Assembly (NCBI GenBank): GCA_902583295.1
Contig: CACHUY010000001.1
Location: forward strand, 1-64,000
Direction: 5' to 3'
DNA: 64,000 nucleotides
Source: an uncultured Pelagibacteraceae bacterium
GTDB taxonomy: Bacteria > Pseudomonadota > Alphaproteobacteria > Pelagibacterales > Pelagibacteraceae
Positions 1 through 64,000 of the stretch are shown piece by piece (within the stretch, counting starts at the first letter, position 1; every line of letters starts with the position of its first letter). The notes beneath the pieces were generated by a model. That model had not been told where the DNA came from and ran no database searches. It worked only from the letters and a program-made list of their open reading frames with translations. The position numbers were made by a program, and so were the translations under genes.

Positions 1-195
1 TAACACATATCCGGGAAAGTATTTCTTTTTCCTTTGAATTCTTTTACCTCTTTTTACCTCGGTAACATCATGAGTTGGAACAACGATTTCCTCAAATTTT
101 TCACTTATTTTAGCTTTATCTGCTTCTTCTTTGATTAATGAAGCAACTTTATTTTCAAAACTAGAATGAGATTGAACAATGTACCAATTTTTCAT
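1..195 (-). CDS. nusG: Transcription termination/antitermination protein NusG (N-terminal part, runs off window)
   Basis: Reverse strand reads MKNWYIVQSHSSFENKVASLI...; start overlaps the secE stop (TAATG); canonical secE-nusG order. Confidence 0.9.
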   Translation of the reverse strand, partial: MKNWYIVQSHSSFENKVASLIKEEADKAKISEKFEEIVVPTHDVTEVKRGKRIQRKKKYFPGYVL

Positions 196-386
196 TAAAT
201 ACTCACTTTAAGTAAAAGTTCTAAGAAAAACTTTAAAACTTGATCTAAAAGTAAGAAAAACAGAGACATCACCACAGCCATAGCAAATACCATCAAGGCA
301 CCTTGCAAAGTCTCTTTCCAAGTTGGCCAAGTAACTTTGAATGCCTCTTGTTTTACTTCTTGAATAAATTTTATTGGGTTTTTCAT
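195..386 (-). CDS. secE: Preprotein translocase subunit SecE
   Basis: 63 aa single-TM protein, EVKQEAFKVTWPTWKETLQGALMV motif, upstream of nusG. Confidence 0.93.
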   Translation of the reverse strand: MKNPIKFIQEVKQEAFKVTWPTWKETLQGALMVFAMAVVMSLFFLLLDQVLKFFLELLLKVSI

Positions 387-403
387 ACTTTTTTAGCTCT
401 AAT

Positions 404-479
404 TGGCAGGAGCGGAGGGACTCGAACCCTCAGCCTCCGGTTTTGGAGACCGGCGCTCTACCAATTGAGCTACACTCCT
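404..479 (-). tRNA. tRNA-Trp(CCA)
   Basis: Cloverleaf AGGAGTGTAGCTCAATTGGTAGAGC...GGTCTCCAAAACC...GGTTCGAGTCCCTCCGCTCCTGCCA; encoded CCA. Confidence 0.95.
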
Positions 480-489
480 ATTTATAGAG

Positions 490-1680
490 TTACTCTATAA
501 TTTTAGTTACTACTCCTGCTCCAACAGTTCTTCCACCTTCACGAATAGCAAAATTTAATTTTTCGGCCATTGCAATCGGTGTAATTAATTTAACTGTGAA
601 TTTAGCATCGTCACCTGGCATAACCATTTCAGTTCCAGCTGGTAATTCTACTTCACCTGTTACATCTGTTGTTCTAAAATAAAACTGCGGTCTGTATTTA
701 GTAAAGAAAGGAGTGTGTCTTCCACCCTCATCTTTTTTAAGTACATATGCTTGGGCTTCAAATTTAGTGTGTGGGGTAATTGACCCAGGTTTACAAAGTA
801 CTTGACCTCTTTCGATATCATCTCTTTCTATACCTCTCAATAAAATTCCAACATTATCGCCCGCTTCACCTGTATCTAAAAGCTTTCTAAACATTTCAAC
901 ACCAGTACAAACTGATTTTTTTGTTTCTTTGATCCCAACGATTTCAACTTCTTCACCAGTTTTAATCACACCTGATTCAACTCTACCAGTTGCAACTGTT
1001 CCTCTACCAGAAATTGAAAATACATCCTCAACAGGCATTAGGAAAGGCTTGTCTACTTCTCTAGCCGGTTGTGGGATATGTTCATCAACAGCTTTCATTA
1101 ATTCTAAAATTGAATTTTTTCCAATTTCGTCATCTCTTCCTTCAACAGCTGCTAAAGCAGAACCTTTAACGATTGGTGTTTTATCACCAGGGTATTTATA
1201 AGAAGTTAAAAGTTCTTTTATTTCTTCTTCTACAAGTTCAATCATTTCTTTATCGTCAACTTGATCAACTTTATTTAGATAAACAACAATTGCTGGAATA
1301 CCAACTTGTCTGCCTAAGAGAATATGTTCTCTAGTTTGTGGCATTGGGCCGTCTGCAGCGTTTACAACTAAAATCGCACCATCCATTTGTGCTGCACCAG
1401 TAATCATATTTTTTACATAGTCAGCGTGACCTGGACAATCTACGTGAGCATAGTGTCTCTTTTCAGTTTCATACTCCACGTGAGCGGTTGAAATTGTTAT
1501 TCCTCTTTCTTTTTCCTCTGGCGCTTTATCAATTTGATCGTAAGCAACAGCAGTTCCACCGCCTGCTTGTGCTAATACATTTGTGATTGCAGCAGTAAGA
1601 GTTGTTTTACCATGGTCGACATGACCAATAGTCCCAATGTTACAGTGGGGTTTATTTCTTACAAATTTTTCTTTCGACAT
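490..1680 (-). CDS. tuf: Elongation factor Tu
   Basis: [36 protein letters not shown], full length 396 aa. Confidence 0.98.
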
Positions 1681-1726
1681 TACTTTTTTACCTCAGTTTT
1701 ATTTGTTTCATTACTAATTTTTATCT

Positions 1727-1800
1727 TGGAGCGGGTAAAGGGAATCGAACCCTTACATCCAGCTTGGAAGGCTAGCGTTCTACCATTGAACTACACCCGC
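1727..1800 (-). tRNA. tRNA-Gly(TCC)
   Basis: GCGGGTGTAGTTCAATGGTAGAAC...CCTTCCAAG...GGTTCGATTCCCTTTACCCGCTCCA. Confidence 0.95.
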
Positions 1801-1846
1801 ACAACCCCAAGAGTAACACTCCATTGCCACTTAAAATTCTACTGAA

Positions 1847-1932
1847 TGGTGGAGGGGGAAAGATTCGAACTTTCGAAGACCGAAGTCAACGGGTTTACAG
1901 CCCGCCCCATTTGACCGCTCTGGAACCCCTCC
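1847..1932 (-). tRNA. tRNA-Tyr(GTA)
   Basis: GGAGGGGTTCCAGAGCGG...GGCTGTAAACC...long variable arm...CCCCCTCCACCA. Confidence 0.94.
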
Positions 1933-2060
1933 TATGGGGAAGTGTCCCCTGTTCAATAAAGCTTCAAACAACATGCGTTTTATATATTTTATTTATGCAA
2001 ATGCAACACGTGATTTAATAGGCAAATATTCATAAAAACGTGTAAAACTCATGATAATTT

Positions 2061-2804
2061 ATGAACAAATCCTCTTTTTTTATAGTTGGTCAGCACGCTG
2101 TTATTGAAGCTCTCCGAAACCCACAAAGAAAGGTTTTAAGAGTATTTTTAACTGAAGAAGCAAAAAAAAATATTCACAGAAAAAACCAAAATAAAAATCT
2201 TTTAGAAGACGTTAAAGTTTATTTTAAATCAAAAAAAGAGCTGGATAAATATTCATCTAAAGAACAGTTAATGCATAATGGGTATGTTGCTGAGGTAGAA
2301 CGTCTAGATCAACCTGATCTTAAAAAATTTATAAAAGATAAAAATAATCTTACATTTGTTTGTTTGGATGAAGTAACAGACCCAAGAAATATTGGTTCTT
2401 TAATTAGGAGTGCAGCATCATTTAAAATTGATGGTTTAATTATAAAAGAAAGACATTTTCCAAGTGATAGCAAGTTAATGTACAAGTCCGCTAGCGGATG
2501 TATGGAGCATTTAAATATTTTTGAAGTATCTAATATAAATTCAACACTTAAAAATTTAAGAGAAAAAAATTTTTGGGTTTATGGTTTTGATGCGAGAGGT
2601 GAAAAGAATTTTACAGACATCAAGTGGGAAGGAAATAATATTTTATTATTTGGATCTGAGGGTTTTGGTATGAGGCAACATACTGGTAAATATGCCGATT
2701 TCTTTGTTAAAATAAATATTAATGATAAGATTGAAAGCTTAAATATTTCTAATAGTGCGGCTATTGTCTTTCATCATTTAAGTTATATTAAAAAAAAGAG
2801 TTGA
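2061..2804 (+). CDS. rlmB: SpoU/TrmH-family RNA methyltransferase (RlmB-like)
   Basis: GQHAVIEALRNP N-terminus; LDEVTDPRNIGSLIRSA and LLFGSEGFGMR SPOUT motifs. Confidence 0.85.
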   Translation: MNKSSFFIVGQHAVIEALRNPQRKVLRVFLTEEAKKNIHRKNQNKNLLEDVKVYFKSKKELDKYSSKEQLMHNGYVAEVERLDQPDLKKFIKDKNNLTFVCLDEVTDPRNIGSLIRSAASFKIDGLIIKERHFPSDSKLMYKSASGCMEHLNIFEVSNINSTLKNLREKNFWVYGFDARGEKNFTDIKWEGNNILLFGSEGFGMRQHTGKYADFFVKININDKIESLNISNSAAIVFHHLSYIKKKS

Positions 2805-2837
2805 TTATTGAATAAATAGTTAATAATTATTGCGCAT

Positions 2838-2913
2838 GCCCTTGTAGCTCAGTTGGTAGAGCAATTGATTTGTAATCAATAGGTCCGCGGTTCGAATCCG
2901 TGCGGGGGCACCA
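2838..2913 (+). tRNA. tRNA-Thr(TGT)
   Basis: GCCCTTGTAGCTCAGTTGGTAGAGC...GATTTGTAATC...GGTTCGAATCCGTGCGGGGGCACCA. Confidence 0.95.
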
Positions 2914-2933
2914 TCACTCAACTAAATCAACAT

Positions 2934-3515
2934 TTATAATTTTTTATCATTTAGCTTAGTCATAGCTTTTCCAGGGGAAAAAGTATAATCATTGTCATCC
3001 ATTAATTTTCCACTTCCATCATAAAGTTTCCAATTAAATTTTACTTTATCTTTTTGCTTCTTACCTAATTTTAAAATAGTCAATTCTATTTTTCTTGGCT
3101 TACCACCTGAAGCACCTTTAAATGATCTGGTCTCACCTTCTTTCCAAACTCCTAAAGGAAATTTACATCCATTTTTTATTACTCTTCCTCCACGTCTACT
3201 ATCCCAAACTCTACCAATACACTGTCCATCATTAGTGACTGAAAATAACTGTGTTTTTAATCCGCTTTGACCTTTTCTTGTTCTTTTATATACTTTTATT
3301 GTTTTTCCGGTTTGAGGATTTTTCCAATCCTCAGGTCCAACTATTTTTTTTCTTTTCTTTTCACCAAATATCAAATTAGCATTAGTAAATTTAATTTCTG
3401 TATCTTCTCTTATTTCACCGCCAGTGAAGAGCTCTAAAGGAATAAATCTTTCAGCAGCTGATACCGGAATAATCCACAACAAACCCAAAACCACTATCCC
3501 TAAAAATTTTTTCAT
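2934..3515 (-). CDS. Secreted/periplasmic hypothetical protein
   Basis: Signal peptide MKKFLGIVVLGLLWIIPVSA; ORF start moved from 3545 to the internal ATG. Confidence 0.6.
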   Translation of the reverse strand: MKKFLGIVVLGLLWIIPVSAAERFIPLELFTGGEIREDTEIKFTNANLIFGEKKRKKIVGPEDWKNPQTGKTIKVYKRTRKGQSGLKTQLFSVTNDGQCIGRVWDSRRGGRVIKNGCKFPLGVWKEGETRSFKGASGGKPRKIELTILKLGKKQKDKVKFNWKLYDGSGKLMDDNDYTFSPGKAMTKLNDKKL

Positions 3516-3520
3516 GAGTC

Positions 3521-3658
3521 TTACCACGCTGTTAGTTTCAAGCATCTAGATACGTCTTCAATACGAACATAACAACCTAAGAATGACATAATTTTAAATG
3601 AAAAAAAACCAACTACTAAGACAATTACTACAAGGGCGACTGGATGGATTTTTTTCAT
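3521..3658 (-). CDS. Small predicted membrane protein (45 aa), absent from the ORF track
   Basis: Hand translation MKKIHPVALVVIVLVVGFFSFKIMSFLGCYVRIEDVSRCLKLTAW*; one hydrophobic helix; ends 5 nt before the 3515 start. Confidence 0.45.
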   Translation of the reverse strand: MKKIHPVALVVIVLVVGFFSFKIMSFLGCYVRIEDVSRCLKLTAW

Positions 3659-3660
3659 TA

Positions 3661-4347
3661 TCAAGTCTTATTTACACCAGTTGGATGAGCTACTCCATCA
3701 ATCACTAACTTTGGTTCAACACCTACATCAATTAATTGAGGTCTTGAATTTAGATAAGATTTAACAGTTTCTATCGACTCAATATCTTCAATAAATTTTT
3801 CAAGTCTTGGAAATTGATTTATTAGTTTTGGATCAAGTAACTTAGATAAATCTAAATGATGATATACGGCAAAATCACACGCATGTGGCTTGTCATCTAC
3901 ATAAAACTTTTTGTCATTGTATTTTAAAGCTCTATCCAGATCCTCAAATCTAGAATTTAAAAAAGGTATCATATCCTCACGTTTCTTTTTAAAACGATCC
4001 CCAACTGAAAAATTTATAGTAGGATTAAGAGGCATAAATAATTCTTGTGCACTCTGCATTACTGCATTTGCTTTAGCATTTACTATTGGATCAAATATTT
4101 CTATACCTGCAATTTTTTCGATGAAGTTTAGTATTGCAATGCTCTGGCAAATTTCATGCTTTTGATCTACTACAAGCATTGGCAGTTGTCTAAATGGTAC
4201 TTTTGATTTTATTTCAGACCATTCTTTTCCATAGTAATCCCATGACATTATATCGTCATATTTAAGCTTGGTATAATGAAGAAGAAGTCTTGGAGCTTCT
4301 GCTAAAGCTCTCATTTTAAAATATACTAACTCTAATTTATGTTTCAT
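3661..4347 (-). CDS. Glutathione S-transferase-like protein
   Basis: YFKMRALAEAPRLLLHYTKLKYDD...VPFRQLPMLVVDQ...ICQSIAILNFI, thioredoxin-fold GST N-domain. Confidence 0.85.
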   Translation of the reverse strand: MKHKLELVYFKMRALAEAPRLLLHYTKLKYDDIMSWDYYGKEWSEIKSKVPFRQLPMLVVDQKHEICQSIAILNFIEKIAGIEIFDPIVNAKANAVMQSAQELFMPLNPTINFSVGDRFKKKREDMIPFLNSRFEDLDRALKYNDKKFYVDDKPHACDFAVYHHLDLSKLLDPKLINQFPRLEKFIEDIESIETVKSYLNSRPQLIDVGVEPKLVIDGVAHPTGVNKT

Positions 4348-4349
4348 GG

Positions 4350-5234
4350 TTATTTTTTTTGTAGTTCGTAAATAGAAACATAATGTTTTTTCTTAGGCAA
4401 TGGAATTATAGTTGGAACTTTAGTTAATCTTGGTTTTAAAGACTTTTTTCCAACAATAATATTTTTATTATAATTTTCTAAGTTAACTTCAGGATGAGGG
4501 TTTCCATCATTAATTAACGGCCAAGCATCACATGCTCTATAACCAAAAAGAATTAAAGGTCTTGAACTTTTCATTTGATTGCTACCAGATCCATGAACAG
4601 ATCTGCAATGAAAAAAAACAACTGTTCCAGCAGTTCCTGTAATTGAAATACTATTATCAACTCCAATTTTGTTCTTACTTGTATCAATTTTTCCAACAAA
4701 AAAGTTTTCATTACTATGATGGCTATATAGTTTTTTTGTGTGCGAATTTTTTATTATTTTAAGAGGTCCATTTTTTTCTGTGCAATCGTCTAAATAAATA
4801 CCAACAGTTACCAAATCATCATTAGTATGAGGATAAAAAGCCCAATCTTGATGCCACCCAACCTCGCTTCCTTTTTTCTTATTTGGAAGCTTAAAATTTA
4901 ATTTCCCCAAATGAAATCTTACTGATCCACCTATCAGTTTTTTAACTATTGATATTATTTTTTTATTTCTAGACAAATCATAAAAAATTTTATGTCTGTT
5001 TTGAGGATTATTAAGTCTTAAAATTTCTTTATTTTTTGAAGAATCGGAGTTGTAAACAAAATGATAATTATCATAAGTTTGGGTTCCATTTGTAACCTTC
5101 TTTTTATTTTTTTGTTTATCTTGAGCTACAACCTCATTTACGACTTTATTTATCTTATCTATCATTTTTTTATCAATTAAATTTTTTTTTAAAAGATAAC
5201 CATTTTTTTTAAAAAAGATTTGGTCTGTATCCAT
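4350..5234 (-). CDS. Phytanoyl-CoA dioxygenase (PhyH) family protein
   Basis: FFKKNGYLLKKNLI..., EVGWHQDWAFYPHTN (HxD), VHGSGSNQMKSSRPLILFGYR. Confidence 0.8.
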   Translation of the reverse strand: MDTDQIFFKKNGYLLKKNLIDKKMIDKINKVVNEVVAQDKQKNKKKVTNGTQTYDNYHFVYNSDSSKNKEILRLNNPQNRHKIFYDLSRNKKIISIVKKLIGGSVRFHLGKLNFKLPNKKKGSEVGWHQDWAFYPHTNDDLVTVGIYLDDCTEKNGPLKIIKNSHTKKLYSHHSNENFFVGKIDTSKNKIGVDNSISITGTAGTVVFFHCRSVHGSGSNQMKSSRPLILFGYRACDAWPLINDGNPHPEVNLENYNKNIIVGKKSLKPRLTKVPTIIPLPKKKHYVSIYELQKK

Positions 5235-5239
5235 TTGAT

Positions 5240-6010
5240 TTAGTTTGTTTCTCTTCTTAATTGCTCAATTTTAATTTTTTTTTGCAGACTTCTGTTTTTA
5301 TCATAAAGCAGATTAAACTTAATTTTGTTGTTAGTTTTAACCGTAATAGACTTTGCGTTTCTTACTTCAAGATTATCAGCAACCGCACTTATAGGCCTTT
5401 TAGCTGGGTTTAAATTAGTGATAGTAATTTTTGATTTATCATTAACAATTTTTCCTCTCCATCTTCTAGGTCTAAATGGGCTTATTGGAGAAATGGATAA
5501 TTTTTTTGAATTTAAACTTAAAATTGGACCATGAACTGATAAATTATAAGCAGTACTTCCTGCAGGAGTTGACACTAAAACACCATCTGAAACTAATTTT
5601 TTAATTATTTGTCTAGAACCTTGTTTAATCGATAATGAAGCTGCCTGTCTACTTTGTCTAAGAACAGATACCTCATTAATAGCGAGTGATTTTTTTGATT
5701 TATTATTTTTATTTTTAACTGTCATTTCTAAAGGAGAAATTGAAATCATATTGGCTTTTTTTAAATTTTTAATAATATTTTTTGAAGAAAATATATTCAT
5801 TAGAAAACCGTAATTTCCTGAATTAATTCCATAAAATTGTTTTTTTGAATTCTTATTTTTTTTTAATGTTTGAAGCATAAAACCATCACCCCCTATAACA
5901 ATTACCAGATTTGATTTTTTAAATTGATTAGCTTCAATTTTTTTGGTGAGAATATTTTTAATTCTAAGAGATTTTTTATTTTTATCTGAAATGATTTGAG
6001 TTTTATTCAC
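5240..6010 (-). CDS. nadK: NAD kinase
   Basis: VIVIGGDGFMLQTLKK (GGDG), YGINSGNYGFLMN, STPAGSTAYNLSVHGPIL. Confidence 0.92.
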   Translation of the reverse strand: MNKTQIISDKNKKSLRIKNILTKKIEANQFKKSNLVIVIGGDGFMLQTLKKNKNSKKQFYGINSGNYGFLMNIFSSKNIIKNLKKANMISISPLEMTVKNKNNKSKKSLAINEVSVLRQSRQAASLSIKQGSRQIIKKLVSDGVLVSTPAGSTAYNLSVHGPILSLNSKKLSISPISPFRPRRWRGKIVNDKSKITITNLNPAKRPISAVADNLEVRNAKSITVKTNNKIKFNLLYDKNRSLQKKIKIEQLRRETN

Positions 6011-6014
6011 TTAA

Positions 6015-6100
6015 TGGTGCCCTCGGCCAGACTCGAACTGGCACTCCGCAAGCGGCAAGGATTTTAAGTCCTTTGTGTCTACCAATTTCACCACGAGGGC
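6015..6100 (-). tRNA. tRNA-Leu(TAA), attachment-site target of adjacent elements
   Basis: GCCCTCGTGGTGAAATTGGTAGACAC...GGACTTAAAATCC...CCAGTTCGAGTCTGGCCGAGGGCACCA; complete cloverleaf with CCA. Confidence 0.95.
6060..6100 (-). repeat. att copy 1: 5' half of tRNA-Leu(TAA)
   Basis: gattttaagtcctttgtgtctaccaatttcaccacgagggc, present again at 7601 and 9945. Confidence 0.9.
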
Positions 6101-6116
6101 TCCTAGATTTTGCATT

Positions 6117-6144
6117 GTTATATCTGTATTTATTTATAACTCAA
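6117..6144 (-). promoter_or_regulatory. Promoter of intact tRNA-Leu (TTGAGT-16 bp-TATAAC)
   Basis: Reverse strand -35-like TTGAGT and -10-like TATAAC; same position relative to the tRNA 5' end as in the displaced copy at 10001-10028. Confidence 0.55.
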
Positions 6145-6385
6145 GTCACCAAACAACTACAAGTATAAGTTTGTGTGGCCGGTGTGTGACTATGATTGAT
6201 CGAGGGGTCCCAAATGGAAGTCAAAATTAGCATTAATTATCGACCCCTATCCACCTCTTTTAAAAAAACCTTTAGATTATATTGCCTACTATACTTGGAT
6301 ATAAAGATAAGGTCCTAACAAATACTTTTTCATAAGTACCTAACCTAAAAAAATATTATAAAATTTTTATTTTTTAATTTAAAGA

Positions 6386-7309
6386 TTATTGAATTTCATT
6401 AGCTAAATGTGTCCAATAATTTTCTACATTTGGTTGATGAGAAATTCTATTTTTATCAAAAGCTAATAAACTTTTTTTAGCTCCAAAAATATATTTAATA
6501 CCAAATTTTATCTCTTTAGCATCTGGCGAATCAGATTCCGTTACTCCTGGTCTATAATCTATCAACTCGTAACTTGCAGTTAATGTAATTGGATAGTCTG
6601 AAAGTAAATATTCCATATTCACTAAATGAGAATTAGCCTCAGCCATATCATTAGCATTTTGATTATTATCTCTTCTGCCCTCTACTACATTGTAAGCATA
6701 ACCAGCTCTTAGATTTTCATCAAAATATTTTTGCAAATAATAATTATAATTAGTATTTGGATCATTAGTTGTAAAACCCTCAGTGTAATAATCATAAGCT
6801 CTTACTTCTCCAAATGATCCACCAATTCTTATTTTTTTATTATCAAAAAATTTGTTTGCTTGCACACCATAGAACCAAAAATGAGCATCATCATCCCGAT
6901 CATCTCCTCGATCCCTGTTTTCAGAATAATTTACGAATAATCCAAAATTTAGATGATTAAAATTTTTTTGTATGTTGATTTTATTGGATAATATGTGTCC
7001 AGTTGCATCATTATCATTCTTTTCCATTTGATAAGCCTCATAAGATAAATCGTACTGTCCTAATATATTCCCATCTAGAAAATTATTACTTAAAGATAGT
7101 TGTACTCTAGTGAATGGTTGGCCAGGATTTTTATTATCAACTTGACCATCATACTTAGTTTCTGCTTGTTCAACATGCAAATAGCCTTTAAGTAGGTTGT
7201 TTGCAGTTGCGTCAGTGAATGAGGATAATGAAGAAACTAGAAAAGTTATTAATAATAAAATAATATTTAATCTAAAATTATACGAAAATATTTTTTTTTC
7301 ACTGTGCAT
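6386..7309 (-). CDS. Putative outer-membrane beta-barrel/porin-like protein
   Basis: N-terminal hydrophobic signal; alternating amphipathic strands (YDLSYEAYQM, HLNFGLFVNYSENR, LTASYELIDYRPG, EIKFGIKYIFG). Confidence 0.6.
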   Translation of the reverse strand: MHSEKKIFSYNFRLNIILLLITFLVSSLSSFTDATANNLLKGYLHVEQAETKYDGQVDNKNPGQPFTRVQLSLSNNFLDGNILGQYDLSYEAYQMEKNDNDATGHILSNKINIQKNFNHLNFGLFVNYSENRDRGDDRDDDAHFWFYGVQANKFFDNKKIRIGGSFGEVRAYDYYTEGFTTNDPNTNYNYYLQKYFDENLRAGYAYNVVEGRRDNNQNANDMAEANSHLVNMEYLLSDYPITLTASYELIDYRPGVTESDSPDAKEIKFGIKYIFGAKKSLLAFDKNRISHQPNVENYWTHLANEIQ

Positions 7310-7600
7310 TAAAAATTAATAAAATAAATAAATTATTATTAAAATAAAATAAACTGCGACAATTTATTAGTCTTCTAAAGCTGAATCAATTATCCATTCT
7401 GAATGAATGACCTTTATGCTTACTCTTTATTTAAAATATCTTTATCTGTGAACCTAATACTGTGTGGCTTATGTGTGACTTTCTTCTTCTTTTTATTTGT
7501 TTCCATACATAAATAAGTATGCAAACCTAAAAGTCTTTTAGTATCAATAGTTCTGGGTAGCTGTGGGCTGTTGAGACTAGAATTAAATTAACTCTATTTA

Positions 7601-7641
7601 GATTTTAAGTCCTTTTTGTCTACCAATTTCACCACGAGGGC
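7601..7641 (-). repeat. att copy 2: displaced tRNA-Leu 5' half, 1 mismatch in 41
   Basis: gattttaagtcctttttgtctaccaatttcaccacgagggc. Confidence 0.92.
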
Positions 7642-7659
7642 ATTAATGAATTTCATGAG

Positions 7660-7688
7660 TATTTATGCTAATATTTATAATTGAACAA
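7660..7688 (-). promoter_or_regulatory. Weak promoter-like sequence upstream of att copy 2 (TTGTTC-17-TAAATA)
   Basis: Similar geometry to the two other tRNA-half copies. Confidence 0.25.
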
Positions 7689-7710
7689 GTTTAATAAGTA
7701 AATTTTTTTT

Positions 7711-7745
7711 ATTTTATCTCTCTGCTTACTAGTCTCTTACTAGTT
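7711..7745 (+). repeat. 35-bp direct repeat copy A flanking the MTase/nuclease pair
   Basis: attttatctctctgcttactagtctcttactagtt; 33/35 identical to 9787-9821. Confidence 0.9.
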
Positions 7746-7764
7746 ATCCTATAAAATCCTATAA

Positions 7765-8850
7765 CTAATCCTCTATAAAATGTTTATTTCCTTTTCGGGA
7801 ATTGCAAGGTCTACAAAGAAGTTGCGCGTTAGATATAACTGTTCCCGGTGGTCCTTTGCTCCAAGGAACTTTATGATCTACAGTTAATTCGTTAGAAAGA
7901 AATTTATTATTACATTTTTCACATTTATACTTTCCATCGATTATTGTTTTATTACCTAAAAGTTCTTTTTTATCATCTTTGGTAAACAATCTTTTAGGAT
8001 CAGTTCTAATATTATTTACAGCAGCTAGAATTATATCTTCAATTTCTTTAGCTTGATCGGTAATTTTTGCTTCATCACTCTTTAAATATTTTTGAACCGC
8101 ATTATTAATCTTGTCTTTTTTACTTTGCCATATTGTCTTATCATTTAAATACTTTTGTGCTAAAGAAAAAAAAATATCAAACTTATTAAATTTTTCAAAA
8201 ATAGCTGCTACAAAGTTAATATATTTGCTTACTTTTCTATGATCGGGTTGAAAAGTTTTTTTTTGATTTTCATTTACATATTTCTGAACTGATGATTCTT
8301 TGTTATCAGTTCCTTTTAAAATTAAAATTTTCTTTAAAACTTCATACTGATTTTTTCCTCTTTGGTTTGCTCCTAAAATTTTTGATATATTTCTATCATC
8401 CTTAACATATTGACTTAGTTCAGAGAGATAACGCCCATGAAAGAGCCCATTTAGAACCTCATATTTATTTAATGCTACTCCTAAAACATTTATACGTCTA
8501 AAAATTTCTCGTTTTAATTTATCTGGACCTTTACAAATAATATCAACTAGTTCTGTATCATCAATTTTTTTTTGTATGCTTGATGAAGTTTCTTGCCATA
8601 ATTTATTGTTATATTTAATATCATTTTCTTTAAATCTTTTAATTGCATGAATTCTTTGTTTTCCATCTAAAACTTCAAGTTTACGATTTCTATTTTTCCA
8701 AAAATAAAAAGCAGGTAAAGGAATTTTTTTTACAATACTATCTATAACTAGCGATTGTTTTTCATCATTATAAACTATATCTCTTTGCAACTCTATATCG
8801 CTTATAATAATTCCGTCTCTAATTTTTCTATATAATTCTTTTACTTTCAC
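7765..8850 (-). CDS. DUF262 (GmrS/ParB-like) domain protein with C-terminal HNH endonuclease domain
   Basis: DIELQRDIVYNDEKQSLVIDSI...LPAFYFW...LEVLDGKQRIHAIKRF (DUF262); CEKCNNKF...LTVDHKVPWSKG...NAQLLCRPCNSRKGNK (HNH with zinc-binding CxxC pairs). Confidence 0.85.
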   Translation of the reverse strand: MKVKELYRKIRDGIIISDIELQRDIVYNDEKQSLVIDSIVKKIPLPAFYFWKNRNRKLEVLDGKQRIHAIKRFKENDIKYNNKLWQETSSSIQKKIDDTELVDIICKGPDKLKREIFRRINVLGVALNKYEVLNGLFHGRYLSELSQYVKDDRNISKILGANQRGKNQYEVLKKILILKGTDNKESSVQKYVNENQKKTFQPDHRKVSKYINFVAAIFEKFNKFDIFFSLAQKYLNDKTIWQSKKDKINNAVQKYLKSDEAKITDQAKEIEDIILAAVNNIRTDPKRLFTKDDKKELLGNKTIIDGKYKCEKCNNKFLSNELTVDHKVPWSKGPPGTVISNAQLLCRPCNSRKGNKHFIED

Positions 8851-8859
8851 AAATATTTT

Positions 8860-9771
8860 CTATATTTTTTTGTTCTTAATTAACAATCTTTCAAATGGAG
8901 CTTTATCTGGTTTTCCATTTTTTTCAGTCCACAACATTGCTTTGTCACCGCTCCATCTCTTAGTTTTTTTTGCTTGAACGCCTGTGCCAAGAAGTTCAAA
9001 CTGATATGGATTAAATTTTCTTAAAAATGTTATAGGAACACCCATAATTCCTTTAAAATTATATGGAATATTTTTAACTTTATCTACATTAATTCCATTA
9101 AAATTATAAAACTTTTGGTATTTTTTATTTGAGTAACTTTCAGTAAGTATCAAGTTTCTCCTTGAATAGTCTAATTTTAAGTTGGTATACCATAAACATG
9201 CACGTGCGTTTGATCCTTCTGGAGTATTTGCCATAAAAGTCTTACCAGATCTGGACACAAAACCAGACAATTGTTTTGCATATCCTATGCTTATTTTTTT
9301 TTTTAAAAAATGAGCAATAATATTTTTGTAACTGAGTGCAAATGTTGGGCCTATTACTAAAAAATTTTTTTTATTTTTAACTAAAGTATTAATAAATTCT
9401 TCAAATATACTAAAAGGTGGATTAGTTATTATTAAATCATACTTAGAATAATCAATATCTTCAAATTTTGTTCCTTTCTTTTTTTTTGGATCATATCCAC
9501 TAGCTGTGATACTTTTAATTTTATAATCTTCCGCATGTGAAATTAAAAACTTTAAAAAATTACAATTAGTAGATGATAATTTTTTTTTAATTTTGCCTTT
9601 AAGATAAAAAAATTTTTCATTATAACTAGCGTCCCAATCACAAGGGCATAATATTCTTTTTCCTTTTAGTTGATCTTTATAATTCGGTAATTCTGCAGCT
9701 ATATCAGGCCACATCGTAATCCACTCATCATTTTTTGCTTTGATTGCTTTTAATAATTTTGGGTTAGCCAT
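8860..9771 (-). CDS. EcoRI-family adenine-specific DNA methyltransferase
   Basis: KAKNDEWITMWPDIAAEL..., LCPCDWD, YDLIITNPPFSIFEEFI (NPPF catalytic motif), ISIGYAKQLSGFV, resembling M.EcoRI as I recall it. Confidence 0.82.
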   Translation of the reverse strand: MANPKLLKAIKAKNDEWITMWPDIAAELPNYKDQLKGKRILCPCDWDASYNEKFFYLKGKIKKKLSSTNCNFLKFLISHAEDYKIKSITASGYDPKKKKGTKFEDIDYSKYDLIITNPPFSIFEEFINTLVKNKKNFLVIGPTFALSYKNIIAHFLKKKISIGYAKQLSGFVSRSGKTFMANTPEGSNARACLWYTNLKLDYSRRNLILTESYSNKKYQKFYNFNGINVDKVKNIPYNFKGIMGVPITFLRKFNPYQFELLGTGVQAKKTKRWSGDKAMLWTEKNGKPDKAPFERLLIKNKKI

Positions 9772-9786
9772 TTAAGATATTATATT

Positions 9787-9821
9787 ATTTTATCTCTCTA
9801 CTTACTAGTTTCTTACTAGTT
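9787..9821 (+). repeat. 35-bp direct repeat copy B
   Basis: attttatctctctacttactagtttcttactagtt. Confidence 0.9.
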
Positions 9822-9944
9822 TAATGAAATTTATTATTCATATTTTCCAATAAAAATAATCTATCAATTTCTAAGGTTATGGGATTATAAGGGATTTAGA
9901 CTATTAGGGACTATTAGAGACTCTGAAATTTCTCAACTCAAACT

Positions 9945-9984
9945 ATTTTAAGTCCTTTGTGTCTACCAATTTCACCACGAGGGC
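9945..9984 (-). repeat. att copy 3: displaced tRNA-Leu 5' half, 40/40 identical
   Basis: attttaagtcctttgtgtctaccaatttcaccacgagggc. Confidence 0.93.
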
Positions 9985-10000
9985 ATTACTAAAAGTCATT

Positions 10001-10028
10001 GTTATATCTTTGTTTTGTTTTAACACAA
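10001..10028 (-). promoter_or_regulatory. Stranded, probably ancestral tRNA-Leu promoter (TTGTGT-16-TATAAC)
   Basis: cattgttatatc at the same 13-nt offset from the tRNA 5' end as at 6113-6124. Confidence 0.5.
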
Positions 10029-10193
10029 TGCATTTATCTTATTCAAGAATTATCGGTGTCTAACTGGTGTCTAACCCAAAATTTATAATATACTATTTGT
10101 AATTTATTTTATGGATTAAATACTCTTTGTAATAAATTTGTAATTTAATTTTATAAAATTTAATGTATTGTAATTTTAAAAAGAATTAAAAAT

Positions 10194-10610
10194 ATGCAAA
10201 GACTACATTTACATCTTGGAGTTAAAAACTTAAACGAAAGCATAAATTTTTATAAAAATTTATTTAAATCTGAACCAACAAAAGTAAAAGAAGATTATGC
10301 TCAATGGATTTTAGATGATCCTAAGATTAATTTTGCAATATCTACTAGAGTAAAAACTTTAGGAGTAGATCATCTAGGAATACAGGTTGATAAAGTTGAG
10401 AAACTAAACGATATAAGAACTAATTTAGATAAAGCTGATATATCTACTTACTCTGATGGTGAGGTAACATGTTGTTATGCAAAATCAGAAAAATCTTGGG
10501 TAAATGATCCAAATGGAGTTGCTTGGGAAGCTTATCACACAATGGAAGATGCTGAGATTTATAATACAGCCGGCGCAAGATCAGATACTGAAAAAAAAGG
10601 TTGTTGTTAA
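10194..10610 (+). CDS. VOC-family (glyoxalase fold) protein resembling ArsI/CadI
   Basis: LHLGVKNLNESINFYKNLF, DHLGIQVD, vicinal cysteines EVTCCYAKSEKSWVNDPNGVAWE, C-terminal GCC. Confidence 0.75.
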   Translation: MQRLHLHLGVKNLNESINFYKNLFKSEPTKVKEDYAQWILDDPKINFAISTRVKTLGVDHLGIQVDKVEKLNDIRTNLDKADISTYSDGEVTCCYAKSEKSWVNDPNGVAWEAYHTMEDAEIYNTAGARSDTEKKGCC

Positions 10611-10692
10611 TAAAATTAACTAACAAACATCAAACTTTTGTTTAAGGTTTATTAAGTAAATTTTTATTCGATTAATCCTCTGTGTATAAACA

Positions 10693-11907
10693 TTATTTTA
10701 ATCCTTTGGTTCTATACAATATGATCCATCCAGAAATAAGCAGTAAGAGAACTGAGGCAAAACCTATCCTTTGATTTTCAGTTATAAATGTAATAGTTCC
10801 TACTAAAAATGGGCCAAAAAAAGACGTCAGCTTTCCAGAAGTAGCAAATAACCCAAAAGCTTTATTTTGATCCTCAATATTTGTTAATTTAGTTATCATG
10901 ACCCTACTAGCAGATTGTATTGGTCCTATAAATAATCCCAAGAAAAATGAAAAAATAAAAAAATTTATTTTTGACTGTGTAAAAATAATTAAAATGGAGA
11001 AAAAAATAAGACATATTAAGGAAAAGGAAATTGTTTTTTTTGAATTATATTTATCATTGAAGTGTCCACCAAAACTAGCGCCTATTAGAGCAGCAACATT
11101 CATTAAAACAGACATCATTAAAAGTTCATTTATTGATAATTTAAATACCCCAACAGCAAAAATACCTCCCATGACAAAAATGGTATTTAAACCATCAGCA
11201 TAAAGTAGCCTTGCAAACAAAAATCGAGTTGTGTTAGTAAGACCATTATTCCAAAGAATTTTTTTTAAACTATTTGACTTCTTTTTGTTTAGTTTAACTT
11301 TTTTATATTTCGTTTGATTCAATAATGGATAGGAAAAAATGAGAAACCAAAGAGCTACAAAAATGGCGCTAGATCTAAAATTAATTTTTTGATCTAAGTC
11401 AATTAAATAATTTGATTGAATTAACAAAATAATAGTTAAAATAAGTGTGATAATGCCACCCAAATACCCTAGTGCAAAAGCAAAACCAGACACCTTTCCC
11501 ACATGTTGTTTGTCCGCTGAATGAATTAATAATGAATTATAGAACATAGAACTTAGTTCATAAAAATAGTTTGCTAAACAAACTATGATTAAGGTGAATA
11601 AAATATATTCAGAAGATGGTTTAGCAAACCATAATGCTGCAGTAAAAAGTATACATAAATAGGTACTAGTTTTTAATATGATTGAGTTTAAATTCTTGTT
11701 ATCAGCTAAATTTCCTAAAAAAGGTCCGCTAAATGCAATGCATAATCCTGATATTGAAATGGCCCAACCCCAATATGCCTGGCCATTAACCATATCTTGG
11801 ACGATTGACTCCACAAAATAATTTGAGAAGACAAAGGTTATAATAACTGTTGTAAAAGCAGAATTAGCAAAATCATAAAGAGAATATTTATAAGATTTTA
11901 TATTCAT
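10693..11907 (-). CDS. MFS transporter, UMF1/Atg22-like
   Basis: 12-TM protein, YSLYDFANSAFTTVIITFVFSNYF. Confidence 0.78.
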   Translation of the reverse strand: MNIKSYKYSLYDFANSAFTTVIITFVFSNYFVESIVQDMVNGQAYWGWAISISGLCIAFSGPFLGNLADNKNLNSIILKTSTYLCILFTAALWFAKPSSEYILFTLIIVCLANYFYELSSMFYNSLLIHSADKQHVGKVSGFAFALGYLGGIITLILTIILLIQSNYLIDLDQKINFRSSAIFVALWFLIFSYPLLNQTKYKKVKLNKKKSNSLKKILWNNGLTNTTRFLFARLLYADGLNTIFVMGGIFAVGVFKLSINELLMMSVLMNVAALIGASFGGHFNDKYNSKKTISFSLICLIFFSILIIFTQSKINFFIFSFFLGLFIGPIQSASRVMITKLTNIEDQNKAFGLFATSGKLTSFFGPFLVGTITFITENQRIGFASVLLLLISGWIILYRTKGLK

Positions 11908-11913
11908 GATGAT

Positions 11914-11961
11914 TTAATATCTTATAAATCCCAAAACCACGATCCCTAAAAGCTTTTTCAT
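11914..11961 (-). pseudogene. Orphan signal-peptide-like micro-ORF MKKLLGIVVLGFIRY*
   Basis: Near-copy at DNA level of the 5' end of the gene starting at 3515 (MKKFLGIVVLGLLW); stops after 15 codons. Confidence 0.4.
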
Positions 11962-11988
11962 CAATAAAAAACATTATAATATTCCTTA

Positions 11989-12795
11989 ATGAATAAAAAT
12001 TATAAAATTCTAATTTTTACTGATCTCGATGGCTCACTTCTTCATAGAGATACTTTTAAATTTGATGAAATAAAAGACTATCTAAAACAACTAATTTATA
12101 AAGGTATTTTTATCATACCAAATACAAGCAAAACCGAAAAAGAGATTTTAGAATTTAACAATGAGCTAGGTTCAAGTTTACCCTACATTTCAGAAAATGG
12201 GTCAGCTATTAATGGTTTAGATTTATTAAATTCAAATTTACCCAAAGAATTAATTTTAAGTAGAGAAAAAGATAGTTTGATAAAGATATTTGAAAAGTCA
12301 GTTCCAATAGATTTACAAAGTAAATGCAAATGGTTATCTGATATGGACAAGAAAAAACAAAGCTCTATTTTTGGTTTAGAAGGTGAAAAACTAAAAATGG
12401 CTTTAGATCGTAAATACACCATTCCTTTTATATTTGATGGAATTAAAAGCGAAAAAAATGAGTTATCTAAAATTGTTAAAAAAAAAGGTTTAGCTTTACA
12501 AGAAGGTGGAAGAGTTATTAATTTAACTGATAAAATAAATAAAGCTAAAGCACTTCAAGTATTTGTCAGATTTTTTAAAAAGAATAACAAAAATGTAAAA
12601 ACAATAGCAGTTGGTGATAATTACAATGATTTAGATATGCTTAAAGTTAGTGATTTTCCTTGTCTTGTCTTTAATGATAAATTTACATTAGATCAAATCC
12701 GGATAAATGATTTAATAACAACAAATAAGCCATCTCCTGAAGGCTGGGCAGATGTGATCAAAATGGCTCTGGTTAAAATAAATAAAAATTACTAA
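11989..12795 (+). CDS. HAD-family mannosyl/glucosyl-3-phosphoglycerate phosphatase
   Basis: FTDLDGSLLHRDTF, PNTSKTEKEI, ENGSAI, AVGDNYNDLDML; next to the GPG-synthase-like gene. Confidence 0.8.
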   Translation: MNKNYKILIFTDLDGSLLHRDTFKFDEIKDYLKQLIYKGIFIIPNTSKTEKEILEFNNELGSSLPYISENGSAINGLDLLNSNLPKELILSREKDSLIKIFEKSVPIDLQSKCKWLSDMDKKKQSSIFGLEGEKLKMALDRKYTIPFIFDGIKSEKNELSKIVKKKGLALQEGGRVINLTDKINKAKALQVFVRFFKKNNKNVKTIAVGDNYNDLDMLKVSDFPCLVFNDKFTLDQIRINDLITTNKPSPEGWADVIKMALVKINKNY

Positions 12796-12803
12796 AGTTC
12801 ATT

Positions 12804-14024
12804 ATGAGTGATTTTTCTCAAAATGGAATAATTTCAACACTTCATGATTTTGGAACAAAATCTTTAGAGCAAATAGAGAAGGAACTTTTAGGTTTTTCTA
12901 AAGAAAGGAAGATGGAACTTATCCTACCATGTCTTTATTCAGAATTAAAAGGAGATGCATTACCTAATATTGTAAAAGAGATAAGTAAAACTAATTACAT
13001 ACATCATATTATTATAGGCTTAGATCAAGCAAGCGAAGCCGAAGCAAGGAAAGCTTGGACTTTTTTTGAAAAATTAGAAACCCCTTTTACTATTTTATGG
13101 AATGATGGACCTAATTTAAAAAAATTGGATAAAGAATTACAAAAAAAAGGGTTAGCTCCAAATGAGCATGGCAAAGGAAGAAATGTTTGGTATTGCATAG
13201 GTATGTCTATTGCAAGAGACAGTGCAAGATCCGTTGCATTACATGATTGTGATATAAAAACCTATGACAGAAGAATGTTAGCAAAATTATTTTATCCAGT
13301 TGTAAATCCATTATTCAATTTTGAATTTTGTAAAGGCTTTTATCCAAGAGTTGCTGATAATAAGATGAATGGACGTGTAGCAAGACTATTAGTGTTTCCT
13401 TTGTTGAACGCTCTAGAAAAAACTATCGGGAAAAGTGATTACTTAGATTTTATGAAATCTTTTAAATATCCATTAGCTGGTGAATTCTCATTTAGAAGAA
13501 ATATTTTACCAGAACTTAGAATTTCATCAGACTGGGGTATTGAAATTGGAATTTTATCTGAAATGCAAAGAAACTTTTCTCCTCAAAATATTTGTCAGGT
13601 AGATTTAGCAGATACTTATGATCATAAGCACCAAGACCTGTCTCTTGATGATGAAAAAAAAGGTTTATCTAGAATGTCTGTAGATATTATTAAAACTTTT
13701 ATTAAAAAGTTAGCAACACAAGGTCATTCATTTAGTAGAGAGCAATTAAGATCTTTGAAAGCAACATATTATAGATCTGCTTTAGATCTTATTGATGCTT
13801 ACAGGGCTGATGCTGAAATGAATGGTTTAAAATTTGACTCCCATACTGAAGAAAAAGCAGTTGAATTGTTTTCAAGTAATATCATTAGAGCTGGAGAAGA
13901 TTTTTATCTTAACCCAATGGATGCACCTTTTATTCCTACATGGAGTAGAGTAAAAAGTGCAATACCAGATTTTCTAGTTAGATTAGAAAAAGCTGTTAAT
14001 GAGGATAACAAACGTTATCTCTAG
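12804..14024 (+). CDS. Glycosyltransferase, glucosyl-3-phosphoglycerate synthase-like
   Basis: LILPCLYSELKGDALPNIVKEI, HDCDIKTYDRRMLAKLFYPV, GEFSFRRNILPELRISSDWGIEIG. Confidence 0.75.
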   Translation: MSDFSQNGIISTLHDFGTKSLEQIEKELLGFSKERKMELILPCLYSELKGDALPNIVKEISKTNYIHHIIIGLDQASEAEARKAWTFFEKLETPFTILWNDGPNLKKLDKELQKKGLAPNEHGKGRNVWYCIGMSIARDSARSVALHDCDIKTYDRRMLAKLFYPVVNPLFNFEFCKGFYPRVADNKMNGRVARLLVFPLLNALEKTIGKSDYLDFMKSFKYPLAGEFSFRRNILPELRISSDWGIEIGILSEMQRNFSPQNICQVDLADTYDHKHQDLSLDDEKKGLSRMSVDIIKTFIKKLATQGHSFSREQLRSLKATYYRSALDLIDAYRADAEMNGLKFDSHTEEKAVELFSSNIIRAGEDFYLNPMDAPFIPTWSRVKSAIPDFLVRLEKAVNEDNKRYL

Positions 14025-14144
14025 CATTTTTTAAAAAGGTAAAAATTATAATTCAACTATAAATTGATACTATATATTTTTACCTAACATTTGCGACAAG
14101 CTTTCAGATATAGTAATTTTTTAAAAAAATATCTAGGAGGGGAA

Positions 14145-15473
14145 ATGAAAAATATAGTTAAAATATTTTGCATAGTTTCATTATTCATTACAAATGTCGT
14201 TTATGCAGATATTAAATTTTGGACTACTGAAGTCCAACCTGCTCGAATGGCTAAGCAAGAAGAAATGGCTAAAGCTTTTGAAGCTAAGACAGGTATTAAG
14301 GTTGACGTAATTCCAATTGAAGAAAAGGAATTAGGAACAAGAGCAACAGCTGCAGCAGCAGCTGGTGATTTACCAGACGTGATTTATCACACTTTACAAT
14401 ATGTGTTACCTTGGGCAGAAGCAGGTATTTTAGATGTTGATGCTAATAATGCAGTTGTAAAAGCATTAGGTAAAGATACTTTTGCTCCAGGTGCCCTAAA
14501 CATGGCTAAGTCAGGATCAAAAATTGCTGCTGTTCCAGTTGATGGATGGACGCAAATGGTTGTTTATAGAAAAGATCTTTTTGACAACGCTGAATTAGAA
14601 CCGCCAACAAGTTATGCTAACATTGTAAAAGCTGTTGAGAAACTATCAAAAACAAACGGAATGTTTGGGTTTGTAGCTGCTACTAAAACTGATGAAAATT
14701 TCATGAGTCAAGTTTTAGAACATGTTCTTTTAGCAAATGGTGTTAATATCGTTAAAAAAGGTGGAATTAAAAAGCAAGGTAAAAAATTAAAAGAGGCATT
14801 AGAGTTTTATAAAGTTATAGCTAAAGCTAGTCCTCCAGGTGAGCTTTATTGGAAACAATCAAGAGCACTTTATTTTGCTGGAAAAACACCAATGATTATT
14901 TGGTCTCCATTTATTATGGATGAGCTTGCAGGTTTAAGAGACTCTGCTCCTCCAACAATAAATAGTGATCCAACTTCACCTGAACTTGCATCTAAAACTG
15001 GTTTCATAACTAATTTTAGTGGACCAAGTAATAAAAAAGGTGCTGCATGGGCAGATGTTAGATACTTTGGTATAACAGCTGATGCTGATACTGATGAAGC
15101 AAAACAATTTATCATGTATTCAATGGATGAAGGATATACAAATACTTTATCTATTGCTCCGGAAGGTAAATTTCCGGTAAGAAGAGGAAATGCAAGTGAT
15201 CCAGAGGCATTTACAAAAGCTTGGAGTAAACTGCCAGTTGGAGTTGATAGAAAAGCTCCTTTGTCAGATCTGTATGACCCTGATGTTATAAATAATATTG
15301 TTGCTGGTTTAGATACTGCAAATAGATGGGGAGTTAAAGAGGGTGAGCTATCAAGAGCATCCAAAGTAATTAATTCTCAATTTATAAATAGAATCACTAG
15401 ACTTTATATTGATGACCAAATCGATGTGGATGAGGCTGTTGATATGATTAACAAAGCACTAGCTAAATTCTAG
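14145..15473 (+). CDS. ABC transporter sugar/osmolyte substrate-binding protein
   Basis: Signal peptide MKNIVKIFCIVSLFITNVVYA, extracellular solute-binding family 1; AGGAGGGG Shine-Dalgarno before 14145. Confidence 0.88.
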   Translation: MKNIVKIFCIVSLFITNVVYADIKFWTTEVQPARMAKQEEMAKAFEAKTGIKVDVIPIEEKELGTRATAAAAAGDLPDVIYHTLQYVLPWAEAGILDVDANNAVVKALGKDTFAPGALNMAKSGSKIAAVPVDGWTQMVVYRKDLFDNAELEPPTSYANIVKAVEKLSKTNGMFGFVAATKTDENFMSQVLEHVLLANGVNIVKKGGIKKQGKKLKEALEFYKVIAKASPPGELYWKQSRALYFAGKTPMIIWSPFIMDELAGLRDSAPPTINSDPTSPELASKTGFITNFSGPSNKKGAAWADVRYFGITADADTDEAKQFIMYSMDEGYTNTLSIAPEGKFPVRRGNASDPEAFTKAWSKLPVGVDRKAPLSDLYDPDVINNIVAGLDTANRWGVKEGELSRASKVINSQFINRITRLYIDDQIDVDEAVDMINKALAKF

Positions 15474-15490
15474 TAATTTAAATTAATTAA

Positions 15491-15523
15491 AAAAGCGGAT
15501 AAGATTACTTATCCGCTTTTTTT
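15491..15523 (+). terminator. Hairpin plus U-tract between substrate-binding and permease genes
   Basis: aaaagcggataag-atta-cttatccgctttttttt then ATG of permease. Confidence 0.8.
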
Positions 15524-16783
15524 ATGAAAGATACTTTAGCAAATACTGAAAAGAAAACTGCATACATTTTAACTTTACCTGCAGTTGCTTTAGTTTTTGC
15601 AATAATTTTATTTCCTATTTTTGCAAATGTTTGGATTAGTTTTAAAGAAGTTGAATTAAAAGATATTAGAATTCCAGAACCAAGAGCTAAAAAAATTGTT
15701 AAATCTATCTCAGAAGATCCCTCAAAAATAAAGATTTTATATAAATTAAGAAATAGCTCTTTACTTCAAGAAATAAGAGATGTTTCATTTCAAGATAAAT
15801 TCCCAAAAAATTTTGAGATTACAGATTTAGACAAAAGATGTGATTACAAAAAATATACTTTAAAGTGTAAATTTGGCAATTGGCCAGCAAAATATAGAGA
15901 AAATTTTACAGTAGTTTTCAAAACAAATGATGGTTCTAAAATAAATAAAAACTCACTTAAATCAACAAAACCTAAGTTAAATGGAACCTCTGATAATATA
16001 TTGCTTAATACCACTTTTACTCTAAAAAATTTTAAGAAAGTTTTACTTGATGATGAGTTTATAGACCTACTTCTTACAACTTTTTACTACACATTTTTTG
16101 GTACAGTTGGATCAATTATCTTTGGCATTTTAACAGCACAAATGGTTAATCAGAAGTTTTATGGAAGAACTTTTATGCGTAGTGTTTTACTCTTTCCTTA
16201 TGTTGCTCCGGTGGTAGCCTTAGCTTACACTTGGGAACTTCTATTAGATCCAAATAGTGGAACTTTAAATAGCTTATTAATCAATTATCAGGTTATAGAG
16301 ACACCAATAAATTTACTTGGACAAAAATACATTGAGATTAATATTTTAGGCTTTGACTTAAAACTAAGACTAGCTCTTACAACGGTAATTATGTTTGAAA
16401 TTTGGAGATATTTTCCTTTAGCTTTTTTATTTATACTTGCAAGACTTCAGGCAATTCCTAAAGAATTGTATGAGGCGGCTGATGTTGATGGGGCAAGCCC
16501 ATTTCAAAAGTTTTTTAAAATAACGCTACCTCAAATCACAGCAGTTATATCAATTTTATTTATGATAAGATTTATTTGGAATTTTAATAAGTTTGAGGAT
16601 GTGTTCTTACTTACTGGTGGTGCCTCAGGTACCAGGACTTTACCAATTAATGTTTATCAACAAGGTTTTGCAATATCTGATATTGGAATGGGATCAGCTG
16701 TTTCAATAGTAATAGTCGTTTTACTTTTATTGTTTATGTTTTTTTACTTCAAACTTTTAGGAAAGAGAGTGGATGAAAACTAA
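15524..16783 (+). CDS. ABC transporter permease, MalF-like, with a large extracytoplasmic insertion
   Basis: EAADVDGASPFQKFFKITLPQI (EAA loop); about 130-residue charged region after TM1. Confidence 0.88.
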   Translation: MKDTLANTEKKTAYILTLPAVALVFAIILFPIFANVWISFKEVELKDIRIPEPRAKKIVKSISEDPSKIKILYKLRNSSLLQEIRDVSFQDKFPKNFEITDLDKRCDYKKYTLKCKFGNWPAKYRENFTVVFKTNDGSKINKNSLKSTKPKLNGTSDNILLNTTFTLKNFKKVLLDDEFIDLLLTTFYYTFFGTVGSIIFGILTAQMVNQKFYGRTFMRSVLLFPYVAPVVALAYTWELLLDPNSGTLNSLLINYQVIETPINLLGQKYIEINILGFDLKLRLALTTVIMFEIWRYFPLAFLFILARLQAIPKELYEAADVDGASPFQKFFKITLPQITAVISILFMIRFIWNFNKFEDVFLLTGGASGTRTLPINVYQQGFAISDIGMGSAVSIVIVVLLLLFMFFYFKLLGKRVDEN

Positions 16784-17966
16784 AAATTTAATTTTATTTG
16801 CATTAATATCTTCATTTTTTTTAATTTTCTTAGTTTCAATATGGAAAATATTAGCAACTTTACAAGGGTTAGATATTCAAAACTTTAATTTACAAATAAT
16901 TTTTATTTTTGGTCTTCTAATATCTTTTGCTCACTTAAGAATAGGTAATAAAATTAAAATTTTTTATAAATCAATTATTTTTTCTTTTATTTTTGTAGTC
17001 TGTGACGGTTATATTATTCAAAAATTACCATTATGGTACAACATTGGTATTTTCTTAGTTTTGTATTTTTTTGTTAACAAAATAAATAAATATAGTTTTG
17101 AAGATTTAAAGCGGGAACATTCAACCCAAGTAATCTTTTTTGATTTTTTAACCTTATTTGGTATTTTATTTTTTTCATTTGTAATTCTTTTCCCTTTTTA
17201 CATGATGTTAATAACGAGTTTTAAAACTCAAATTGCTTTATTGGTTAATCCCTTAGACTTTAGTATTAATTTTGGTCAAGATTTAAAAGACTTATTTAAT
17301 TCCTATTTTGTAATTTTTAAATCTTACAAATTTGGTAAATATATTTTGACCAGTACTATTGTTTCAGTAGGTACCGTGATCATAACTCTTCTTTTTGCAA
17401 TTCCAGCAGCATATGCAATTGCGCGATTAAACTTTTTTGGGAAGACATTTATGTCAACATCAATATTAATAATTTATATGTTTCCTGCGATAGTCTTGGT
17501 AATTCCTTTATATACAATTTTTAGTCAATTAGGACTTAGAAACTCTATAGAAGGTTTATTAATTGTTTACACAGCCACAACACTTCCTGTGGCAATCTAC
17601 ATGCTGCAAGGATACTTTAAAAGTATTCCAAAGGAATTAGAAGAGGCAGCAATATTAGACAAACTTAGTTGGTTTGGAATAATTTCTAAAATTATAATTC
17701 CATTAAGTATTCCTGCAATTTCTTCTGTGGCTTTGTATGTATTTATGATAGCTTGGAATGAATTCTTATTTTCTCTAATGTTTCTAGATAACCCTAATTC
17801 TTTTACTCTTTCAAGAGCCATACAATATTTGAGTGGTGATGCAGAAACCCCAAGACAATATTTAATGGCTGGCTCAGTTATTGTAACTTTGCCTGTTCTA
17901 TTTATTTTTGTTTATTTTGAGAAATATCTAGTTAGTGGTCTCACCGCAGGGAGTGTCAAAGGTTGA
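16773..17966 (+). CDS. ABC transporter permease, MalG-like
   Basis: ELEEAAILDKLSWFGIISKIIIPLSIPAI (EAA loop), PFYMMLITSFKT. Confidence 0.88.
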   Translation: MKTKNLILFALISSFFLIFLVSIWKILATLQGLDIQNFNLQIIFIFGLLISFAHLRIGNKIKIFYKSIIFSFIFVVCDGYIIQKLPLWYNIGIFLVLYFFVNKINKYSFEDLKREHSTQVIFFDFLTLFGILFFSFVILFPFYMMLITSFKTQIALLVNPLDFSINFGQDLKDLFNSYFVIFKSYKFGKYILTSTIVSVGTVIITLLFAIPAAYAIARLNFFGKTFMSTSILIIYMFPAIVLVIPLYTIFSQLGLRNSIEGLLIVYTATTLPVAIYMLQGYFKSIPKELEEAAILDKLSWFGIISKIIIPLSIPAISSVALYVFMIAWNEFLFSLMFLDNPNSFTLSRAIQYLSGDAETPRQYLMAGSVIVTLPVLFIFVYFEKYLVSGLTAGSVKG

Positions 17967-19234
17967 AAAATAAATTAATAGAAAAAGCAAAAAAAGTTTT
18001 GTTAGGAAATAAAAAAAGAGGTTACACATTACCCACAAATAACAAATTGTATCCTGCTCAATGGAAATGGGACTCTGGCTTTATTTCTTTAGGCTACTCA
18101 TACTTTAATCTAAAGTATGCACTTGATGAAATAACAACTCTTTTAAGGGGGCAATGGAAAGATGGTATGATACCTCATATTTTATTCCATGATTTAAAAA
18201 CAAATTATTATCCAAACCACTCAGTATGGAATTGTGGAAACAAAATACATTCATCAGGAATAACTCAACCACCAGTTCTTGCAATTATGTTGAAGAAAAT
18301 TTTAGATAAAAATAAAATCAAAATTTCAGACAAAGTAAAAATTAAGTCGATAGTTCAAAAATTAAAAAAATATCATGAGTGGTTAATTAAATATAGAGAT
18401 CCAAAAAATACAGGTCTAGTTTCGATATTACATCCTTGGGAAAGTGGATATGATAACTCTCCACTATGGGATTATTCAATGAAAGAAGTTAAGGTTGAAA
18501 AAAACTTAAAATATAAACGAGGAGATAATAAAGTTATAAATCCAGAATATAGACCTTTAGATTCTGATTATGATAGATATGTAACAATTAAAAATCACTT
18601 AAGAAAAAATAAATATAATCCAAAAAAACTTTATAATAAATCAATGTTTAATGTTGTTGATGTAGGTTTTAACTCTATATTTTTGAGAGCAAATAAAGAT
18701 TTATTAGAATTACTTAAATCATTCAATTTAGAGCACAATAGATTAAAAAAATTCATTTTAAAATCAGAAAATCAGATTGAAAAATTATATAATGTAAAAA
18801 AAGGAGTTTTTACAAATTATGATATAAGAAATAAAAAAAAAATTATTGTACCCTCAATAACAAATTATTTTATTTTATTAGCCGACTTAAAAAATCAAAA
18901 TATTAATAAAAAAATAATTAAAAATTTAAAAAATCATAACCAAACAAAGAAATATATATTTTCTAGTATTAAGCCTAATCATAAAAAGTTTGAGGAAAAG
19001 CGATACTGGAGAGGTCCTGTTTGGATAAATTGTAATTGGATTATCTATCAAGGTTTAAAAAATAAAGATAAAAACTTTGCTAATAAAATTAAGGAAAAAA
19101 CAATTAATCTTATTAAAAAAAATGGCTTTTTTGAATACTACAGTTTTAAAACTGGAAAAGCATTTGGGGCAAGTAACTTTTCTTGGACTGCTTCTTTATT
19201 TTTAGATTTGGTACTGGAAAAGAAATATAATTAA
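17963..19234 (+). CDS. GH63-like glycoside hydrolase (glucosylglycerate/mannosylglycerate hydrolase-like), TTG start
   Basis: PAQWKWDSGFISLGYSYF, HPWESGYDNSPLWD, RYWRGPVWINCNWIIYQGL. Confidence 0.75.
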   Translation: MKNKLIEKAKKVLLGNKKRGYTLPTNNKLYPAQWKWDSGFISLGYSYFNLKYALDEITTLLRGQWKDGMIPHILFHDLKTNYYPNHSVWNCGNKIHSSGITQPPVLAIMLKKILDKNKIKISDKVKIKSIVQKLKKYHEWLIKYRDPKNTGLVSILHPWESGYDNSPLWDYSMKEVKVEKNLKYKRGDNKVINPEYRPLDSDYDRYVTIKNHLRKNKYNPKKLYNKSMFNVVDVGFNSIFLRANKDLLELLKSFNLEHNRLKKFILKSENQIEKLYNVKKGVFTNYDIRNKKKIIVPSITNYFILLADLKNQNINKKIIKNLKNHNQTKKYIFSSIKPNHKKFEEKRYWRGPVWINCNWIIYQGLKNKDKNFANKIKEKTINLIKKNGFFEYYSFKTGKAFGASNFSWTASLFLDLVLEKKYN

Positions 19235-20526
19235 TTTAATAAATTATATTGGTAGTTTCTTGCCTCAATTACTTCGGCTGGAAGATTTAACTCAACATCT
19301 TCAATTCTGATAACATCATCTTTGCTTATATCTTTTTTTAAAACCGCATTATCAGTAAGACCTAATGGTAAGATCATTTCATTTTTAGATTTTTCAGATG
19401 TAATTAGTTTACCTCTTGCACAAAACCCTCCTTCACCATCTAATTTTTCACCAGCTTTAAGATCCTTTTTTGCAAAACTTGCAACATCAGCGTTATAACT
19501 TTTTGTATAACCTGTTGCTCTTTTATCTAGTGCTATTGAATAAACTGATTGAGCAAGCTCTAAACCAATATAATGATAAGGTCTCCAGATTGCTGAATAG
19601 TTTCCAGAATCATCCGTTACCATTCCATAGTCTTTAAAACAATTTTTTACATATTCATTCTGTGCTTTGATCACAATATAAACCCCCCATCTTAAATCAT
19701 TAGGAATCTCTTTTTTTTCTAAATCTATACTTGAGATAACTTCTACTTGCCCTTCAAATTCTATTAGACCACCATCATTTTTTGGGATCATTTTTTTTGC
19801 AATATCGTAAACACCAACCGGCGGAAAAGTTAATCCATTACTAGGACACTTTAGGTTAGCTGCATTACTAACTGCACACATTTCTATAGCTGATTTGTCT
19901 CCACATAAAAAACTATTAAACATCTTAGGGTTCATTCCAGACTCATTTTCAGCTCGTTCTTTGGTTAGACCGTAGTGGCCCCAAACAGTATCAGGTGTGG
20001 AGTATTCAAAACTATGATGATATTTTGTTCCTTTTCCAGCACAAACTATTGAAAATCCATTTAATCTTGCCCACTCTATTTGTTCAAGAATTAAAGATGG
20101 TTGATCACCATACGCCATTGAGCAAATTACACCTTTATCTTTTGCAAGATCAGATAAATATTTCCCACAAGTTATATCCGCCTCTACATTAACTAAAATA
20201 ACATGTTTTTTATTTTTTATTATCTTTGTTGCATGGACTGTTCCAACTATTGGGTTACCTGTTGCCTCGATAAAAATTTCTATATCTCTATCAATAACGT
20301 TGTCTAATGAACTTGAATAATTTATTCCTTTAACTGTTTGCTCATTTAACCCACTTTTCAAACAATTTTTTTTTGCTTGATCTATATTAATGTCAACAAT
20401 GCTATCGATTTGAATTTTGTCTAGATGATTGTACTGAGCCAAAAACATACTTACAAATTTACCACATCCAATAAAACAAATTTTTATAGGATCTTTTCTA
20501 TTTTCTAATTTTGTATGTAAAAACAT
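19231..20526 (-). CDS. NAD(P)-dependent oxidoreductase, homoserine-dehydrogenase-like with C-terminal SAF-like domain
   Basis: ICFIGCGKFVSMFL Rossmann; DLKAGEKLDGEGGFCARG...ISKDDVIRIEDVEL. Confidence 0.75.
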   Translation of the reverse strand: MFLHTKLENRKDPIKICFIGCGKFVSMFLAQYNHLDKIQIDSIVDINIDQAKKNCLKSGLNEQTVKGINYSSSLDNVIDRDIEIFIEATGNPIVGTVHATKIIKNKKHVILVNVEADITCGKYLSDLAKDKGVICSMAYGDQPSLILEQIEWARLNGFSIVCAGKGTKYHHSFEYSTPDTVWGHYGLTKERAENESGMNPKMFNSFLCGDKSAIEMCAVSNAANLKCPSNGLTFPPVGVYDIAKKMIPKNDGGLIEFEGQVEVISSIDLEKKEIPNDLRWGVYIVIKAQNEYVKNCFKDYGMVTDDSGNYSAIWRPYHYIGLELAQSVYSIALDKRATGYTKSYNADVASFAKKDLKAGEKLDGEGGFCARGKLITSEKSKNEMILPLGLTDNAVLKKDISKDDVIRIEDVELNLPAEVIEARNYQYNLLN

Positions 20527-21405
20527 TTATAAATAACCAAGCTCTTTCATTTCGCTATTAAATATATTCTGTAAATTGGTTATTGTTTTTTTATTTAGAA
20601 GACTCTTCCAATCATTTTGTGGACCTAAGTTAAAAAATTTTTTCTTTTCATTGGTATGTTTATTGACAGAATTTTCATCAAAAAAACCATTTTCTTCTAA
20701 ATTTTTTAAATTTTTAAAGGATGAATTATTAATAATTTTATTTATATTATCATCTGAAATTAAAATATCATAAAACTGATCTAAATATTTTATTAACTTT
20801 GTAATTTCTTTTTTTGGATCTCTTATTAAATCTTCATATTTAATTAAAAGATTATTGTTAGGAAATCTTTTCCAAGAGTTATAATGATTTTTCCAAGAAG
20901 ATAGAAGCTGTGGAATATTATTTTCATCTAAACCAATAGATTGATTGTCGTTTGTAATAAATCTAAAGGCTGAATCATCATCTTTAAATGAAAAATGATT
21001 TTTTAAAGATGTAAATACATTCCTTGGATCTCTGACTATATGGATAACTCCTAGACAATTATCTAGACCTGTAAACGAGCATAATTTTCCATCAATATTT
21101 AATTTACAAAGCATATTGTGCGTTTTAAAAATTTTAATATCTTTACTAATATTAATTCTAGATTGAGATATATCCCAATTAAGTGCAGTTTTTTTAAAAA
21201 TTATTTTTTTTTTTTCTTGTGGAAATACTGATAAATTAAAATGATTATCTAAGTCACGAAAAAACTTTTTTGAGGGATAAAGTTCTATGTTTTTAGACTC
21301 TTTAAATACATCGTTACTATCAAAATTATTATTAATTATTTGTCCAATAATCGTTCTTATCCACGTATTTCCACTTTTTGGATAAGATGCCAACCATATG
21401 ATCAT
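20527..21405 (-). CDS. Sulfotransferase domain protein
   Basis: WLASYPKSGNTWIRTII (PAPS 5'-PSB loop), HIVRDPRNVFTSLKNH, KYEDLIRDP. Confidence 0.88.
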   Translation of the reverse strand: MIIWLASYPKSGNTWIRTIIGQIINNNFDSNDVFKESKNIELYPSKKFFRDLDNHFNLSVFPQEKKKIIFKKTALNWDISQSRINISKDIKIFKTHNMLCKLNIDGKLCSFTGLDNCLGVIHIVRDPRNVFTSLKNHFSFKDDDSAFRFITNDNQSIGLDENNIPQLLSSWKNHYNSWKRFPNNNLLIKYEDLIRDPKKEITKLIKYLDQFYDILISDDNINKIINNSSFKNLKNLEENGFFDENSVNKHTNEKKKFFNLGPQNDWKSLLNKKTITNLQNIFNSEMKELGYL

Positions 21406-21426
21406 AATTAATTTTAATATTATAAA

Positions 21427-21834
21427 TCATTCATTATTTAACAACGCTTTTTTTAAAATTATATAATCTAAATTACAGTCTTTATAACCTTTTTTAACAA
21501 TATTAAGATAGCGTTCAGTTGGAAACTTAAAAGGAGATTTTTTAACCATTGTGTAAGTCATTACTTTTTTTCCATAATAATAAAAATAATGTTTCTTATA
21601 AAGTACTGGATAGTCCTCATATACATCCAATTTTTTTTCATCGCTTTTTGAAATCTCGAAGAGAGCCCCAGGTACAATTGAATTTTTTTTAATTTCGATA
21701 TCTGCAGCTCTGTATTTGCTTCTAAAAGTCAATTTAAAGCCTTTTAAATTAATTTTTTTCAAAAAAATACTATCCTTACATCTTCGTTTCATCTGGAAAT
21801 GATGCAGATTACTACCATATGCAAAATAAAGCAT
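21427..21834 (-). CDS. Gamma-glutamylcyclotransferase family (AIG2-like)
   Basis: LYFAYGSNLHHFQMKRRC, LDVYEDYPVLYKKH. Confidence 0.82.
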   Translation of the reverse strand: MLYFAYGSNLHHFQMKRRCKDSIFLKKINLKGFKLTFRSKYRAADIEIKKNSIVPGALFEISKSDEKKLDVYEDYPVLYKKHYFYYYGKKVMTYTMVKKSPFKFPTERYLNIVKKGYKDCNLDYIILKKALLNNE

Positions 21835-22583
21835 TACCTATCAACAACTTCAATTTTTTTTGCATTAACAAATTTTAAAATTTGAGAATTACATAAATCT
21901 ATTTTTGATTGATCCTCAGATCTAATTACAATTGAAACACCTAATTTTCCAGCATGGAAAAAAGGATAGCTTCCTATCTCAACATCTTGGTTATCATTTT
22001 GTACTTTGGTTAATGAGTTTGCTATTTCACTTTCAACTGTTCTTAAACTTATTGTATGACTTTTAATCGGCTCACCACCCACTATAGTGTTTGTTAAACC
22101 ACCTAACATCGACTTTAGTATAGATGGTACACCTGGCAAACAAAAAACATTTTCAACATTAAATCCAGGTGCTCCACTTGTTGGATTTAAAATTAAATTT
22201 GCATTTTCAGGCATCCAGCACATTTTCTGTCGCCCCTCATTAAATTCACCTGGTTTGTAGTATGCCTCTAAAATTTTAAAAGCTTCTTTATGAATTTCAT
22301 ATTTGATCCCAAAAGTTTTTGAAACAGACTCGGCTGTGATATCATCATGGGTTGGACCTATACCTCCAGTTGTAAAAACATAATCATAAGTTGATTTTAA
22401 TAAATTTAATGTATCTATAATTGTTTTTTCAACATCAGGAATTACTCTAACCTCCTCTACCTTAACACCAATCGAGTTTAGCCATACTGCTATGGTTGAA
22501 GTGTTGGTGTCTTGAGTTCTACCTGATAATATTTCATTACCTATAATTAAAATAGCTGCATTAACTTTTGTTTTTTTAGTCAT
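21834..22583 (-). CDS. Molybdopterin-binding/CinA-N-terminal-like protein
   Basis: AAILIIGNEILSGRTQDTN, TTGGIGPTHDDIT, GVPSILKSML; start trimmed to MTKKTKVNAA. Confidence 0.82.
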   Translation of the reverse strand: MTKKTKVNAAILIIGNEILSGRTQDTNTSTIAVWLNSIGVKVEEVRVIPDVEKTIIDTLNLLKSTYDYVFTTGGIGPTHDDITAESVSKTFGIKYEIHKEAFKILEAYYKPGEFNEGRQKMCWMPENANLILNPTSGAPGFNVENVFCLPGVPSILKSMLGGLTNTIVGGEPIKSHTISLRTVESEIANSLTKVQNDNQDVEIGSYPFFHAGKLGVSIVIRSEDQSKIDLCNSQILKFVNAKKIEVVDR

Positions 22584-22602
22584 TTTATATATATATAATT
22601 TA

Positions 22603-23304
22603 GTGATGGAATTTACCAAGTCTTTAATAAAAGGCAAATTAATCAAACGATATAAAAGATTTTTTATTGATGTGAAGTTACAAAAAGAAACTGTAACGGC
22701 TCATTGTCCTAATACTGGATCAATGAAAGGCCTGCTAGATGAAGGCAATGAAGTTTACATACTTCCAAATAATGATCCCAAAAGAAAACTTAAATTTGGG
22801 CTAGAGATTATCAATTCAAGGAAAAATTTGGTTGGAGTTAATACACACATGGCTAATAGAATTGTAAAGCATGGTTTAGAAAATAACCTAATCAATGAAC
22901 TTAGGAATAATGATATTATAAAGCCTGAAGTATTTTTTAATAAAGAAACCAGATTTGACTTTTTATTAGAAAAAAAAGGCCAAAAAAGCTTTGTAGAGGT
23001 TAAAAATGTGACTTTATTTAGAGACGAAAACACTGCAGAATTTCCTGACGCTATAACTTCAAGAGGATCGAAACATTTATTAACTCTTATTGATGCCATA
23101 AAAAAAGGATATAAAACATATCTATTATTTTTAGTTCAAATTCAAAATATGAAATATTTTAAAATAGCTAAAGATATAGATGAGCAATATTATAAAAATT
23201 ATCTACTAGCTAAAAAAGCAGGAGTAAATTTTTTAGCTTACAGATGTGATATAAGTTCAAAAAAAATATTTATAGATAAAAAAATTAAAATACTTGATGA
23301 CTGA
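22603..23304 (+). CDS. sfsA: DNA/RNA nuclease SfsA family protein
   Basis: AHCPNTGSMKGLL, RFDFLLE...FVEVKNVTL, FPDAITSRGSKHL. Confidence 0.92.
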   Translation: MMEFTKSLIKGKLIKRYKRFFIDVKLQKETVTAHCPNTGSMKGLLDEGNEVYILPNNDPKRKLKFGLEIINSRKNLVGVNTHMANRIVKHGLENNLINELRNNDIIKPEVFFNKETRFDFLLEKKGQKSFVEVKNVTLFRDENTAEFPDAITSRGSKHLLTLIDAIKKGYKTYLLFLVQIQNMKYFKIAKDIDEQYYKNYLLAKKAGVNFLAYRCDISSKKIFIDKKIKILDD

Positions 23305-24067
23305 TTTTAAAGAAAAATTCGAAAAAATGAAAGTTGCAGGTAATCTTGCTGCTCGAACTTTAGATATGCTAACAGAAAATATTAAAGAAGGCGTAAGCAC
23401 AGACTACATCGATAAATTAGGATATGAATTTATAAGAGATAATGGAGGTTACTCTGCTCCACTTTATTATAGGGGCTTTGCAAAATCACTTTGTACATCT
23501 TTAAATCATGTTGTATGTCATGGAATTCCTTCAGATAGAATTCTAAATGAGGGTGATGCAGTCAATGTAGATGTAACTGCAATTGTTGATGAACATTACG
23601 GTGATACCAGCAGAATGTTTTGTATTGGCAAAACTCCAGTTAAATTAAAAAATTTAATTGATACAACTTACGAGTCGATGATGAGAGCAATTAAAATTTT
23701 AAAACCTGGTATAAAATTAGGTGATATTGGATATACAATCCAATCATTTGTTGAAGATAAAGGCTTCTCTGTTGTTCGTGATTTTTGCGGTCATGGAATT
23801 AGTACAACTTTTCATGAATCTCCAAATATTTTACATTATGGAACAAAAAATACAGGAATGGAACTTCGACCTGGAATGACATTTACTATTGAACCTATGA
23901 TCAACTCAGGAAAATATGATGTAAAGATGTTAAATGATGGCTGGACAGCAGTAACAAAAGATAAATCTTTATCAGCTCAATTTGAACATACGTTAGGAAT
24001 TACTGAAAATGGTTATGAAATCTTTACAGAATCTGCTAAAGGTTATTCGAAGCCTCCATACTTATAA
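23294..24067 (+). CDS. map: Type I methionine aminopeptidase
   Basis: VNVDVTAIVDEHYGDTSRMF, GHGISTTFHESPNI, EPMI, FEHTLGIT. Confidence 0.95.
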   Translation: MMTDFKEKFEKMKVAGNLAARTLDMLTENIKEGVSTDYIDKLGYEFIRDNGGYSAPLYYRGFAKSLCTSLNHVVCHGIPSDRILNEGDAVNVDVTAIVDEHYGDTSRMFCIGKTPVKLKNLIDTTYESMMRAIKILKPGIKLGDIGYTIQSFVEDKGFSVVRDFCGHGISTTFHESPNILHYGTKNTGMELRPGMTFTIEPMINSGKYDVKMLNDGWTAVTKDKSLSAQFEHTLGITENGYEIFTESAKGYSKPPYL

Positions 24068-24070
24068 TTA

Positions 24071-25366
24071 ATGATTAAAAGATACTCGCGTAAACAATTA
24101 ACTGACATTTGGTCAGAAGAAAATAAATATAAAATCTGGTTAGATGTTGAAATTGCTGCAGCAGAAGCGATGGAAAAACTTGGACAAATTCCAAGAGGAG
24201 TTGCATCTATTGTCAGAAAAAAAGCTAAAATTAATGTCCTAAGAATTCATAAAATAGAGTCTGAAGTTAAACACGATATTATAGCCTTTTTAACTTCAGT
24301 TACTGAAAAAGCAGGAATAAAAGCTAGATATCTTCACCAAGGAATGACATCCTCAGATGTTGTAGATACTAGTTTCAATATTCAATTAGTCCAATCAGGA
24401 AAAATCATTTTAAAAGATATCGATCAAATTTTAAAAGTTTTAAAAAGACAGGCTAAAAAATACAAACTAACACCGTGTATGGGACGTAGTCATGGGATAC
24501 ATGCAGAGCCAATTACTTTTGGTTTAAAATTAGCTTCATTTTATGAAGAGTTTAAGAGAAACAGGAAAAGATTGGTAAATGCAATTGATGAGGTTGCAAC
24601 TTGTGCTATTTCTGGAGCTGTTGGAACATTTGCTAATATTAATCCTAATGTTGAAAAACATGTTGCAAAAAAATTAGGTTTAAAAGTAGAGCCAATTTCA
24701 ACACAAGTTATACCAAGAGACAGACATGCATTCTATTTTTCAGTTTTAGGAATTATAGCAGGCTCAATAGAAAGAGTTGCTATCGAAATAAGACACCTAC
24801 AGAGAACAGAAGTTTATGAATTACAAGAATTTTTTTCAAAAAAACAAAAGGGCTCTTCAGCAATGCCTCATAAAAAAAATCCTATTTTAAGTGAAAACTT
24901 AACTGGACTTGCAAGAATGGTAAGAAGCACAGTTGTGCCTGCACTAGAAAATATAGCTCTATGGCATGAAAGAGATATATCACATTCAAGTGTAGAAAGA
25001 AATATTGGTCCAGATGCCAATATCACTACAGACTTTGCTCTGGTAAGACTTACGAATATTTTAGATAATATGATTGTGTATCCAAAAAAAATGCTTGAAA
25101 ATTTAAATATAACCAAAGGTTTAATTTTTTCACAAGAGGTAATGTTAGAACTAACAAAAACTGGTTTAACTAGAGAAAAATCCTATAAAATGGTTCAGAG
25201 CTATGCAAAAAAGTGTTTTGCAGAAAATTTAAATTTATATGATGTTCTTTTAGAGGATAAAATGATTATGACTAAAATTTCTCAAAAAAAATTGAAATCC
25301 ATCTTTAGTTACTCCAAACATTTTAAAAATGTAAATTTAATATTTAAAAGAGTTTTCAAAAAATGA
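24071..25366 (+). CDS. purB: Adenylosuccinate lyase
   Basis: [36 protein letters not shown] signature. Confidence 0.97.
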
Positions 25367-26148
25367 AAAAGGGGAAAAAATTATACGAAGGAAAAGCTAA
25401 AATTATTTATGCTACAACAGATAAAGATTTAGTAATTCAATATTTTAAAGATGACGCAACAGCTTTTAATAATCAAAAAAAATCTACCATTGAGGGAAAA
25501 GGAGTTTTAAATAATAGAATTTCTGAACATATACTCTCAAGCCTTTCACAAATAGGTATAAAAAATCACCTGGTTAAAAGATTAAATATGCGCGAGCAAG
25601 TCGTTAAGCTTGTTGAAATAATTCCTATTGAATTTATTGTTAGAAATGTTGCAACGGGATCTTTAACAAAACGTCTTGGAATTGAAGACGGAACTATTTT
25701 AAAAGAACCTTTGATTGAATATTGCTTAAAAGATGACAAGCTTGGTGATCCATTAATTGCTGAAGAACATATTCTTACATTTGATTGGGCGTCAAAAAAA
25801 GAAATCGAAAAAGTAAAAAAAATGATTTTAAGAATTAATGATTTTATGATCGGAATGTTTAGAGGAGTGGGAATTAAGCTAATAGATTTTAAGTTAGAAT
25901 TTGGAAGACTAAACTATAACGGTAAAAAAGAAGTTATTTTAGCTGACGAAATAAGTCCTGATACTTGCAGATTGTGGGATAGTTTAACTGATAAAAAATT
26001 GGATAAAGACAGATTTAGAAAAGACTTAGGTGATCTTATACCAGCATACACTGAAGTTGCAAAAAGACTTGGTATTCTTCACGAACAATCCAACGTGAGT
26101 GCAGTAAATGTAACAAATCTATCTTCAGTTAAAAGAAAACGTAAATGA
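25363..26148 (+). CDS. purC: SAICAR synthetase
   Basis: [43 protein letters not shown]. Confidence 0.97.
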
Positions 26149-26387
26149 AAATATCATTAATTATTACTCTTAAAAAAGACGTCCTAGATCCTCAAGGAAA
26201 AGTAATTCATCAGGCTCTTGATGGTATGGGGTTTAATGATGTCAATGAAGTAAGACAGGGTAAATATTTTGAAATTGACACTAAAGAAACTGACCCTAAA
26301 AAAGCAAAAGATAAAGTTGAAGAAATGTGCAAAAAACTTTTAGCCAATCTTGTAATAGAAAATTTCAAGATTATTGACGCACAGTAA
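26145..26387 (+). CDS. purS: FGAM synthase subunit PurS
   Basis: 80 aa, [19 protein letters not shown]. Confidence 0.95.
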
Positions 26388-26390
26388 TTC

Positions 26391-27074
26391 ATGAAATCAG
26401 CAGTCATTACATTTCCAGGTTCTAATTGTGATAGAGATATGGATGTTGCTTTAAAAAAATTTGGTTTTAAAAATAAAATGGTTTGGCATCAAGATCTTGA
26501 GTTGCCAAAAAGTGATTTGGTAGTTTTGCCCGGTGGTTTTTCTTATGGCGATTATCTTAGATGTGGCAGCATGGCTTCTAAATCTAAGATCATGCAATCT
26601 GTAATTAATTTTGCAAATTCTGGTGGAATGGTGATGGGTATTTGTAATGGTTTTCAAATTTTAGTTGAAACTGGATTAGTGCCTGGAGTTTTATTAAGAA
26701 ACAAATATTTAGAATTTATTTGCAAAAACGTTTTTGTAAAAATTAGCAATGAAGACAATGCTTATTTCAAAAATATTAGTAACAACGTATTAGAGCTACA
26801 TATCGCACATAATGAAGGAAATTACTTTTGTACAAATGATCAATTAAAAGAAATTGAAGACAACGCACAAGTTGCAATTAATTACTGTGACCCAGAGGGT
26901 AAAATTGAACAACAATTCAATCCTAATGGATCTATAAAAAATATTGCTGGAATTTTTAATAAAGAAAAAAATGTTTTAGGAATGATGCCTCATCCTGAAC
27001 GGATGATTGATCCTGTTTTATCAGGTGAGGATGGCTCTTATTTTTTTAAAAACTTAATTAATAACTTAAAATGA
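26391..27074 (+). CDS. purQ: FGAM synthase subunit PurQ
   Basis: [43 protein letters not shown]. Confidence 0.97.
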
Positions 27075-29263
27075 TTGTAAACGAAAAAATAGCTATCGAT
27101 CATGGATTGAAAAAAGACGAATTCAAAAAAATCTGTGAACTTTTAAAAAGAACTCCTAATATTACAGAATTAGGAATATTTTCTGCAATGTGGAATGAAC
27201 ACTGCTCATATAAATCTTCAAGGCTACATTTAAAAAAATTACCAACCAAAGGTAAACAAGTAATTCAAGGACCTGGTGAAAATGCTGGGGTAGTAGATAT
27301 TGGAGATAATGATGCAATTGTCTTTAAAATTGAAAGTCATAATCACCCTTCTTTTATTGAACCTTATCAAGGTGCTGCCACAGGAGTTGGTGGAATAATG
27401 AGAGATGTATTCACAATGGGTGCAAGACCAATAGCTAATTTAAATTCAATACACTTTGGTTCTACACAACATAAAAAAACTAAAAATCTGCTTAGAGGTG
27501 TTGTCCATGGAATAGGAGGTTATGGAAACTGTATGGGGGTTCCAACCATTGCAGGACAAACAAGTTTTGATAGCTCTTATAATGGAAATATCTTGGTTAA
27601 CGCAATGACTTTAGGATTAGTGAAGAAAGATAAGATTTTTTACTCAAAAGCAGCGGGTTTAAATAAACCTGTAATATATGTCGGATCTAAAACAGGTCGT
27701 GATGGTATTCACGGTGCGAGTATGGCTTCTGCCAGTTTTGATGATAAAATTGAAGAAAAAAAACCAACTGTACAAGTTGGTGATCCCTTTACAGAAAAAC
27801 TTTTGCTTGAAGCATGTTTAGAGTTAATGGCTGGGGACTCAATCATTGCTATTCAGGATATGGGAGCTGCAGGATTAACTTCTTCAAGTATCGAAATGGC
27901 TTCAAAGGGAAATCTTGGTATAGAAATTAATTTAAATAAAGTTCCATGTAGGGAGGGAAAAATGACTCCTTATGAAATCATGCTTTCTGAAAGTCAGGAA
28001 AGAATGTTGATTGTTTTAGAAAATGGAAAAGAAGATCAAGCTAAAAAAATATTTGACAAGTGGAATTTAGATTTTGCTGTAATTGGAAAAACAACCAAAT
28101 CAAAGAAAATTGAACTATATTTTGATAGTGAAAAAGTTGCTGACATTCCAGTTAATACTCTTGTCGAAAATTCACCGATGTATGATCGTAAATGGAAAAA
28201 AGCAAAACTACCAAATAAAAACAAAATTAATAAAGATGACATAAATAATTTAAAAATAATTGAAGTACTAAAAAAAATTTTATCTAATCCGAATATCTGT
28301 AGTAAAGAATGGATTTGGCAGCAGTATGACCACACAGTAATGGGAGACACAATTCAAAAGCCTGGGGGCGACTCGGGTGTGGTTAGGGTTCATGGCACAA
28401 ATAAAGCAGTTGCAGCATCAGTAGACTCCTCAGCAGTTTATTGTTGGGCTCATCCTCTTACAGGTGGAAAGCAAGTGGTATGTGAAAGTTTTAGAAATTT
28501 AATATCTGTTGGAGCAAAACCAATTGCCATTACAAATTGTCTAAATTTTGGAAGCCCTGAAAATGAAGAGAACATGGGTGAGTTTGTTGAATGTGTTCAG
28601 GGAATTGGAGAAGCAAGCTCTTATTTAAAATTTCCTGTAGTGTCTGGAAATGTTTCTTTCTATAATCAAACAAAGGACCAGGGAATAAAGCCCACTCCAT
28701 CTATAGGAGGAGTTGGACTTATAAAAGATTATAATAAAATGATTACTATGAATTTTAAGGAAGTTGATAATGTTGTTTTAGTTATTGGTAAAACTGAAGG
28801 TCATATTGATCAAAGTTTATTTGCAAGAGTTATATTAGATGAAAAAAATGGGCCCCCACCAGAAATAAATCTTTTTAATGAAAAAAATAATGGAGAAACT
28901 CTTTTAAAATTAATTGATAGTAATTTAATTAAAAGCGCCCATGACATTTCTTTAGGTGGAATAATTACTGCCGTATCAAAAATGTGTATTAAAGGTAATA
29001 AAGGTATTAATCTAAAAAAGCCAAAATATTTAATCAATGAAATAGAATACTTCTTTGCAGAAGATCAAGGAAGATACATTGTTGAAATCAGTAATAAAGA
29101 TCAAAAAAAAGTCCTAGATATATTAAATAAAAATGCAGTTCATTATGATGAGCTTGGAACAATCAATGAAAATATGCTATTTTTGAATGAAAAGACAAAA
29201 GTTACAATTGACGAATTAAAAGGGTTTAATACAAAGTGGTTGAAGGAATACATGAGTAACTAA
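27071..29263 (+). CDS. purL: FGAM synthase subunit PurL
   Basis: [36 protein letters not shown], between purQ and bolA. Confidence 0.97.
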
Positions 29264-29493
29264 TGGCAATGAATTTGAATGAAATTGAGAATTTAATTAA
29301 AGAGGCTATGCCTGATGCTATTGTTGAAATACAAGACCTAGCTGGTGATGGAAATCACTACTCTGCAACTATAACCTCATCTCAATTTTCAGGTAAAAGT
29401 AAAATTGAACAACATAAGATGGTATACAATTCGTTAAAAGGAAGAATGGGTAACGAATTACATGCATTAGCAATAAAAACAAAGGAAAATTAA
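29263..29493 (+). CDS. BolA family protein
   Basis: [31 protein letters not shown]; paired with monothiol Grx. Confidence 0.92.
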
Positions 29494-29494
29494 A

Positions 29495-29833
29495 ATGGAC
29501 CAAGAAACAAATGATTTAATTAAAAATGAAATTGAGAATAACGAAGTTTGCTTATTCATGAAAGGAACACCTGATGCACCACAATGTGGTTTCTCAATGG
29601 CTACTTCTAACATTTTAAAAGTTCTAGAAGTAAACTTCAAAGGGATAAACGTTTTAGCAGATCAAAAACTTAGAGAAGGTATCAAAGTTTATAGTGATTG
29701 GCCTACAATCCCCCAACTATATATTAAAAATGAATTTGTTGGTGGATGTGATATTGTAAAAGAAATGTTTGAAAGTGGTGAACTTGCTAAACTGCTTGAA
29801 GATAAAAATGTAAATTTTAAAGCTAAAAACTAA
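29495..29833 (+). CDS. grxD: Monothiol glutaredoxin, Grx4-like
   Basis: [35 protein letters not shown]. Confidence 0.94.
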
Positions 29834-30451
29834 TTATCTAGAATAATATTCAATAACTAGGTTAGGTTCCATAACAATTGGATAAGGAACTTCATCAAAT
29901 TTTGGAGTTCTTACAAACTTAAGTTTTTTATTTTTTTCATCCATCTGAATATACTCTGGAGTTTCTCTTTCCTTGTTTGCAAGAGCAATATCAATAATAG
30001 CCAGTTGTTTAGACTTGTCTCTTATCTCAATTGAGTCTTCCTCTTTTACTAAATAACTTCCAATATTAACTTTTTTACCGTTAACTTTAACATGTCCATG
30101 ATTAATTAGCTGTCTAGCTGAAAATATTGTTGTTGCAAATTTTGCTCTGTAAATTACTGCATCTAATCTTCTTTCAAGTAAACCTATTAAGTTTTCACCA
30201 GTATCACCTTTAAGCATTACAGCTTTTTTATAAATATTTCTAAACTGTCTTTCATTGATATTACCATAGTAGGCTTTTAGTTTTTGCTTAGCTTGTAACT
30301 GAATTCCATAATCTGAAGGCTTAGATGATCTAGTTTGGCCATGTTGTCCTGGTCCGTAAGCTCTAGTATTAAAAGGACTTTTCGGTCTTCCCCAAAGGTT
30401 AACCTTCAATCTTCTATCAACTTTATGTTTAGAGTTTAATCTTTTAGTCAT
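29834..30451 (-). CDS. rpsD: 30S ribosomal protein S4
   Basis: [35 protein letters not shown]4 domain. Confidence 0.97.
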
Positions 30452-30491
30452 TTAATAGAGGGGTTTATAAACCTACTCATTGTTTTGTCAA

Positions 30492-31205
30492 TCAACGTTT
30501 TTTTCCTAAACTAGCAAATACACTTGATAAAATACGTGTTTCCTTTGAAGATAATTCCATCCTATAAAAAATATTTCTCAAGTTCTCAAGCATTATGGGT
30601 TTCTTTTCTTTAGGTTTGAAGAACCCAATATCTTCTAAATTTTTAATACACAAGTTGGACATTGATAATATGTCTTTTTTTGAGGCTGGCTTTACTTTTT
30701 TAGATTTTTTAAAACTAGAAACTTTTGAATTAATAACGCTGTGCACGACTTGAGCAATTATAATTAAACTGTGAGACAAATTCAGAGATTTAAAATCTGG
30801 GTTAGTTGGGATCTGAAGAGTATAATTTGCATAACTTATCTCATTATTTGAAAGTCCTGAGGCTTCAGATCCAAATAAAAAAGCCACTTTTTTTTTATAA
30901 TCAATTTTCTTTAAATCTTCTAATTGGATATGTTTTATGTTTTTATTCCTAAACCTTGCTGAAGTGGCAATTACTAAATCAATTTTTTTTAATGCATGCT
31001 CAAGATTATCAAAGTTTTTACTGTTACCAATAATATTTTTTGCACCTACAGATGTAGCTAAAATTTTATCATTTGGATAGATGGGTTTAGGATCTACAAC
31101 AATCATTTTTTGAAAATTAAAATTTTTTATAGCCCGCGCACATGCACCGATATTTTCTGAGAGCTGAGGTTTGTGCAAAATAAATGAAATATTATTTTTT
31201 GACAT
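30492..31205 (-). CDS. TrmJ-like tRNA/rRNA 2'-O-methyltransferase
   Basis: FILHKPQLSENIGACARAIKNF, FLFGSEASGLSN. Confidence 0.88.
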   Translation of the reverse strand: MSKNNISFILHKPQLSENIGACARAIKNFNFQKMIVVDPKPIYPNDKILATSVGAKNIIGNSKNFDNLEHALKKIDLVIATSARFRNKNIKHIQLEDLKKIDYKKKVAFLFGSEASGLSNNEISYANYTLQIPTNPDFKSLNLSHSLIIIAQVVHSVINSKVSSFKKSKKVKPASKKDILSMSNLCIKNLEDIGFFKPKEKKPIMLENLRNIFYRMELSSKETRILSSVFASLGKKR

Positions 31206-31207
31206 AA

Positions 31208-32071
31208 TTAATCTATGCCGTGACTTCTATCATAATTTGAAATTTCAGATGTATCTAAATCTTTCAAATACTTTTTATCCGTTTGCCAAATACTAACTTT
31301 TAATGGGTAGCATTTTGCTACATCAGAGGAGTGTTCAGATCCACAATCTCCACCAGGACAAGCTGATAGAGCTCCTAGTAAATCAGTCTCTGCAAAAAAT
31401 TCTAAATAATCACCTGGTCTTACTGGGCTTGCCTTCATAAAATATTGTTTTGTATCATTGGTAAATCCAGTTAACATAAAAACGTTCAAAACATCGTGAA
31501 CTATTTTTTCAGCTTCATCAATTTTAAGTTTTTTTTCTATAACTAGAGCTCTAGTTAAATTTGAATGACAGCAGTAATGATAGTCATTGCCCGATAGAAG
31601 CTTTGACGTGTAAGGATCACACCTAGTCCCAATTACATCATGTACTGATCCACCATCTTCATCATAATCGTACCAATCTAACGTATCCCATGTGATAGTT
31701 GCTAAAGATCTAAGATAAGGAAAACTACTAAACATTTTATCCCCTACGGAAAGATGTGTTCCATAAAGAGCTCTTGTTTTTCCAGAATAAAATTTTTCAT
31801 TTAAATTATTCAAATTAAAAAGATTTAAATCCCCTACTTGTGGCCCCTCAACACTTTCAATTCTAAAGAACTCACCTTTTTTTATTTGAAATGTTTTGGC
31901 GTCTCTTGGGGGAATTATAACTTCATTTTTTTTATTCAAATTTTTTCGCGCTAGATGTAAAATAGTTAAGTTTTTTTCTTCAATATTATTATTGGGATAA
32001 CAAACCACTGGTTTTGCTCCAATTCTCTCACTAATATCAGAAGGTTTATTTGCAAACTTTTTAATCTTCAT
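31208..32071 (-). CDS. DUF1989/urea-carboxylase-associated family protein
   Basis: FFRIESVEGPQVGDLNLF, DVIGTRCDPYT, HYCCHSNLTRAL. Confidence 0.8.
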   Translation of the reverse strand: MKIKKFANKPSDISERIGAKPVVCYPNNNIEEKNLTILHLARKNLNKKNEVIIPPRDAKTFQIKKGEFFRIESVEGPQVGDLNLFNLNNLNEKFYSGKTRALYGTHLSVGDKMFSSFPYLRSLATITWDTLDWYDYDEDGGSVHDVIGTRCDPYTSKLLSGNDYHYCCHSNLTRALVIEKKLKIDEAEKIVHDVLNVFMLTGFTNDTKQYFMKASPVRPGDYLEFFAETDLLGALSACPGGDCGSEHSSDVAKCYPLKVSIWQTDKKYLKDLDTSEISNYDRSHGID

Positions 32072-32073
32072 GC

Positions 32074-33675
32074 CTAAAGGCTAGCAGGAGCGTTATCTTT
32101 ATATAGTTTGTAATCCAAGCTATCGATGAGTGCTTTAAAAGATGCATCAATGATATTTGGTGAAACTCCTATAGTAAACCAATTTAACCCATTAGAGTCT
32201 GTACTTTCAATACTAACCCTAGTTACCGCCTCAGTTCCTGTATTTAAAATTCTTACTTTATAATCGACTAATCTTAAATCTTTTAGGTATTCAGAATATT
32301 TATCAAGTTTATTTACGTTTTTTCTAATTGCGTTATCTAAAGCATTAACAGGACCATTTCCTTCTCCTTCACACAATATTTTTTGGCCATCTACTTCTAA
32401 CTTTGCCTTTGCATGAGATATAATTTCTCCCGATTTATCTTTTTTAACAGAAACATCATATTCGTTAATTGATATATATCTTGGTATGTCACCCATCAAT
32501 CTTCTTGCCAGCAATTCAAAAGAAGCATCTGCACCATCGTAACTATATCCTATAAATTCTCTATCTTTTACCTCCTCAAGAAGTTTTTTTATTTTAGGAT
32601 CATTTTTCTCTACCTTGATACCTATAGAATTCAATCTAGACATAATATTAGACTGCCCTGATTGGTCTGAGACAACTATATTCCTTGAATTTCCTACCTC
32701 TTCAGGATTTATGTGTTCGTAAGTTTTTGGATCTTTTTGAACAGCAGAAACATGCATCCCTCCTTTGTGAGAAAAGGCAGATGCACCAACATAAGGTAAG
32801 TGTTTGTTAGGTTTTCGATTAAGTAATTCATCTAACAACCTTGAGCATTGTGTTAAATTTTTTAAGTTTTTACGTTTAATGTTTAGTTGATAATTTTCAT
32901 AAAAATCTTTTTTTAAAAAAAAAGTTGGGATGAGAGATGTTAAGTTTGCATTACCACATCTTTCCCCTAATCCATTTATAGTTCCTTGGACTTGTCTCAC
33001 ACCAGCTTGAACTGCTGTTAAACTGTTTGCAACTGCATTTTCTGTGTCATTATGAGCATGAATTCCTAAATTTTTTCCCGGTATATGTTTTGCAACTTCC
33101 AAAATAATCTTTTCAATCTCATGAGGAAGTGTGCCTCCATTTGTATCACACAAAACAATCCATCTAGCTCCATTGTCATAGGCAGATTTTAAGCAAGCAA
33201 GTGCATAATCAGCATTTGCTTTATATCCATCAAAAAAATGTTCAGCATCAAACATGAATTCTTTGCCTGATTTAACAATATGTTTTGCGCTATCGCTGAT
33301 GTTGGTAAGGTTTTCCTCATTTGAGATACCAAGGGCTACGTCAACTTGGAAATCCCAAGATTTTCCAAACAAACAAATTGATGAACTTTTGGAATTAATT
33401 AAAGAGGATAACATTGGGTCATTTTCAGCACTATGCTCTGATTTTTTTGTCATACCAAAAGCGGTTAAGTTAGCTGATTTAAAATTGTGATCTTTGTTAA
33501 AAAATTCTGTATCAGTTGGGTTTGCACCAGGCCAACCTCCTTCAATGTAATCAACACCAAGCTCATCTAAAGCAGAAGAAATTTTCTCTTTGTCATCAAT
33601 TGAAAAATCAACACCTTGAGTTTGCGCTCCATCACGTAGAGTGGTATCGAATATATATAGCTGATCTTTACTCAT
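32074..33675 (-). CDS. cimA: Citramalate synthase
   Basis: FDTTLRDGAQTQGVDFSIDDK, EGGWPGANPTD, HAHNDTENAVANSL, long C-terminal regulatory domain. Confidence 0.92.
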   Translation of the reverse strand: MSKDQLYIFDTTLRDGAQTQGVDFSIDDKEKISSALDELGVDYIEGGWPGANPTDTEFFNKDHNFKSANLTAFGMTKKSEHSAENDPMLSSLINSKSSSICLFGKSWDFQVDVALGISNEENLTNISDSAKHIVKSGKEFMFDAEHFFDGYKANADYALACLKSAYDNGARWIVLCDTNGGTLPHEIEKIILEVAKHIPGKNLGIHAHNDTENAVANSLTAVQAGVRQVQGTINGLGERCGNANLTSLIPTFFLKKDFYENYQLNIKRKNLKNLTQCSRLLDELLNRKPNKHLPYVGASAFSHKGGMHVSAVQKDPKTYEHINPEEVGNSRNIVVSDQSGQSNIMSRLNSIGIKVEKNDPKIKKLLEEVKDREFIGYSYDGADASFELLARRLMGDIPRYISINEYDVSVKKDKSGEIISHAKAKLEVDGQKILCEGEGNGPVNALDNAIRKNVNKLDKYSEYLKDLRLVDYKVRILNTGTEAVTRVSIESTDSNGLNWFTIGVSPNIIDASFKALIDSLDYKLYKDNAPASL

Positions 33676-35027
33676 TTAAATTTCCACGTCGTTTTACCAT
33701 CTTTATCTTCTATTAAAACACCTTTGTCTAAAAGCTCGTCTCTAATTTTATCAGCTTCTTCATAGTTTTTATCTACTCTAGCTTTATTTCTTAATTCAAT
33801 TTTCTCTAAAATTTGAGTTTCATTTATTGAAAGGTTATTTTTCTTAAATTCTAACCATTGATTTTGTGTTTCATTCAATAAACCTATAAATTTACATGCT
33901 GAAATAAATAAAGCTTTATCAATAGAATTGCCTTTTTGCGCTTTGTCATACAATTTATGAAGATTGGCAATATACCCTGGAGTATTTAAATCATCATAAA
34001 GTGGTTTAAGAGTCTCATCATCAATTTCTTCTACTTTATAATCCGATTCATACACTTTGTACCACTTATTAAGTGTATTTTGACAATCATTTAAAAGTTT
34101 GTCATTCCAATCTAAAGGTTGTTTGTAATGGGCACTCAAGATAGCTAATCTCAAAACTTGACCACTTACTTTATTTCTAAAATCTTTTATTTTTAAAATA
34201 TTTCCTTGCGATTTAGCCATTTTTTCATTCGACATTGTTATAAATGCATTGTGTAACCAATAGTTTGCAAAAACTTTTGTGTCATTGGCACATCTCGATT
34301 GTGCAATTTCATTTTCATGGTGCGGAAATAATAAGTCTATACCTCCCCCATGAATATCAAATTCATTTCCAAGAAATTTTTTTGACATAGCGGAGCATTC
34401 TAAGTGCCAACCTGGCCTACCTTTTCCCCATGGAGACTCCCAAAAAGGTTCATCATCTTTAGAAGGTTTCCATAAAACAAAATCCTCTGAGTTTTTTTTA
34501 TTATCGCTCACTTCAACTCTTGAACCAGCAATTAATTCATCAAGATTTTTATTTGAAAGTTTTCCATAATCTTTAAATTTATTTACTTCAAAATATACAT
34601 GTTGATTTTCTTCATAAGCAAATTTCTTCTTTATCAGATCAGAAATCATTTCTATCATCAAATCAATATGTTCAGTTGCTTTAGGTTGATGCGTAGGAAT
34701 ATCACAATTTAAATAACTACAATCCTTTTGAAAACTTTTATTTACATTTTTGGTTAATTCAGAAATTGAAATATTTTTATCTTTTGATGAATTTATAATT
34801 TTATCATCAACATCAGTTATGTTTCTAACATAAATAACTTTTGGATATTTTTTTTTAAAAATTTTATAAAGAATATCAAAAACAACAATTGGTCTTGCAT
34901 TACCAATATGGGGATCGTCATATACAGTCGGACCACAAACATACATTCTAATATTTTTTTCATCTATAGGAACAAATTTTTCTTTTTTGTTACTTAAATT
35001 ATTAGTTAAAAAAATATCATTACTCAT
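33672..35027 (-). CDS. cysS: Cysteinyl-tRNA synthetase
   Basis: MYVCGPTVYDDPHIGNAR, KMAKSQGN; start trimmed to MSNDIFL. Confidence 0.96.
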   Translation of the reverse strand: MSNDIFLTNNLSNKKEKFVPIDEKNIRMYVCGPTVYDDPHIGNARPIVVFDILYKIFKKKYPKVIYVRNITDVDDKIINSSKDKNISISELTKNVNKSFQKDCSYLNCDIPTHQPKATEHIDLMIEMISDLIKKKFAYEENQHVYFEVNKFKDYGKLSNKNLDELIAGSRVEVSDNKKNSEDFVLWKPSKDDEPFWESPWGKGRPGWHLECSAMSKKFLGNEFDIHGGGIDLLFPHHENEIAQSRCANDTKVFANYWLHNAFITMSNEKMAKSQGNILKIKDFRNKVSGQVLRLAILSAHYKQPLDWNDKLLNDCQNTLNKWYKVYESDYKVEEIDDETLKPLYDDLNTPGYIANLHKLYDKAQKGNSIDKALFISACKFIGLLNETQNQWLEFKKNNLSINETQILEKIELRNKARVDKNYEEADKIRDELLDKGVLIEDKDGKTTWKFK

Positions 35028-35797
35028 GATTTTAGGAATATACTTAAAAAATAGATTTGTGAATCTGGAATTATGCATACTGGAATTGGCTCCATTTTAT
35101 GCATATTTTGTTTTCTTATAGTTTCGTATTTAGATCGATTCGGAGAATTTGGGTTAGCCATAGCTTCTTCTAATTCTTGATATTTTAATCCTAGTTGACC
35201 TTCGTCGGTTCTTCCGTCATCCCACAAACCATCTGTAGGAGCAGCTTCAATTATTTCTTTTAGAATTCCAAGTTCTTTTCCTAGTTCCCAAATTTGAGTT
35301 TTATTACAGTCTGCTATTGGTGAAATATCAACTCCGCCATCTCCATATTTAGTATAAAATCCTACACCAAAGTCCTCGACTTTATTTCCAGTTCCTACAA
35401 CAATGCCTTTATTAGCTGCAGCTACTTGGTAAAGAGTTGTCATTCTTAATCTTGCTCTAGAATTTGCCATTCCGTGTTCGTTATCAAATTTAGATAAACT
35501 GGCACTAAAAGCTAGAAATAATTCATCTAAATTAATTGTATGTCCTTCAACATTTTTAAAATTTTTTACCAACCATTCTTGATGTTTTAAACTTAAATCA
35601 TGTTGGTGCGATTTTTGTTTAATCGGCATGGACAAAACAATTGTTCTCAAACCTGTCATAGCACTTAAAGTACTTGATACTGAGGAGTCTATTCCGCCAG
35701 AGATACCTATAACTAAAGACTCTGCCTTAGATGGCATATTATTTGCATAGTCTTTAATCCAATTGGAAATAAATTTAACTTTTTCAGATGAATCCAT
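35024..35797 (-). CDS. nadE: NAD synthetase
   Basis: VIGISGGIDSSVSSTLSA, VVGTGNKVEDFGVGFYTKYGDGGVDISPI. Confidence 0.93.
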   Translation of the reverse strand: MDSSEKVKFISNWIKDYANNMPSKAESLVIGISGGIDSSVSSTLSAMTGLRTIVLSMPIKQKSHQHDLSLKHQEWLVKNFKNVEGHTINLDELFLAFSASLSKFDNEHGMANSRARLRMTTLYQVAAANKGIVVGTGNKVEDFGVGFYTKYGDGGVDISPIADCNKTQIWELGKELGILKEIIEAAPTDGLWDDGRTDEGQLGLKYQELEEAMANPNSPNRSKYETIRKQNMHKMEPIPVCIIPDSQIYFLSIFLKS

Positions 35798-35835
35798 GTT
35801 ACTTAAATATTAATTTTTAATGATTTTGCAATGTT

Positions 35836-37215
35836 TTAAGATGCCGCTCTATTTGCATTTTTTGAATAAGAGCTATTCTTTTTGATCTCATCTGATATCA
35901 AAAAGGCTAATTCCAAAGCCTGATTTGAATTCAATCTAGGGTCACAATGGGTATGATATCTTGAAGACAGATCTTGCTCAGATATTTTTTGAGCACCTCC
36001 TATACATTCTGTTACATTTTGACCAGTAAGCTCAATATGAAGGCCTCCTGCATAGCTTCCTTCACTTTGATGACAAGCAAAAACATCTTTAACTTCTTTT
36101 AAGACTCTATTGAAAGGTCTTGTTTTAAAGCCGGTAACTGCTTGTATAGTATTCCCGTGACATGGATCACATGACCAAATAACATTAAGTCCTTCTTTTT
36201 TAATTGCTCGAACAAGTTTTGGTAAATGTTTTGAAACGTTATCTGCACCAAATCTTGAAATTAATGTAATCTTACCTTTCTCATTTTTTGGATTTATTCT
36301 ATTACATAAATTGATTAGATCTTCAGCTTTTAAAGTTGGCCCACATTTTATTCCAATTGGATTCTCAATTCCTCTACAAAATTCGACATGGCCACCATCT
36401 AATTGCCTAGTTCTATCTCCAATCCAAACAAAGTGAGCTGAAGTATCATGATTCTCACCTGTGGTAGAGTCTGTTCTTGTCATAGATTCCTCAAAAGGTA
36501 ACAATAATGCTTCATGTGAAGTCCAAAAATTAACAGTATATAATCTATTATTAAAGTCTGATGTAATTCCACATGCTCTCATAAAAGCTATAGCATCAGC
36601 AATTTTGTCTTCAAGATCTTTAAATTTTTTAGCTTGTGGACTTTTTTTAATGTAATCTAGATTCCACAAATGTACATTATTAAGATCTGCAAATCCTCCT
36701 TTTGAAAAAGCTCTTATAAGATTGAGCGTTGCAGCTGACTGAGAATAAGCTTTAAATAATCTTTTTGGATCAGGAATTCTTGCTTTCTCATTAAATTCCA
36801 TTCCATTAATATTATCTCCTAGGTAACTTGGAAGCTCAACACCATTTTTATTTTCAACTGGTGAACTTCTGGGTTTAGAAAATTGACCAGCAATTCTTCC
36901 AAGTTTCACAACTGGTAAAGATGCTGAATATGTTAAAACTAATGACATTTGTAACATCAGTTTAAATGTGTCTCTAATATTATCTGGATTAAATTCAGCA
37001 AAACTTTCAGCGCAATCTCCACCTTGAAGAAGAAATGCTTTTCCATCAACAACATCAGCAAGTTGATTTTTCAAATGTCTAGTCTCACCTGCAAAAACTA
37101 ATGGTGGAAATGTTCCAATCTTATCCAGAACAGTATCCAATTCTTTTTTATTTGGATACTCTGGAATATGTTTTACGGGATATTTTCTCCAACTGTTTTT
37201 CTTCCAATTTTTCAT
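35836..37215 (-). CDS. Class II DAHP synthase
   Basis: FLLQGGDCAESFAEF, GRIAGQFSKPRSS, WSCDPCHGNT, HIELTGQNVTECIGG. Confidence 0.95.
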   Translation of the reverse strand: MKNWKKNSWRKYPVKHIPEYPNKKELDTVLDKIGTFPPLVFAGETRHLKNQLADVVDGKAFLLQGGDCAESFAEFNPDNIRDTFKLMLQMSLVLTYSASLPVVKLGRIAGQFSKPRSSPVENKNGVELPSYLGDNINGMEFNEKARIPDPKRLFKAYSQSAATLNLIRAFSKGGFADLNNVHLWNLDYIKKSPQAKKFKDLEDKIADAIAFMRACGITSDFNNRLYTVNFWTSHEALLLPFEESMTRTDSTTGENHDTSAHFVWIGDRTRQLDGGHVEFCRGIENPIGIKCGPTLKAEDLINLCNRINPKNEKGKITLISRFGADNVSKHLPKLVRAIKKEGLNVIWSCDPCHGNTIQAVTGFKTRPFNRVLKEVKDVFACHQSEGSYAGGLHIELTGQNVTECIGGAQKISEQDLSSRYHTHCDPRLNSNQALELAFLISDEIKKNSSYSKNANRAAS

Positions 37216-37250
37216 ATACAACCTGAAAGTGTTTTAACAGAGTTTTTATT

Positions 37251-39071
37251 TTATTCAACAGTGACAGATTTTGCCAAATTTCTTGGCTTATCGATGTCAT
37301 ATCCTTTTTTAAGAGCTGAGAAATAGGCCAGTTTTTGAAGAGGTATAGTCAAAAGAAAAGGTAATAGGTCGTCATTTGTATTTTCAACTTCAATTGTTTC
37401 CCAAATATTCTCAGAAATAATTTCATCTTTACTTTTATTAGTAATTAATAAAACTTTTGCTCCTCTTGCTATTACTTCCTGCATGTTTGAAATAGTTTTT
37501 TTGTAATAGCTGTCTCTCGGAGCTAATACTACTACTGGCATTCCATCCTCAATCAATGCCAATGGACCGTGTTTCATTTCGCCAGCTGGATAACCTTCCG
37601 CATGAACATAAGATAATTCTTTCAGTTTTAAAGCACCCTCGAGTGCAATTGGATAAGAAAAACCTCTACCCAAAAACATTGAGCCTTTTGCTTCATTAAA
37701 AGTAGAAGATATAGCCTGAATATCATTATCTATTAATAAAGATTTTTCAATTAAATTTGGTAAGGTAAGTAAATCTTCAATTTTTTCTTTGTAATTTTTC
37801 TTATTAATTTCATTTCTTAAAGATCCTAATTTTAAGGCTAAAATATATAAAATTAATATCTGTCCTAAAAAAGCTTTTGTAGATGCAACACCAATTTCTG
37901 GGCCACAATGAATTGGTAGTACAAAATTAGCATCTCTTGCAATGGAACTTTCAATTACATTAACTACAGCACAAGTTTTCATATTATTTTTCTTACAAAG
38001 ATTTAGTGCCGCGTATGTATCTGCTGTTTCTCCTGATTGCGAAACAAATATATATAAAGAGTCCTTTTTAAATCTATTATTTCGATACCTAAACTCTGAT
38101 GCAATATCTATAGAGACATCTAGTTGAGTTAATTCTTCAAACCAATATTTAGCCATTATACAAGAGTGATAAGCAGTTCCACAACCTATTAAAGTAATTG
38201 AATTAATTTCACTTATTTTCCAAGGAAAATTGTAAATATTTATCTCTGAATTTGTTTTATCTATATACTCCTTAATACCAGTCTTAATAGTAATTGGTTG
38301 TTCTTCAATTTCCTTTGCCATAAAATGTTTAAAATCACCTTTTTCATAACTAGCCTCATTTGATGAAAGTTCTAAGATTTTTTTATTTATTTTTTTTCCA
38401 TCTTCATTAAAAAAAAGAACTTGATCCTTTTTAATTATGCAAAATTCACCGTCATCAAGATAAGTTATTTTATTAGTCATTGCCTTTAGTGCATAAGAGT
38501 CTGAACCTAGATAATTTTCATTTGGTCCATAACCAACAGCTAAAGGTGAGCCTCTTCTGGCTCCAACTAATAGGTCAGGAATATCCTTAAAAACAATTCC
38601 TAAAGCGAAGCTACCATGAAGTTGTTTTAATGTTTTAGTTATAGCTTCTTCTAATTCGTCAGTTTTCAAATTTTCAGTAATTAGATGCACTATTACCTCA
38701 GTGTCTGTTTGAGACTTAAATATATGACCTTTAGTTGTTAAATATTTTTTTAATATTGTTGAGTTTTCAATGATTCCGTTATGAACAACAGACACATTGT
38801 GAGATGAATGTGGATGAGCATTAATATTGTTTGGTGCTCCGTGAGTAGCCCATCTAACATGACCAATTCCAATATTTCCTTTTAAATTTTTTAAATCAAA
38901 ATTTTGTTCTAAAGTATTTACTCTACCTTCAGACTTCACTTCTTTTATCTCACCTTTAAAAAGAGTTGCTATCCCAGCAGAGTCATAACCTCTATATTCA
39001 AGCTTTTTTAGTGAATTAACGATACTTGCAGATACTGATTTATTACTTGAAATTCCTATAATACCACACAT
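37251..39071 (-). CDS. glmS: Glutamine-fructose-6-phosphate aminotransferase
   Basis: MCGIIGI, KLEYRGYDSAGIA, HVRWATHG, GCGTAYHSCIMAKYW, DKPRNLAKSVTVE end. Confidence 0.97.
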   Translation of the reverse strand: MCGIIGISSNKSVSASIVNSLKKLEYRGYDSAGIATLFKGEIKEVKSEGRVNTLEQNFDLKNLKGNIGIGHVRWATHGAPNNINAHPHSSHNVSVVHNGIIENSTILKKYLTTKGHIFKSQTDTEVIVHLITENLKTDELEEAITKTLKQLHGSFALGIVFKDIPDLLVGARRGSPLAVGYGPNENYLGSDSYALKAMTNKITYLDDGEFCIIKKDQVLFFNEDGKKINKKILELSSNEASYEKGDFKHFMAKEIEEQPITIKTGIKEYIDKTNSEINIYNFPWKISEINSITLIGCGTAYHSCIMAKYWFEELTQLDVSIDIASEFRYRNNRFKKDSLYIFVSQSGETADTYAALNLCKKNNMKTCAVVNVIESSIARDANFVLPIHCGPEIGVASTKAFLGQILILYILALKLGSLRNEINKKNYKEKIEDLLTLPNLIEKSLLIDNDIQAISSTFNEAKGSMFLGRGFSYPIALEGALKLKELSYVHAEGYPAGEMKHGPLALIEDGMPVVVLAPRDSYYKKTISNMQEVIARGAKVLLITNKSKDEIISENIWETIEVENTNDDLLPFLLTIPLQKLAYFSALKKGYDIDKPRNLAKSVTVE

Positions 39072-39074
39072 AAT

Positions 39075-39695
39075 TTATTTTTTTCTCTTATAATTTTTGA
39101 TTTCTGTTTGTAAAGATCTTGTTAAAGCCAAAGATTTTTTAGACACATTTTTTGTTATAACTGAACCTGCCCCCACAATACTTTCACTCTCAATTATAAT
39201 TGGTGCGACTAGCGAAGAGTTAGATCCTATAAATACTTTATCTTTAATTTTTGTTTTACTTTTTTTAATACCATCATAGTTACAAGTTATCGTGCCAGCA
39301 CCTACATTTACAGCTTTACCAATTTCTGTGTCACCAATGTAAGATAAATGGTTTACCTTTGATTTTTTACCTATTGTACTTTTCTTTACTTCAACAAAAT
39401 TTCCTATTTTAGAACCCTCTTTCAGAATTGTTTCAGGTCTTATTCTTGCATAAGGGCCAATCTCAACTTTGTTTTCAATTTTACATGCTTCTAAATGTGA
39501 AAAAGATTTAATTGTAACACTGTTTCCAATTTTTACTTTTGGACCAAAAACAACATAAGGCTCAATAGAAACATTTTTTCCAATTTTTGTATCTTTACAA
39601 AAGAAAATTGTCTCAGGTCCTAACATTTTAACACCTGCTTTTAAAAATTTACTTCTTAACCTAATTTGAATTTTTTGTGAATTTAAAGGTTTCAT
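39075..39695 (-). CDS. Left-handed beta-helix acetyltransferase equivalent to the C-terminal half of GlmU
   Basis: GPETIFF, GPYARIRPETIL, GNFVEVKKSTIGKKSKVNHLSYIGDTEIGKAVNVGAGTITCNYDG, FIGSNSSLVAP; no uridylyltransferase domain. Confidence 0.85.
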   Translation of the reverse strand: MKPLNSQKIQIRLRSKFLKAGVKMLGPETIFFCKDTKIGKNVSIEPYVVFGPKVKIGNSVTIKSFSHLEACKIENKVEIGPYARIRPETILKEGSKIGNFVEVKKSTIGKKSKVNHLSYIGDTEIGKAVNVGAGTITCNYDGIKKSKTKIKDKVFIGSNSSLVAPIIIESESIVGAGSVITKNVSKKSLALTRSLQTEIKNYKRKK

Positions 39696-39764
39696 TTAAT
39701 TTTTGTTTACATTAAGTATATAACTTAATTAATTCACAAATTATTTCTTTAAAATACTTTTATA

Positions 39765-40448
39765 ATGAAACAAAAATTCACTATTTTATTTGATCTAGAT
39801 GGTACACTTGTTGATACAGCGCCAGATTTAATGCATGCCCATAATCATGTGATGAAAAAATTTGGTTATCCAACTAAATCTACAGATCAAATAAGAAATC
39901 TAGTTGGCAAAGGTGCGGGTGCAATGATTGGTAGATCTATTTGGGGTCAAGCTAAAAAAGAATTTAGCAAAGTGAATGATGAAAAAATTAAAAAAGAAAT
40001 GGTGAGTGAGTTTGTGGATTTTTATGGAAAAAATATAATTAACGAAAGTACATTGATTAGTGGAGTTAAAGAGTTTTTGAAATGGTGTAGAAACGACAAT
40101 ATATCAATGGCTGTATGTACTAATAAGCAAGAGCATTTATCCAATGATCTATTAAAAAAAATTGGAATTTATGATTACTTTGAATATGTAGCTGGTTCAG
40201 ATACTTTTGATTATTGTAAACCAGATCCTCGACATCTTACTTCAGTGGTTGAAATTTTGGATGGAGACTTAAAAAAAACAATAATGATTGGCGATAGCGA
40301 AACAGATGCGAATGCTGCAAAATCAGCAGAAATCCCAATGATTTTATTGGAGGATGGATATACTGAAAAAAATATTGATGAAATTTATCATAATCACTTA
40401 ATAAAAGACTTTATCGGCATTGAAAAAATAATATCCAAATATCTTTAA
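39765..40448 (+). CDS. gph: Phosphoglycolate phosphatase-like HAD hydrolase
   Basis: FDLDGTLVDTAPDL, MIGDSETDANAAKSA. Confidence 0.85.
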   Translation: MKQKFTILFDLDGTLVDTAPDLMHAHNHVMKKFGYPTKSTDQIRNLVGKGAGAMIGRSIWGQAKKEFSKVNDEKIKKEMVSEFVDFYGKNIINESTLISGVKEFLKWCRNDNISMAVCTNKQEHLSNDLLKKIGIYDYFEYVAGSDTFDYCKPDPRHLTSVVEILDGDLKKTIMIGDSETDANAAKSAEIPMILLEDGYTEKNIDEIYHNHLIKDFIGIEKIISKYL

Positions 40449-40500
40449 TATTGATTAATTTAATTTAACTATTAAAACAAAATATCTCAAAGGAGTTATT

Positions 40501-42003
40501 TTGTTATTACACACTGTTAAAGTTTATCCATCAAAAATTCATTTACCAAAGAAGAAACAGCTTGCATGGAAAATTGCTGAAATAGCAAGTGATAATGCAA
40601 AATTAAATAAGGACGCAATTGAAATGGTTATCAATAGAATTATTGATAACGCTTCTGTTGCTGTTGCTTCTTTAAATAGACGACCAGTTATCTCATCAAG
40701 AGAAATGGCTCTTAAACATTCAAGGAAAAATGGTGCAACATTGTTTGGTGTGAGGTCAAATTTAAAATTTGATTGTGAGTGGGCTGCTTGGTCAAATGGT
40801 ACAGCCGTTAGAGAGCTCGATTTTCACGATACTTTTTTAGCAGCTGATTACAGTCATCCAGGTGACAATATTCCACCGATACTAGCTGTTGCACAACAAA
40901 ATAAAAAAAGTGGTGTAGATCTTTTAAGAGGAATTATAACTGCCTACGAAGTTCAAGTAAATTTAGTTAAAGGTATTTGTTTGCATAAACATAAAGTTGA
41001 CCATATTGCGCATTTAGGTCCAAGTGTAGCTGCAGGTTTAGGTTCAATGTTGAGACTTAATACAGAAACAATTTATCAAGCTGTTCAACAAGCTCTCCAT
41101 ACTACTGTATCCACAAGACAATCTAGAAAAGGTGAAATTTCAAGCTGGAAAGCATATGCCCCTGCTCATGCAGGTAAGCTTGCTATTGAGGCTGTCGACA
41201 GAGTTATGAGGGGAGAAGGAGCACCAAGTCCAATTTATGAGGGTGAGGATAGTGTAATAGCAAGAATATTAGATGGTAAAAATGCAAATTATAAAGTTCC
41301 GTTACCAAAAAAGGGTGAAAGTAAAAAAGCTATACTGGAAACTTACACAAAAGAATATTCTGCTGAATATCAATCCCAAGCATTAATCGATCTTGCAAAG
41401 AAATTAAAAACTAAAATACCAAACTTAAACTTAATTAAAAAAATCGATATTTATACTAGTCATCACACACACTATGTAATTGGAACTGGGGCTAATGATC
41501 CTCAAAAAATGGATCCAAATGCAAGTCGAGAGACTCTTGACCACTCTATTATGTATATATTTGCTGTTGCACTGGAAGATGGTGATTGGCACCATGTAAA
41601 ATCTTATTCTAAATCGAGAGCAAATAAAAAAAGTACCATTAAAATTTGGAGATCAATAAAAACTTATGAAGATAAAAAATGGACAAAAAAATATCATGAT
41701 CCTAACCCAAAAAAAAAGTCATTTGGTGCAAAAGTAGTTGTAACTTTAAATAATGGGCAAAAAATCACTGAGCAACTTGATAGAGCTGATGCGCATCCAT
41801 ATGGATCAAGACCTTTTAAAAGACAAAATTATATTAATAAATTTTTAACACTTACTGAAGGAATTCTTGATAAAAATGAAAGTAATCGTTTTATAAAGAA
41901 TGTGCAAAATTTAAAAAATTTAAAATCTGGTCAATTGCATAAATTAAATTTGGAAATAAAAAAAAGTAAATTGAAAAGAAATCAAAAAAAAGGAATTTTT
42001 TAA
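40501..42003 (+). CDS. prpD: 2-methylcitrate dehydratase (MmgE/PrpD), probable TTG start
   Basis: PrpD family; AAAGGAG 6 nt before TTG at 40501; operon with prpB and prpC. Confidence 0.9.
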
Positions 42004-42899
42004 TGCATTTCATTGATAAAGAGCCAAGTCAAAAAAGAATAGATTTTGATCTAAAGTTGAAATCAAATAAAATTTTAAGAGTTCCAGGTGCATACAATCC
42101 CTTAACAGCAAAATTAATTGAAGAAATAGGTTATGATGCAGTTTATATTTCCGGAGGTGTGATGGCTAATGATTTGGGCTTTCCAGACATAGGACTTACA
42201 ACCTTACAAGATGTAAGCACAAGATCTTACTTGATATCAAGAGTTACAAATCTTCCAACTATTGTAGATATTGATACAGGGTTTAAATCATGTAAAGAAA
42301 CTATCGAAACATTCGAAGAATTTGGAATTACAGGAGTTCATTTAGAAGATCAGATAGAAAGAAAAAGATGCGGACATCTAGATAACAAAGAATTAATTTC
42401 CACAGAAGCAATGGTGAAAAAAATTAAAGAATGTGTTGCTGCTAAAAAAGATCCAAATTTTAAAATTATTGCCCGGTCTGATGCAAAAGATGTTGAAGGA
42501 ATAGATAAAATGATTGAAAGATGCAAAGCATACATTGATGCAGGTGCAGAGATCATTTTTCCAGAGGCACTTCAAGATGAAAAAGATTTCGAGACAGTAA
42601 GGAAAGAGTTAAAATGCTATCTATTAGCTAACATGACAGAATTTGGAAAATCAAAGCTTTTTAATTACAAAGAATTAGAAAATTTAGGATTTAATATTGT
42701 CATTTATCCTGTAACTACACAAAGATTAGCAATGAAAAATGTGGAGGATGGATTAAGAGACATTTATGCAAGTGGACATCAGAACAACATAATAGATAAA
42801 ATGCAATCTCGAAAAAGACTTTATGAGCTTGTTGAATATGAAAAGTATAATTCATTAGATGAAAAGATTTATAACTTTAGTACAGAAGGACACGAATAA
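42003..42899 (+). CDS. prpB: 2-methylisocitrate lyase
   Basis: GAYNPLTAKLIEEIGYDAVYISGG, GVHLEDQIERKRCGHLDNKEL (KKCGH-like signature). Confidence 0.93.
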   Translation: MHFIDKEPSQKRIDFDLKLKSNKILRVPGAYNPLTAKLIEEIGYDAVYISGGVMANDLGFPDIGLTTLQDVSTRSYLISRVTNLPTIVDIDTGFKSCKETIETFEEFGITGVHLEDQIERKRCGHLDNKELISTEAMVKKIKECVAAKKDPNFKIIARSDAKDVEGIDKMIERCKAYIDAGAEIIFPEALQDEKDFETVRKELKCYLLANMTEFGKSKLFNYKELENLGFNIVIYPVTTQRLAMKNVEDGLRDIYASGHQNNIIDKMQSRKRLYELVEYEKYNSLDEKIYNFSTEGHE

Positions 42900-44023
42900 T
42901 GAGTGAAGATATCAAAAAAGGATTGCTTGGAATTGTAGTTGATGAAACTGAAGTTTCTAAAGTAATGCCAGAAATTAATTCCCTAACTTACAGAGGTTAT
43001 GCTGCACAAGATTTATGTGAATACTGTAGATTTGAAGAAGTGGCTTACTTAATTTTAAATAAAGATTTACCAAATACTTTAGAGCTAAGAAAATTTGAAA
43101 AAGAGGAAAAAAATAACAGAGAGTTATCTAAAAATTTATATGAAATAATAAAACATATGCCAAAAAAATCCCATCCTATGGATGTAGCCAGAACTGCTGT
43201 AAGTGTAATGGGATTAGAAGATAAAGAGACACAAGACTCTTCTACTGAAGCAAATATGAGAAAGGCATTAAGAATTTTTGCAAAGACCCCTACTGCTTTA
43301 GCAGCGTTTTATAGAATTAGAAAAGGAAAAAAAATAATAAAACCAAAGAAAACTTTAACTTTTGCTGAAAACTTTTTTTATATGTGTTTTGGCAAAGTTC
43401 CACAAAAAGAAATTGTTAAAGCTTTTGATGTGTCACTAATTCTTTATGCTGAACATAGTTTTAATGTTTCAACATTTACTGCAAGAACTATAACAAGTAG
43501 CTTATCTGATATTCATGGAGCAATTACAGGAGCCATTGCTAGTTTAAAAGGACCGTTGCATGGTGGTGCAAATGAAGAGGTCATGCACATGATGAGTAAA
43601 ATAAAAAAACCTGAGAATGCATTAAAATGGATTAATAATGCATTAAAAAACAAAGAAGTAGTTATGGGCTTTGGTCATAGAGTTTACAAATCAGGAGACT
43701 CTAGAGTTCCAACCATGAGACAATATTTTGGAAAAGTTGCTAAACTTAAGAAAGATAAAAAATTTGAGAAAATTTATGACATTGTTGAAAAAGTTATGAT
43801 TAAAGAGAAAAATATTCATCCAAATGTTGATTACCCAACAGGACCCACTTATCATTTAATGGGATTTGATACTGATTTTTTTACACCAATATTTGTTATT
43901 TCAAGGATAACAGGTTGGTCTGCTCACATAATGGAGCAACATGCTGCTAATAAATTAATTAGACCTTTAGCAAGTTATAAAGGTAGCAAACACAGAAAAG
44001 TTTTGCAATTAAACCAAAGATAA
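42899..44023 (+). CDS. prpC: 2-methylcitrate synthase
   Basis: GLLGIVVDETEVSKV, LYAEHSFNVSTFTAR, MGFGHRVYK, prpDBC context. Confidence 0.93.
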   Translation: MSEDIKKGLLGIVVDETEVSKVMPEINSLTYRGYAAQDLCEYCRFEEVAYLILNKDLPNTLELRKFEKEEKNNRELSKNLYEIIKHMPKKSHPMDVARTAVSVMGLEDKETQDSSTEANMRKALRIFAKTPTALAAFYRIRKGKKIIKPKKTLTFAENFFYMCFGKVPQKEIVKAFDVSLILYAEHSFNVSTFTARTITSSLSDIHGAITGAIASLKGPLHGGANEEVMHMMSKIKKPENALKWINNALKNKEVVMGFGHRVYKSGDSRVPTMRQYFGKVAKLKKDKKFEKIYDIVEKVMIKEKNIHPNVDYPTGPTYHLMGFDTDFFTPIFVISRITGWSAHIMEQHAANKLIRPLASYKGSKHRKVLQLNQR

Positions 44024-44024
44024 C

Positions 44025-44654
44025 TTAATTTTTTTGTATTTTAGCAAATCTATTATTGCAAATTATTTCGCATTTTAGATTATTTTCAAAAGTAAATTCA
44101 TCTATGGCTTTTTTTACACCAGGGGCGTAGCTTAAATCATAATCATCACACAAAATAACTCCATCATTTTGAATTACCTCACTACAACAGTTTAAATCAT
44201 TCATAACAGTTGAATAATCATGTCCACCATCAAGAAAAACATAATCAACCTTTGACATGTCTATATTTTTTAAAATTTTATTAGAGTTACCTTTTATAAG
44301 AGATACATTTTCCCTAAATTTTCTAAGCAAATCTTTTACAGCTTCGATACTATAAGGGTTTTGTCTTTTAATGTAATTGAAATAGATTGTTTTAAAAGGA
44401 TTATTAAATTTAGTGTTCGGAATAACCTCATTCTTAGTTTCATGACCTTCATGAAACAAATCTACACCAATGTAATTAAAGTCATTTCCATGTATTGAAC
44501 TAAGCAATTCGCATACATTACGAGCAGTAACTCCATGAAAAACACCAATTTCAAGAAAAACTTTTGGTTTTTTTTTAGAAATTTCTTCTAAAAAAAATTC
44601 TCCTACACCCTTTTGTTTTAAGCTAGTTTTGCGAAAATATTTTTGATATTTCAA
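44025..44654 (-). CDS. Class I SAM-dependent methyltransferase-like protein
   Basis: VFLEIGVFHGVTARNVCELL, VDYVFLDGGHDYSTVMNDL. Confidence 0.7.
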   Translation of the reverse strand: MKYQKYFRKTSLKQKGVGEFFLEEISKKKPKVFLEIGVFHGVTARNVCELLSSIHGNDFNYIGVDLFHEGHETKNEVIPNTKFNNPFKTIYFNYIKRQNPYSIEAVKDLLRKFRENVSLIKGNSNKILKNIDMSKVDYVFLDGGHDYSTVMNDLNCCSEVIQNDGVILCDDYDLSYAPGVKKAIDEFTFENNLKCEIICNNRFAKIQKN

Positions 44655-44655
44655 A

Positions 44656-45696
44656 TTAACTAAATGCTTCTACCCACGTACCTTGAGTGGATGCTTTAGA
44701 ATATTCAGTTGCACGACCTTCAAAAAAGTTCATATGCTCAACTGCATTAAGCATAGTATCTAACCAGCCTAAAGGATTTTTATCCACATCATAAATAGCT
44801 TCTAAACCTAACTGATCTAGTCTTCTATTAGCTATAAATCGAATGTAATCCTTAACATCTTTTGCACTTAAACCTTCCATTGGACCCATTTCAAAAGCTA
44901 AATCAATAAAAGCGTCTTCGTGCTCAATGATTGTTCTGCAAGCTTCATAAATTTCTTTCTTTAACTTTGGTGTCCATATTTCAGGGTTTTCATTAATGAA
45001 TTCTTTAAAAATTCTTATCATAGAATTACAGTGAAGTGTTTCATCTCTGACTGACCAAGTAACAATCTGACCCATACCTTTCATCTTGTTATGTCTTGGA
45101 AAATTTAACAAGATCGCAAAACTTGCAAATAACTGAAGTCCTTCAGTGAATGCACTAAATACAGCCACTGTTTTAGCAATATCTTCTTTTGAATTTACAT
45201 TAAAGTTTTGCATATAATCGTATTTATCTTTCATTTCTTTATACTTCATGAAAGCAGAATATTCAGACTCTGGCATTCCAATAGTATCTAAAAGATGTGA
45301 GTAAGCTGCCACATGAACTGTTTCCATTGAAGCAAAAGCAGTCATCATCATTAAAACTTCAGTTGGTTTAAAAACTGTTGTGTAATGTCTCAAGTAACAA
45401 TTATTTACCTCAACATCAGCTTGAGTAAAGAATCTAAAAATTTGTGTTAATAAATTTTTTTCTGATTGTGATAAGTTTTTTTGCCAATCTCTAACATCGT
45501 CTCCTAAAGGAACTTCTTCTGGTAACCAATGAATTCTTTGTTGAGTTAACCAAGCATCATAACACCAAGGATATCTAAATGGTTTATAAACAGGATTTTC
45601 TACTAATAATCCCATCTTTTTGGGATGGATAATTTCTTTTTTTTCAGGTTGTATAATTTCTGAGTTTATTTTTTCGGCTACTGACATGATAGACAC
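44656..45696 (-). CDS. nrdB: Ribonucleotide reductase beta subunit
   Basis: FFTQADVEVNNCY, FASMETVHVAAYSHLLDTI, RDETLHCNSM. Confidence 0.96.
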   Translation of the reverse strand: MSIMSVAEKINSEIIQPEKKEIIHPKKMGLLVENPVYKPFRYPWCYDAWLTQQRIHWLPEEVPLGDDVRDWQKNLSQSEKNLLTQIFRFFTQADVEVNNCYLRHYTTVFKPTEVLMMMTAFASMETVHVAAYSHLLDTIGMPESEYSAFMKYKEMKDKYDYMQNFNVNSKEDIAKTVAVFSAFTEGLQLFASFAILLNFPRHNKMKGMGQIVTWSVRDETLHCNSMIRIFKEFINENPEIWTPKLKKEIYEACRTIIEHEDAFIDLAFEMGPMEGLSAKDVKDYIRFIANRRLDQLGLEAIYDVDKNPLGWLDTMLNAVEHMNFFEGRATEYSKASTQGTWVEAFS

Positions 45697-47615
45697 TCCT
45701 CGTATTCGGTTTCTTCAGTTTTGGTTGATTTATTTTTGTAAACATTCGCCATAATATCAGTTGATTTTGCATCATTGATATTTTCAGCTCTTTGAATTGA
45801 TTTTGATCTGCAATAATAAAGGCTCTTTAAACCTTTTTTCCAAGCATCAAAATGAATTTTATGAAGTTCTTTCTTATGAACATCCGCAGGTAAAAATAAA
45901 TTTACTGATTGAGCTTGAGATATAAATGGAGTTCTGTCTCCACTTAACTCGATAATCCAATTTTGGTTCAACTCAAATGCTGTCTTAAAAACATCCTTCT
46001 CTAAATCAGTTAAGAAATCTAAATGAGATATTGAACCCTGATTAGTTGTAATACTTGACCAAGTTTCATCATCATTTTTGCCGTGGCTCTCTAAAATTTC
46101 CTCTAAATATCTATTTTTAACATTAAATGAACCAGATAAAGTTTTGTGTGTGTAACTATTAGCAGCAATAGGTTCTACTCCTGGTGATGCTCCACCACAA
46201 ATAATAGAAATTGAAGCTGTTGGTGCTATTGCAGTTTTGTTGGAAAATCTCTCTTGATAACCATATTCTGCAGCATCAGGACATGCCCCTCTTTCTTCAG
46301 CTAAATCTTTAGAAGCTTGATTTACTTTTGCATCTATATCTTTAAATATTTTTTTGTTCCAAGATTTAGCCATTACAGACTCTAAAGGAATTCTGTTTTT
46401 TTGTAGAAAAGAATGGAAACCCATTACACCTAATCCAACACTTCTCTCTCTTTCAGCTGAGTACTTTGCGTCTTTAAATTGATCTGGAGCTTTGTTTATA
46501 AAGTCAGATAAAACATTATCTAAAAATCTCATAACATCATTAATCATGTTTGGATCATCTTTCCACTCATCATATTTTTCTAAGTTTAAAGATGATAAGC
46601 AACAAACTGCTGTTCTATCTCTACCATCTTTATCTATTCCTGTTGGTAAAGTAATTTCACTACATAGATTAGAAGTTTTAACAGTTAGATTTGCTAACTT
46701 GTGATGTTGAGGAATTTGTCTGTTAACGGTATCAATATAAATTATATATGGTTCACCAGTTTCAATTCTTGCCGTCAACAATCTTATCCATAAGTTTCTT
46801 GCAGAAATAGTTTGTTGGATTGTTCCATCTGCAGGACTTTTTAAAGCCCACTGTTCATCAGTTTCTACAGCTCTCATAAATGCATCTGAAACTAAAACAC
46901 CATGATGTAAATTTAATGCTTTTCTATTTGGATCACCACCTGTTGGTCTTCTCATCTCTATAAATTCCTCTATTTCTGGATGATCAATTGGAAGATAACA
47001 AGCGGCAGACCCTCTTCTTAATGATCCTTGGCTAATTGCCATAGTCAACGAGTCCATAACTTTAATAAATGGAATTATTCCTGATGTCTTTCCAACTTTA
47101 CCAATTTTTTCACCAATAGATCTTAAGTTACCCCAATAACTTCCGATGCCACCTCCTTTTGCAGCAAGCCAAACATTTTCACTCCATAAATCTAAAATGC
47201 CTCCTAAGCTATCTGATGCTTCATTTAAAAAACAAGAAATAGGTAATCCTCTTTTAGTTCCACCATTTGACAAAACTGGAGTTGCAGGCATAAACCAAAG
47301 GTTGCTTATGTAATTATAAATTCTTTGAGCATGAAGATTGTCATCAGCATATGAACTTGCAACTCTAGCAAATAAATCTTGAAAAGATTCGTTGTGACCA
47401 AGATATCTATCTTTTAAAGTTGCTTTACCAAAGTCAGTTAGGTTTACATCTTTTGAACGGTCAATCTTAATAATGATACCTTTGTCGTTTTGAAATAGTT
47501 CAGTTTCGTTATTTAATGAGAAAAGATCAGGTCTTTTGTCTTTTGAAACCTCGTTTACTTGAGGGCTATATTCAGAGACAGCTTTCTTTAGGGCCTGCGA
47601 TAAAATTTTGTTCAT
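45678..47615 (-). CDS. nrdA: Ribonucleotide reductase alpha subunit
   Basis: PATPVLSNGGTKRGLPISCFL, AAKGGGIGSYWGNLR, C-terminal ECLSCQ; start trimmed to MNKILSQ. Confidence 0.95.
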   Translation of the reverse strand: MNKILSQALKKAVSEYSPQVNEVSKDKRPDLFSLNNETELFQNDKGIIIKIDRSKDVNLTDFGKATLKDRYLGHNESFQDLFARVASSYADDNLHAQRIYNYISNLWFMPATPVLSNGGTKRGLPISCFLNEASDSLGGILDLWSENVWLAAKGGGIGSYWGNLRSIGEKIGKVGKTSGIIPFIKVMDSLTMAISQGSLRRGSAACYLPIDHPEIEEFIEMRRPTGGDPNRKALNLHHGVLVSDAFMRAVETDEQWALKSPADGTIQQTISARNLWIRLLTARIETGEPYIIYIDTVNRQIPQHHKLANLTVKTSNLCSEITLPTGIDKDGRDRTAVCCLSSLNLEKYDEWKDDPNMINDVMRFLDNVLSDFINKAPDQFKDAKYSAERERSVGLGVMGFHSFLQKNRIPLESVMAKSWNKKIFKDIDAKVNQASKDLAEERGACPDAAEYGYQERFSNKTAIAPTASISIICGGASPGVEPIAANSYTHKTLSGSFNVKNRYLEEILESHGKNDDETWSSITTNQGSISHLDFLTDLEKDVFKTAFELNQNWIIELSGDRTPFISQAQSVNLFLPADVHKKELHKIHFDAWKKGLKSLYYCRSKSIQRAENINDAKSTDIMANVYKNKSTKTEETEYEECLSCQ

Positions 47616-47794
47616 AACTTTTATTATATTTTGTTTATTATACGAAAACAACTACATGTTGTAGGCGTTTTGAGTTAATATACTATATAAACAGCAAATC
47701 AACAGAACATTTATAGAACGTGACAAATTATTTATCAATAAAAAAAATTAAAAAATTGCAATTAATTAACATAAAAGGGGTAAGAAATTAACAA

Positions 47795-49249
47795 ATGACA
47801 CAAAATATTAAAATTGACCCCTACGGTTTCAGAGAATATGACGCGCGATGGTTGTATGAAGAAAACATAAATAAAGCAGGAATAGAGAATCTTGGAAAAG
47901 GTCTAGGAACACAAATAATTAATCACACACACAAAAATAATCCTACAGTTATAGTTGGTCATGATTATCGTTCTTATAGTGAGGAGATAAAAACTGCTCT
48001 AAAAAAAGGTTTAATATCAACTGGGTGTAACGTTGAAGATGTTGGATTGTCATTATCACCAATGGTTTATTTTGCACAATTTAATTTAAACTCTGATGCT
48101 GTTGCAATGGTAACTGCAAGTCACAATGAAAATGGGTGGACTGGAGTTAAGATGGGTATCAAAAAAGGATTAACTCATGCCCCAGAAGAAATGAAGGAAT
48201 TAAAAGAAATAACATTAAATGAAAAATTTATATCAGGTCAAGGAAGTGAGAAACAAATTGAAAATTTCCAACAAGTTTACAAAGAAGATTTAATCAAAAG
48301 TAATAAAATTAATAAAAAAATAAAAGCTGTTGTTGCATGCGGTAATGGTACCGCAGGTATATTCGCTCCAGATATATTAAGAGGAATAGGTTGCGAAGTA
48401 ATTGAACTAGATTGTAATTTAGACTGGACTTTTCCAAAATACAATCCTAACCCTGAGGATTTAGAGATGCTTCATGAAATAGCAAAATCTGTAAAAGAAA
48501 ATAATGCAGATATAGGTTTTGGTTTTGATGGAGATGGTGACAGAGTTGGAGTGATTGACAACAAAGGTAACGAGATATTTTCAGATAAAATTGGTTTATT
48601 GATTGCTAGAAATTTATCAACAAAACATCAAAATTCAAAGTTTGTAGTAGATGTAAAATCTACAGGTTTATATGCAAAAGATAAAGTATTAGGAAAAAAC
48701 AACTGCGATACGATTTATTGGAAAACGGGTCATTCTCATATTAAAAGAAAAGTTAATACAGAAAAAGCTTTGGCTGGGTTTGAAAAAAGTGGGCATTTCT
48801 TTTTTAATCAACCACTAGGTTATGGATACGATGATGGTATTAATTCTGCAATTCAGGTTTGTCATTTACTAAATAATCAAAATAAAGAAATGAGTGAAAT
48901 TATTGATGAATTACCTATAACTTATCAATCACCTACTATGGCTCCTTTTTGTAAAGATGAAGAGAAATATCAAGTAGTTGAGGAATTAGTAAAACAGGTG
49001 GAAAAAGTTAAAAGTGATAAAATTAAAATAGATGATCAAATCATATCAGAGATTTTAACTGTAAATGGAATTAGATTTTCTTTTGAGGATGGTTCATGGG
49101 GTTTAATCAGAGCGTCATCTAATAAACCGTCATTAGTAGTTGTTACAGAGAGCCCAACCTCAGACAGTAGAAAGAAAAAAATCTTTGATTTTATTGATGA
49201 TTTACTCCAAAAAACTGGAAAAATTGGAGATTATGACCAAAAGATTTAA
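47795..49249 (+). CDS. Phosphomannomutase/phosphoglucomutase
   Basis: FREYDARWLY, MVTASHNENGWTGVKMG, GFGFDGDGDRVGVID. Confidence 0.92.
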   Translation: MTQNIKIDPYGFREYDARWLYEENINKAGIENLGKGLGTQIINHTHKNNPTVIVGHDYRSYSEEIKTALKKGLISTGCNVEDVGLSLSPMVYFAQFNLNSDAVAMVTASHNENGWTGVKMGIKKGLTHAPEEMKELKEITLNEKFISGQGSEKQIENFQQVYKEDLIKSNKINKKIKAVVACGNGTAGIFAPDILRGIGCEVIELDCNLDWTFPKYNPNPEDLEMLHEIAKSVKENNADIGFGFDGDGDRVGVIDNKGNEIFSDKIGLLIARNLSTKHQNSKFVVDVKSTGLYAKDKVLGKNNCDTIYWKTGHSHIKRKVNTEKALAGFEKSGHFFFNQPLGYGYDDGINSAIQVCHLLNNQNKEMSEIIDELPITYQSPTMAPFCKDEEKYQVVEELVKQVEKVKSDKIKIDDQIISEILTVNGIRFSFEDGSWGLIRASSNKPSLVVVTESPTSDSRKKKIFDFIDDLLQKTGKIGDYDQKI

Positions 49250-49320
49250 AGGTTAATAAACATCATTTTCAACTAATAAGTGTTAATAAAATTGTAAAGA
49301 ATCATTTAAAATTATTTTAT

Positions 49321-49359
49321 GAGGTGATGGAGGGAGACTGAAGTCACCTCTTTTTTTTT
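49321..49359 (+). terminator. Intrinsic-terminator-like hairpin with T9 tract
   Basis: gaggtga-tggagggagactgaag-tcacctc-ttttttttt. Confidence 0.75.
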
Positions 49360-49396
49360 GTGAGATTTATAAACCTTATTTTTCCTATATACCTAA

Positions 49397-49600
49397 ATGA
49401 TGGCAGATAAAAAAATAAGATCCGTTGCGAAAACTTTTTCTTGGAGGCTTTTTATTTTTATTTATTGGGTAATATTTGGCTACATTTATACCGGAACATT
49501 TGTGGGAGCTGGAATTTTAGGGGTTGGATCAATTATTCCACTTTTTTTCTATTACTTTCATGAGCGGATTTGGAACAAAGTTAAATGGGGCACCAATTAA
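49397..49600 (+). CDS. DUF2061-like small membrane protein
   Basis: RSVAKTFSWRLFIFIYWVIFGYIYTGTF...YYFHERIWNKVKWG. Confidence 0.8.
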   Translation: MMADKKIRSVAKTFSWRLFIFIYWVIFGYIYTGTFVGAGILGVGSIIPLFFYYFHERIWNKVKWGTN

Positions 49601-50910
49601 ATAAACTTTTTAAGTTTATCTGAGACTATTACTTTTTTGTTGTTGATATAATCCTCGTGATTTTTTTCTATATTTTTAAGTTCATATAAATAATTTACCA
49701 TAACACCAAAAGATCTATTAAAACCAACCTCTGATACATTTGCATTTATATTTATATCCTCAACTATAGCTCCATTTCCTAGATGAAATCTTGTTACATC
49801 ATTAATAGGTAATTGCTTATGGTTTTTTTCATTTATTAAATAGTGAGCTACTAATTTTAAAATAGCATCCTTATTAGATACAATTCTTGTATCACCAATT
49901 TTTAAATCTGGAGATTTTAAGAAAGATATATTTTCTAAAGGAATGTTTCCTAGAATATTTTTTATTTTGTTGTCTTCTAGATATGAAAACCAATCTCTAA
50001 AACCTGGAATGGGTGACAAAGTTCCAAAGTGTTTTATGTTAGGTAATTCTTCTTGGATTTCATAAACAACTCTTTTAATTAAAAAATTTCCTAAAGTAAC
50101 TCTTGATAAACCTTCTTGGCAGTTACTTATAGAATAAAATGTTGCTGTATCATAATTTTTATTCCCAGTTGAGTGTGGTTTTGTAATTTCTTGTATCGAT
50201 TTACCTAGACCATTTGTAAGTGCTACTTGAACAAATATTATGGGCTCATCTTCAAGTGCTGGATGAAAATATGAAAAAAATCTTCTATCCTCCCCTAGTC
50301 TTCTCTTAAGTTCATCCATATCTTTAATTTTGTGAACTCTCTCATATTTCATAATTTTTTCTAAAACTGCTGCTTTTGTATCCCAGGTAATTTTGGCTAA
50401 TCTTAAAAACCCAGGATTAAACCAAGACTTAAATAATTCTCTTAAATCATCATCCAGAGGTTTTAATTCCGAATTCTCTTTTAATACTTTCAATAAATCT
50501 TCTCTTAATGAGACTATGGTAGAGATACCATTTGGAGCCATATTCATTCTTCTAAATAGTTCTCTTCTCTTTCCTTCAGATACTATGAATAAATTAAATA
50601 AATTTTTGTCGTTCTGAGTTTTTTGATAAGTTTCTATAGCTTCTGATACCTTCGTGTGATTAGGTTTAAATTTCTCGTTAATTTTTTTAAAAAAAGCTAG
50701 TTTATTTTCATGAGTAAGAGTTTGATATAAATCGGTAACATCTCTTGCAACAGTAATTCCAAAAGCAGCACCTTTATTAGATATTAAATCATCACATAAT
50801 GACAGTATTGTTTCTAAATCATTCTTTTTAAGTTCCTTTTTCTTAAATAGCTTTTGACCTACATCGGCAATTGATGAGATGATATCTTTTAAGTTAAACA
50901 TGTTTTTCAT
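49597..50910 (-). CDS. Malonyl-CoA decarboxylase
   Basis: GAAFGITVARDVTDLYQTL, REDLLKVL, FFSYFHPALEDEPIIFVQVALT, TFYSISNCQEGLSRVTLGNFLIKRV, HLGNGA. Confidence 0.92.
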   Translation of the reverse strand: MKNMFNLKDIISSIADVGQKLFKKKELKKNDLETILSLCDDLISNKGAAFGITVARDVTDLYQTLTHENKLAFFKKINEKFKPNHTKVSEAIETYQKTQNDKNLFNLFIVSEGKRRELFRRMNMAPNGISTIVSLREDLLKVLKENSELKPLDDDLRELFKSWFNPGFLRLAKITWDTKAAVLEKIMKYERVHKIKDMDELKRRLGEDRRFFSYFHPALEDEPIIFVQVALTNGLGKSIQEITKPHSTGNKNYDTATFYSISNCQEGLSRVTLGNFLIKRVVYEIQEELPNIKHFGTLSPIPGFRDWFSYLEDNKIKNILGNIPLENISFLKSPDLKIGDTRIVSNKDAILKLVAHYLINEKNHKQLPINDVTRFHLGNGAIVEDININANVSEVGFNRSFGVMVNYLYELKNIEKNHEDYINNKKVIVSDKLKKFI

Positions 50911-50912
50911 AT

Positions 50913-51749
50913 CTAATTTATACTTAAATATTCATAAAAAGATCTTATTGAAACAATTATTAAAAATGAGCCAAAAATCTTACTCAATAAACTTTTGTTG
51001 ATTTTATATACCGCTTTAGCACCTATCCGAGCCATTAACATCGTCACAGGCACAAAGACAATAAAACCTAATAAATTAATATAACCTAAACTAAAGGGAG
51101 TATTTACATTATTGACAATTTTACCACCAACTATCATTGTTGTGGTTCCTGTAACTGCAATTAAAAATCCAACTGCAGCGGCTGTCCCAATTGATTTTCT
51201 TATATCATAACCAAATGTTCTCATAAAAGGAACCATCAAAGATCCTCCACCAATACCAAGAGGAACTGAAATAAATCCTATAACAATTCCTGAGATATTT
51301 TTTACTATATTAGATATTTTTTTTGGATTTTCTAAAAGCTTATCTCTAATAAAGATAAAGAATAAACCAACAATAAATGCAAATATTGAAAAAAATAAAA
51401 CTAAAGATGGTGTTTTTAAATTAACTGCTAAAAAAGTTCCAGCTATAACACCAAATAAAATGAAGATACCAAATGATTTAACCATCTTAAAATCCACAGC
51501 ATCATATTCCATGTGTGTTTTAGTGGAAATTATTGAGGTTGGAATTATTATTGCTAAAGAAGTTCCAACCGAAAGATGCATTCTTGTAACGATATCAAAA
51601 TCTAAAACTGTAAAAGCATAATATAAAGCTGGAACCATTATTATTCCTCCACCAACGCCCAATAAACCAGCCATAAAACCAGCTACTGCTGCAGCAATAG
51701 CTAACACGACTAATAAATTCATAATTTCATTAATATTTGAAATATCCAT
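50913..51749 (-). CDS. TauE/SafE-family membrane transporter
   Basis: AGFMAGLLGVGGGIIMVPALYYAF repeat, IGFISVPLGIGGGSLMVPFMRTFG. Confidence 0.87.
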   Translation of the reverse strand: MDISNINEIMNLLVVLAIAAAVAGFMAGLLGVGGGIIMVPALYYAFTVLDFDIVTRMHLSVGTSLAIIIPTSIISTKTHMEYDAVDFKMVKSFGIFILFGVIAGTFLAVNLKTPSLVLFFSIFAFIVGLFFIFIRDKLLENPKKISNIVKNISGIVIGFISVPLGIGGGSLMVPFMRTFGYDIRKSIGTAAAVGFLIAVTGTTTMIVGGKIVNNVNTPFSLGYINLLGFIVFVPVTMLMARIGAKAVYKINKSLLSKIFGSFLIIVSIRSFYEYLSIN

Positions 51750-52753
51750 TATGTATTTGCCTGATTGGCTTTTTCATTATTTTGAACAATTGTCATTATA
51801 TGTTTTGTTTTTTGAAAATCAGATTCACGAGCCATTAAATTATCGCTTAAATATCTTTTCCATTCCTTTGATCCTATTTGGCCATGGTATAAACCTACAG
51901 TGTGTCTCATTATATGATTTACTTTTGTTCCTAATTTAACTTCTTTTTCAACATATTCTAAAAGCTGCTCGGCTACTTGTTCTCTGGTGGGATTAATTTT
52001 TGTGTTAAAAATTTCTTTTTCAATTTCTACTAATGAATATGGATTTTGATATATAGATCTTCCAATCATTACACCATCACTGTGATTTAAATGATTATTA
52101 ATTTCATCTATTTTAGAAATACCTCCATTTATAATTATTTCTAATTCAGGATTTTGTTTTTTAATTTCATAAACCATATTGTAATTAAGTTTTGGAATAT
52201 TTAAATTTTGCTTTGGAGAAAGTCCTGTTAACATCGCCTTTCTAGCGTGTAAAATAAATGTTTTGGTCCCAGCATCCCTCATTTTGTGTATAAAATTATT
52301 TAAATACTCAAAGCTTTCTACATCATCAAATCCAATTCTAGTTTTAGCAGTTACTGGAATTTTACATGAATTAACCATAGCGCTTATACATTCTGCTACA
52401 AGATCAGGCTCTTTCATTAAGCAAGCACCAAACATATTTTTTTGAACCTTTTTGCTAGGACAACCTAAGTTAATATTAATTTCATCATACCCCATACCCT
52501 CTGCAATCTTTGCAACTTCAGCTAGCTCTTCTTTATTTGATCCACCTACCTGCAATGCTAGTGGTTTTTCTTCAGGACTATAAGATAATATTTTTTTTCT
52601 ATCCCCATGTATTGCAGATTTTGTTGCAACCATCTCGCTATAAAGCATCACATTTTTACTCATTAATCTTAGGAAAAAACGATCATGTCTATCAGTACAA
52701 TCCATCATTGGAGCAACTGAAATTTTTCTATTAATTTTATTATTAATATCCAA
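51749..52753 (-). CDS. dusA: tRNA-dihydrouridine synthase (DusA-like)
   Basis: SVAPMMDCTDRHDRFFLRL, ININLGCPSKKVQKNMFGACLM, HARKAMLTGLSPKQN. Confidence 0.92.
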   Translation of the reverse strand: MDINNKINRKISVAPMMDCTDRHDRFFLRLMSKNVMLYSEMVATKSAIHGDRKKILSYSPEEKPLALQVGGSNKEELAEVAKIAEGMGYDEININLGCPSKKVQKNMFGACLMKEPDLVAECISAMVNSCKIPVTAKTRIGFDDVESFEYLNNFIHKMRDAGTKTFILHARKAMLTGLSPKQNLNIPKLNYNMVYEIKKQNPELEIIINGGISKIDEINNHLNHSDGVMIGRSIYQNPYSLVEIEKEIFNTKINPTREQVAEQLLEYVEKEVKLGTKVNHIMRHTVGLYHGQIGSKEWKRYLSDNLMARESDFQKTKHIMTIVQNNEKANQANT

Positions 52754-54074
52754 GAGGTTTACCCATTATTTTATCAGGAAGCCATGTAACTATCTCTGGA
52801 AAGATACACAAAATCAAAATAGCTAAAGCCATTATGATCATAAATGGTATTGAGCCTTTTAGAATTTCTGACAAACTAACATCTGGGGTAATTCCTTTAA
52901 TTATATAAAGATTTAATCCAACAGGTGGAGTTATTAATCCTATCTCCATATTAATAGTAAATACAATTGCAAACCAATAAGGATCAAAACCTAATGTGGT
53001 AATTACGGGCAATAATATAGCAGAAGTCATAACGATAACTGCTACTGGAGGTAAAAAGAAACCAGCTATTAAAAGAAATATATTTATCAAAAGAAATACA
53101 ACCCATTTGTTTGAACTGAGTTCAACCATGCTCTGGGCTAAGGACTGAGTTACATAAAGTTGTGAAAGTGTAAATGCAAAAAGATAAGAAGCTGCTATGA
53201 TAAACATTATCATCACACTTTCTTTCATTGAGACTTTAACAATATTCCATATTTTTTTTGGCTGATAAATTTTGTAAACTATAGCGATTAATACAAAAAC
53301 TAAGAATGCTCCAACACCTGATGCTTCAGATGGAGTTGCAACACCACCATATAAAACGTACAAAACACCTGCTATAATAGCTAAGAATGGGAGAACTCTA
53401 GGCAATACCTCAAGTTTTTCTCTTAACGTAGGAGGTGTTCTATTTCTTAAAGCCTTAGCTGCATCTTTATCAATAAAGTAACTATGAATAAGAGCCCAAA
53501 TTGCAAACATACCTGCCAACATAAAGCCAGGTACTAATCCACATAAGAATAGTCTACCAATCGATGTACCGGTTGCAATTCCATAAACTATTAAAACTAT
53601 ACTTGGAGGAATTAAAACTCCCAATGTGCCACCTGCTGCTATGGTGCCTGTAGCAATTTGATCAGAATAACCTCTTTTTCTCATCTCTGGTATCCCCATC
53701 GTTCCAATCGCTGCACATGTAGCTGGACTAGATCCACTTAAAGCTGCAAAAATTGAACAGGCGCCAATATTAGAAATAACTAAACCTCCAGGAAGCCTCC
53801 ACAACCATCTATCCAAACCAGTATATAAATCTTTTCCTGCTGGAGAATTAGCTACTGCCATACCCATTAAAATAAACATTGGTATTGAAAGTAAGACAAA
53901 TGAATTTAATCCTGCATAAAACGTTTCTGCAAAAACGTCTAACATTTGAAAACCTTCAAATGATACTAAGAGAACTATTGATACAAAACTTAAACCAAAC
54001 GCAATTGGAATTCCTGAAAAAAGAACTATTAAAGTAAAAACTGCAACAATTATAGCTATTATTAATGGGTCCAT
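52743..54074 (-). CDS. TRAP transporter large permease (DctM)
   Basis: IPMFILMGMAVANSP, GGTLGVLIPPSIVLIVYG, GLITPPVGLNLYI. Confidence 0.95.
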   Translation of the reverse strand: MDPLIIAIIVAVFTLIVLFSGIPIAFGLSFVSIVLLVSFEGFQMLDVFAETFYAGLNSFVLLSIPMFILMGMAVANSPAGKDLYTGLDRWLWRLPGGLVISNIGACSIFAALSGSSPATCAAIGTMGIPEMRKRGYSDQIATGTIAAGGTLGVLIPPSIVLIVYGIATGTSIGRLFLCGLVPGFMLAGMFAIWALIHSYFIDKDAAKALRNRTPPTLREKLEVLPRVLPFLAIIAGVLYVLYGGVATPSEASGVGAFLVFVLIAIVYKIYQPKKIWNIVKVSMKESVMIMFIIAASYLFAFTLSQLYVTQSLAQSMVELSSNKWVVFLLINIFLLIAGFFLPPVAVIVMTSAILLPVITTLGFDPYWFAIVFTINMEIGLITPPVGLNLYIIKGITPDVSLSEILKGSIPFMIIMALAILILCIFPEIVTWLPDKIMGKPLGY

Positions 54075-54078
54075 TTTT

Positions 54079-54567
54079 TTAGCCTGCCTCGTCAGTTAAC
54101 TTAATAATTTCTGCAATGTACTGAAGTATCATTAAAATAGCTCCAATCATCATTGATGAGTAAGGTATCCATAGTGGAGGATCCCAAACTGTTCCGGTTG
54201 AATAATTTTTAGTAAATGCCTCTTCAACCATTAAGAAGCCAAAATAAAATAGAATTAAAAAAAATAGTAAACTCAATAACGATGTAAAAATTTTTAATCT
54301 TAGAACGTTTTTTGAAGACAAAAAGTCATATATCCATTCCATACTAACATGTGCTTTTTCACTTAAAACATAAGCACTACCAATGAAAGTAGATGCAACT
54401 AGTAACATTGTTACTAGCTCAGTTTGCCATGTTATTGCTCTTTGAAAAAAATACCTTTCGAATACTAATTCGACAATTACAAGAATTGATAAAAGCAAAG
54501 CCAGAACAGCAAAAGCTCCACAAGCTTTAGCTGTAAAATCACAGAATTTTAAATATTTATTTTTCAT
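54079..54567 (-). CDS. TRAP transporter small permease (DctQ)
   Basis: Four-TM protein, FQRAITWQTELVTMLLVASTFIGSAYVL; between dctP and dctM. Confidence 0.9.
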   Translation of the reverse strand: MKNKYLKFCDFTAKACGAFAVLALLLSILVIVELVFERYFFQRAITWQTELVTMLLVASTFIGSAYVLSEKAHVSMEWIYDFLSSKNVLRLKIFTSLLSLLFFLILFYFGFLMVEEAFTKNYSTGTVWDPPLWIPYSSMMIGAILMILQYIAEIIKLTDEAG

Positions 54568-54605
54568 AAAAAAAAACCCCTACTTATTTTTGATAAATAG
54601 GGGTT
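54568..54605 (-). terminator. Hairpin plus U-tract between dctP and dctQ
   Basis: Reverse strand AACCCCTATTTATCAAAAATAAGTAGGGGTTTTTTTTT then ATG of dctQ. Confidence 0.8.
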
Positions 54606-54619
54606 CTTTATATATTACT

Positions 54620-55630
54620 TTATTTAACTGCCAAAGCCATTTCCATTAGTTTATCTCCACCTGGAACTTTCTCAGCAAAAGCTTTATGAGAAGATTTCTT
54701 TGCAATCTCTACCCATGCAGCATGATCTTTCTCATCCATGTAGACTAATTTAACGCCTGCAGCTTTATATGCATCCTCAAACTTTTTATCTAAATTCTCA
54801 ACTTGAGCTGTCATATATTTTTCAGCTACTTTACCAGCAGCCATAAGTGCTTTTTGTTGTTTTGAATTTAAAGCATCATATGATTTTTTAGACATTAGAA
54901 TTGGTTCATACATAAACCATAATCCAAATTTTCCTGGAGGTGTTGCGCAAGTTACTTGCTCATAAATTTTATAACTTACAAAACTTCCTGAGCTAGTATT
55001 TGCACCTGTTAAGACACCTGTTTGTAATCCAGTGTAAATTTCAGATGAAGGCATACTTTGAATACCTGCACCAGCTGCTTCTAACATTTGGTTAAAAGCT
55101 TTCCCTGCAGCTCTCATAACCTGTCCTTTTGCATCGCTTGGATTTTTAATACATTGAGACTTAGAAGCAAATCCACCTCCTAACCAAGCATCAGATAAAA
55201 CAACTACACCTGCATCAGTTATAATTCTTTTAATTTCAGTCATCATAGGACCTTTATTAAATCTTAATGCGTGATCATGATTTTTTACAGTTCCTGGCAT
55301 TAAAGTTGCATCAAATTCTGGATGGAATTTAGAAGCATACGCTAAAGGAAATGCAGAAATATCCAATTGACCAGTTGTCATTGGTTTCCACTGTTCTTTT
55401 GGTTTGTATAAAGATTTCGCTGGGTAGATTCTTATATCTATTCCAACATTAGCTTTTTTAACTTCATCAGCAATTATTTGAACCATTTCGTGTCTAGGGT
55501 CAAATGAACCGTCAGCTCTTGGAGTTCCTGGCCATTGGTGACTTGCTTTTAAAGTTACGGCATAAGCAGAACCAATTAAAGTGAACGCAAGAACAAATGA
55601 AGTTAAACATAAAGATATTTTTTTTAACAT
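54620..55630 (-). CDS. TRAP transporter solute-binding protein (DctP family)
   Basis: Signal peptide; ASHQWPGTPRADGSFDPRHEMVQIIADEV, EIYTGLQTGVLTGANTSS. Confidence 0.92.
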   Translation of the reverse strand: MLKKISLCLTSFVLAFTLIGSAYAVTLKASHQWPGTPRADGSFDPRHEMVQIIADEVKKANVGIDIRIYPAKSLYKPKEQWKPMTTGQLDISAFPLAYASKFHPEFDATLMPGTVKNHDHALRFNKGPMMTEIKRIITDAGVVVLSDAWLGGGFASKSQCIKNPSDAKGQVMRAAGKAFNQMLEAAGAGIQSMPSSEIYTGLQTGVLTGANTSSGSFVSYKIYEQVTCATPPGKFGLWFMYEPILMSKKSYDALNSKQQKALMAAGKVAEKYMTAQVENLDKKFEDAYKAAGVKLVYMDEKDHAAWVEIAKKSSHKAFAEKVPGGDKLMEMALAVK

Positions 55631-55730
55631 TTAATTCTCCCTCTATTGTTATTTATGATAGTTGTATTAAAATGAAGATATCGCTAAGAGTCAAGTTAAC
55701 AAAAAATACAATTAATTTTTAATACTAATT

Positions 55731-56876
55731 ATGGATGGACCACTTAAAAACTTATTAGTAGTTGATTTAACAAGAGTTTTAGTCGGACCATATTGCACGA
55801 TGATTTTATCAGATTTGGGTGCAAGGGTAATAAAAGTTGAGGCTCCTGAAATAGGTGATGACTCTAGAAAATTTGGTCCTTTTGTTGAGAATTACTCTGC
55901 CTATTTTATGTCTCTCAATAGGGGAAAAGAAAGCATAGCTTTAAATTTAAAAAATTTAGATGATAAAAAAATATTTGATAAAATTTTATCTAAAGCAGAT
56001 ATCTTAGTTGAGAATTTTAAACCAGGAACCTTAAATAAATGGGGATACGGTTGGCAAGAAGTTAGTAAAAAGTTTCCTAAATTAATTTATGCTTCAGCAT
56101 CTGGTTTTGGACAAACAGGTCCCTTAAAAGAATTACCCGCGTATGATATGGTGGTTCAAGGAATGGGTGGATTGATGAGTGTAACCGGTCAACCAAATTC
56201 AGAACCTACAAGAGTTGGTACTTCAATTGGTGATATTACAGCTGGCTTGTTCACGGCAATAGGTATCAATGCAGCCTTATATGACAGACAAAAAACTGGT
56301 AAAGGGATGTATATAGATGTTTCAATGCTTGACTGTCAAATTGCAATTCTTGAAAATGCAATTGCAAGATATTTATCTAAAAATGAAATACCAAAACCAA
56401 TGGGCTCAAGGCATCCTTCTATAGCTCCGTTTGAAGCATTTAAAACCAAAGACAGTTATATAATCATTGCTGCTGGTAATGATAAATTATTTGAAAAGCT
56501 TTGTAACATTTTAGAAGTTCCTGAAATGTTTAGTGATGAAAAATTTAACTCAAATTCTTCCAGGGCAAAACATATGGATGAACTTAAAACAATTCTAGAA
56601 AATAAACTTTCTGCAAAATCAACAAATGAATGGGTTAGTCAAATGGAGAAAGATAAAATTCCATGTGGTCCTATATTTAATATTAAAGAAGCAGTTGAAA
56701 ATCCTCAAGTTGAAGCAAGAAATATGATTGTAAAAGCTTATCACAAAGTAATAGGAGATTTTAAGTTGGCAGGAAATCCAATTAAAATGTCTACGTATGA
56801 TGATCCTGATAAAAGAGGTGACATCCCTGATTTAGATGAGCACAGAGAAAAAATAATTAAGGAATTTGTAAATTAA
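55731..56876 (+). CDS. CaiB/BaiF (type III) CoA-transferase
   Basis: LVVDLTRVLVGPYCTMILSDLGARVIKVEAPEIGDDSR, NRGKESIALNLK, GDITAGLF. Confidence 0.93.
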   Translation: MDGPLKNLLVVDLTRVLVGPYCTMILSDLGARVIKVEAPEIGDDSRKFGPFVENYSAYFMSLNRGKESIALNLKNLDDKKIFDKILSKADILVENFKPGTLNKWGYGWQEVSKKFPKLIYASASGFGQTGPLKELPAYDMVVQGMGGLMSVTGQPNSEPTRVGTSIGDITAGLFTAIGINAALYDRQKTGKGMYIDVSMLDCQIAILENAIARYLSKNEIPKPMGSRHPSIAPFEAFKTKDSYIIIAAGNDKLFEKLCNILEVPEMFSDEKFNSNSSRAKHMDELKTILENKLSAKSTNEWVSQMEKDKIPCGPIFNIKEAVENPQVEARNMIVKAYHKVIGDFKLAGNPIKMSTYDDPDKRGDIPDLDEHREKIIKEFVN

Positions 56877-56879
56877 AAT

Positions 56880-57401
56880 TTATTGATCTTCTTGACCGTT
56901 TTCTTGAGTTGGCTCTTCACTATTTGAAACTTCGTCTAATGATACTTCGCCTTCTTCATTCATAGTTTCTTCGCCAACTGAACTATCAATATCAGCTTTA
57001 GCAGTTTCAGATAATTCTGCTAAATCTTCTTTTGTAACTTGAATTTTTTCTGGAGTTTTTCTTGCTCTTTTTGATGGAAGAATTGGGGTTCCACTTTTAG
57101 AAATTTCTCCTTTGTATAAGTTTTCAAAATCATCACCTATATCTTCATCATCCTCTGCAGTGTCATCAACTTGTTCGACGTGTTTTCTAAGTTTATAAAC
57201 AGCACTATCAGTTAAATCAGATACTTGAATTTTTTCTTCTGCAATTTCTCTTAACGAAATAACTGTATTTTTATCATTATCTCTATCAATTGTTGGTTCT
57301 ATACCAGCATTTAATTGAGTGGCTCTTTCTTTAGCTACTAATACTAATTCATAGGGGCTATCTACTTTATCGATGCAGTCTTCTACAGTTACTCTTGCCA
57401 T
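56880..57401 (-). CDS. rpoZ: RNA polymerase omega subunit with long acidic C-terminal extension
   Basis: [30 protein letters not shown]; about 90 extra residues rich in D/E. Confidence 0.9.
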
Positions 57402-57444
57402 GCGCAATATCTATACAGTGGACCCTATAAAATCAAGCAGTTTT

Positions 57445-58650
57445 TTATATATATTTTGGATTTAGCTTACTTCTAACTAAATAAAGCAGAATTATTGAGG
57501 TCAAAATATAGGCACCTGAAACAATAGCTATTTGCTCAATTGAAAATTTAATATCTATAAGAATACCAAATAATGCTGTTCCAAAAGCAGTAGCAAATAC
57601 CATTAAAGCTGTTGTGAGAGCTTTAATAGATCCAATATGCTTAACACCATAAATTTCAGCCCATGTAGATGATCCTAAAACATTAGCTAGGCCGTTAGTA
57701 ATACCTAACAAACCAAAGAAAAAAAATGACGAAATCTCAACATCAAAATAAAAAAGGACTACAGTTGAAAAAAATAGAGGAACGTTCATATAAATTAATA
57801 ATTTTCTGCTAGTAAATTTATCAATCAAGAAACCTGAAATAAATAATGTTACCACAGATAATATTGAATAAACCATGAAGGATTGTGCAATTACATATGG
57901 TCCCCAATCTTTCGAGCTTGTTATAAAAGATTGGTAAACAAATGTACCTGTTGCAATCCATGGCATAGCTAGCATAGTCATACAAACAATATAAAATCTA
58001 TAATCTTTTAAAACTTCTATTCTTTTCCATTGTTTTATTGGTTTAGTGATGACTTCATTATTGCTATCTTCTCTGGTATCAAGTTTAACTTCTTTGACTA
58101 AAAAATATGTAGCAATTGGTAAAACTATAATTACTAAAATAGAAATAGAAACCCAAATATCTCTCCAGTGAATAAATGTAAGTAAAAAAACAATTAGAAC
58201 AGGCAAAATAAATTCTGCTAAAGATAAACCTAACCAGCCTGTGCTTAAAGCTCTACCTCTATTTTTTTCAAAAAATCGAGAAATTGTTGTTGTTGCAGTA
58301 TGGCTTGATAAACCTTGGCCTGATAATCGCATTAAAAAAATTCCAATAAATAAAAAAATAACAGAGGAAATTTTAGAAAATATGAAACAAGAAATTGATA
58401 GAAATATAATTACATAAGATGCAAATTTTAAAATATTAACGTCATCTATTTTTTTTCCAATCCAAACTAAAACAATACTACTTAATAGTGTTGCAGATGC
58501 ATAGATTGAGCCAAATTGTCCGTGTGTAATAGATAAAGCTTCCCTAATACTTTGATTAAATAAACCAAGAAAAAAACTCTGTCCAAAACTTGAAAAAAAT
58601 GTAAAGATAAATCCAAATATAATTACTTTTAAACTTAAACTTTTAAACAT
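57445..58650 (-). CDS. MFS transporter
   Basis: 12-TM, SFGQSFFLGLFNQSIREALSITHGQFGSIYASATLLSS. Confidence 0.85.
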   Translation of the reverse strand: MFKSLSLKVIIFGFIFTFFSSFGQSFFLGLFNQSIREALSITHGQFGSIYASATLLSSIVLVWIGKKIDDVNILKFASYVIIFLSISCFIFSKISSVIFLFIGIFLMRLSGQGLSSHTATTTISRFFEKNRGRALSTGWLGLSLAEFILPVLIVFLLTFIHWRDIWVSISILVIIVLPIATYFLVKEVKLDTREDSNNEVITKPIKQWKRIEVLKDYRFYIVCMTMLAMPWIATGTFVYQSFITSSKDWGPYVIAQSFMVYSILSVVTLFISGFLIDKFTSRKLLIYMNVPLFFSTVVLFYFDVEISSFFFFGLLGITNGLANVLGSSTWAEIYGVKHIGSIKALTTALMVFATAFGTALFGILIDIKFSIEQIAIVSGAYILTSIILLYLVRSKLNPKYI

Positions 58651-58661
58651 AGATAAAAATT

Positions 58662-59537
58662 ATGACTTTTAATGTTGCTTTCATAGGTCTTGGAGTTATG
58701 GGCTACCCAATGGCTGGATATATATCAAAAGCCGGACACAATGTAACTGTTTTTAATCGAACTAAATCAAAAGCAGAAAAATGGATTGGTGAATACAAAG
58801 GTAAAATGGCTGATACTCCAGCTAAGGCTGCAGATGGTGCTGACTTTATTTTTACTTGCGTTGGAAATGATAATGATCTTAGAGAAGTATCATTAGGGGA
58901 TAATGGATTATTTAATACAGCTAAAAAGGGTTCTGTTTATATTGATAATTCAACTGTATCTGCAGAAATTTCTAGAGAACTTTACAAAGCAGCAAAAGAC
59001 AAAGATTTTGATTTTTTAGACGCACCTATTTCTGGTGGTCAAGCAGGAGCTGAGGGTGGAATATTAACAGTAATGGTTGGTGGTGATGAAGGCACATTTA
59101 AAAAAGCACAACCGGTTATCGATTGTTACAGTCAAAAAGTTAAATTAATTGGACCTTCCGGTAGTGGACAGCTAACTAAAATGATGAACCAAATGTGTAT
59201 AGCTGGAACTGTTCAAGGATTGTCTGAAGCTATTAACTTTGGAATTAATGCTGGATTAGATATGGATAAAGTTATGGAAACTATTTCAAAGGGTGCAGCT
59301 CAGTCTTGGCAAATGGAAAACAGATATAGAACAATGACAGATGATAAGTTTGATTATGGTTTTGCTGTTGATTGGATGAGAAAAGATTTAGCAATAGTTA
59401 TTGAGGAAGCTAAGAGAAATGGTTCACCTGTACCCATCACAGAAATTGTGGATGGTTATTATTCTAAAGTTCAAGAAATGGGTGGTAATCGTTGGGACAG
59501 CTCAAGCTTAATAGCCCTCTTAAAAAAGAAAAAATAA
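58662..59537 (+). CDS. 3-hydroxyisobutyrate dehydrogenase/tartronate semialdehyde reductase family
   Basis: VAFIGLGVMGYPMAGYISKAGHNVTVFNRT, DAPISGGQAGAEGGILTVMVGG, GSGQLTKMMNQ. Confidence 0.9.
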   Translation: MTFNVAFIGLGVMGYPMAGYISKAGHNVTVFNRTKSKAEKWIGEYKGKMADTPAKAADGADFIFTCVGNDNDLREVSLGDNGLFNTAKKGSVYIDNSTVSAEISRELYKAAKDKDFDFLDAPISGGQAGAEGGILTVMVGGDEGTFKKAQPVIDCYSQKVKLIGPSGSGQLTKMMNQMCIAGTVQGLSEAINFGINAGLDMDKVMETISKGAAQSWQMENRYRTMTDDKFDYGFAVDWMRKDLAIVIEEAKRNGSPVPITEIVDGYYSKVQEMGGNRWDSSSLIALLKKKK

Positions 59538-59540
59538 TTT

Positions 59541-60146
59541 GTGACTGATACTGTTCCTTATTACGAGGACTTTGTAGAGATCAAAAAGAAAATTTGGTCA
59601 ATGTTGAACAATGCTGTCAAAGACAGAAGTTCTCAGTTTAGAATTCCGGTTTTTTCATGTGGAAACAATGACAACATTGAAAGTAGAATTGTAGTTTTAA
59701 GAAAATCAGACGAAAATAATAATATAGTCCAATTTCATAGTGATATTAGATCTGATAAAATAGAAATTTTAAAAAAAAATCCTAAAGCATCTTTTCTGTT
59801 TTACGATAAAGAATTAAAAATCCAAGTAAGATTGAAGGTAGAAGCAATTATTAATCACGATAATGATGTTACAAAACAATCTTGGGAAAAAACTCAACAT
59901 ATAAGTAGAAAATGTTATTTAGTTGATAATGGTCCTGGCACTATTTCAGATGAACCAACTTCTGGTCTAAAACCTGAGCTTGATAATTTTGATTACACAA
60001 AAGAAGAAAGTGAGGAAGGTTATAAAAATTTTACTGTTATACAGTGTAAAATTAAGTCTATTGAATGGCTATATTTAGCAGCCAAAGGTCACCGAAGAGC
60101 CAGATTTGATTTAGAAAACAATAAAGATAATTGGCTAGTTCCTTAA
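59541..60146 (+). CDS. Pyridoxamine 5'-phosphate oxidase-like flavoprotein (GTG start)
   Basis: ESRIVVLRKSD...FHSDIRSDKIEILKKNPKASFLFYDKELKIQVRL, C-terminal GHRRARFDLE. Confidence 0.75.
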   Translation: MTDTVPYYEDFVEIKKKIWSMLNNAVKDRSSQFRIPVFSCGNNDNIESRIVVLRKSDENNNIVQFHSDIRSDKIEILKKNPKASFLFYDKELKIQVRLKVEAIINHDNDVTKQSWEKTQHISRKCYLVDNGPGTISDEPTSGLKPELDNFDYTKEESEEGYKNFTVIQCKIKSIEWLYLAAKGHRRARFDLENNKDNWLVP

Positions 60147-60224
60147 TTATTTGTTTTTTATTGAGACAATTTGTAAAAGAAAATTGTATTATCCCGTGCT
60201 AGATTATTAATTTAAAAGGAGGAA

Positions 60225-60554
60225 ATGATGAAAGCATACATAATGGGAAACTACACTGAAAAAGCATTTCAGGGTTTTTTAAAAGATCCTAAAACTGACA
60301 GAAAAGCAGTTGTAGAACAATTAACAAAAGCTATGGGTGGAACAATGCATAGTATGGATATCGTGCGTGGTTCATATGATTTTGTAGTTGTTAATGAATT
60401 AAATACATTTGAGGATTTTGCAGCGGTTAAGCTTGTTGTAGAAGCTTCAGGTGCAGTTAAGAACTTAACTATGTTAGAGGCTATTGATTTTAATAAAGCC
60501 ACAACTAGAGCAAGTGAAGTTGCTTCAGGTGCTTACAAGGCTCCAGGACAATAG
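60225..60554 (+). CDS. GYD-domain protein
   Basis: MGNYTEKAFQGFLKDPKTDRKAVVEQLTKAMGGTMHSMDIVRGSYDFVVV; strong AGGAGG SD. Confidence 0.8.
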   Translation: MMKAYIMGNYTEKAFQGFLKDPKTDRKAVVEQLTKAMGGTMHSMDIVRGSYDFVVVNELNTFEDFAAVKLVVEASGAVKNLTMLEAIDFNKATTRASEVASGAYKAPGQ

Positions 60555-60564
60555 TTAAGATCAA

Positions 60565-60912
60565 TTATTTTTTGTCGTTATCGACAACTAAGCAGATTTC
60601 TGATTTAGTCAGAAATCTGCGACCTGTTCCATTGTCTAATGAGAACATGCCACCTATTCCTTTAACAGCATCAATAGTTAAATCTGTATGTTTCCACTTT
60701 TCATATTGATCACCATTCATATAAAAAGGAACACCACCTATTTCACCTAATTTAACGTCATTATCTCCTAGAGGAAACTCACCTTCCTGAAAACACATTG
60801 GTGCACTACCATCACAGCAGCCTCCAGATTGATGAAACATTAATTTTTCACCATATTTACCCTGAAGTTCAGATAACAAATTTAACGCTGAATTAGTTGC
60901 AGATACTTTCAT
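60565..60912 (-). CDS. DUF779 family protein
   Basis: HQSGGCCDGSAPMCFQEGEF; downstream of ALDH; start trimmed to MKVSATN (upstream ATG lies in a hairpin). Confidence 0.85.
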   Translation of the reverse strand: MKVSATNSALNLLSELQGKYGEKLMFHQSGGCCDGSAPMCFQEGEFPLGDNDVKLGEIGGVPFYMNGDQYEKWKHTDLTIDAVKGIGGMFSLDNGTGRRFLTKSEICLVVDNDKK

Positions 60913-60963
60913 TTTTAAAGTCCGGCCCATGATTTAGAATCATGGGCCAGTATATATTATTTA

Positions 60964-62697
60964 TTAAAAGAAGCCTAATTTTTGCTCAGCATAAGAAACA
61001 TGCAAGTTCTTATTCTGTCTGTAATGATTAAGCATCATTTTATGAGTTTCTCTTCCTACACCTGATTGTTTGTAACCACCAAACGGAGAGTGAGCTGGAT
61101 AAGCATGATAACAATTTGTCCATACTATTCCTGCTTGTATTGCTCTACCCATTCTGTATGCAATATTTCCATTTCTAGTCCAAACACCTGCACCTAAACC
61201 ATAAAGTGTATCATTAGCAATTTCTAATGCCTCTGCTTCATCTTTAAATTTAATTACAGATACAACAGGTCCAAAAATTTCCTCTTGAGAAATTCTCATT
61301 GAGTTGTCAGCTTCAAAAATAGTTGGTTGGATATAGTTTCCTTTTTCCAAACCGCTATTTAATTTACCAACATCTCCTCCTGCAAGAACTTTAGCACCTT
61401 CTTTTTTACCAAGATCTAGATATGATTTGATTTTTTCCATTTGCTCAACCGAAGCTTGAGCTCCAATCATTGTTTCCATTTTTAATGGATTATCTTGGAT
61501 AACAGCTTTTGTTCTAGCAATACATTTTTCCATGAATTTATCATAAATAGATTCTTGGACTAATGCTCTACTTGGACAAGTACAAACCTCACCCTGGTTT
61601 AAGTTGAACATTACAAAACCTTCAACACACTTATCTAAGAAATCATCATCTTTATCCATGATGTCCTCAAAGAAAATGTTAGGAGATTTTCCACCTAACT
61701 CAAGTGTAATTGGAATAATGTTTTGTGCAGCATACTGCATGATCAGTCTTCCAGTTGTAGTTTCCCCAGTAAATGCAACTTTAGCAACTCTTTTTGATGA
61801 AGCTAAAGGTTTTCCTGCTTCTAAACCAAAACCACTAACAATGTTTACAACTCCTGGAGGTAATAAATCCCCAATTAATTCCATCATAACCATAATTGAT
61901 GCTGGGGTTTGTTCTGCTGGTTTAAGAACTGAACAATTTCCGGCAGCTAAAGCTGGAGCTAATTTCCACGTAGCCATTAATAATGGGAAGTTCCACGGTA
62001 CTATTTGAGCTACAACTCCCAAAGGCTCAGGGATATTGTAAGAGTATTGAGAATTACTTATTTCAGCAACAGATCCTTCTTCTGCTCTAATTACTCCAGC
62101 AAAATATCTCCAGTGATCAATAACTAAAGCTATGTCTGCAGCCATACATTCTCTAATTGGTTTACCGTTGTCTAAGCATTCAGCAACTGCAAGCATGTCT
62201 TTATTTTGCTCAAGAACATCTGCTATTTTGTTAAGGATAACTGATCTTGTTGTAATATCTGTTTTCCCCCATTCTGGAAAAGCTGCATGTGCTGCATCTA
62301 ATGCTGCTTCAACATCTTTTTCATTTGATCTAGCAACAGAACAGATAATTTCATTTGATATCGGACTTGGATTATCAAAATATTTGCCCGATAGAGGCTC
62401 TACAAATTTCCCATTAATGTAGTTTCCATATTTTGCTTTATAAGGAAAATCTACTTTTAAATGAGATGTGTCTAGAGCTGATGACACCTTTAATGCTTCT
62501 GCACTCATTTTTTTTACTCCTCTTGTTTTATTAGACTTGATATTATTAGATCTTCTAGATTTTTTTAAAGGTTTCTTAGTCGCAGACTTTTTTGTCCTAA
62601 CTTTTTTTGTCTTAACCTTTTTTTTAGTTTTTATTTTTCTAGAAGTTTTGACTAATTTCTTTTTTTTCTTTTTGGTTTTTTTAATTTTCTTAACCAT
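60964..62697 (-). CDS. NAD-dependent aldehyde dehydrogenase, possible lysine-rich N-terminal extension
   Basis: [56 protein letters not shown]. Confidence 0.92.
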
Positions 62698-62810
62698 TTA
62701 TATAAATGAAATTAAAAACCTATTAAAAGGACTTGTAAACAAAACAATTGTGTCTTCAATCCTTGGTTGTATTTATTATCTTGTTAAATAATGATAAAAT
62801 TATTTAATTT

Positions 62811-63251
62811 CTAATTACCTATTTTGGACAATTTTTTTTTTAATTTTTTAGAAAGTCTGGAGAACCATTCTTTTTCTTTTCCTGAATCAGGTAATACTTC
62901 TCCGTACTCGATCATTTGAGATGGAGGTAAATCAATAATATAAACCCAAACTTGGGTTTTATCTAATTTAGAATTTTTAATTAAAGTATCTCTTAGATCG
63001 GATATTAATTTATCTTTAATTTTTTTTGGTCTACCAGCTCTAATTTGACCAAGTAAAAATAATGAAGGCTCTTTAATTTTTTTGCCTCCCATGAAATGAT
63101 TATTTTTTTTTGTTTTATTAAATATTACTTGAGCAAAATAAGTATTTGCTCCAGTTACAAGATTATGAACCTTAGTAATTCCCTCTGCTAAATTTTTTTG
63201 CTCTTTAGAACTTAAATTAAAATTTGAATTAGTGACGATATAAGTTGGCAT
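62811..63251 (-). CDS. Tautomerase/MIF-superfamily-like protein
   Basis: MPTYIVTNSNFNLSSKEQKNLAEGITKVHNLVTGANTYFAQVIF. Confidence 0.6.
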   Translation of the reverse strand: MPTYIVTNSNFNLSSKEQKNLAEGITKVHNLVTGANTYFAQVIFNKTKKNNHFMGGKKIKEPSLFLLGQIRAGRPKKIKDKLISDLRDTLIKNSKLDKTQVWVYIIDLPPSQMIEYGEVLPDSGKEKEWFSRLSKKLKKKLSKIGN

Positions 63252-63256
63252 AAAAA

Positions 63257-63769
63257 TTAAAATATAGATTTTGAATATTTCTTCCAGTTATTCTGGTAAT
63301 GCTTTGTATTTTCAACTATAGCTTTTTTTTCATCCTCAGTTACTTCTCTTATAACTTTACCAGGTGAGCCAACTACTAATGAGTTGTCAGGTATTTCCTT
63401 ATTTTCTGTTATTAAAGCTTTAGCTCCAATGATGCAGTTTTTTCCAATTTTAGCTTTGTTAAGAATAACAGCGCCAATACCAATCAAACTATTATCACCA
63501 ATAGTACATCCATGAAGCATAACCATATGACCTATAGTTACATCTTTACCAACTTTTAATGGACAACCTGGGTCGGTATGTAAAACACTTCCATCTTGAA
63601 TGTTTGATCCTTCGCCTATAAATATATTTTCAACATCCCCTCTTAAGACTGCATTAAACCAAATACTTGTATTTTTCTCTAAAGTAACATCACCTATTAT
63701 TATTGCATTAGGTGCAACCCAATTTTCGCCAGAATTTTTTGGTTTTTTATCTTTTAAATCGTAAAACAT
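63257..63769 (-). CDS. Gamma-class carbonic anhydrase-like hexapeptide protein
   Basis: NAVLRGDVENIFIGEGSNIQDGSVLHTDPG, TIGHMVMLHGCTIGDNSLIGIGA. Confidence 0.9.
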   Translation of the reverse strand: MFYDLKDKKPKNSGENWVAPNAIIIGDVTLEKNTSIWFNAVLRGDVENIFIGEGSNIQDGSVLHTDPGCPLKVGKDVTIGHMVMLHGCTIGDNSLIGIGAVILNKAKIGKNCIIGAKALITENKEIPDNSLVVGSPGKVIREVTEDEKKAIVENTKHYQNNWKKYSKSIF

Positions 63770-63789
63770 AATTTATATATTACTACATT

Positions 63790-64000
63790 ATGCCTATACA
63801 AACTCCAATATGTGATTTTGGTAAAAAAGCTGTCCCATTTGAACTTAAATCAACTGATGAAAAAATTTTAAAACTTGATGACATAAAAGGTGAAAATGGA
63901 ACTTTAATAATGTTTATCTGTAACCATTGTCCATATGTAAAGGCAGTTACAAAAGATATCGTTGAAGATTGTAATAATTTAAAAAAAATTGGAATAAACT
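63790..64000 (+). CDS. Thioredoxin-like (AhpC/TSA) family protein, partial at window end
   Basis: MPIQTPICDFGKKAVPFELKSTDEKILKLDDIKGENGTLIMFICNHCPYVKAV. Confidence 0.8.
   Translation, partial: MPIQTPICDFGKKAVPFELKSTDEKILKLDDIKGENGTLIMFICNHCPYVKAVTKDIVEDCNNLKKIGIN

What the first reader, a model, noticed from the sequence alone, without database searches (positions are those of the whole stretch)
7765..9771. Compact R-M/defence-like pair: EcoRI-family N6A methyltransferase plus DUF262-HNH nuclease
The MTase (9771-8860; ITNPPF motif and M.EcoRI-like blocks) is followed 9 bp later by one protein fusing an N-terminal DUF262 domain (DGKQR) to a C-terminal zinc-type HNH. DUF262 plus HNH-type nucleases occur in GmrSD and SspE-type modification-sensing systems. 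An EcoRI-family MTase as partner suggests either a Type II-like R-M in which DUF262 replaces a classical REase, or nucleotide/modification-gated restriction. MTase-first order fits host protection on entry. This is the best candidate in the window for an undescribed system.
Basis: partly seen in the sequence, partly recalled or inferred. Interest (0 to 1): 0.8.

Follow-up and report, generated by a model that had tools for sequence, protein, structure and literature searches.

The report
Restriction-modification pair in SAR11 tRNA cassette
Two genes that probably mark a bacterium's own DNA and cut foreign DNA form a known kind of defence pair; here they ride in an integrase-less 2.3-kb cassette inserted at a tRNA gene of an ocean SAR11 bacterium, bounded by matched repeats that also flank dozens of other cassettes at the same site.

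Summary
The pair is real at the stated coordinates: an EcoRI-family adenine MTase (9771-8860) and, 9 nt on, a DUF262-HNH protein (8850-7765). It is a recurring two-gene unit. In 300 genomes of the genus the two families occur in the same 4 genomes, adjacent each time. In 75 of 75 testable loci from many phyla the MTase lies directly upstream. PADLOC already has a Type II REase model spanning this nuclease, so as a restriction system it is a divergent member of a known kind.

The less expected result is the carrier. The window is a SAR11-type chromosome. The pair is the only cargo of a cassette between 5'-half copies of tRNA-Leu(UAA); removing both tandem cassettes in silico restores an intact tRNA. 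72 of 207 genus genomes with this site hold two or more copies. Most cassettes carry varied cargo (several R-M systems) and no integrase. Most have a period-11 repeat pair near each end; it differs between cassettes but matches within one (40/43 exact; 0/20,000 shuffles). Satellites with a tyrosine integrase carry similar repeats, partly inside the integrase gene. They are the likely helpers; movement itself is inferred.

The parts
8860..9771 (-). EcoRI-family N6-adenine DNA methyltransferase, 303 aa, motif ITNPPF
   Evidence: Pfam PF13651 2.5e-57; PADLOC MTase_II PDLC03297 2.3e-53; alignment A1
7765..8850 (-). DUF262 (GmrSD_N) + C-terminal zinc HNH nuclease, 361 aa, GTG start
   Evidence: Pfam PF03235 1e-13, PF01844 2.7e-12; PADLOC REase_II PDLC03418 over 38-372 of 372; conserved D325 H326 N341 N350
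9946..9984 (-). outer copy of the tRNA-Leu(UAA) 5' half, left boundary of the R-M cassette; identical to the intact gene over 39 nt
7603..7641 (-). middle copy of the tRNA-Leu 5' half (38/39), right boundary of the R-M cassette and left boundary of the second unit
9895..9922 (-). left-end ~10-bp direct repeats (AGTCTCTAATAGTCCCTAATAGTC), similar in position and form in many other cassettes and in the satellites; putative integrase arm-type sites
9780..9821 (-). left copy of the 42-nt direct repeat: ACTAGTAAG twice (period 11; 9801-9820) then AGAGAGATAAAATAA, ending 8 nt before the MTase ATG
7704..7745 (-). right copy of the 42-nt direct repeat: ACTAGTAAG twice (7725-7744), 103 nt before the next tRNA half
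7746..7762 (-). right-end motif ATAGGATTTTATAGGAT, conserved in most cassettes; a rough inverted counterpart (AATCCC..TATAATCCC) is in the left end
6015..6100 (-). intact tRNA-Leu(UAA), the target gene
   Evidence: ARAGORN
6386..7309 (-). 307-aa ORF without Pfam match, cargo of a second tandem unit (half copy 7603-7641 to the intact tRNA)
7461..7480 (-). left repeat of the second unit (AGTCACACATAAGCCACACA)
6172..6191 (-). right repeat of the second unit (AGTCACACACCGGCCACACA)
10055..10075 (-). period-11 pair GTTAGACACC upstream of the outer tRNA half; same type as right ends of elements in L139 and L141; probably the right end of an older element

Best explanation
A divergent Type II-like restriction-modification pair carried as the sole cargo of a non-autonomous, site-specific mobile cassette. 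R-M step (inferred from family): the EcoRI-type MTase methylates adenine in an unknown target; the DUF262-HNH protein cuts DNA lacking that mark, with the DUF262/ParB-Srx domain binding a nucleotide or sensing DNA and the HNH domain cutting. Carrier step (anatomy shown, movement inferred): the cassette consists of a tRNA-Leu 5' half, a left arm of short repeats and a period-11 repeat pair, the two genes, and a right arm with the same pair. It has no integrase. It would integrate and excise at the anticodon region of tRNA-Leu by using the tyrosine integrase of an autonomous satellite of the same family, with the element-specific repeat pairs acting as arm-type sites that match cassette to helper.
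For: R-M: family matches; same 4/300 genomes; MTase upstream in 75/75 testable loci; on several small plasmids and phages; HNH residues conserved. The four SAR11 copies look like separate acquisitions: three are closer to copies from outside SAR11 (60-75%) than to each other, and the window copy is 26-30% from all. Carrier: tRNA-half boundaries; joined flanks give a perfect tRNA-Leu; 72 of 207 genus genomes with the site have >=2 exact copies (my count from the table); conserved ends with unrelated cargo; left and right repeat match in 40/43 exactly, versus 7% of cross pairs, 0/20,000 shuffles. Helper: satellites L130, L142, L079, L094, L097, L099 have a 545-563-aa tyrosine-integrase-type protein and the period-11 pair at about -103; the same or a nearly identical 9-mer recurs inside the integrase gene. 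L097 (contig ends overlap, so circular) has ACTAGTAAT against ACTAGTAAG here. G188 has exactly this pair beside another cargo. In G262 two cassettes and a satellite sit in tandem at the tRNA. The host's one detected PF00589 gene (321 aa, on another contig) resembles in size the single copy seen in most relatives, presumably Xer.
Against: No activity data. The window proteins are divergent: DGKQR for DGQQR, a missing GKGLFG loop, altered MTase positions, so one or both may be weak or inactive. The structure model is of middling quality (pLDDT 70, pTM 0.47) and fold matches are weak (best BrxU, E 0.009). Excision or transfer is not observed. The nearest helper repeat differs by one base from the window's, and no helper was found in this incomplete (85%) genome. 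T7-like pelagiphage contigs share the att but not the repeat, so another integrase could serve. The same sampled genomes recur across searches, and relatedness among cassettes was not modelled in the shuffle test.
Confidence: 0.72

Rival explanations
1. Modification-gated defence: the MTase marks DNA and the DUF262-HNH protein reads a modification (its own mark on self DNA as licence, or foreign modified DNA as trigger), as SspE reads phosphorothioate or GmrSD/BrxU read modified cytosine.
For: DUF262 relatives with known activity (GmrSD, BrxU, SspE) are modification-sensing NTPase-nucleases (PMC4619093, PMC8565348, PMC10952713); weak fold match to BrxU and ParB-type CTPases.
Against: The C-terminal domain is a zinc HNH (PF01844), not DUF1524; the invariant partner is a sequence-type MTase of the EcoRI family, one of which sits beside an EcoRI REase gene in a Helicobacter phage; PADLOC files the family as Type II.
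Confidence: 0.2
2. The cassettes are mobilised by T7-like pelagiphage integrases or moved by homologous recombination between tRNA halves; the repeat pairs are promoter or regulatory elements of the cargo.
For: Pelagiphage-type contigs carry an integrase gene directly before the same tRNA-Leu half; a pelagiphage att of 46 bp in tRNA-Leu is published (PMC3861242); the left repeat pair ends just before the first gene.
Against: Pelagiphage-type att regions lack the period-11 pair, while the satellites have it at the same distance; a regulatory role for the first gene does not explain a matching copy at the right end, or copies inside satellite integrase genes.
Confidence: 0.2
3. A fixed relic: a decayed R-M pair in an immobile tRNA-linked island.
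For: Sequence divergence of both proteins; no helper found in the host; middle tRNA half has one mismatch.
Against: Both ORFs are intact with catalytic residues kept; both end repeats are perfect copies of ACTAGTAAG; outer tRNA half is identical over 39 nt.
Confidence: 0.15

Closest known systems
Type II R-M, EcoRI-family MTase with PADLOC REase_II PDLC03418 (DUF262-HNH)
   Same: Same two families, same order, adjacent on one strand; found across many phyla, plasmids and phages.
   Different: Window copy is divergent (26-30% identity), has DGKQR and a shortened N-terminal region; activity and target unknown.
GmrSD / BrxU Type IV enzymes and SspE
   Same: N-terminal DUF262 with a DGxQR motif and a C-terminal His-Me-type nuclease; weak fold match to BrxU.
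   Different: Nuclease domain is PF01844 zinc HNH, not DUF1524; protein is 361 aa against 587 for BrxU; fixed MTase partner.
Cis-mobilizable elements and Dehalococcoides ssrA islands without integration module
   Same: Integrase-less islands in tandem at one RNA gene, bounded by direct repeats of that gene (PMC3146451).
   Different: Here cassettes are mostly 1-5 kb, use the 5' half of tRNA-Leu, and have element-specific matched repeat pairs at both ends; the presumed helper is a tyrosine-integrase satellite, not a serine recombinase island.
Marine satellites: tycheposons, VEIMEs, PICMIs
   Same: Small marine integrative elements, tycheposons at tRNA genes with a tyrosine recombinase, carrying cargo (PMC10872708, PMC11389934, PMC10803314).
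   Different: The R-M cassette has no recombinase or replication gene; tycheposons are described as 4-200 kb. The 7.7-10 kb helpers found here may belong among these.
CALINs (integron cassette arrays without integrase)
   Same: Arrays of short gene cassettes that depend on an integrase supplied from elsewhere (PMC11389934).
   Different: Boundaries are tRNA halves with arm repeats rather than attC sites; one to three cassettes per array.

Membership tests
Type II R-M (EcoRI-type MTase + DUF262-HNH REase) | MTase of PF13651 above cut-off | tested here: met
   195.2 bits against 26.4
Type II R-M (EcoRI-type MTase + DUF262-HNH REase) | Partner matches the catalogued REase model over its length | tested here: met
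   PDLC03418 at 38-372 of 372, 1.3e-25; weaker than other copies
Type II R-M (EcoRI-type MTase + DUF262-HNH REase) | Conserved adjacency of the two genes | tested here: met
   75/75 testable loci; 4/4 in genus
Type II R-M (EcoRI-type MTase + DUF262-HNH REase) | Site-specific cleavage blocked by the cognate methylation | not testable with these tools
   needs biochemistry or methylation calling
GmrSD (Type IV) | DUF262 domain | tested here: met
   52.3 bits against 33.2
GmrSD (Type IV) | DUF1524 C-terminal domain | tested here: not met
   PF01844 and PF14279 instead; no DUF1524 match
GmrSD (Type IV) | Cleaves modified DNA | not testable with these tools
   none
Cis-mobilizable element (CIME) | att-type repeats at both ends | tested here: met
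   tRNA-Leu halves
Cis-mobilizable element (CIME) | no recombinase or transfer gene | tested here: met
   only the two R-M genes lie between the boundaries
Cis-mobilizable element (CIME) | tandem with an element that encodes the recombinase | tested here: inconclusive
   not in this genome; seen in G262
Cis-mobilizable element (CIME) | excision and transfer | not testable with these tools
   no reads or cultures
Phage satellite / tycheposon | own integrase or replication module | tested here: not met
   absent from the cassette; integrase present in L079, L094, L142
Integron / CALIN | attC hairpin sites | not tested
   boundaries are tRNA halves; no attC search was made

The most novel reading that the evidence does not exclude
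SAR11 chromosomes carry an integron-like gene-exchange system at tRNA-Leu: arrays of integrase-less one-operon cassettes, each bounded by a tRNA half and by arm repeats whose sequence differs between cassettes but matches within one, moved in trans by satellite integrases that carry the same repeats in their own coding sequence. Restriction-modification pairs such as this one are among the exchanged cargo.
Probability: 0.45. Interest if true: 0.82.

Novelty: new variant of a known kind. Interest (0 to 1): 0.62.

Why it matters
SAR11 bacteria are among the most abundant cells in the ocean and have streamlined genomes; how they gain and lose phage defence is poorly known. A single tRNA site at which short cassettes, several of them restriction systems, come and go offers a concrete route. 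The matched repeats give a testable rule for which helper moves which cassette, and the ends give a signature for finding cassettes in metagenomes. For the R-M pair itself, the survey shows a widespread DUF262-HNH restriction family for which no functional study turned up in the held library.

Tried and rejected
Close relatives of either window protein in IMG/VR: none. Solved structures by sequence: only a weak HNH match, and a weak DUF262 (BrxU) match with the family profile. Papers joining DUF262 with 'EcoRI methyl': none held; the SAR11 island passages read did not describe the cassettes. Viral contig L224, the only viral hit for the exact 20-nt repeat, is an unrelated phage without the tRNA half. 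The G157 and G297 copies of the pair are not next to a tRNA in the stretches fetched, so the tRNA-Leu site is not the only home of this R-M family. The idea that T7-like pelagiphages are the direct helpers was set lower because they lack the repeat pair.

Full report
Observation. The first is an EcoRI-family adenine MTase (PF13651, 2.5e-57) and the second fuses DUF262 (PF03235, 1e-13) to a zinc HNH (PF01844, 2.7e-12). The gap is 9 nt and the nuclease starts with GTG. Catalytic HNH residues D325, H326, N341 and N350 and the zinc cysteines are present; the DUF262 motif reads DGKQR where at least 95% of 32 relatives have DGQQR, and an N-terminal loop (GKGLFG) is missing.

Recurrence. Among 300 genomes of the genus, PF13651 is found in G000, G027, G157 and G297 only, and PF03235 in the same four only, adjacent in each. 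A scan of GTDB species genomes gave at least 402 relatives of the nuclease; of the best 80, 75 have the MTase directly upstream on the same strand and the other five have too little upstream sequence to tell. The pair also occurs on plasmids and phages of Bacillota, Actinomycetota and others. PADLOC has a REase_II model for this nuclease family. So the R-M reading is well supported as a family, and it is not an uncatalogued architecture. The four SAR11 copies look like separate acquisitions: the nucleases of G027, G157 and G297 are 75%, 60% and 73% identical to copies from outside SAR11, more than to each other, while the window copy is 26-30% from everything.

How the pair likely works. By family, the MTase methylates adenine at a specific site and the DUF262-HNH protein cuts DNA without that mark. 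The DUF262 part has the ParB/Srx-type fold in relatives (PMC4619093; weak fold matches to BrxU and ParB), so nucleotide gating is plausible. The model of the window protein is only moderate (pLDDT 70, pTM 0.47). Nothing here shows activity, and modification-gated action stays open.

The carrier. Repeats flanking the pair led to a tRNA. The window has one intact tRNA-Leu(UAA) at 6015-6100 and two copies of its 5' half, at 9946-9984 and 7603-7641. The R-M pair lies alone between the two halves (2,343-nt unit); a second unit with a 307-aa ORF lies between the middle half and the intact tRNA. Joining the outer half to the 3' half gives a perfect tRNA-Leu. In this genus 207 of 300 sampled genomes contain the 33-nt signature and, by my count of the table, 72 have two or three exact copies. 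The sites of 28 relatives and 32 further multi-copy sites were read. Cassettes are mostly 1-5 kb with cargo mostly on the tRNA strand and no integrase. Cargo includes a second EcoRI-type pair (G027), Type IIG systems (G258, G166), a Type IV-like helicase-nuclease (G198), a cytosine MTase (G278), an HsdM/HsdS-like pair (G034) and an Mrr-type nuclease (G031), besides metabolic, pilin-like and unknown genes.

The ends. Aligned ends are alike despite unrelated cargo: short ~10-bp repeats near the left core, a motif like ATAGGATTTTATAGGAT at the right, and a pair of 9-mers with an 11-bp period at about +125 and at -103, followed by GAGATAAA. The 9-mer varies between cassettes but is the same at both ends of one: of 43 cassettes with a pair at both ends, 40 match exactly over 8 nt and the rest 7 of 8, against 7% exact among cross pairs; no shuffle of 20,000 came near (maximum 12). 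A few cassettes lack a clear pair. The window cassette has ACTAGTAAG twice at each end (7725-7744, 9801-9820) and nowhere else in the window. Among 349 genus genomes only G188, apart from this one, has the same 20-nt pair, also beside tRNA-Leu but with another cargo. The cassettes are related to one another in part, so the shuffle figure is not a strict probability.

Likely helpers. Autonomous elements of about 7.7-10 kb occupy the same site in G228, G180 and G262 and occur as viral contigs, of which L079 and L097 have repeated ends as circles would. They encode a 530-563-aa protein with a phage-integrase domain and, in L142, a primase-type protein. They have the period-11 pair before the tRNA half, and the same or a nearly identical 9-mer inside the first codons of the integrase gene. 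L097 has ACTAGTAAT, one base from the window's repeat. Pelagiphage-type contigs (integrase gene, att, then a large gene that I take for a T7-like RNA polymerase) share the tRNA half, as published for an HTVC019P-like phage (PMC3861242), but not the pair. I infer that the pairs are arm-type integrase sites and that the satellites move the cassettes in trans or in tandem. That paired arm sites occur in phage attP regions is general knowledge, not tested here.

Comparison. What it works like: integrase-less islands at an RNA gene such as those of Dehalococcoides (PMC3146451), and integron arrays without integrase (PMC11389934). It does not meet the definition of a satellite, since it has no recombinase. 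I found no description of these SAR11 cassettes in the papers searched, but the library lacks most subscription journals, so the claim of novelty is limited.

Verdict. R-M pair: a divergent new member of a known kind. Carrier: a new variant of a known kind with an unusual matched-repeat feature. Weak points are the absence of any activity or excision data, draft assemblies, and an 85% complete host genome.

Noticed in passing
window 6015-7641: A second tandem unit with its own tRNA half and a different matched repeat (AGTCACACA..GCCACACA) carries a 307-aa ORF with no Pfam match; its left end resembles the G262 satellite (L239).
   Followed up: partly
window 10055-10075: A period-11 pair GTTAGACACC upstream of the outer tRNA half suggests the right end of an older element whose left end was not found.
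   Followed up: no
L079, L097, L130, L142, L239: Satellite-like elements at tRNA-Leu whose integrase gene contains, in its first codons, the same or nearly the same 9-mer as the element's right arm.
   Followed up: partly
L111:8445-8780, L129 (110-aa ORF at 1745-2077 in tRNA orientation), L078:1045-1377: A 110-111-aa protein recurs beside different R-M systems in SAR11; the L111 copy has no Pfam match.
   Followed up: no
L118 and L133 (G262, G064): Cassettes with arrays of many genes beginning with a type IV pilin-like methylation motif (GFTLIELLVVVAIIGILAAVG).
   Followed up: no
L224:1767-1786: An unrelated phage contig has the same 20-nt repeat pair upstream of a small gene, close to an integrase-like gene and a tRNA-Asn.
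   Followed up: no
L052, L059, L061, L112 and others: In many cassettes the sequence after the tRNA half (GCCGAGGG) can pair with its start (CCCTCG), as an acceptor stem would.
   Followed up: no
L013, L015: In some plasmids a third gene (helix-turn-helix regulator or HNH protein) follows the MTase and DUF262-HNH pair.
   Followed up: no
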